From IMG/VR virus record IMGVR_UViG_3300025133_000577, positions 1 through 24,462 of that record: a DNA stretch of 24,462 nucleotides. One strand, 5' to 3'. The position numbers and the translations under genes are program-made. This DNA is from a virus. A model generated the notes under the pieces. The model worked only from the letters and a program-made list of their open reading frames with translations, made no database searches and was not told where the DNA came from. Positions 1-24,462 of the stretch are shown here, in pieces (the stretch's first letter is position 1; every line of letters starts with the position of its first letter).

Positions 1-710
1 GGGTTCCACCTAAAAATCTTCAAAATCAAGTGATTATAAAGAATGGAGTGAAGTATCCTCGAAATGAACATATAGGAGCTTTTGGTTGTGATAGTTACGA
101 TATATCAGGCACTGTTGATGGAAAAGGATCTAATGGAGCTTTACACGGACTTACTAAATTTAGTATGGAAGATGCTCCACCAAATCATTTTTTCTTGGAA
201 TATATTTCAAGACCTCAGACAACTGAGATATTCTTCGAAGACGTTCTGATGGCTTGTATATTCTATAGTATGCCGATATTGTGTGAGAATAATAAACCTA
301 GATTACTTTATTACTTTAAAAGACGAGGCTATAGAGGGTTTTCAATGAACAGACCTGATAAGGTTTGGAACAAACTATCTGTAACAGAGAAAGAAATTGG
401 TGGAATACCTAATTCAAGTGAAGATATAAAACAAGCCCATGCCGCTGCTATAGAATCATATATAGAAAACTACGTAGGTTCAATAGAGGATTCATGTGGT
501 GATATGTACTTCCAAGACACTTTAGAAGATTGGGCAAGATTTGATATTAATAAAAGAACTAAGCACGATGCTTCAATAAGTTCTGGTTTAGCAATAATGG
601 CTTGTAATAAAAATCGATATAGACCAACAGCGAATAGAAACATAACTCCAGTATCATTAGGCTTTAAAAGATATGATAACAAAGGATATACTTCAAAAAT
701 AATAGAATAG
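1..710 (+). CDS. terL: Terminase large subunit, C-terminal nuclease part (5' partial)
   Basis: The reading frame is open to the left edge (first whole codon at base 3), so a GTG at 30 is not the real start; about 236 codons of the 3' part are seen. It is the packaging motor's RNase H-like nuclease domain, which cuts concatemeric DNA at the portal. Three acidic positions fit the family: Asp in GCDSYD (codon 90-92), Glu in PILCENN (codon 285-287, after the helix FFEDVLMACIFYS) and Asp in KHDASISSGLA (codon 567-569, the family's usual last acid followed by a helix). The ATPase domain would lie upstream, outside the window. Its TAG stop directly abuts the portal ATG, as expected for TerL-portal coupling. 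Assignment rests on motif pattern and on gene order; no search was run. Confidence 0.85.
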   Translation, partial: VPPKNLQNQVIIKNGVKYPRNEHIGAFGCDSYDISGTVDGKGSNGALHGLTKFSMEDAPPNHFFLEYISRPQTTEIFFEDVLMACIFYSMPILCENNKPRLLYYFKRRGYRGFSMNRPDKVWNKLSVTEKEIGGIPNSSEDIKQAHAAAIESYIENYVGSIEDSCGDMYFQDTLEDWARFDINKRTKHDASISSGLAIMACNKNRYRPTANRNITPVSLGFKRYDNKGYTSKIIE

Positions 711-3122
711 ATGCAGATTAAGACAAATATGAGCAGTTCATTTCCTGACCAGGTAGTACCTGATGCTGAGAAAGCTACATGGGAATACGGGTTATCCGTA
801 GGTAGAGCTATTGAAGGTGAGTGGTTTAGAAACCCAACTAGTGCTGGATATAGATTTGCTTCAAATTACAATAATTTCCATAACCTAAGATTGTATGCTA
901 GGGGTGAACAAAATATTCAAAAATACAAAGATGAACTATCTATCAATGGTGATTTATCATATTTAAACTTAGATTGGAAACCAGTACCTATAATACCAAA
1001 ATTTGTAGATATAGTAGTTAATGGTATTTCTCAAAGAAATTATGAAATTAAAGCTTTTGCTCAAGATCCAGAATCTACTCAAAAGAAGACTGTATATGCA
1101 GAACGTATAATTAGGGATATTCAAATAGCTGAATATAATGCTGCTGTTAAAGAAACATGGGGCATTGATTTATCAGAATCTAAAAAAGGGGAAGATACAC
1201 CTAAGACGATGGATGAATTATCAGCTCATATGCAGTTAGATTATAAACAATCTATCGAGTTAGCTGAAGAGGAATTAATTAGTCAAATTTTAGATAAAAA
1301 TAAATATAATTTAACAAGGAAGAGATTAAACCAAGATTTAACTATCTTAGGTATAGGGTGTGTAAAAACTAGTTTTAATAAATCAGAAGGTATTTGTGTA
1401 GAATATGTAGATCCAGTTAATTTAGTTTATTCATATACAGAAGATCCAAACTTTGACGATTTGTATTATGTTGGTGAAGTTAAAAGTATTAGTATACCTG
1501 AATTAAAAAAGCGTTTTCCAAATATATCTCCAGAAGATGTGAAGGAGATTCAAAAATATCCTGGAAATACTAGTTATGCTAGAAACTGGAATGGTAGACA
1601 AGGTGATAATGCGGTACAAGTTTTATTTTTTGAATATAAAACTTATACTAATCAAGTTTTTAAAATAAAAGAAACTGCAGCAGGATTAGAAAAAGCATTA
1701 GAAAAACAAGATACATTTAATCCACCAGAAGCAGATACGTTTAAAAGAGTATCTAGATCTATTGAGGTATTATATACTGGAGCTAAAATATTGGGTCATA
1801 AAAAAATGTTAGAGTGGAAGTTAGCTCAAAACATGACGAGACCCATAGCTAATACTACTAAGGTCAATATGAACTATAATATCACAGCTCCTAGGATGTA
1901 TAAGGGTAAGATAGAATCTTTAGTTAGTAGAATAACTGGATTTGCTGATATGATACAATTAGCACATCTTAAACTACAACAAGTATTATCTAGGGTAGTT
2001 CCTGATGGTGTTTATTTAGATATGGATGGATTAGCTGAGGTTGATTTAGGTAATGGTACAAACTACAATCCTGCTGAAGCTTTAAATATGTATTTCCAAA
2101 CGGGTAGTATAGTTGGTAGATCTTTAACTCAAGACGGTGAAATGAATCGTGGAAAAGTACCTATTCAAGAATTACAATCATCTAGTGGTGGAGCTAAAAT
2201 ACAATCATTAATACAAACTTATCAGTATTATTTACAAATGATAAGAGATGTCACCGGACTTAATGAAGCTAGAGATGCTAGTACTCCAGATAAAAACGCG
2301 CTAGTGGGATTACAAAAACTAGCTGCTGCTAATTCAAACACTGCAACAAGACATATTTTACAAGCTGGCTTATATATTACTTTAAAAACATGTGAAAATA
2401 TTACATTAAGAGTAGGTGATGCTTTAATGTTTCCATTAACTAGAATGGCCTTACAAGATAGTATTTCAGTATACAATGTAGCAACATTAGATGAAATATC
2501 TACAGCTAGTTTACATGATTTTGGTATATTTTTAGAACTAGAACCTGATGAAGAAGAAAAAGCGTTGTTAGAACAAAATATTCAAATGGCTTTACAAACT
2601 CAATCAATAGATTTAGAAGATGCTATAGATATAAGGAATATTAATAATCTAAAACTTGCCAATGAATTACTAAAGAAAAGACGTAAGCAAAAGTTTAAAA
2701 GAGATCAACAAGCTCAACAAGCTAATATACAAGCGCAAGCACAAGCAAATGCAGAAGCTGCCGAAAGAGCGGCTATGGCAGAAGTTCAAAAGCAACAAAT
2801 ATTAACAGAATCTACTTTGCAAATAGAACAAGGTAAATCTCAATTTGCTATTCAAAAAGCACAACAAGAAGCTGAATTAAAAAAGCAATTAATGCAATTA
2901 GAGTTTGAATTTAACATGCAACTTACTAAAGCTCAATCTGAAAATAAAAGGTCAGATGAGGCTCAAAAAGAAGATAGAAAAGACGAAAGAACTAAAATTC
3001 AAGCAACACAACAAAGTGAACTAATATCTCAAAGAAAAAATGACTCTTTACCTGTAGATTTTGAATCCAAAGGATTTGATAATCTTGGTGGATTTGGTTT
3101 AGAGCAATTTGCTCCTAGATAA
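711..3122 (+). CDS. Portal protein
   Basis: 803 residues, forming the dodecameric ring at the capsid vertex through which DNA enters and leaves. Evidence is position directly after TerL (TAGATG, no gap), size in the range of podovirus portals (600-800 aa), an N-terminal mixed alpha/beta part with a long acidic/basic stem, and the block IRDVTGLNEARDAS near residues 511-524 followed by a helix with many Ala/Asn, resembling the stem-crown segment of podovirus and crAss-like portals. Residues about 650-780 are a Gln/Ala/Lys/Glu-rich coiled coil (KKRRKQKFKRDQQAQQ at its start), a plausible barrel extending into the capsid. An in-frame ATG at 729 (residue 7) is an alternative start; neither has a Shine-Dalgarno box. 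Family call is firm; the barrel role is inferred. Confidence 0.85.
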   Translation: MQIKTNMSSSFPDQVVPDAEKATWEYGLSVGRAIEGEWFRNPTSAGYRFASNYNNFHNLRLYARGEQNIQKYKDELSINGDLSYLNLDWKPVPIIPKFVDIVVNGISQRNYEIKAFAQDPESTQKKTVYAERIIRDIQIAEYNAAVKETWGIDLSESKKGEDTPKTMDELSAHMQLDYKQSIELAEEELISQILDKNKYNLTRKRLNQDLTILGIGCVKTSFNKSEGICVEYVDPVNLVYSYTEDPNFDDLYYVGEVKSISIPELKKRFPNISPEDVKEIQKYPGNTSYARNWNGRQGDNAVQVLFFEYKTYTNQVFKIKETAAGLEKALEKQDTFNPPEADTFKRVSRSIEVLYTGAKILGHKKMLEWKLAQNMTRPIANTTKVNMNYNITAPRMYKGKIESLVSRITGFADMIQLAHLKLQQVLSRVVPDGVYLDMDGLAEVDLGNGTNYNPAEALNMYFQTGSIVGRSLTQDGEMNRGKVPIQELQSSSGGAKIQSLIQTYQYYLQMIRDVTGLNEARDASTPDKNALVGLQKLAAANSNTATRHILQAGLYITLKTCENITLRVGDALMFPLTRMALQDSISVYNVATLDEISTASLHDFGIFLELEPDEEEKALLEQNIQMALQTQSIDLEDAIDIRNINNLKLANELLKKRRKQKFKRDQQAQQANIQAQAQANAEAAERAAMAEVQKQQILTESTLQIEQGKSQFAIQKAQQEAELKKQLMQLEFEFNMQLTKAQSENKRSDEAQKEDRKDERTKIQATQQSELISQRKNDSLPVDFESKGFDNLGGFGLEQFAPR

Positions 3123-3131
3123 GTTCTATTT

Positions 3132-3157
3132 AATTATATAATATCATATCATGAAAA
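3132..3157 (+). promoter_or_regulatory. A/T leader shared with the 258-aa gene (copy 1)
   Basis: The 19 bases before the ATG at 3151 plus the first 7 coding bases match the leader of the gene at 6233 in 24 of 26 positions, with differences at only two positions. It contains no purine-rich ribosome site. It may be a translation initiation leader or part of a promoter; the low complexity of A/T sequence means chance similarity is possible. Confidence 0.35.
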
Positions 3158-4311
3158 AAGAAAAAGAAGTAAAAGAAGAAGGCTCTTTTAAAATAAAAAA
3201 GAAACCTTCTATGAAAAAACTAAACAAAAAAGACGGACCTATAAAGGTTGATTTATCTAAAAACAAAAATAAGGTTGAAGAACCTGTAAAAGTTGAAGAT
3301 GTTAAGAAGGAGATTGTTGAAGTTAAAGAAGAGAAAGTTGCTAAAGTTGAAGACAAAGCAATTGAGAAGGTTGAAGAAGCAGTTACAAAAGTTGAAGAAA
3401 AACAAGCTGAAACTCCAAATATTAAAGAAATTAAAGAAGAGGAATTTGAACCAATAGGTGAAACTACTGTAGAAAAACCTATATCAGTCCCACAAATGGA
3501 ATTACCAGAAAATATAGAAAAACTTGTAGAGTTTATGAAAGATACTGGTGGTGATATGAAAGATTACATAAGATTAAATGCGGATTATTCTACTGTAGAT
3601 GATAACGTGTTATTAAAAGAATATTATACTCAGACAAAACAACATCTAAACGATGAAGAAATTAAATTTATTATAGATGATAAATTTACATGGGATGAAG
3701 AGTACGACGAAGAGCGAGAAGTTAAAAAGAAAAAACTCGCTTTCAAGGAAGAAGTTGCTGAAGCCACGAACTTTTTAGAAGGTTTAAAAAGTAAGTATTA
3801 TGAAGATCTTAAGTTAAGACCTTCAGTTACTAACGACCAGAAAAAAGCCACTGACTTCTTCAATAGATACAACAAAGAACAAGAGGTAGTTAAACAACGT
3901 CACGAACAGTTTAAAAACACCACTAAAGATTATTTCACTAAAGATTTCAAAGGTTTTGATTTCAATCTTGGTGAAAAGAAGTTTAGATATGGTGTGAGTA
4001 ATCCTAGCGACGTTGCAGCTAATCAATCTGATTTGAACGATTTTGTTAAGAAGTTCTTAGATGAAAAAGGAAATATATCAGATTATAAAGGCTATCACAA
4101 AGCTATCTATGCTGCACGAAATGCTGATACAATAGCAAAACACTTTTACGATCAAGGTAAAGCAGATGCTGTTAAAGACATCACTGCTAAGTCTAAAAAC
4201 ATAAGTAATGAACCTAGAGATAATGCTCCAGGGGATGTATTTATAAACGGTTTTAAAGTGAAAGCTATATCAGGTGCAAATGGTTCTAAGTTAAAATTTA
4301 AACGTAAATAA
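3151..4311 (+). CDS. Scaffold-like capsid assembly protein
   Basis: 386 residues lying between portal and major capsid protein, the usual slot for a scaffolding protein that guides capsid assembly. Residues 1-105 are an extremely charged Lys/Glu/Val region with repeated VE/VK heptad-like units (for example KVEEPVKVEDVKKEIVEVK), probably disordered or coiled coil. Residues about 125-330 are hydrophilic and helical (ENIEKLVEFMKDTGG, later FNRYNKEQEVVKQRHEQF). The C-terminus is basic (KLKFKRK), fitting the capsid-binding tail common in scaffolds. No protease motif is seen, so it does not look like a protease-scaffold fusion. No sequence family is recognised; the role is inferred from position and composition. 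Confidence 0.6.
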   Translation: MKKEKEVKEEGSFKIKKKPSMKKLNKKDGPIKVDLSKNKNKVEEPVKVEDVKKEIVEVKEEKVAKVEDKAIEKVEEAVTKVEEKQAETPNIKEIKEEEFEPIGETTVEKPISVPQMELPENIEKLVEFMKDTGGDMKDYIRLNADYSTVDDNVLLKEYYTQTKQHLNDEEIKFIIDDKFTWDEEYDEEREVKKKKLAFKEEVAEATNFLEGLKSKYYEDLKLRPSVTNDQKKATDFFNRYNKEQEVVKQRHEQFKNTTKDYFTKDFKGFDFNLGEKKFRYGVSNPSDVAANQSDLNDFVKKFLDEKGNISDYKGYHKAIYAARNADTIAKHFYDQGKADAVKDITAKSKNISNEPRDNAPGDVFINGFKVKAISGANGSKLKFKRK

Positions 4312-4327
4312 TAAAAAAACATAAATT

Positions 4328-5803
4328 ATGAGTTTTCAAACCTCCGATGCATTTCCTGCATCACTCGTGCCAAGCCCGATTCAGAGTGCTACAAATAGCA
4401 ACTATCTGAATTTTACAGATGGATCTTCGGATTGGTCACAACAATACCTACCAGAGCTTTATGAGCAAGAGGTAGAGAGATATGGTAACAGGACGTTATC
4501 AGGATTTTTACAAATGGTTGGGGCTGAGATCCCAATGACATCTGATCAAGTAATTTGGTCTGAACAAAATAGATTGCATGTTTCATATAACACTGCTTAT
4601 TACGGCTCAACAACTACTATTCTAATAGATTTAAGTACTACAGGTCCAGGTGGAACTGCGAGTACTTCTTGTGCTATTAAAAATAATCAGACTATAGCAT
4701 ACGCTGATTCAGCTACAGGATTAATAGTAGAAAAAGCTTTAGTTGTTAGTGTATCTGCACCAAGTTTGTCTAATATTGTTACTGTAACTGTTATGCCTTA
4801 TCCAGCTACTACAATTAATACTGCATTTTCATCGGGATATGGTACCGCTGGAGATATGAGTGTATTTGTTTATGGCGCAGAATGGGAAAAAGGATCTAAT
4901 GATGTAGATTTACAATCAATATCTCCAGAATTTCAACAGTATAGTAATTCACCTATAATAATTAGAGATAAATTCAGTATCGATGGATCTGATGCTGCTC
5001 AGATTGGTTGGGTTGAAGTTGCTACTGAAGATGGAACTTCTGGATACCTTTGGTATTTAAAAGCTGAATCTGAAACTAGATTAAGATTTAACGATTACTT
5101 AGAAATGGCAATGGTTGAAGGTGAATTAGCTGGACACTCAACTTCTCCATCTACATGGACTGCTGACTTAAAAGGTACAGAAGGTTTATTCTCTGCTATC
5201 CAAACTAGAGGAAACGTTTATAACGGTTTCGCTGGTGCTGCTGGACCTGGTGCTGGAGCAATGGCTGATTTTGACGCTATTCTTAAGCAACTAGATAAAC
5301 AAGGTGCTATAGAAGAAAACATGTTATTCTTAAGTAGAGAAACTGCTTTAGATTTTGATGATATGATTGGCGCTATGGCTGGTGGAGGTTATGCTTCTAC
5401 TGCTTCAGCTTCTTATGGATTATTTGACAATGAAGAAGAAATGGCGTTAAACTTTGGATTTTCAGGATTTAGAAGAGGTTCTTATGACTTCTACAAAACT
5501 GACTGGAAATATCTAAATGATGCTTCTACTAGAGGATTAACAGAAAACATCGATGGTGTTTTAATTCCTGCTGGAACTTCAACAGTATATGATCAAATGT
5601 TAGGTCAAAATATCAGACGTCCATTTTTGCACGTAAGATATAGAGCTTCTGAAACTGAAGATAGAAGATACAAAAACTGGATCACTGGTTCGGTTGGTGG
5701 AGCTGCTACAAGTGGAATTGATGCTATGAATGTACACTTTCTATCAGAAAGATGTCTTTGTACACAAGCTGCTAATAACTTCGTGTTATTTCAGTCAGTA
5801 TAA
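4328..5803 (+). CDS. Major capsid protein
   Basis: 491 residues forming the icosahedral shell. The N-terminal block at residues 40-77 (YLPELYEQEVERYGNRTL, then GFLQMVGAEIPMTSDQVIW) resembles the major capsid proteins of crAss-like and related Bacteroidota podoviruses, and position after portal and scaffold agrees. Residues about 96-150 are a Thr/Ser/Val beta-rich stretch, possibly a surface domain. A flexible Gly/Ala segment (GFAGAAGPGAGAMADFD, about residues 299-315) precedes a likely P-domain helix region. The start ATG at 4328 follows CATAAATT with no Shine-Dalgarno box. The 3' half uses steady, abundant-gene style codons (GCT, GGA, AAC, TTC). HK97 fold is expected from the family, not shown by the sequence alone. 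Confidence 0.85.
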   Translation: MSFQTSDAFPASLVPSPIQSATNSNYLNFTDGSSDWSQQYLPELYEQEVERYGNRTLSGFLQMVGAEIPMTSDQVIWSEQNRLHVSYNTAYYGSTTTILIDLSTTGPGGTASTSCAIKNNQTIAYADSATGLIVEKALVVSVSAPSLSNIVTVTVMPYPATTINTAFSSGYGTAGDMSVFVYGAEWEKGSNDVDLQSISPEFQQYSNSPIIIRDKFSIDGSDAAQIGWVEVATEDGTSGYLWYLKAESETRLRFNDYLEMAMVEGELAGHSTSPSTWTADLKGTEGLFSAIQTRGNVYNGFAGAAGPGAGAMADFDAILKQLDKQGAIEENMLFLSRETALDFDDMIGAMAGGGYASTASASYGLFDNEEEMALNFGFSGFRRGSYDFYKTDWKYLNDASTRGLTENIDGVLIPAGTSTVYDQMLGQNIRRPFLHVRYRASETEDRRYKNWITGSVGGAATSGIDAMNVHFLSERCLCTQAANNFVLFQSV

Positions 5804-5828
5804 TTATTAATCTTTAAAAATAGAAATT

Positions 5829-6167
5829 ATGAAATTCATACAATTCAAAAGAAATCAAGCTAATGCAGCTGATAAATTACAGTTACCAACTGAAGGTATT
5901 ATATCTATCAGTGCGGCAGATGCTACTAGTTGTCTTATATTATATACACCGATTATAAAGTTAGATGCAGATGATGCTACATCAGCAATTTATGATTGTT
6001 TACAATATGATTTAACTGTAGCTGCTATAGGTGGTGCTACTTTAACAAGAGCATCTATTTGTACAGCTGTGACTAATGCAGTTATTGCTGCTGGTGAAGG
6101 TCGCAATGCTTTAGTTCCAGATATGGAAGTAACAAGTGCTGCAATAGCATTTGATGCGTTCTTATAA
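5829..6167 (+). CDS. Small head protein, probably decoration or capsid-associated
   Basis: 112 residues, co-transcribed with the major capsid gene (25-base gap) and followed by a strong terminator. The protein is Ala/Thr-rich with short beta-like segments and few charges (IISISAADATS, AIGGATLTRASICTAV, LVPDMEVTSAAIAFDAF). There is no signal peptide or membrane segment. Position and co-expression at capsid level suggest a decoration or cement protein; no family is recognised, so that role is inference. The leader TAGAAATTATG nearly copies that of the capsid gene. Confidence 0.6.
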   Translation: MKFIQFKRNQANAADKLQLPTEGIISISAADATSCLILYTPIIKLDADDATSAIYDCLQYDLTVAAIGGATLTRASICTAVTNAVIAAGEGRNALVPDMEVTSAAIAFDAFL

Positions 6168-6180
6168 AACCTAAAATAAT

Positions 6181-6209
6181 AAGATCCCACTTCGGTGGGG
6201 TCTTTTTTT
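6181..6209 (+). terminator. Rho-independent terminator with TTCG loop
   Basis: An 8-bp stem GATCCCAC/GTGGGGTC (one T-G wobble; extendable by two A-T pairs) encloses the very stable tetraloop TTCG and is followed by seven T (6203-6209). It closes the head gene cluster 14 bases after the stop of the 112-aa gene. This is a textbook intrinsic terminator and probably lowers transcription of genes downstream relative to the capsid genes. Confidence 0.93.
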
Positions 6210-6213
6210 AAAC

Positions 6214-6239
6214 AATTATATTATATTATATCATGAAAA
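6214..6239 (+). promoter_or_regulatory. A/T leader shared with the scaffold gene (copy 2)
   Basis: Second copy of the leader described at 3132-3157, ending in TATATCATGAAAA; 24 of 26 positions agree. Here it sits directly behind a terminator, so a promoter role would make sense for re-starting transcription. No clear Bacteroidota -7 box (TAnnTTTG) is present, so the role stays open. Confidence 0.35.
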
Positions 6240-7009
6240 CAAAACAAAAACAAAACGAAGCTCTTGAAGTAAAAAATACTTGGGAGTATAAAGATAGACA
6301 CTATTACTTAATAGGTAATAAATCTCCACTGACATATACAATTCCTTCTAGACATACTCGAAGATATCCTTTAGTGTGGTTTGATGAGGAAAAAGGCTAT
6401 GAAAGAGAGTTGAGATATGCTACTAATCAAAAAAGCATATTTGTTGATGAGCAAAAAGGAAGCGCTACATTGCAACATATAGTTTTTGAAAATGGAGACT
6501 TATTTGTTCCGAAAAATAAAAGAAGTTTACAGGAATTTTTAGCGGCTCATCCTTTTAATAATGTTTTATTTAAAGAGTTAGATCATCAAGCAGATGCTGT
6601 AGATGAATTAGCTTATATAGAATATGAAATAGATGCTTTAAATGCAGCTAATCAAATGGATGTTGATCAAGCAGAGGCTATATTAAGAGTAGAGGTTGGT
6701 TCTAGAGTATCTAGCATGAGTTCTAAAGAGATAAAAAGAGACTTAATGCTATTTGCTAAAAAGAATCCAGTTTTATTCTTAGAATTAGCTAGCGATGAAA
6801 ATGTAACATTAAGGAACTTTGGTATAAGAGCTACTGAATTAGGAATAATTAAGCTAGCAGATGATCAAAGAACTTTCAAGTGGGGTACTAACGGTAGAAA
6901 ACTAATGACTATACCTTTTGATGAAAATGCTTACTCAGCTTTAGCCGCTTGGTTCAAGACTGATGAAGGGTTAGAAGTTTATAGATCAATAGAAAAACGT
7001 TTATCTTAA
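6233..7009 (+). CDS. Unknown protein, lone gene between two terminators
   Basis: 258 residues of unrecognised family. The N-terminal half is mixed beta/basic-aromatic (WEYKDRHYYLIGNKSPLTY, then RHTRRYPLVWFDEEKGYERE) and resembles a compact beta domain; residues 104-118 (AAHPFNNVLFKELDH) form a turn into a helical C-terminal half (EIDALNAANQMDVDQAEAI, KEIKRDLMLFAKKNPVLFLELA). The C-terminal part, with helices and a KWGTNGRKLMTIPFDE turn, could be a winged-helix-like or helical bundle fold, but this is a guess. Placement inside the structural region suggests a virion or assembly role. It is flanked on both sides by intrinsic terminators, so its expression may be set separately from head and tail genes. 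Confidence 0.85.
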   Translation: MKTKQKQNEALEVKNTWEYKDRHYYLIGNKSPLTYTIPSRHTRRYPLVWFDEEKGYERELRYATNQKSIFVDEQKGSATLQHIVFENGDLFVPKNKRSLQEFLAAHPFNNVLFKELDHQADAVDELAYIEYEIDALNAANQMDVDQAEAILRVEVGSRVSSMSSKEIKRDLMLFAKKNPVLFLELASDENVTLRNFGIRATELGIIKLADDQRTFKWGTNGRKLMTIPFDENAYSALAAWFKTDEGLEVYRSIEKRLS

Positions 7010-7036
7010 AAGTGACACAAAACGTGTAATTATAAT

Positions 7037-7066
7037 AAGGGTGGCCTAGTCGCCACCTTTTTTTTT
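7037..7066 (+). terminator. Rho-independent terminator after the 258-aa gene
   Basis: Stem GGTGGC (7040-7045) with GCCACC (7052-7057), extended outward by a G-T and two A-T pairs, loop CTAGTC, and nine T at 7058-7066. It lies 27 bases after the stop of the 258-aa gene and 14 bases before the next start codon. Strong stem plus long T tract make it a confident intrinsic terminator. Confidence 0.92.
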
Positions 7067-7080
7067 AAAAAAATATTAAT

Positions 7081-8103
7081 ATGGTTAATGTAGATACTGT
7101 TTATAAAACGGTTTTATATATCTTAAATAAAGAACAAAGAGGATATATACCACCAGATGAATTTAACAAATTAGGAATACAAGTTCAACGTGAAATATTT
7201 GAACAATATTTTGAAGAGTTAAATCAACACTTACGTGTACCTCAAACTGATAATGAATATGCTAACCGTATAAAAAACCTAGAAGAAAAAATAGATGTAT
7301 TTAAAACTAATTTGGCATGTACAGGAGCAAATCCTTTCACAATGCCTGCAGATTTACATCGACTAGGTACATTAATTTATAATGTAAATTCTAAAGAAAT
7401 TCAAGGCGTAAATAGAAATGAATATTTCTTAATCAACAAATCTCCTCTCACAGCGCCAACAACAACAAATCCGTTATATATATTAGAAGGCACTGGCGCT
7501 CCATCAGCTGCGCCTAGTACTGCTACAGTATTTCCAAACACAGGTACTAATGCTATTACTACTGGTCAAGTTGATGCTTACTATGTTAAAGCTCCCGCAG
7601 ATCCTAGATGGGGTTATTCGTTGGGAAGTGCAGGACAATATCTATACGACAGTACAACATACGGAGCAACTTTACTAAATAATGGAGGAACGTTAAGTAA
7701 TTTAACTACTCCTTTAGCGGGAGGTGTTGCTGCAACTTATACTCCTACTTTTACTACTTCAGGTGGTGGTGTTGGACTAGCATTAAGCGCTGTAGTTACA
7801 GGAGCAACAGCAGTAACAATAACTGTAACTACTCCAGGTACTGGATTCGCTGTGGGAGATACTATAACAATAAATGCCGCTCAATTAGGTGGTGGTAGTA
7901 CTGGGCCAGTTATAACTTTAACAGCTGCAGATTTTAACGCTAATAGTACTTATGGTTCAACTCAATTTGAATTGCATCCTTCGGAACAAACTAATATAAT
8001 ATTAAACATTTTAATGTATTCTGGTATTATAATAAGAGATCCACAAATAGTCCAAAGTGCCGCTAAAATGGTACAACAAGATGAAATAGTAGAAAAACAA
8101 TAA
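7081..8103 (+). CDS. Neck/head-tail connector-like structural protein with inserted beta module
   Basis: 340 residues. The N-terminal ~90 residues are helical (VDTVYKTVLYILNKEQRG, EFNKLGIQVQREIFEQYFEE) and fit a connector-type protein; first of a run of connector and tail genes. The block YYVKAPADPRWGYSLG near residue 165 and the final part FELHPSEQTNIILNILMYSG and IRDPQIVQSAAKM look like one continuous conserved backbone. Between them (about residues 190-287) sits a Gly/Thr/Val-rich beta stretch containing PGTGFAVGDTITI, which recurs in the 1217-aa protein. The backbone resembles marine podovirus structural proteins from memory; head-tail adaptor is an inference from position. Terminator 14 bases upstream leaves little room for an own promoter. 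Confidence 0.65.
   Translation: MVNVDTVYKTVLYILNKEQRGYIPPDEFNKLGIQVQREIFEQYFEELNQHLRVPQTDNEYANRIKNLEEKIDVFKTNLACTGANPFTMPADLHRLGTLIYNVNSKEIQGVNRNEYFLINKSPLTAPTTTNPLYILEGTGAPSAAPSTATVFPNTGTNAITTGQVDAYYVKAPADPRWGYSLGSAGQYLYDSTTYGATLLNNGGTLSNLTTPLAGGVAATYTPTFTTSGGGVGLALSAVVTGATAVTITVTTPGTGFAVGDTITINAAQLGGGSTGPVITLTAADFNANSTYGSTQFELHPSEQTNIILNILMYSGIIIRDPQIVQSAAKMVQQDEIVEKQ
7738..7941 (+). other. Beta-rich insert module, copy A
   Basis: Codes for about residues 220-287 of the 340-aa protein. Pattern: Val/Thr strand, G-T-G-F, four residues, G-D-T-I-T-I, Gly-rich loop, then a Val-Ile-Thr-Leu strand. The same pattern appears at 9841-10083 and, weaker, at 11860-12035. Flanking sequence reads as a conserved backbone if the module is skipped. 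Confidence 0.5.
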
Positions 8104-8109
8104 TAAGAT

Positions 8110-9252
8110 ATGGCATTATTAACAGAAACTAACGAACAATATTACGGAGGTCAACAAGCTTTTTTACCAATAGCTACACAAACACTATTTACATGGACAG
8201 GAGATACTACTTTAGTTGGTACTGTAAGCAACGTATCGTTTACTAACTTTACATTATCAGTAAATAATGTAGTATGGACAGAAGTTACTGGTGCGCCGGT
8301 TGGTAATCAATATAGATTAACTACAACAAAAGATGAAGTTGAAACACCTGCAATGGCAGGTACAGAAACTGTTGTTATTGAACTTCTAGACGATGCTAAA
8401 TGGGCTAATTATGGAGGTTATGCTTATATAACTATAGAAGAAATAGTTAATAACTTTTTAGTAGCATATGTTGGAGCTGGAAAATTAATACCTAGTGTCA
8501 AAAGAACAGATGTTATATTCCATGCAAAGAGAGGTTTACAAGAATTTAGTTATGATACTTTGAAAAGTATTAAATCTCAAGAATTAACTATACCTCCAAG
8601 TTTATCAATAATAATACCGCAAGATTATGTTAATTATGTAAAATTGTCATATATAGACAATTCTGGAGTTAAACATATTATATATCCAACAACATTAACA
8701 AGTAATCCATTTACAGTACCTATTCAAGACGTAAATGGGGTGCCTACTCAAGATAGTTTAGGTGCTAATTTAGAAGGTACTTCTCAAACTAATGAAAGAT
8801 GGGATGATAATAATATATCTATTCCAACAATAAATACTCAAAATAGTTTATTTTATGATAACGGTATGTGGTATGATTTTAGTTATGGTAAAAGATATGG
8901 TTTAAGTCCTGAAGTTGCTCAATCAAATGGTTGGTTTACTATAGATGAAAGAGAAGGTAAGTTTTCTTTTAGTAGTAATCTAGCTAATCAACTAATAATT
9001 TTAGAGTATATATCAGATGGTTTATCTAGTGATTTAGATACTAAAGTGCCTAAAATGGCAGAAGAAGCTATGTATATGCATATTGCTTATTCTATATTAG
9101 CTAGTAGGTCTGGTATTCAAGAATATGTAGTTAGAAGATATAAAATAGAAAGAAGGGCAGCACTTAGAAATGCTAAAATTAGATTATCAAATATTAAATT
9201 AGAAGAATTTACTCAAATAATGAGAGGTAAATCTAAAATACTTAAAAATTAG
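8110..9252 (+). CDS. Head-tail adaptor / ring-like connector protein
   Basis: 380 residues. The core from about residue 104 (AYITIEEIVNNFLVAYVGAGK, then RTDVIFHAKRGLQEFSYDTL at 132-151 and ELTIPPSLSIIIPQDYVNYV) resembles a connector/ring protein family present in crAss-like and marine podoviruses. The C-terminus is helical and basic (RRYKIERRAALRNAKIRLSN), fitting contact with DNA or a portal/ring partner. Residues about 26-95 form a beta-rich segment (LFTWTGDTTLVGTVSNVSF) that looks inserted near the N-terminus, since relatives I recall reach the YITIEEI block after a much shorter lead. The gene starts 6 bases after its neighbour's stop; role is inferred from position and recalled similarity. 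Confidence 0.65.
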   Translation: MALLTETNEQYYGGQQAFLPIATQTLFTWTGDTTLVGTVSNVSFTNFTLSVNNVVWTEVTGAPVGNQYRLTTTKDEVETPAMAGTETVVIELLDDAKWANYGGYAYITIEEIVNNFLVAYVGAGKLIPSVKRTDVIFHAKRGLQEFSYDTLKSIKSQELTIPPSLSIIIPQDYVNYVKLSYIDNSGVKHIIYPTTLTSNPFTVPIQDVNGVPTQDSLGANLEGTSQTNERWDDNNISIPTINTQNSLFYDNGMWYDFSYGKRYGLSPEVAQSNGWFTIDEREGKFSFSSNLANQLIILEYISDGLSSDLDTKVPKMAEEAMYMHIAYSILASRSGIQEYVVRRYKIERRAALRNAKIRLSNIKLEEFTQIMRGKSKILKN

Positions 9253-9258
9253 AATTCA

Positions 9259-12200
9259 ATGGCAGAAGTAAAAAATAATTTTCTAAAGTCTAAAATGAAT
9301 AAAGATTTAGACGATAGATTAGTTCCTAAAGGAGAATATAGACATGCTCAAAATATATCTGTTGCTAAATCTGAAGGTCAAGATGTTGGAGCTCTTGAAA
9401 ATATTTTAGGTAATAATTTAATTAGTAATTTTACTCTACCTACAGATACATATGGTGTAGAGATTATTGGACATTTTATGGATGTTAGAAATAATCGTAT
9501 AGTAGTATTTATGACTAATTACGTAGATACATCTAGTGATGCATTATCTAATTTTTCCCCTACAGGTGCTTATCATGCTATTGGTGTTTATGATGTAACT
9601 AGTGCTGTTAGTTCTATTGTAGCTGCAGGAAGATTTTTAAATTTCTCTAAAACGCAAGAAATATACGGTATAAACATGATTGATAATTTATTATTTTGGA
9701 CAGATAATAGAAATCAACCTAGAAAAATAAACTTAACAACGGCTATAGGAAGTAATAGTTATTATACTAGTGAAGATCATATTTCTGTATCTAAATATTA
9801 TCCTTATCAAACAATAGATTTAATAACAGATGAGGTAATTCAAGCAACTGTGACTACTTCTGGAACTGGGTATACATTAGCTAACAATGTACCAACGGTT
9901 GCAACTGGTGGTAGTGTTGGTTTTGGATTAACTGTCAATATAGTCGCTGGAGGTGGAGGCGTAGGTATACTTGCGGTAACAATAAATAATACAGGTATTG
10001 GTTATGAAACCGGAGACGTTGTTGAGGTTATCCAACCTGGTACTATTGTTGTTGCTACAGTTACTTTAACGGTCGAAACTACTAGTATGATGCGAGATGT
10101 TGTTAGTAATCTCTTGCCAGATGGTACTACTAATAATCCTTATAGACAGCCTACTGGTACTATAGATCCTATTACTTGGCCCGGAGATACTGAATATTTA
10201 AAAGAAAAATTTGTTAGATTTAGTTATAGATTTAAATTTGATGATGGAGAATATTCTTTAATCGCTCCATTTACTCAAACATGTTTTATTCCTAAACAAG
10301 ATGGATATTTTATTGGAGATGACGATGCTAAGACATTTAAGAGTACAGAGGTTGGATTTATGCAAAATAAGGTTAATGATATAAAATTAATAATTAATTC
10401 TCCTATTGGCGATTGGGATGATATAGATGATGCTCTTAAAGTACATGCAGTTGACATTCTTTATAAAGAATCAGGTCAAAATACAATAAAAATAGTTGAC
10501 ACTATTACTGCTGATGAATTAAATCTAGTTAATTCCACATACTTAACATATGATTATTTATCATCTAAACCATGGAAAACTTTACCAGAAAAAGAAATAT
10601 TAAGAGTTCATGATCAAGTTCCAGTAAGGGCTTTGGCTCAAGAAGTAGCAGGAGATAGAGTAATTTATGGTAATTATATAAATAAACCTACTCCTCCATC
10701 TACAATAAACTACTCTTTAAATATTACTGAAAAAGATGTTGATACTCAGATTGAATTTCAAAATCAAAATTTAAAACAAAATAGATCTTATCAAGTAGGA
10801 ATTGTTTTATCAGACAGATATGGAAGGCAATCAACTGTAATTCTTTCTAGTTTAGATGATAACCCAGGATCTTCATCAATGAAAGGTTCTACTATTTTTA
10901 ATAAATTCAAAGAAAGTCCTTTTTCACAATATAGTGCTGGAGCTTTACTCGAATCTGGAAGTCTTCCTTCAACTCCAGGTGATGTTTGGGATGGAGATAA
11001 TTTAGAAATGACTTTTTGGGATACAATATCTTCGACTAGAGACAATAATACAGGAGCACCTGGATTATATGATGCTACAACAAATCCACTTGGTTGGTAC
11101 ACTTATAAAATAGTTGTTAAACAACAAGAACAAGATTATTATAATATATATTTTCCAGGTATATTAAACGGATATGCAGATGGAGAAACAGTGTCAACAG
11201 CAGCAACTGCAGACGAACCTATATGTCATTTTGTTTTACAAGGAGATAATATAAATAAAGTACCTAGAGATTTATCTTTAGTTGGTCCAAATCAAAATCT
11301 ATTTAGAACTGGTAGACCTAGTGCTAAAGAAGATCCTAGTTATTATCAATTTGTAGATAGTAGTGGAGAAGATTTTATTGTTGATCCATTTTCAAAAGAA
11401 GGTGAAAAATTATTAAAAGAAAGAGATAGAGAAAGAGATTTAGATTCTGGAAGTCAAATAACTAACGCTAGTGTAAAATTATCTTTAAGATTAAATAATA
11501 CAATTGGAGCAACTTCTCTTACTACTACTACTCAGCAATTTTATCCAGATAATAATGTAGATACTGTTACTACCATAGGCACTGGATCAGAATTAGGTTT
11601 ATGGGATCCTTCAGCTATAACTCCATTTAACACGGCTAATGTTTTTTATGGTTATCAAAATAATCCATACATTGCTAAAACAAATGTATCATCTCCTACA
11701 GGTAATGTTGGACCTTCAGCTTTAGCTACACAAACAGGACTCATAGGACCACATCCTAGCGCTCATTTACAAAAATGGAAAGTTACTACTATAGGTGGAG
11801 TTGGAGGTGATTATATAGCAGGAAGTAAAAATATTCCTTGCAAAATAAACAGTACTAATCCTATAATAAACGGCTTTTTAGTTAATATAGATGAGGTTGG
11901 AGGTTCTAATGAAGTTACTTCAATGTCTATATCTGATATAGGTGTTGGATGGGATTCGTTAACCACCTATAGCGCTCAAACTGGAATTATAACTGGAGCT
12001 GGTGATGGAACAGAAACTTTTACTATTACTCCAGTGACTACAACTCCAACTCCAGCTGGGACAATGCTTCCTTCCTTAGCAGTTTACGAAACACAACCTT
12101 TAGAAAGTAAATTAAATATTTACTGGGAATCATCTTCTAATGGTTTAATAAGTGACTTAAATACGGCAGTACAAAGTGGAGATCTTACTACTCCTGTAAA

Positions 12201-12912
12201 CTTTATAGGTACAGGGTTAAATCCTATAGATTATATTCAAGCAGAAGATAACGCTATTGGTACTAATGTTATGTCTAACGCGGCATTATTTGCCATAAAT
12301 GCAAGTGGAAATGTATTATCTGGACCTATTACATTTACTTTAACTAGCGTGATAGATGGATACAATGTTAATAGGAGAAGTAATTTTACACTAGATGATG
12401 GACCTGTTGGTTATCCTGATGGATTTAGATTAAAAACTAATTCATATTTTGTAGCTAATTCAGACAATAACATTAATAATACATTTATATTTAATATAAA
12501 CGTAGAAGCTCCGAGCGCTACTTATGGCAGTGATGGAACGTTTATAAATAGACAATTATCTATAGGACCTTGTACTTTAGAAAATACAGCGCCAAGTTTA
12601 GCAGTTGTACCTGCTACATTTTTATATAATTTCCCAGGCACGCTTGTGGCAACATTAAATGCAGGGAATGGATCGTACATAGGTGGAGGATTAGAATTTG
12701 ATGAATTAGACTTTAGCTTTAATTATTATACTGGTCCTGGACTTACCACACAAGGATTATATTTTGTAAATACAGGGGTACCAGGTGAAAGAGAACTTTG
12801 GATTGATAATACTGTAGTATCAGGCAATCAGGTAGATTTTGATTTAATTATTACAGATCAAAATGGAACTGGACTTAGTACATCTTCAGCGCATAAAATC
12901 TTCGTAAGTTAA
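9259..12912 (+). CDS. Large tail protein (propeller-like N-terminal part, Ig/cadherin-like C-terminus)
   Basis: 1217 residues. It opens with NNFLKSKMNKDLDDRLVPKG and GEYRHAQNISVAKSEGQDVG, a signature of large tail/stabilization proteins of marine and crAss-like podoviruses related in layout to P22 gp10. Repeated strands with aromatic/Asp turns (GINMIDNLLFWTDNRNQPRK at about 134-153) suggest beta-propeller blades. LKQNRSYQVGIVLSDRYGRQ (about 505-525), DNINKVPRDLSLVGPNQN (about 664-681) and LAVYETQPLESKLNIYWESS (about 940-960) are backbone blocks I recognise from such proteins. Beta modules are inserted at about 195-275 and 870-925. The last ~110 residues, after ENTAPSLAVVPA, read as an Ig/cadherin-like domain, possibly surface exposed. 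The role in tail assembly or receptor contact is inferred. Confidence 0.7.
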   Translation: MAEVKNNFLKSKMNKDLDDRLVPKGEYRHAQNISVAKSEGQDVGALENILGNNLISNFTLPTDTYGVEIIGHFMDVRNNRIVVFMTNYVDTSSDALSNFSPTGAYHAIGVYDVTSAVSSIVAAGRFLNFSKTQEIYGINMIDNLLFWTDNRNQPRKINLTTAIGSNSYYTSEDHISVSKYYPYQTIDLITDEVIQATVTTSGTGYTLANNVPTVATGGSVGFGLTVNIVAGGGGVGILAVTINNTGIGYETGDVVEVIQPGTIVVATVTLTVETTSMMRDVVSNLLPDGTTNNPYRQPTGTIDPITWPGDTEYLKEKFVRFSYRFKFDDGEYSLIAPFTQTCFIPKQDGYFIGDDDAKTFKSTEVGFMQNKVNDIKLIINSPIGDWDDIDDALKVHAVDILYKESGQNTIKIVDTITADELNLVNSTYLTYDYLSSKPWKTLPEKEILRVHDQVPVRALAQEVAGDRVIYGNYINKPTPPSTINYSLNITEKDVDTQIEFQNQNLKQNRSYQVGIVLSDRYGRQSTVILSSLDDNPGSSSMKGSTIFNKFKESPFSQYSAGALLESGSLPSTPGDVWDGDNLEMTFWDTISSTRDNNTGAPGLYDATTNPLGWYTYKIVVKQQEQDYYNIYFPGILNGYADGETVSTAATADEPICHFVLQGDNINKVPRDLSLVGPNQNLFRTGRPSAKEDPSYYQFVDSSGEDFIVDPFSKEGEKLLKERDRERDLDSGSQITNASVKLSLRLNNTIGATSLTTTTQQFYPDNNVDTVTTIGTGSELGLWDPSAITPFNTANVFYGYQNNPYIAKTNVSSPTGNVGPSALATQTGLIGPHPSAHLQKWKVTTIGGVGGDYIAGSKNIPCKINSTNPIINGFLVNIDEVGGSNEVTSMSISDIGVGWDSLTTYSAQTGIITGAGDGTETFTITPVTTTPTPAGTMLPSLAVYETQPLESKLNIYWESSSNGLISDLNTAVQSGDLTTPVNFIGTGLNPIDYIQAEDNAIGTNVMSNAALFAINASGNVLSGPITFTLTSVIDGYNVNRRSNFTLDDGPVGYPDGFRLKTNSYFVANSDNNINNTFIFNINVEAPSATYGSDGTFINRQLSIGPCTLENTAPSLAVVPATFLYNFPGTLVATLNAGNGSYIGGGLEFDELDFSFNYYTGPGLTTQGLYFVNTGVPGERELWIDNTVVSGNQVDFDLIITDQNGTGLSTSSAHKIFVS
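9841..10083 (+). other. Beta-rich insert module, copy B
   Basis: Codes for about residues 195-275 of the 1217-aa protein: Gly-rich, with VTTSGTGYTLANNVPTVATG, then VTINNTGIGYETGDVVEVI. The GxGYxxGDxxxI core matches copy A. It separates the propeller-like start from the block MMRDVVSNLLPDGTTNNPYR. Confidence 0.5.
11860..12035 (+). other. Beta-rich insert module, copy C (degenerate)
   Basis: Codes for about residues 868-925 of the 1217-aa protein. SMSISDIGVGWDSLTTYSAQ followed by a Gly-rich loop and FTITPV keeps the strand-GxGW-loop-strand layout of copies A and B but lacks the GD pair. It precedes the conserved LAVYETQPLESK block. Confidence 0.35.
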
Positions 12913-12953
12913 TTTTTAGTAAAAACAGTTTCAAGTAAGTAATAATATTAATT

Positions 12954-14654
12954 ATGGCATATCAATTAAAGGTAAAATATTTCAATTCTTTTGTTTTAAA
13001 AAAAGTTGTTAAAACTGGTGATGTTCAAACAGGAAGTTGGCCTGGTTTACCATGGGCACCTACTGCTGTAGGAACTGATGGTATTTCTAGATCTTATCCT
13101 AATTTTCCTTGGGGTGCATATGCGACAGGGGCTGAAGAGTATGTAAATTGGTATTTAGAAGAATCTAGGATAAAAGGGGGGTTTAATAATACTATAATGG
13201 AACTAGGTGTAAGAGCATATGCTGTTAATAAAAACCCTGCTCAAGATGATAGATCTAGTAGTTTAATATTTTCTGGAGTTTATAATGATAGAACTGGAGT
13301 TAACAATACTAATGTATTTTCTATTAGTGAAAGTATAATTAGAGATGCAAATCCTAGTCATGGTAGTATTCAAAAATTATATGCACAAAATACAAATTTA
13401 TTAGTTCTTCAAGAAAATAAAGTTCATAAAGCGTTAATTGATAAAAACACCATATATAGTGGTGATCAAGGAGCAGAAGAATTACTTGGAAATCCTAGAA
13501 CTATAGGACAATTAGTTCCTTATGCAGGAGAATATGGAATTAGTAGAAATCCAGAATCATTTGCAATATATAGTAATAGAAAATATTTTGCTGACAAAGA
13601 TAGAAATGCAATGTTAAGATTATCTGCTGGTCCTGGTGGTGGAGATGGTATAACTGAAATATCTATGTATGGTATGCGAGATTATTTTAGAGATGAATTA
13701 GCTACTATTTCCGACAATAGAACAAGAAGAGTTATAAATATAACTTCAGGAATGGGTGGTGGTTCTACATCTACTTTAACTTTAAATAATGTTATAGGTA
13801 TTGAAGTTGGTGCAATAGTAGAAGAAGTAAATAGTACACCAACTACTCTTCCAACAGGGAGTGTGGTTGTAGGTATTCCATCTAGTACAACTGTGACAAT
13901 ATCTCCAGCTTATGTTGTAACTGCAAATTTAGTGAGTTTTAATTTTGTAACATATAGAAGAGATAAAATTTATGGAGGATGGGATATTCATAGAAAAAAT
14001 TATATAGCATCATTACAACAATCTTCTAGATTTATTTCAACAGCTGAAGATTCTTTTAATACTTTAAGTTTTGATGAAAATGCTAAAGGTTGGACTAGTT
14101 TTTATAGTTATAAACCTATATTTTTAGGTAGTTTAAAAAATAAGTTTTATACTTTTATTAATGATGAGATATATGAACATTATGTATCAATAGGAAATAA
14201 TCATTGTAAATTTTATGGTAATGCAACTCCAGATGAAGCTAGTGTAGAATTAATATTTAATCCTAGTCCATCTATTAAAAAGAATTTCAACACTATATCT
14301 TACGAAGGTGATAATGGGTGGGAAGTGGAATCTATAGTATCTAGCAAACAAGGGGTTGATAATGGTGTTAGTTATCAAGATGCTGCAAACCCAATAAAAA
14401 GTTATGATGAAGGATCATACATAGAAAACGGTGTTACTTATCAAGCAGGATTTGATAGAAAAGAAAATAGATATGTAGCTAATATAGTAAATGCTAGTAG
14501 TGTAAGACCAGGTGAGGTAATATTTGGAAAAAGTGTTAGTGGTATAAAAGGATACTTTGCTACAGTTAAAATTAAAGTTGATTCAACAACTAACGTAGGA
14601 GGTGCTAAAGAATTGTATTTAGCATCGTCTAACTATGTAATGTCATCTTATTAA
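12954..14654 (+). CDS. Tail stabilization-like protein (P22 gp10-like family of crAss-like phages)
   Basis: 566 residues. Blocks SIQKLYAQNTNLLVLQENKV and KALIDKNTIYSGDQG (about 141-175), LVPYAGEYGISRNPESFAIY (about 186-205), RKYFADKDRNAMLRLSAG, DGITEISMYGMRDYFRDEL and YGGWDIHRKNYIASLQ match, from memory, the stabilization proteins of crAss-like phages, thought to form part of the tail hub. Residues about 260-332 are a beta-rich insert (SGMGGGSTSTLTL, VVVGIPSSTTVTISPA) between RDELATISDNRTRR and YRRDKIYGGWD. The gene follows the 1217-aa gene in another frame after a 41-base gap and may represent the second half of what is one polypeptide in some relatives. Start ATG at 12954 lies in the AATTATG context shared with the capsid gene. 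Confidence 0.72.
   Translation: MAYQLKVKYFNSFVLKKVVKTGDVQTGSWPGLPWAPTAVGTDGISRSYPNFPWGAYATGAEEYVNWYLEESRIKGGFNNTIMELGVRAYAVNKNPAQDDRSSSLIFSGVYNDRTGVNNTNVFSISESIIRDANPSHGSIQKLYAQNTNLLVLQENKVHKALIDKNTIYSGDQGAEELLGNPRTIGQLVPYAGEYGISRNPESFAIYSNRKYFADKDRNAMLRLSAGPGGGDGITEISMYGMRDYFRDELATISDNRTRRVINITSGMGGGSTSTLTLNNVIGIEVGAIVEEVNSTPTTLPTGSVVVGIPSSTTVTISPAYVVTANLVSFNFVTYRRDKIYGGWDIHRKNYIASLQQSSRFISTAEDSFNTLSFDENAKGWTSFYSYKPIFLGSLKNKFYTFINDEIYEHYVSIGNNHCKFYGNATPDEASVELIFNPSPSIKKNFNTISYEGDNGWEVESIVSSKQGVDNGVSYQDAANPIKSYDEGSYIENGVTYQAGFDRKENRYVANIVNASSVRPGEVIFGKSVSGIKGYFATVKIKVDSTTNVGGAKELYLASSNYVMSSY
13731..13950 (+). other. Beta-rich insert in the stabilization-like protein
   Basis: Codes for about residues 260-332. 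It has the layout 'G...VGAIVEEV...GSVVVGIPSSTTVTIS', a short beta pattern seen in many tail proteins but different from modules A-C. Removing it joins two conserved blocks. Confidence 0.4.
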
Positions 14655-14678
14655 GATAAATATATAAAATAAAACAAA

Positions 14679-15458
14679 ATGGATTACGTAAACCTTTTCG
14701 AAGATTTAATAGGTACTGGAGCTCAAATTTATACAGGAATTCAAGCTAGAGATAAAAAGAAGATTGAAGAGACTAAAGCATTTAAAGCTGAGCAAAAATT
14801 AAAAAACTTTGAAAAAAGCAGACAAGCGGTTTTGGATCAATCTGGAGCCATAAGAGCATTAAAATCTCAAGTATTTAATCCAGCCGCTAATTTAGCTGTA
14901 GCTAATAAAGCTGCTGAGTTAAAAATAGAACAAACTGATCAAGCATTAGCTAATACTTTAGATCAAATAAATAGAAGTGGTACGGGTGCTGGAGCTGCAA
15001 CTGCACTTGCTAGAATGGCCGCTGCATCAAAAGCTGAAATTGGAGCATCTTTAGAAAAAGGAGAAGTTGAAAATCAAAAACTACGCGCTGCGGGAGAAGC
15101 TAAAGCTGCTGCAACTAAATTAAGATTAGAAGAATCTGCTCTTAGAGAAGAGGGCTCTGCGTGGAATAGACAAGAAACTAGAGATTTAACACAATTAGAT
15201 AGACTTCAATCTCAGCAAGAAAATGCTGAAGCTCAAGCGTTGTCTTATGGAGAACAACAAGATGCCGCTATGTTAGCAGGTTTGACTGGTTTAACAGATA
15301 CATTAGGTGGAGCTTTAAATAGTATGGGACAGAAATCTGGAACTAACACTACATTTAATCCACTACTAGACGAAGGTCCAGAAGAATGGGTGGATAAATC
15401 AGGTCAAACACAAGAACAACAAAACGCAGAGTTGTTAAATATATTAGGTATAAAATAA
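14679..15458 (+). CDS. Internal virion-like protein, Ala-rich coiled coil
   Basis: 259 residues. Residues 1-25 (MDYVNLFEDLIGTGAQIYTG) are a weakly hydrophobic segment and residues about 25-200 are an Ala/Glu/Gln/Lys/Leu-rich helical coiled coil (AANLAVANKAAELKIEQTDQ, EVENQKLRAAGEAKAAATKL) containing NRSGTGAGAATALARMAAAS, a Gly/Ala patch. The C-terminal quarter is Gly/Asn-rich and ends near ILGIK. Composition, size and place before two large hydrophilic proteins match the smallest ejection protein of podoviruses (T7 gp14-like or P22 ejection proteins). No direct homology is claimed; role is inferred. Confidence 0.6.
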   Translation: MDYVNLFEDLIGTGAQIYTGIQARDKKKIEETKAFKAEQKLKNFEKSRQAVLDQSGAIRALKSQVFNPAANLAVANKAAELKIEQTDQALANTLDQINRSGTGAGAATALARMAAASKAEIGASLEKGEVENQKLRAAGEAKAAATKLRLEESALREEGSAWNRQETRDLTQLDRLQSQQENAEAQALSYGEQQDAAMLAGLTGLTDTLGGALNSMGQKSGTNTTFNPLLDEGPEEWVDKSGQTQEQQNAELLNILGIK

Positions 15459-15467
15459 TATAATAAT

Positions 15468-17228
15468 ATGAGTTATAGAAATCCAAGACAAACAATAGAT
15501 AATAGATTAGGTAAAATTAGTAAAGGTATTGACAAGTGGTATCAAGGTAGGCTTAAAGATAGAAATACATATGAAGCTGCTGAACAAAAAGATAATAAAG
15601 AACTTGCTGCTAAAATCAAATCAAATTGGAAACCAGATGCTAAATATAATACTGCTTACTTAAAAGCTAAAGCTGCAGGTGATAAATTTACTAGTAAATT
15701 ATATGATACAGAGGGTGAGCGAGCTAAGGGAGCACCTAAAATTAAGGAGCAAATAAATGAAATATTAGCTAATATAGGTACCGAATTAAATGAGAAATTA
15801 AAAGAGCCGGGATTAGATGAAATGCATATAAATACATTAAAAAATGACGCTATAGCTAATATGAATAATTTCACCACGCAAATGGCTAATTGGCAATTAG
15901 GAATGGATGAATTTTTACTAGCTAGAGCCCAGGGTGGTAAAGTAGGTAGTTTATTAGCAGATGAAACTGGTCATAGAAATCCAAAGTTAATAGAAATGTT
16001 TCAAGATATTACTGATCAAAAAGAATCTAATATATGGATGACGTGGAATGGGACGGACCTTAATTTTGTTGAAGGTAAATTTGATAAAAATAATGAATTT
16101 CAAGTAAAAGATCATGTTGATTTTACTGCTGTAATTGGTGATAAAGATAGATTTGGAGATGGTCAATTTTTCTTACATAATCAAGCATTTGATGATGATG
16201 TAGAATTTGCAGGATTTGATAAAGTAATACAAGAAGATTTAGCTGGTAATACAGATTTAATGGTTGGTGATAAGTTAGATTATACAAAAGTAAAAAATTA
16301 CTTTTTAGAAAACGAAGCTGGGCAAGGAATTATGAAAACTTTTATAGATGAAGAAAATGAAGGTAAAACAAAGTGGAGTGATTTAGGAGGTGAAGGAGTA
16401 TATAGTGATGAAAACTATATAGCTGCAGTTTTAAAAAGAGGATTAATAAAAAATGGATTAACTCCACCTGTTGTAGAAGAAGAAGATACTACTACAACTA
16501 ATACCGCTAGTACGACAACTGGAGGTGGCACAAGTAATTTTTTACCAAGCAATAATCAAACTACAACAACACCTGCTACAACAACAACGACTACTACTAC
16601 TGAAGAAGAATCAGAAGATGGGGTTGTAGATCAAGCTAGTTCTATAATAGAAATGGAAACATCTTTTGGTGGACCTCCTGATAAAAATGGTGTTGCTACT
16701 CCTCTTGCGAGTTATAAAGGAAAAGAAGATGAAGCAGATAGATATTTAAATTCTAAAGAACAAGTTCGAAAAGATGATTATTATGCATCTGATGAAAATA
16801 AATCTGCAAAAAAGAAAAAAAGAGGATTAAAAATAGACATAGGAGCTGATGTTTACGACAACTTGTCTCAAGCTGAGCAATTAATACTAAGAACAGAACA
16901 TTTTAATTTAAGATGGGATCCTAGAGTTTTATTATTACAAACAGCTGGTATGTTAGGGCATTATGAAAGAAAAGACTTGCACAACGATGCTAAGTTATTA
17001 GATAAGCAATGGGCAACGATCGATAAGAAGAAACTAGTAGAAGCTTTAAAAGGTAAAGATCAAGAAATGTTAGACAATTTCGCCTCTATAATGTCAGGAA
17101 CTAGTGGTAATAACCAAGATCAATACAACAAAAGAATTGCATATTTAGCTAAAAAATTAGGATTAAAAGATAGTTATCAATCAAAGAAGAAAAATACAAA
17201 CGCATCTCAATTTAATAAAAAACCATAA
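15468..17228 (+). CDS. Hydrophilic virion protein with Thr-rich linker, probable internal protein
   Basis: 586 residues, no recognised family. Residues 1-190 are helical and strongly charged (LGKISKGIDKWYQGRLKDR, INEILANIGTELNEKLKEPG). Residues about 190-330 are mixed (NIWMTWNGTDLNFVEGKFD) and may form a compact domain. Residues about 334-385 are a low-complexity acidic and Thr-rich linker. After it comes a region with charged helices (LSQAEQLILRTEHFNLRWDP) and a Lys-rich end. No membrane segment is seen. The gene starts 9 bases after its neighbour's stop and is followed 3 bases later by the giant gene, so the three are very likely one ejection-protein cluster; this is inferred from order. 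Confidence 0.6.
   Translation: MSYRNPRQTIDNRLGKISKGIDKWYQGRLKDRNTYEAAEQKDNKELAAKIKSNWKPDAKYNTAYLKAKAAGDKFTSKLYDTEGERAKGAPKIKEQINEILANIGTELNEKLKEPGLDEMHINTLKNDAIANMNNFTTQMANWQLGMDEFLLARAQGGKVGSLLADETGHRNPKLIEMFQDITDQKESNIWMTWNGTDLNFVEGKFDKNNEFQVKDHVDFTAVIGDKDRFGDGQFFLHNQAFDDDVEFAGFDKVIQEDLAGNTDLMVGDKLDYTKVKNYFLENEAGQGIMKTFIDEENEGKTKWSDLGGEGVYSDENYIAAVLKRGLIKNGLTPPVVEEEDTTTTNTASTTTGGGTSNFLPSNNQTTTTPATTTTTTTTEEESEDGVVDQASSIIEMETSFGGPPDKNGVATPLASYKGKEDEADRYLNSKEQVRKDDYYASDENKSAKKKKRGLKIDIGADVYDNLSQAEQLILRTEHFNLRWDPRVLLLQTAGMLGHYERKDLHNDAKLLDKQWATIDKKKLVEALKGKDQEMLDNFASIMSGTSGNNQDQYNKRIAYLAKKLGLKDSYQSKKKNTNASQFNKKP
16471..16620 (+). repeat. Thr-rich low-complexity linker
   Basis: About 50 codons, with ACT/ACA/ACG repeats (a run of eight Thr codons, 16579-16602) flanked by GAA runs. 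In the protein it is an acidic patch, Thr/Asn/Gly stretch and Thr run. Its role is probably a flexible tether between two domains of the 586-aa protein. Confidence 0.7.
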
Positions 17229-17231
17229 TAT

Positions 17232-20200
17232 ATGAATCCAGAAGCATTAGAATATAGTTACGGGTTATTTCAAAATGACGGATATGACGGTAGTTTAGAA
17301 GAGTATCAAGAGTTAATCTCTACTAATCAAGAAGCTAAAGACTATTCGTTTAATTTGTTTTCAGCAGATGGATATAATGGTTCTCTTGAAGATTTTTCAA
17401 ATCTTATAACAAGTGAAATAGTACCTGAAGCAGGAGCTCCAGTTGCAGGAATAGATAAAACTGAATCTGTCTTTTACGAAGATGTAGAAATTGAAGAACC
17501 TGCACATTCAGAAGAAGAAATCAAAGAAGCTAATATATGGGTTACTCCCCCTATGATACAAGCTGCAAATAAAAAACTTAAATGGAATGAAGATATTTCA
17601 GAGGATAACTACGATGCATGGGTTGGAGATAATGCTGATGGTAAAGTAGTTGAAGCTTGGGATTTATATAAAAGTGAAAACCTAGGAATTGAAAAAGAAT
17701 CTGGTCAAGAAGCTATTACTATAGAAGGTTTAAGTGAAGCTACGTTGGAAGACATTGATCCAATAATTAATAGAGAATATGAAAGTAGTGATTTAAAATC
17801 AACTACTTTAAATGATTATATAAGTGAAAAAGTTGATAAAATATCTAAAGCTCAAGATGAAGAATTTATTAAGTTATTAGGTAAACCTATAGAAGAATTT
17901 GCAGTTAAAGATAGTAAAGGAAATATAACATATGATATTCCTGAAGATAAAATTGAAGAATTTAATAATATTGTCAAAAAATATCAACCACAATGGGATA
18001 ATATAGACATAGATAGTAGAAAAGCTACGATGATTTTTGATAGATATAATGAATTAGCAGATGAAGCTAATAAATTAGCAAAGTCTATTAGTAAAATAGA
18101 TCCTATAAAGGAAATTGGTGAAGATACTACAGGGACGGTAGTTGAAAAAGTTGATCCAATTAGTGGTGAAATTATGGAATCATATGATTATGATGAATTT
18201 AAATATCGACTTGTTACTCTAGGAGAGTACAAAAGTGTACAAGATGTTGTAAAAGCGTATAATATATCTACTACAGAAGCTGAATACAGAATCACTAACA
18301 TGCTTGAAGAGGCGGAAGTTGAATCAGATCCAGATAAATGGTGGCATTATCTTACTGATAAAAAATATAGAAAGAAAATAGATGATCAAAGACAAAGGCG
18401 TCGAAGTTATAAATGGTGGAAACGATTATTAGATAATTCATCTAGTGAAGAGATATTTACAATGGAGCAAAGCAAAGGTAAAGAATATTTAGATACTTTT
18501 TTACCTGACGGTTTTACAACTGTAGAAACTGGGGCAATTCATGTTGGAATACCAGGAACTCGCGATTTTGTAACAGTTATAAACAACAGAACTGGTAATA
18601 GTATTGAAATAGGATTTGATTTTAGTAGAGATGATAAAAGAAGTATTAGAGCAGAAAGAACTAAATTAACTACTTTTTTAACGCACAATACTACTAAATT
18701 ACAACTAGAGGAATCGCGTTATAGATCTAAAACTGCTTATCAAAAATTTTATAAAGCAGAAACAACTTCTGTAGCAGATGGAGGATTTAATGTAGATGAT
18801 TTAAAACTAGCTTCATATAATAAATATTCTACTGATGTAAATCCTGATTTATTTAATCCTAAAATTACTAAAGCTAAATTAGAAGGAATCAAAGCCGGAG
18901 GAGGATATGCTGATAAGTACCTTGCTAGTGATGTTGCAGAGATGGGACTTGATGCTTCACAACTAGTTCAAGGAGAAGCATACAATGTTGAATTTGATGA
19001 CAATGTTGTTGATGCTCAGAAAAAAGCATTAATGATATTAGCTGCTGAAAGACAAAAAAATGGAGTGAAAAATCAAGAAACTCCACCATTAACTATTGGA
19101 TTAGATTTTGATACTAATGTAGTTAAAGGTTTAAATATTACACAAACGCAAGTTGATAATTTAGCTAGAGAAATATTAGGTGATAAAGATTGGGGTATGG
19201 TTCAACAACGTGCTTTTGAAAATTGGGTTGAAACAGGTAGATGGAAGAAAGAGGAAGATAAAGCTCAAATGGGTGTTCTTTTTAAAACTATGATAGATAA
19301 GACTGAAAGTACTAGAAAAGCTATGTTATCAAGCGCTTGGTTATCAGAAAAAACAAGGGAGCTAGAAGAATATACAAGCAATGTTAGTAATACATTTTAT
19401 TCTGAAACGTACAAGAAATTTAAAGAAGACGAAAGTATAGTATATCCAATTGCTCCAGGAGAAGGATATTATGAGGTTGATGGAAGAAAGATACCATCTA
19501 AAATAATTGATGGTATGCGAGCAGAATATAAAGCTCTAAATTTAGTTTATACTAATTATGACAACGCGGCAATGGAAGCAGAATGGGCGGTTGATCATGT
19601 TAATGATTTTGATGATAAATGGAAAATATATAAACATAATTATAACGACGCTGAACAAGCGGGCACTGCTTTTACATTAGGAGTAGCAGATATATTCCTT
19701 GGCACTGCTCATGGAGCTTATAAATTACTTTCATTACCTGGAGATGCAATAAAAATGCTAGTTGGTATGGATACTCAAGATCCTATAGATAAAGCTATGG
19801 CTAATTGGTACAACTTTAAAGATAGAGAACAATCTCAATTTGCTCCAAAAGTAAAATATGGAGAATGGACAAATTCATTGGAGTTTGGTAGTTACTGGAT
19901 GAATACTGGAGCAGAACAATTACCTATTTATGCAGCTATGATGGCAGCTAATCTTCTTGCCCCAGGAAGTACCGCAGCAGTTGCGTTTGTAGCTGGAGGT
20001 TCTACTTATTCTACTACAGATCATCAAATGAGAATGAATGGTGATGAAGATTTATCAGAAGGAGATATATTTTTTCGTGGTCTTTTGTCAGGTATAAATG
20101 AATTTGGTTTCACTTACTTATTTGGTTCACCTTTAGTTAAAAAAGGAGGTGATATTTTAAGAGGTAAAGGAGGTAATCCTTTTAAAAGATTTAGGACAGG

Positions 20201-23200
20201 TAAAATAGATTATCTAAGAGGTCAAACTCCATTAATGGTTGAAGGTTTTCTAATGGAAGCAACGGAAGAAGGTTTGATTATGGGGTTTGATAATATTATT
20301 CATGGTAGATCTATCTTAGAGAATGTCCAAGAATCAGCAGTTGTTGGAGGTGTTTTTGGGTTAAATATGATAATGGCACCATCGTTAGGTGTTATGATGT
20401 CTAGAAATTTTACAAATGGAGACGCACTAAATACTTTGGCAAAAAATACTAAAACGTTAGCTAATCTTTATAATGAAAACGATGTAATTAGTGATGAAAT
20501 TTTAAAGTTGCAATATGATAATATAAATTTAAGTGGTAAAACTAATCAAGGAAAAAGAAATCAAAATACAGAAAGAATAAAACGTTTAAATCTAAAACTT
20601 GATAATAACAATCAGATAAAAGAAGAGCTTACTATTGAGAATTCAGAAACACTTGATGGAGTACAAGATAATTTAATAAATCAAGGATTAGGTAAAAACG
20701 CTTATGATAATTTTAATCTAAGTTCTGTAGAAGCATTCAAAATACAACAACAAGTTAATGATATTAAAAGTGATCCTGAGGTAGATGCAAAAGAGAAAAA
20801 AGAATTAATTGATATATTAACTTCTAAACTTAATAAAATAAGATCTAGTTTAGAAAAATTTAAATCTAAAGAGCTATGGGGACATGGATATTATTCTTTA
20901 CTAGCAAGTTCATTTGTGAGCAAGAAAAATAAAAAACGTATAAATGAAATTAGAGCAGAAGCAACTACGCATATATTAGAGAAAAAAGGTAGTGAGCATG
21001 AAATAAGTCAAAAAGAAATAGATGAAGAAGGTGCTAAAATATATATAAAACAAGAAATAGAACAGCAGTTAACTAGTGATAAAAAATTAAATAACGATTT
21101 AAAATCAGCAGATACTAAAGAAGATGGAGTTAAAGTTATCACTGACCATTATGATTCTTTAATTGCAGAGGCGGAAAAAAATAATAATCTAAAACAAAAA
21201 GAAAAATTAGAAGAACATAGAGATAATACTATTAATAGTATAAATGATGGTTCAGTTAATGGAGTTTATTTATTAAATGGAGATCTGGATAGTGATTTTA
21301 AAGAAACATATGTTGCTATTGTGGAAAACATGGTAAATAATGAAACTACTACAACGGGTATTCATGAAACCGCGCACGCGTGGAGCGTTAGATTAATGAA
21401 AGAAAATCCTAAAAAATTTAACGATTTTGGAGAAGCAGTAACTAAGTTTTTGCAAGAAAAGCATTCAGATGTTTGGGAGTTTATTACAACAGAAAATGTA
21501 GGTATATATAATGAAGATGGCACAATAGATTATGAAGAAGTAATATCTTCTTTTGCTGAACAAGTAGCTGCTAATAAAATAAAATTAAATAACAAAGGGT
21601 TATGGCCAGCTATTCTTGGCAAAGCGTGGAATATTGGTCTTAAAGAATCTGGAGGACAAGATATTTCTTTTAGAGGACAAAATGATATTATTGCTTATTT
21701 TGAAAATGTATTAAAAGATGTTGTAACTGATAAAAAAATAGATTCTGACACGAAAGACGTATCGCAAAAAGATATAGTTAAAACTGATAAAACTATAAAA
21801 GAAAAAAAATCTCAATCAAGAGCAAAGAAAAAAGCACAAAAAGATTTAAAACTAGAGAAAAAAGAAGTTGGAGAACAAATAAATGAAGTAGCGGGTGATA
21901 TTAAAAGTGCTAATGAGTTAGCAGCAAAGTTGTATAAAGAAATGTTAGATCCTAATGCAACAGGTAAAACAGCTAGATTATTAGATAATGTAATAGATAA
22001 TCAATTAAGGATTAATGGAGTAGATGTAGCCGCAGGTAATGTTTATAATAAGCCTTTAAAAGAATTTAGACAAGAAGTTAAAGATGAACTTTTGATAGGA
22101 ACTATAATGCGTTTTGATCCTAAAAAAGCTATTAAAAAAGAGGGTGCATATGATCCAGGTGGATTTATTGTTTCTGAATTAGTTAATTATAGGATTGGAG
22201 ATGTATTAAATAAATATAGACCTAAGTCAGGAGAAGTGTCAATTGATGTTCCTTTAGAATCTGGTAAAACTAGAGAATTTGTTGATGAAAGTATAGATAT
22301 TGAAGGTGCAATTGATGAAAAACCTACAGTAACTCCAAGATCTAAAATAAAAAAGCAAGCTCCAGATTTAGTAACTCAAGAATTAGAAGATTTAGTTGAG
22401 ACAGCAGTATTAGAAATTGAAGCAGGAGTAAGACCTGATGTAGATGATAAAGTATATAAATCTTTTATACAAGAAGTATTAGAAGGTAAACTTACTAATG
22501 AAATCAAAGATAGATTTGGTAAAGGCGCAGAGTATGATAATTTTATTAAGAAATTTGCTCCAGTTTTAAAGAAATCAATGCCACCACAATTTTTTGTTAA
22601 AATTGAATCTCAAATAAAACCAGAAGATAGACAATTTACATTTCCCCCTAAAAGATTAACTACACAAGCAGAAATAGATAAAGCTACTAGAAGTGATCAA
22701 GTATATGTAGAAAACACTGCACAAGGTGTTAACATGTATAAATTAAAAGATTTTTCAAGTAGAGATTTAGCTAATTTCTTGTTACCTCCGGCAATTCATC
22801 CTAAAACTGGTAAGAAAAGTGGTAGAAAAGGAACTATAAAAACATCTGTAGCTAAGTCTGTTGGAGTAGAACTAGGTAAAGATATGATACCATCTGTTAT
22901 GGAGGGGTTAGGCAAAAGTCAGAAAGAAATAGCTATAGCTAGTGTGAAAGCACAACGACAACCTACTATCAAGTTTCATAAATCTGGAATGCAAGATATG
23001 GTTAGAAAAATGGGTATAGAACCATTAACTATAAAAGGTGGAAAAAAAGTGTATTCTTTGTATGATTTTACTGGAAAAGATAAAGATAAAAATAAAACAA
23101 TAGAATTATCAGATAAAGAAGCATTTAAGAAATGGATTATAGAAGTTGTACCTAGATATTTACCAATAGAATTTATTACTAAATCATCTTTAGTTGGTTA

Positions 23201-24462
23201 TGGAAGTAAAGCAAAATACTTCTATTTTACATCTGATGAAGTTACACAAATAAAAAAAGAAGCTGCGAAAAATCAAAAAGAATTTACTCCAGAAGAGCGC
23301 GCCGCGATTAAAGAAATGGTTAGTGGACTTGGAGATTACAAAAGTGGTATTTGGGCTAATATAAAATATTTAGTAGGTACAGCAGAATATAAAAAGAGAG
23401 TTGATCTTAACTATAAAGGATTAGGTATTGTATTTAATAAGTTTCAAGATATGATAGCAGCTAATCCAAACAGTGTGAAGTTTATTGTTGGTATGTTAGA
23501 AACAGGTTCTCAATCCAGTAGTCATTGGTTAAGAAATGCTGCTATGCCTAGAGGATACGATAGATTAGTAGGAGCAAAATGGAGTGGAGAAACTCATGTA
23601 AAAGAACATGTATGGCCTCAAAATATGTTTGCAGAATTTATGTTGGGAGTTGCTATTAAAGGTGCATCAAAAGGAAATATAAATATCGATAAAGTAATGC
23701 CATTTGTTAAAGACAATTATTTTCAAATGTTAATTACATTAAAAGATGACAATAAATTAAAAGATACTAAGCCCAAATATGGAATAAAATACAATCTTCA
23801 AGCGGTTCCACCTAAAGAGTTTTTAGATAGTTTACAGGAAGCTTTTAAAACAGGAGACTTAACTAAAGCAAAAAGTATTTGGACAAGATATGTTAATTCT
23901 TTAGTTAATAATAATGATGGAGGATTTAACTTAAATAATTTAATTTTTGATGGAAAATCTGTAGCCTCTATATTTAATGTAGATGTAAGTAAAGAGTATA
24001 GAAATAATTCTAAAGTCATTGAATTACAGAATAAACTTATTGAAGCTCAACTATTAGGTCAAGATGTAAAACCTAAAAAAGTAATGTATTTTTTCACTAG
24101 AGATTTAGCTACTCCAGAAGAAAACGCATTAAAAGAGCGTAAAAAAGAAGTTGATGGAAATAAAGTTATATCTAAATTTAGTCAATCAGCTAATGGTAAT
24201 AACGTTAATAGAGAAAGTCAAATATTAGATAAAGCTTTACAAATTGCTCGAGATCCTAATGCTCCTGTTAAAAAGATTAGAGTATTTGATTTTGATGATA
24301 CATTAGCTAGAACTAAAAGTAATGTTATATATAATAAACCTAATACAACTGGTAAACCATCGTCAAATTTAAAGGCAATAGTAATGGCAGGTGGACCTGG
24401 TAGTGGAAAATCTACTGTTATAAAAGGTCTAGGACTACAAAAGCAAGGATACAAAGTAGTCA
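17232..24462 (+). CDS. Giant polyvalent virion protein, 3' partial (at least 2410 residues)
   Basis: The frame is open without a stop from ATG 17232 to the right edge, so the true length exceeds 2410 residues; it starts 3 bases after the previous stop in TATATG context. Order of visible parts: two tandem 30-residue repeats (8-61); a long acidic/helical region (about 90-800); hydrophobic or Gly/Ala-rich segments at about 812-840, 897-925 and 1037-1056; a Lys/Glu-rich coiled region to about 1340; an HExxH zincin-like site at 1378-1382; further unassigned charged domains to about 2000; a His/Trp/Pro-rich block at 2094-2130; and a HAD motif I plus P-loop at 2353-2395. The multi-domain layout, with peptidase-, phosphatase- and kinase-like motifs on one chain, fits 'polyvalent' proteins of marine phages thought to be ejected with DNA. 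Alternatives are a tape-measure-like protein or unusual ejection protein. No polymerase motif is seen in this part. Confidence 0.75.
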   Translation, partial: MNPEALEYSYGLFQNDGYDGSLEEYQELISTNQEAKDYSFNLFSADGYNGSLEDFSNLITSEIVPEAGAPVAGIDKTESVFYEDVEIEEPAHSEEEIKEANIWVTPPMIQAANKKLKWNEDISEDNYDAWVGDNADGKVVEAWDLYKSENLGIEKESGQEAITIEGLSEATLEDIDPIINREYESSDLKSTTLNDYISEKVDKISKAQDEEFIKLLGKPIEEFAVKDSKGNITYDIPEDKIEEFNNIVKKYQPQWDNIDIDSRKATMIFDRYNELADEANKLAKSISKIDPIKEIGEDTTGTVVEKVDPISGEIMESYDYDEFKYRLVTLGEYKSVQDVVKAYNISTTEAEYRITNMLEEAEVESDPDKWWHYLTDKKYRKKIDDQRQRRRSYKWWKRLLDNSSSEEIFTMEQSKGKEYLDTFLPDGFTTVETGAIHVGIPGTRDFVTVINNRTGNSIEIGFDFSRDDKRSIRAERTKLTTFLTHNTTKLQLEESRYRSKTAYQKFYKAETTSVADGGFNVDDLKLASYNKYSTDVNPDLFNPKITKAKLEGIKAGGGYADKYLASDVAEMGLDASQLVQGEAYNVEFDDNVVDAQKKALMILAAERQKNGVKNQETPPLTIGLDFDTNVVKGLNITQTQVDNLAREILGDKDWGMVQQRAFENWVETGRWKKEEDKAQMGVLFKTMIDKTESTRKAMLSSAWLSEKTRELEEYTSNVSNTFYSETYKKFKEDESIVYPIAPGEGYYEVDGRKIPSKIIDGMRAEYKALNLVYTNYDNAAMEAEWAVDHVNDFDDKWKIYKHNYNDAEQAGTAFTLGVADIFLGTAHGAYKLLSLPGDAIKMLVGMDTQDPIDKAMANWYNFKDREQSQFAPKVKYGEWTNSLEFGSYWMNTGAEQLPIYAAMMAANLLAPGSTAAVAFVAGGSTYSTTDHQMRMNGDEDLSEGDIFFRGLLSGINEFGFTYLFGSPLVKKGGDILRGKGGNPFKRFRTGKIDYLRGQTPLMVEGFLMEATEEGLIMGFDNIIHGRSILENVQESAVVGGVFGLNMIMAPSLGVMMSRNFTNGDALNTLAKNTKTLANLYNENDVISDEILKLQYDNINLSGKTNQGKRNQNTERIKRLNLKLDNNNQIKEELTIENSETLDGVQDNLINQGLGKNAYDNFNLSSVEAFKIQQQVNDIKSDPEVDAKEKKELIDILTSKLNKIRSSLEKFKSKELWGHGYYSLLASSFVSKKNKKRINEIRAEATTHILEKKGSEHEISQKEIDEEGAKIYIKQEIEQQLTSDKKLNNDLKSADTKEDGVKVITDHYDSLIAEAEKNNNLKQKEKLEEHRDNTINSINDGSVNGVYLLNGDLDSDFKETYVAIVENMVNNETTTTGIHETAHAWSVRLMKENPKKFNDFGEAVTKFLQEKHSDVWEFITTENVGIYNEDGTIDYEEVISSFAEQVAANKIKLNNKGLWPAILGKAWNIGLKESGGQDISFRGQNDIIAYFENVLKDVVTDKKIDSDTKDVSQKDIVKTDKTIKEKKSQSRAKKKAQKDLKLEKKEVGEQINEVAGDIKSANELAAKLYKEMLDPNATGKTARLLDNVIDNQLRINGVDVAAGNVYNKPLKEFRQEVKDELLIGTIMRFDPKKAIKKEGAYDPGGFIVSELVNYRIGDVLNKYRPKSGEVSIDVPLESGKTREFVDESIDIEGAIDEKPTVTPRSKIKKQAPDLVTQELEDLVETAVLEIEAGVRPDVDDKVYKSFIQEVLEGKLTNEIKDRFGKGAEYDNFIKKFAPVLKKSMPPQFFVKIESQIKPEDRQFTFPPKRLTTQAEIDKATRSDQVYVENTAQGVNMYKLKDFSSRDLANFLLPPAIHPKTGKKSGRKGTIKTSVAKSVGVELGKDMIPSVMEGLGKSQKEIAIASVKAQRQPTIKFHKSGMQDMVRKMGIEPLTIKGGKKVYSLYDFTGKDKDKNKTIELSDKEAFKKWIIEVVPRYLPIEFITKSSLVGYGSKAKYFYFTSDEVTQIKKEAAKNQKEFTPEERAAIKEMVSGLGDYKSGIWANIKYLVGTAEYKKRVDLNYKGLGIVFNKFQDMIAANPNSVKFIVGMLETGSQSSSHWLRNAAMPRGYDRLVGAKWSGETHVKEHVWPQNMFAEFMLGVAIKGASKGNINIDKVMPFVKDNYFQMLITLKDDNKLKDTKPKYGIKYNLQAVPPKEFLDSLQEAFKTGDLTKAKSIWTRYVNSLVNNNDGGFNLNNLIFDGKSVASIFNVDVSKEYRNNSKVIELQNKLIEAQLLGQDVKPKKVMYFFTRDLATPEENALKERKKEVDGNKVISKFSQSANGNNVNRESQILDKALQIARDPNAPVKKIRVFDFDDTLARTKSNVIYNKPNTTGKPSSNLKAIVMAGGPGSGKSTVIKGLGLQKQGYKVV
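17253..17414 (+). repeat. Two tandem 30-residue repeats at the start of the giant protein
   Basis: Residues 8-31 (YSYGLFQNDGYDGSLEEY and onward) and 38-61 (YSFNLFSADGYNGSLEDF and onward) are identical in 13 of 24 positions with a spacing of 30 residues. The shared core is LF..DGY.GSLE(E/D)(Y/F)..LI. The DNA copies (17253-17324 and 17343-17414) have diverged, so the protein pattern is what is kept. Possible role: a docking or virion-packaging tag; unproven. Confidence 0.85.
19665..20400 (+). other. Hydrophobic segments inside the giant protein
   Basis: Three stretches stand out of a very hydrophilic protein: residues about 812-840 (AFTLGVADIFLGTAHGAYKL), 897-925 (IYAAMMAANLLAPGSTAAVA, then AFVAGG) and 1037-1056 (VVGGVFGLNMIMAPSLGVMM). 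They are Ala/Gly-rich, amphipathic to hydrophobic and separated by charged linkers. They could insert in a host membrane during DNA ejection. None is a clear signal peptide. Confidence 0.5.
21363..21560 (+). other. Zincin-like metallopeptidase site (HETAH) in the giant protein
   Basis: GIHETAHAWSVRLMKE carries HExxH at residues 1378-1382 (His1378, Glu1379, His1382), preceded by a polar Thr-rich strand. About 55-60 residues downstream is DYEEVISSFAEQVA, with Glu1435/1436 and Glu1443 as possible third zinc ligand (gluzincin-style). Family members in phage polyvalent proteins usually read HExxHA, as here. Activity and target are unknown. Confidence 0.6.
24273..24462 (+). other. HAD motif I followed by P-loop in the giant protein
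   Basis: KIRVFDFDDTLARTKS places DxDxT (Asp2353, Asp2355, Thr2357) after a hydrophobic strand, the classic HAD motif I in which the first Asp is the nucleophile. Thirty residues on, AIVMAGGPGSGKSTVIKG gives a Walker A loop (2387-2395; Lys2393, Ser2394) after its own strand. The rest of both domains lies beyond the window. The P-loop resembles zeta-toxin or small nucleotide/polynucleotide kinases. Confidence 0.75.

Follow-up and report, generated by a model that had tools for sequence, protein, structure and literature searches.

Gene organization of the window

The window, as the whole stretch of DNA analyzed here is called, is a virus record of 24,462 nt (IMGVR_UViG_3300025133_000577) and represents a fragment of a crassvirus-like podovirus according to its gene order and protein family matches. 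The portal gene (phrog_6547) is followed by genes for a capsid-type protein (phrog_13704) and two connector-type proteins, and then by the muzzle, which extends across two genes. Loci of other phages are given L numbers below, with L002 being the closest relative. The features relevant to this study are as follows:

5829..6167, plus strand: small gene of 112 aa located 3' of the capsid gene, without the module in the window; the L002 gene in the same place carries it
7081..8103, plus strand: tail-barrel ring protein, 340 aa (phrog_14543, E 3.6e-27; model fits phicrAss001 7qoj_E)
7651..7944, plus strand: extra segment at ring site A (aa 191-288), missing from empty-site relatives in the ring alignment
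7696..7926, plus strand: barrel module, ring copy (window-free profile E 2.3e-9; iterated profile 1e-14; identity hole at ~7681-7921 against L002)
9259..12912, plus strand: muzzle protein, front part, 1217 aa (PF25731 crAss_MUZ, 31.1 bits; phrog_14478, E 1e-52)
9835..10074, plus strand: barrel module, muzzle site 1 (window-free profile E 8.0e-13; identity hole at ~9790-10080 against L002)
11770..12048, plus strand: probable diverged barrel module, muzzle site 3, aa 838-930 (aligned site; hhalign; identity hole at ~11700-12060 against L002)
12954..14654, plus strand: muzzle protein, rear part, a separate gene, 566 aa (PF25729, 33.8 bits; phrog_14478 positions 919-1101)

Searching solved structures with the ring and muzzle sequences was uninformative, unlike the fold search of the ring. 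The 340-aa protein was modelled from 53 rows with a pLDDT of 83.9, and the model matches the tail-barrel protein of phicrAss001 (7qoj_E) with a VIA Z of 13.2 over 196 residues, followed by other podophage tail proteins. Judged by this model, it is a tail-barrel ring protein with the crassvirus ring-protein fold. We identify the 1217-aa protein as the muzzle's front part, since both muzzle families exceed the cut-off of 27 bits on two adjoining genes (PF25731, 31.1 bits; PF25729, 33.8 bits). Among the matches listed, the nearest named phages at the protein level are mainly Cellulophaga and Flavobacterium phages, together with a Maribacter phage and one environmental record; they are 28-34% identical to the muzzle across about a third of the protein and 28-31% identical to the ring across about half of it.

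Detection of the module family

The search for relatives yielded 67 loci, comprising 60 full or partial ring homologues (L002-L061), which were used, a short end fragment (L062), and six loci with the module only (L063-L068). Among the 47 distinct proteins longer than 200 aa in the ring alignment, the window included, 12 possess an extra segment at site A. The initial annotation had placed a module at aa 220-287 of the ring protein. The module is real, and the extra segment relative to empty-site relatives is wider, covering aa 191-288 in the window.

A profile built from 17 seed modules detected 78 domains in 72 real ORFs at iE<1e-3, with the 17 seeds among them; the scanned ORFs come from partly overlapping contigs and the 78 domains are therefore not independent. 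No module domain was found at the same threshold in 4605 block-shuffled ORFs or in 4605 reversed ORFs. A profile made without window sequences recovers both the ring copy (2.3e-9) and muzzle copy 1 (8.0e-13), the latter at window positions 9835-10074, just where it had been proposed (about aa 195-275 of the muzzle protein). A profile from muzzle modules only recovers the window ring copy at 7.1e-5, and one from ring modules only gave no muzzle match in the window at E<=10. By profile comparison, the two window copies at the ring and at muzzle site 1 clearly belong to one family.

Gly and Thr are abundant in the module, and tblastn with two module sequences against the phage collection returned no match, perhaps owing to low-complexity filtering. 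Both observations would fit stretches that are merely alike in composition. Such an artefact is refuted for the two clear copies by the empty result from shuffled and reversed ORFs, the defined edges of the insertions, and the confident predicted fold (pLDDT 89.7); it has a low probability for the third copy and is scarcely credible as an explanation of the family. Scanning with a single module as the query gained just three further loci. None of the regions fetched from four named relatives (phi38:1, MW202828, Panino, and elemoF) contained the module at E<=10, so no cultured carrier was found among these four.

A third copy had been proposed at about aa 868-925 of the muzzle protein. By the module profile alone this region is not significant (iE 45, aligned 845-920), nor did it become so in four profile iterations. 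In the muzzle alignment, it falls on a site (site 3) that holds clear copies in L005, L006, L020, and L022 and is empty or nearly so in L073, L075, L113, and L139; L008 has a clear copy immediately upstream of it. A profile of six orthologous site-3 segments shows a modest match to the module profile (hhalign probability 56%, pairwise E 1e-4, 53 columns). Based on its position, the identity hole against L002, and this profile match, the segment is probably a diverged member of the family, with better boundaries at about aa 838-930. Two of the three copies initially suggested are thus firmly established, and the third, which the profile alone does not detect, is probable by its site.

Distribution and insertion sites

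The module is carried by 19 of the 113 distinct full-length ring ORFs (17 at site A and two at site B) and by 27 of the 102 distinct muzzle ORFs (22 with a single copy and five with two copies), values that are not population frequencies because the sampling began from carriers and that leave diverged copies such as the third one in the window uncounted. At least six changes among the states site A, site B, and empty are needed on the ring backbone tree, which has 53 rows, eight of them added for carrying the module. Site B is located between FT(L)P and HRLG and is occupied in L093 and L139, both without a module at site A. The ring protein of L139 is 67% identical to that of the window, yet it uses site B rather than site A.

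Relatives differ in what muzzle site 1 contains: this module, an insert of another kind, or little. The module of the L101 muzzle lies upstream of site 1, and the L113 muzzle has a second module downstream of it. Binning the muzzle copies by start position (11 bins of 50 aa) was discarded as a count of sites, because the copies in L005, L006, L020, and L022 fall into different bins at one aligned site. A third gene, in the place of the 112-aa gene of the window, carries the module in L002, L008, L031, L034, L036, L093, and L139; the small gene of L002 and that of the window share the following stretch and the start of the next gene. The module was also found in a tail-sheath-type protein of L063 (at 543-624) and in tail-fibre-type proteins of L065 and L068. 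In L014 one copy is nested within another, with profile positions 3-38, then the whole of 1-80, and then 36-79 in order. The use of site B for site A in a 67%-identical protein, together with the nested copy, requires insertion and not loss alone.

Relatives with empty sites in the ring and the muzzle confirm the earlier reading of the flanks as a conserved backbone without the module. Likewise, the idea of a small domain that virion genes acquire, lose, and exchange, with different positions in homologous backbones, is borne out by its presence and absence among relatives, by site B, and by the third gene.

Exchange of the module between phages

The identity of the ring module does not follow that of the ring backbone. 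The window and its closest relative L002 are 97% identical in the backbone and 59% in the module, while the window and the distant L011 are 53% identical in the backbone and 83% in the module. Similarly, L004 and L005 share 92% of the backbone and 36% of the module, and L006 and L010 are 100% identical in both. AU tests were performed with groups picked after the identities were seen: the module data reject a grouping of the window with L002 (p 3.8e-11), and the backbone data reject groupings of the window with L011 and L012 (p 1.6e-5) and of L002 with L113 and L008 (p 5.8e-5). The grouping of the window with L011 and L012 in the module data has support values of only 86/88. The tree tests thus reject a common history of ring backbone and module.

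DNA identity between the window and L002 displays the same pattern on a finer scale. It is about 76-99% over most of positions 7081-15300, with 71-86% at 12061-12540. It falls to 61-72% in the ring module (flanks about 84-99%), to 53-72% in muzzle module 1 (flanks about 90-99%), and to 54-62% in muzzle module 3 (flanks about 76-83%). Other places also differ between these two sister phages. The 380-aa protein has an identity hole over its first 95 residues (40-77%), the 1217-aa protein at its end (51-54%), and the 566-aa protein in its middle (56-71%). A further drop is present near 15300 (40%), and shorter dips occur near 8821 and 10921.

In the muzzle, the window and L069 are 95% identical in the backbone and 52% at site 1, which denotes a replacement. 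Other close muzzle pairs retain modules that track the backbone, with backbone and module identities of 97% and 94% (L075/L076), 89% and 76% (L072/L074), and 88% and 77% (L078/L079). Exchange is thus intermittent. The changes observed are gain, loss, and replacement of whole segments.

Pairs such as L075/L076 and L006/L010, which keep the same module at near-backbone identity, and the clustering of copies by site described below would also be expected of an old ancestral part that was lost in some lineages and evolves faster merely from exposure. We consider this very improbable. Carriage at the same sites with the same divergence as the backbone, named in the initial annotation as the mark of such a part, is clearly not the pattern found: a 97% backbone comes with a 59% module and a 53% backbone with an 83% module, the AU tests reject a shared history both ways, and site B replacing site A as well as the nested copy require insertion. 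Within the limits of sequence comparison, the module is not old and fixed: it is gained, lost, and swapped as a unit, irrespective of the backbone.

Movement between genes

The two clear window copies, in the ring and at muzzle site 1, are 22% identical, which rules them out as recent duplicates of each other. Among the three nearest modules listed for each, the window ring copy is closest to the ring copy of L011 (84%) and the window muzzle copy to the muzzle copy of L002 (49%). The initial picture of one module copied three times within the window was therefore abandoned, as each clear copy is nearest to the same-site copy in another phage. The closest cross-gene pair, among the three nearest listed for each of 59 modules, consists of the L020 muzzle copy and the L093 copy at ring site B (53%).

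On a tree of these 59 modules, 15 changes account for the six site classes, compared to a shuffled mean of 32.8; 18 of the 56 inner branches are well supported and the sequences are short, so gene-to-gene copying is weakly resolved. Since the modules cluster by site, jumps between genes look older or rarer than swaps at the same site. At the level of sequence relationships, the recent exchanges have mostly involved one and the same site in different phages, and transfer between genes has also happened.

Predicted fold and similarity to T4 gp18 domain I

The AF2 model of the muzzle-1 module (9829-10083) has a pLDDT of 89.7 and displays six strands. From this model and the nested copy, the module is predicted to fold on its own as a beta-barrel with six strands and about 80 residues.

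Foldseek with the muzzle-1 model found no match in the PDB at E<=0.001, with gp18 entries at 1.7 and above. After re-alignment of the Foldseek candidates, domain I of the T4-type sheath came out on top (3foa_C 96-190, VIA Z 5.3, rmsd 3.4, 77 of 85 residues, 20% identity), followed by 9ev2_S1 (Z 5.1), T-protein-type chains (4.5 and 4.4), and the barrels of eIF2 and EF-Tu (about 4 and below). The match to gp18 domain I is modest, its Z of 5.3 being little above that of unrelated barrels (4.5 and below). The module sequence profile ranked gp18 first against the PDB, weakly (E 0.032), and hhalign aligned the two over 24 columns around the motif (probability 87%, pairwise E 4e-6). PF22639, the family of gp18 domain I, was matched by four of 15 module members at E<=0.1, best by the window ring copy (E 0.0017, 18.7 bits), and none of the 15 reached its cut-off of 27 bits. 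Against predicted viral structures, five matches were obtained at E<=0.001 with TM values of 0.76-0.83, and among the weaker matches are fibre and structural proteins of cyanophages as well as baseplate proteins. The 15 module members match 18 PHROG families; where these have names, they stand for baseplate, fibre, structural, head-closure, and head-decoration proteins.

Like the module as modelled, the domain of T4 gp18 (PF22639; PDB 3foa, 3fo8) is a small six-stranded barrel inserted in another domain, and the PGSxYxxGDxI motif is present in both. It differs in an extra helix that is absent from the module model, and it sits in domain II of a tail sheath, whereas the hosts of the module are ring and muzzle proteins and the phage is short-tailed. 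In L063 the module does lie in a sheath-type protein, but at another place than gp18 domain I. According to the T4 report (PMC3004832), domain I protrudes from the tail and makes no sheath-sheath contacts. We tentatively propose, as a quite possible reading, that the barrel is a mobile domain with a wide distribution among the virions of tailed phages, occurring in ring, muzzle, sheath, baseplate, fibre, and head genes, of which T4 gp18 domain I may be one domesticated copy. In crassvirus-like phages it might belong to a set of interchangeable cassettes that jointly renew the outer tail face, with the core unchanged.

Putative role of the module

The explanation that we consider likely is that a self-folding barrel is spliced into loops of tail and head proteins, swapped between phages, and displayed on the outside as a changeable docking or adhesion surface. 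The barrel would enter these loops with the fold of the host protein undisturbed. Swapping of the module would proceed by recombination within the conserved edges that border an occupied site, and insertion at new sites would be rarer. By analogy to gp18 domain I, the module may face outwards from the tail barrel and the muzzle and may offer a changeable docking or adhesion surface to fibres, neighbouring virion parts, or the cell envelope. Swapping of the module is probably a way to alter the outer surface of the virus while the working core stays unchanged.

What the displayed surface binds could differ. It is possible, if somewhat doubtful, that the module serves to hold fibres or other parts of the virion, with module and partner being swapped as a pair. 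By analogy, T4 gp18 domain I is described as binding the baseplate and the retracted long fibres, with three mutations in the domain inhibiting retraction (PMC3004832), and the long fibre of phage A-1(L) as being held by a wedge insertion domain (PMC10966104). However, one partner would not obviously need several copies at unrelated sites. Rather unlikely in our estimation, the modules might instead be lectin-like decorations with a low-affinity grip on capsular or surface polysaccharide, similar to the carbohydrate-binding modules (CBMs) of lactococcal 936 phages. Decoration with host- or glycan-binding surfaces, as suggested in the initial annotation, would be plausible. The design is the same, as neck and tail proteins of 936 phages also gain extra domains, and two of these, a tail and a neck domain, are reported to have bound host cells (PMC6669499). 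The barrel module, in contrast, is known here from sequence and model, and no Pfam carbohydrate-binding family was matched among 15 module members at E<=0.1. The nearest solved fold, gp18 domain I, is moreover reported to bind phage parts (PMC3004832), which makes docking at least as likely as glycan binding.

The module could also be a neutral passenger that inserts and persists as harmless, without a selected function, and the 94 of 113 rings and 75 of 102 muzzles without a copy by profile would be compatible with this. We regard it as quite unlikely, because the Gly/Tyr/Asp core is maintained across widely diverged copies and the module copies in the window genome sit in intact open frames. 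A displayed docking or adhesion surface remains the preferred reading.

Relation to known systems and significance

Ig-like domains in phage virion proteins are optional surface domains spread over unrelated virion genes. For the module, most of the best fold matches listed belong to barrels (domain I of gp18, T-protein, and domains of eIF2 and EF-Tu) instead of Ig sandwiches, although absence from this listing does not exclude an Ig relationship. The crassvirus muzzle has been noted to vary in length, through insertions in the crass and IG2 regions with a possible influence on surface properties; a shared module moving among ring, muzzle, and head genes is not described in the available text of that article (Bayfield et al. 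2023, PMC10172136). Domain mosaicism, in which unrelated phage proteins share domains, including RIFT-related domains in tail and neck proteins, was the subject of a broad survey whose main text contains neither 'crAss' nor 'tail sheath' (0 occurrences; Smug et al. 2023, PMC10684548). A literature search over titles and the beginnings of abstracts, among the matches listed and with most subscription papers outside its scope, found no description of the module in rings or muzzles. Mobile decorating and exchangeable domains are already known, and the barrel module in the crassvirus-like ring and muzzle is a new form of these.

The module is defined and confidently folded and has natural empty-site and nested versions, which makes a role in adsorption or fibre docking directly testable. 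If the link to gp18 is true, a classic T4 domain would be one case of a general mobile part. The results suggest that core multi-copy tail parts, the ring and the muzzle, and not fibres alone, would be hot spots of whole-domain swapping.

Organization of the muzzle genes

The muzzle is encoded by two genes, a front gene for a protein of 1217 aa and a rear gene for one of 566 aa, with the break at positions 12912-12954 of the window, and it is also carried as two genes in relatives such as the related viral loci L002 (the sister phage), L015 and L075. In phi38:1, a single gene of 3975 bases is found where the muzzle of the window begins. The end of the front gene, which adjoins this gene break, is strongly diverged from the sister phage over the last approximately 100 residues (12600-12900), and beyond the window this segment is matched only by L002 and by overlapping or near-identical contigs (L003, L069).

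The rear gene possesses a small insert at 13690-13920 (residues approximately 243-323), of a kind other than the barrel module, and this insert is another site of a local drop in DNA identity between the window and L002. A total of 39 ORFs from the loci, overlapping contigs counted, were matched to it by an iterated profile, and no Pfam match was obtained at E<=0.1.

Other segments and genes

One more exchanged segment is located at 8130-8400, corresponding to residues 1-95 of the 380-aa connector protein, where DNA identity between the window and the sister phage is 40-77%. A single-sequence search with these residues revealed relatives in other loci, placed near the start of proteins of similar length. 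A very long open frame of at least 2410 aa occupies 17232-24461 and continues past the end of the window.

In the region 6300-7093 of L002, a module-containing gene takes the position of the 112-aa gene of the window. The stretch preceding this gene ends in a similar C-terminal sequence, and the gene may be present there in duplicate.

Follow-up and report, generated by a model that had tools for sequence, protein, structure and literature searches.

A P-loop kinase inserted at the flap turn of a HAD phosphatase domain, a candidate socket for exchangeable domains in a giant phage protein

The end of a viral contig raises the question how a P-loop kinase can start almost directly behind the first catalytic motif of a HAD phosphatase domain. 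The window, i.e., the whole stretch of DNA that was analysed, is the entire virus record of 24462 bases and ends within the open frame of a giant protein (Table 1). In this protein, HAD motif I, DFDDT (residues 2353–2357, positions 24288–24302), and the Walker A motif GGPGSGKST (residues 2387–2395) lie exactly where an earlier note on this DNA had located them. They are separated by 29 residues, which is below the size of a HAD domain; the note had likewise judged the spacing too short for a whole HAD domain, and the spacing recurs in independent contigs. Behind the Walker A motif, 15 residues remain up to the window end. Since the record stops inside the kinase, the continuation of the giant protein is read from its relatives, and the remainder of the HAD domain is known from them as well, the window's own lying past the contig end.

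Table 1. Coordinates of the giant protein gene, its features, and the giant proteins of the L002 contig.
Feature	Position	Strand	Remark
Giant polyvalent-type protein	17232–24461	+	At least 2410 aa; frame still open, 3′ end lost at contig end
Zincin-like HExxH motif (GIHETAH), mid giant protein	21357–21377	+	Assigned by motif alone
HAD strand S1 and motif I (KKIRVFDFDDT)	24270–24302	+	Matches L002 model strand 2–7
HAD flap β-hairpin, first strand (~SNVIYNKP)	24318–24341	+	Aligns to L002 model strand 19–24
Linker at flap turn, insertion point	24342–24374	+	Insert versus empty comparison among relatives
Inserted P-loop kinase, 5′ part to contig end	24366–24461	+	Kinase HMM; ~190 aa in relatives
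Walker A (GGPGSGKST)	24390–24416	+	Read from translation
L002-contig giant proteins	L337:2574–12944; G001:C1:19289–29860 (in L338)	+; minus	Paralogue pair or chimeric contig

The IMG/VR locus L002 is 94% identical to the window across 64 amino acids spanning both motifs. Its open frame encodes, in this order, HAD motif I, the kinase of ~190 amino acids and HAD motifs II, III and IV (FDFSEFNKV...VFVLTAR...AKSGW...YFADD), and the order is identical in L003–L006. When these sequences are aligned with the many loci having the HAD domain without a kinase, the kinase appears as a single clean block. The earlier note had considered either a kinase lodged between motifs I and II, in the cap position of the HAD domain, or a HAD domain reduced to a remnant. 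The alignments and the L002 model place the kinase at the cap site, while the HAD domain of the relatives is complete, with motifs II–IV following the kinase in the part that corresponds to the region beyond the window end. Independently of these alignments, a HAD profile was applied to 44 records. It matched contiguously in all 22 plain records; among the 22 nested records, a split match (1–28, then ~19/28–162) within a single open frame was found in 16, and six were matched by the second HAD part alone. Altogether, at least 184 distinct HAD sequences were found, i.e., at least 134 plain, at least 43 with the kinase, at least four with an ART-like domain and at least three with a segment of ~46 amino acids, numbers that are not prevalences, as several queries included the kinase or the ART-like domain and motif I was obligatory for entry.

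The position of the window's kinase at a contig end, and a second copy on the contig of L002 that could be chimeric, might suggest an artefact of assembly, or a motif that arose by chance. The probability of this explanation is negligible. Both motifs stand in identical register in dozens of independent contigs, so the pair is not a matter of chance, and at least 43 distinct nested sequences, on independent contigs and under purifying selection, rule the artefact out.

The L002 segment, as modelled with AlphaFold (AF2; pLDDT 91.3, pTM 0.80), contains two complete folds. The arms of the flap hairpin are formed by strands 19–24 and 223–228, with the kinase between them in sequence. The DFDDT strand, for which the earlier note had also envisaged a place within the kinase fold, belongs to the separate HAD fold in this model. 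At the DNA level, the junctions can be read from pairs with and without insert (L253/L090 and L150/L106): inserts begin directly after the YTMP codons, stop just ahead of the codons with which the second flap strand begins and take the place of a flap turn of 4–5 codons (DGTT). What makes a domain a C1 cap is its insertion midway along the flap β-hairpin (PMC8069645), and in the predicted structure the kinase is inserted at precisely this place, which would put the nested protein in the C1-capped class. The likeness to C1-capped HAD enzymes, including P-type ATPases, lies in the presence of a distinct domain in the flap hairpin (PMC8069645), whereas the difference is that the insert is an apparently complete enzyme that is exchangeable among relatives. 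The pairing of the flap strands, and a cap-like shielding of the HAD active site that the kinase may provide, are deduced from the topology of the model.

Judged by its motifs and predicted fold, the outer domain is a HAD domain belonging to no named family. Motif I, present in the window, is invariant across 50 aligned relatives, as are T283 (motif II), K320 (motif III) and D339/D340 (motif IV), before which the window ends. Among the matches listed, every kinase form (43/43), ART form (4/4) and helical form (3/3) retains the TAR and DD motifs, a tally for which motif I was required. Sequence matches to described families are weak (DUF2608, 4e-6; HAD, 0.01; PNK3P, 0.011, the latter for one member), and the HAD profile has no meaningful match to the PDB by sequence. 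The models show a Rossmannoid fold with a flap hairpin, and structure matches in the PDB include HAD phosphatases, with weak E-values of 0.01–0.2. Median dN/dS values of 0.19 for the HAD domain and 0.17 for the kinase (across ~140 pairs) indicate purifying selection on both. Moreover, the nested kinases retain the Gly and Lys of the P-loop and the NxD, DGTG and RNxxRxER motifs. From the kept catalytic residues and the dN/dS values, both domains look functional.

Regarding the kinase, residues 2379–2410 of the window match positions 1–32 of the kinase HMM (i-Evalue 1.9e-14). In Pfam, the generic family AAA_33 ranks first (2e-18); Zeta_toxin matches at 3e-12, with 46.9 bits against a Pfam cut-off of 22.3, AAA_33 scoring higher. 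Searched against the PDB, the kinase profile finds Pnk from Clostridium thermocellum (2e-5), T4 Pnk (3e-4), zeta (4e-4) and PezT (1e-3). In a structure search with targets of unequal length, solved PNKs (C. thermocellum Pnk) reach target TM values of 0.73–0.75 and the zeta toxin ~0.5. In addition, a polynucleotide kinase family of PHROGs matches the kinase (1e-12). The acceptor site of T4 Pnk is an Asp-x-x-Arg, which we take to be D35/R38. The Asp is conserved in the nested kinases, but the position of the Arg is occupied by Leu or Ile. As both PNKs and zeta toxins match, and the acceptor Asp aligns but the Arg does not, the domain is, by sequence, a P-loop kinase of the PNK/zeta type.

These similarities have to be weighed against the proposal of the earlier note that the protein could repair or modify the ends of host RNA or DNA. 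A rearranged polynucleotide kinase-phosphatase would add the 5′ phosphate and remove the 3′ phosphate at broken ends of host tRNA or phage DNA, the two activities being coupled. As in T4 Pnkp and bacterial Pnkp, a P-loop kinase whose fold is near that of PNKs is found in one polypeptide with, as in T4, a HAD domain, so that both fold types are the same as in T4 Pnkp. PNKs also hold the top profile ranks, narrowly over zeta, the PHROG match is to polynucleotide kinases, and the Walker A motif, the catalytic Asp and the Arg residues of the RNxxR lid have their counterparts in T4 Pnk. However, T4 Pnkp is a tandem of kinase and then phosphatase, whereas here the kinase is nested in the HAD domain and the parts are separable: most relatives have the HAD domain without kinase, ART-like domains can fill the same slot, and L015 and L239 carry the kinase without HAD domain. 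The HAD domain itself resembles the PNK 3′-phosphatase weakly, by the single PNK3P match given above. An RNA ligase as end-repair partner is unsupported, PF09414 being present in just 2/44 records. T4-like end-healing is thus weakened by the separate occurrence of the parts, the missing acceptor Arg, the ART-like domains in the slot and the rarity of RNA ligase; we consider it quite unlikely, and the protein is not demonstrably a T4-type PNKP. Of the earlier interpretation as a whole, the nesting was borne out, with a HAD domain that is complete, and the function stays a proposal.

Alternatively, the kinase could be a zeta-type toxin that phosphorylates UDP-GlcNAc-like sugars and weakens the wall at entry, its position within the HAD domain being incidental. 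With zeta toxin and PezT, which are UDP-GlcNAc kinases, it shares the Zeta_toxin match, the P-loop, an Asp after strand 2 and a [DE]GT motif, and one nested relative is called UDP-N-acetylglucosamine kinase in UniProt, a single-domain name. Zeta-like kinases are, moreover, among the domains of polyvalent proteins in the text of Iyer et al. (2017; PMC5512222). Unlike zeta toxin and PezT, though, the nested kinase lies within a HAD domain, PNK structures fit equally or better, and the top Pfam match is a generic one. The ART-like domains in the same slot favour a general socket over coincidence, which leaves the toxin explanation as a whole rather unlikely, with a sugar kinase of the zeta kind still plausible. 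A further proposal, in which kinase and HAD domain exert opposing activities on one shared substrate and form a built-in switch, would suit two complete active sites that are physically nested, but it is very improbable given that either domain is found without the other.

The flap turn is not reserved for kinases. An ART-like insert of ~130–140 amino acids is present at the same turn in L129/L253, L206/L259, L254, L255 and L260, of which four distinct forms were counted, the fifth, L254, being an incomplete sequence. The insert matches ART-PolyVal (PF18760) weakly (E 0.006), and a model of an ART-like form (pLDDT 84, pTM 0.61) gives structure matches to HAD and ART folds. It differs from ART-PolyVal in scoring below the Pfam cut-off and in sitting in the HAD flap slot. 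A third insert, found in L240, L396 and L402, is a short helical, conserved segment of ~46 amino acids (DMLDIVARRKFKKEFENLP...) in the same slot. As relatives have another enzyme-like domain or nothing at the same spot, the loop would act like a socket. The domain order, the catalytic motifs, the exact insertion at one turn and the alternative states of this turn are direct observations in the relatives. ART-like domains also occur in large open frames without HAD match, in L256, L257 and L258 (at 3001–3405).

In a HAD tree of 160 columns and moderate support, a single clade of kinase forms was rejected (p-AU 0.0001), as was a single clade of ART forms (p-AU 0.00016). The nested kinases themselves form one clade, separate from the kinases that stand alone in T4-like marine phages (SH-aLRT 100). 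L015 and L239, which lack the HAD domain, are placed within this clade, and the linker residues of L239 resemble those of the nested form. The window shows an exchange of its own. Compared with both G001 giant proteins, its nucleotide identity rises from ~50% to 95–98% within residues ~2340–2375, and amounts to 78–89% from there to the contig end. The simplest reading of these sequence comparisons is that domains have repeatedly recombined into one permissive loop. The alternative is that few old insertions were followed by many losses, against which the HAD tree weighs incompletely.

Similar kinases exist outside this setting. In T4-like marine phages (L021, L047, L056 and others), a broadly related kinase forms the C-terminal domain of a protein that opens with a nucleotidyltransferase-like motif, FGRFNPPTxGH. 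Others stand alone, and a similar kinase is found in Pelagibacter phage HTVC008M.

The surrounding protein resembles the polyvalent proteins of phages. In the text of Iyer et al. (2017), these are virion-packaged, include ARTs besides the kinases mentioned above, have zincin-like peptidases as a stated theme and are proposed to enter along with the DNA (PMC5512222). The giant protein is likewise a very large, putative multidomain protein with several unrelated enzymatic domains, i.e., the HAD domain, an HExxH motif, a zeta-like kinase and, in relatives, ART-like domains, and its gene lies in the structural and packaging block: in the window, genes for TerL, portal and capsid are followed by other virion proteins and then by the giant gene. 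The open frames of the relatives measure 1.6–4.7 kaa, the majority exceeding 2.5 kaa. The idea of the earlier note that the protein is ejected fits this analogy. The giant protein differs from the polyvalent proteins in having a HAD domain and a fixed nesting slot, neither of which is described in the text of Iyer et al. (2017; PMC5512222).

Carriers of the giant protein are uncultured phages, mainly marine. The nearest named isolates by the capsid protein of the window are Maribacter phage Panino, Flavobacterium elemo phages and Cellulophaga phages, so the hosts are probably Flavobacteriia. MW202828 and Panino, which have the capsid protein in common with the window, possess giant proteins without HAD or kinase match. 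PHROGs holds no family matching the giant protein, and the plain HAD domain, searched directly together with its downstream flank, has no match in a collection of phage isolates. The structural genes upstream of the giant gene are 71–78% identical to those of G001 in DNA, although the giant protein itself, over its first ~2045 residues (positions 17232–23370), has no blastp match to either giant protein of G001. Two full giant proteins, of 3457 and 3524 aa, are found on the 50-kb contig of L002, and in each the HAD domain harbours a nested kinase.

Taken as a whole, we regard it as likely that the locus encodes a HAD phosphatase within a giant polyvalent phage protein, that a complete PNK/zeta-type kinase is inserted at its flap turn and that this turn is a socket for exchangeable effectors. 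The protein would be packaged and delivered together with the DNA. The HAD domain would serve as a constant phosphatase scaffold that retains its own activity beside the inserted kinase, the flap turn as a permissive socket in which recombination swaps self-contained effector domains. As payload, the kinase may phosphorylate a hydroxyl group of the host, or of a nucleic acid or nucleotide, early in infection. Cap domains tune the specificity of HAD enzymes, and the insert might similarly screen or shape access to the HAD active site. More tentative, and in our estimate somewhat doubtful, is the extended form of this reading, in which phages repeatedly swap complete enzyme domains in one HAD loop of an injected protein and the insert, itself catalytic, modulates the phosphatase in the manner of a cap.

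The components as such are already known. A literature search on kinases nested in HAD domains yielded no precedent, and neither the nested architecture nor the slot with multiple inserts was found described in the literature searched. If the socket reading is true, one cap position at which whole unrelated enzyme domains alternate among close relatives documents, in natural sequences, how modules are swapped within a folded enzyme, and the known domains of phage polyvalent proteins are extended by a HAD phosphatase. The same HAD domain, either empty, with kinase or with ART-like insert, then provides a testable set for the roles of caps and for the targets of early-infection effectors.

Lastly, some giant proteins carry an additional segment of ~130–170 amino acids, with no assigned family, behind the HAD domain. 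It is found in L002, ~110–290 residues past the HAD domain, and in L032, and is flanked by a repeated VKGKxQQAKxKFS linker.
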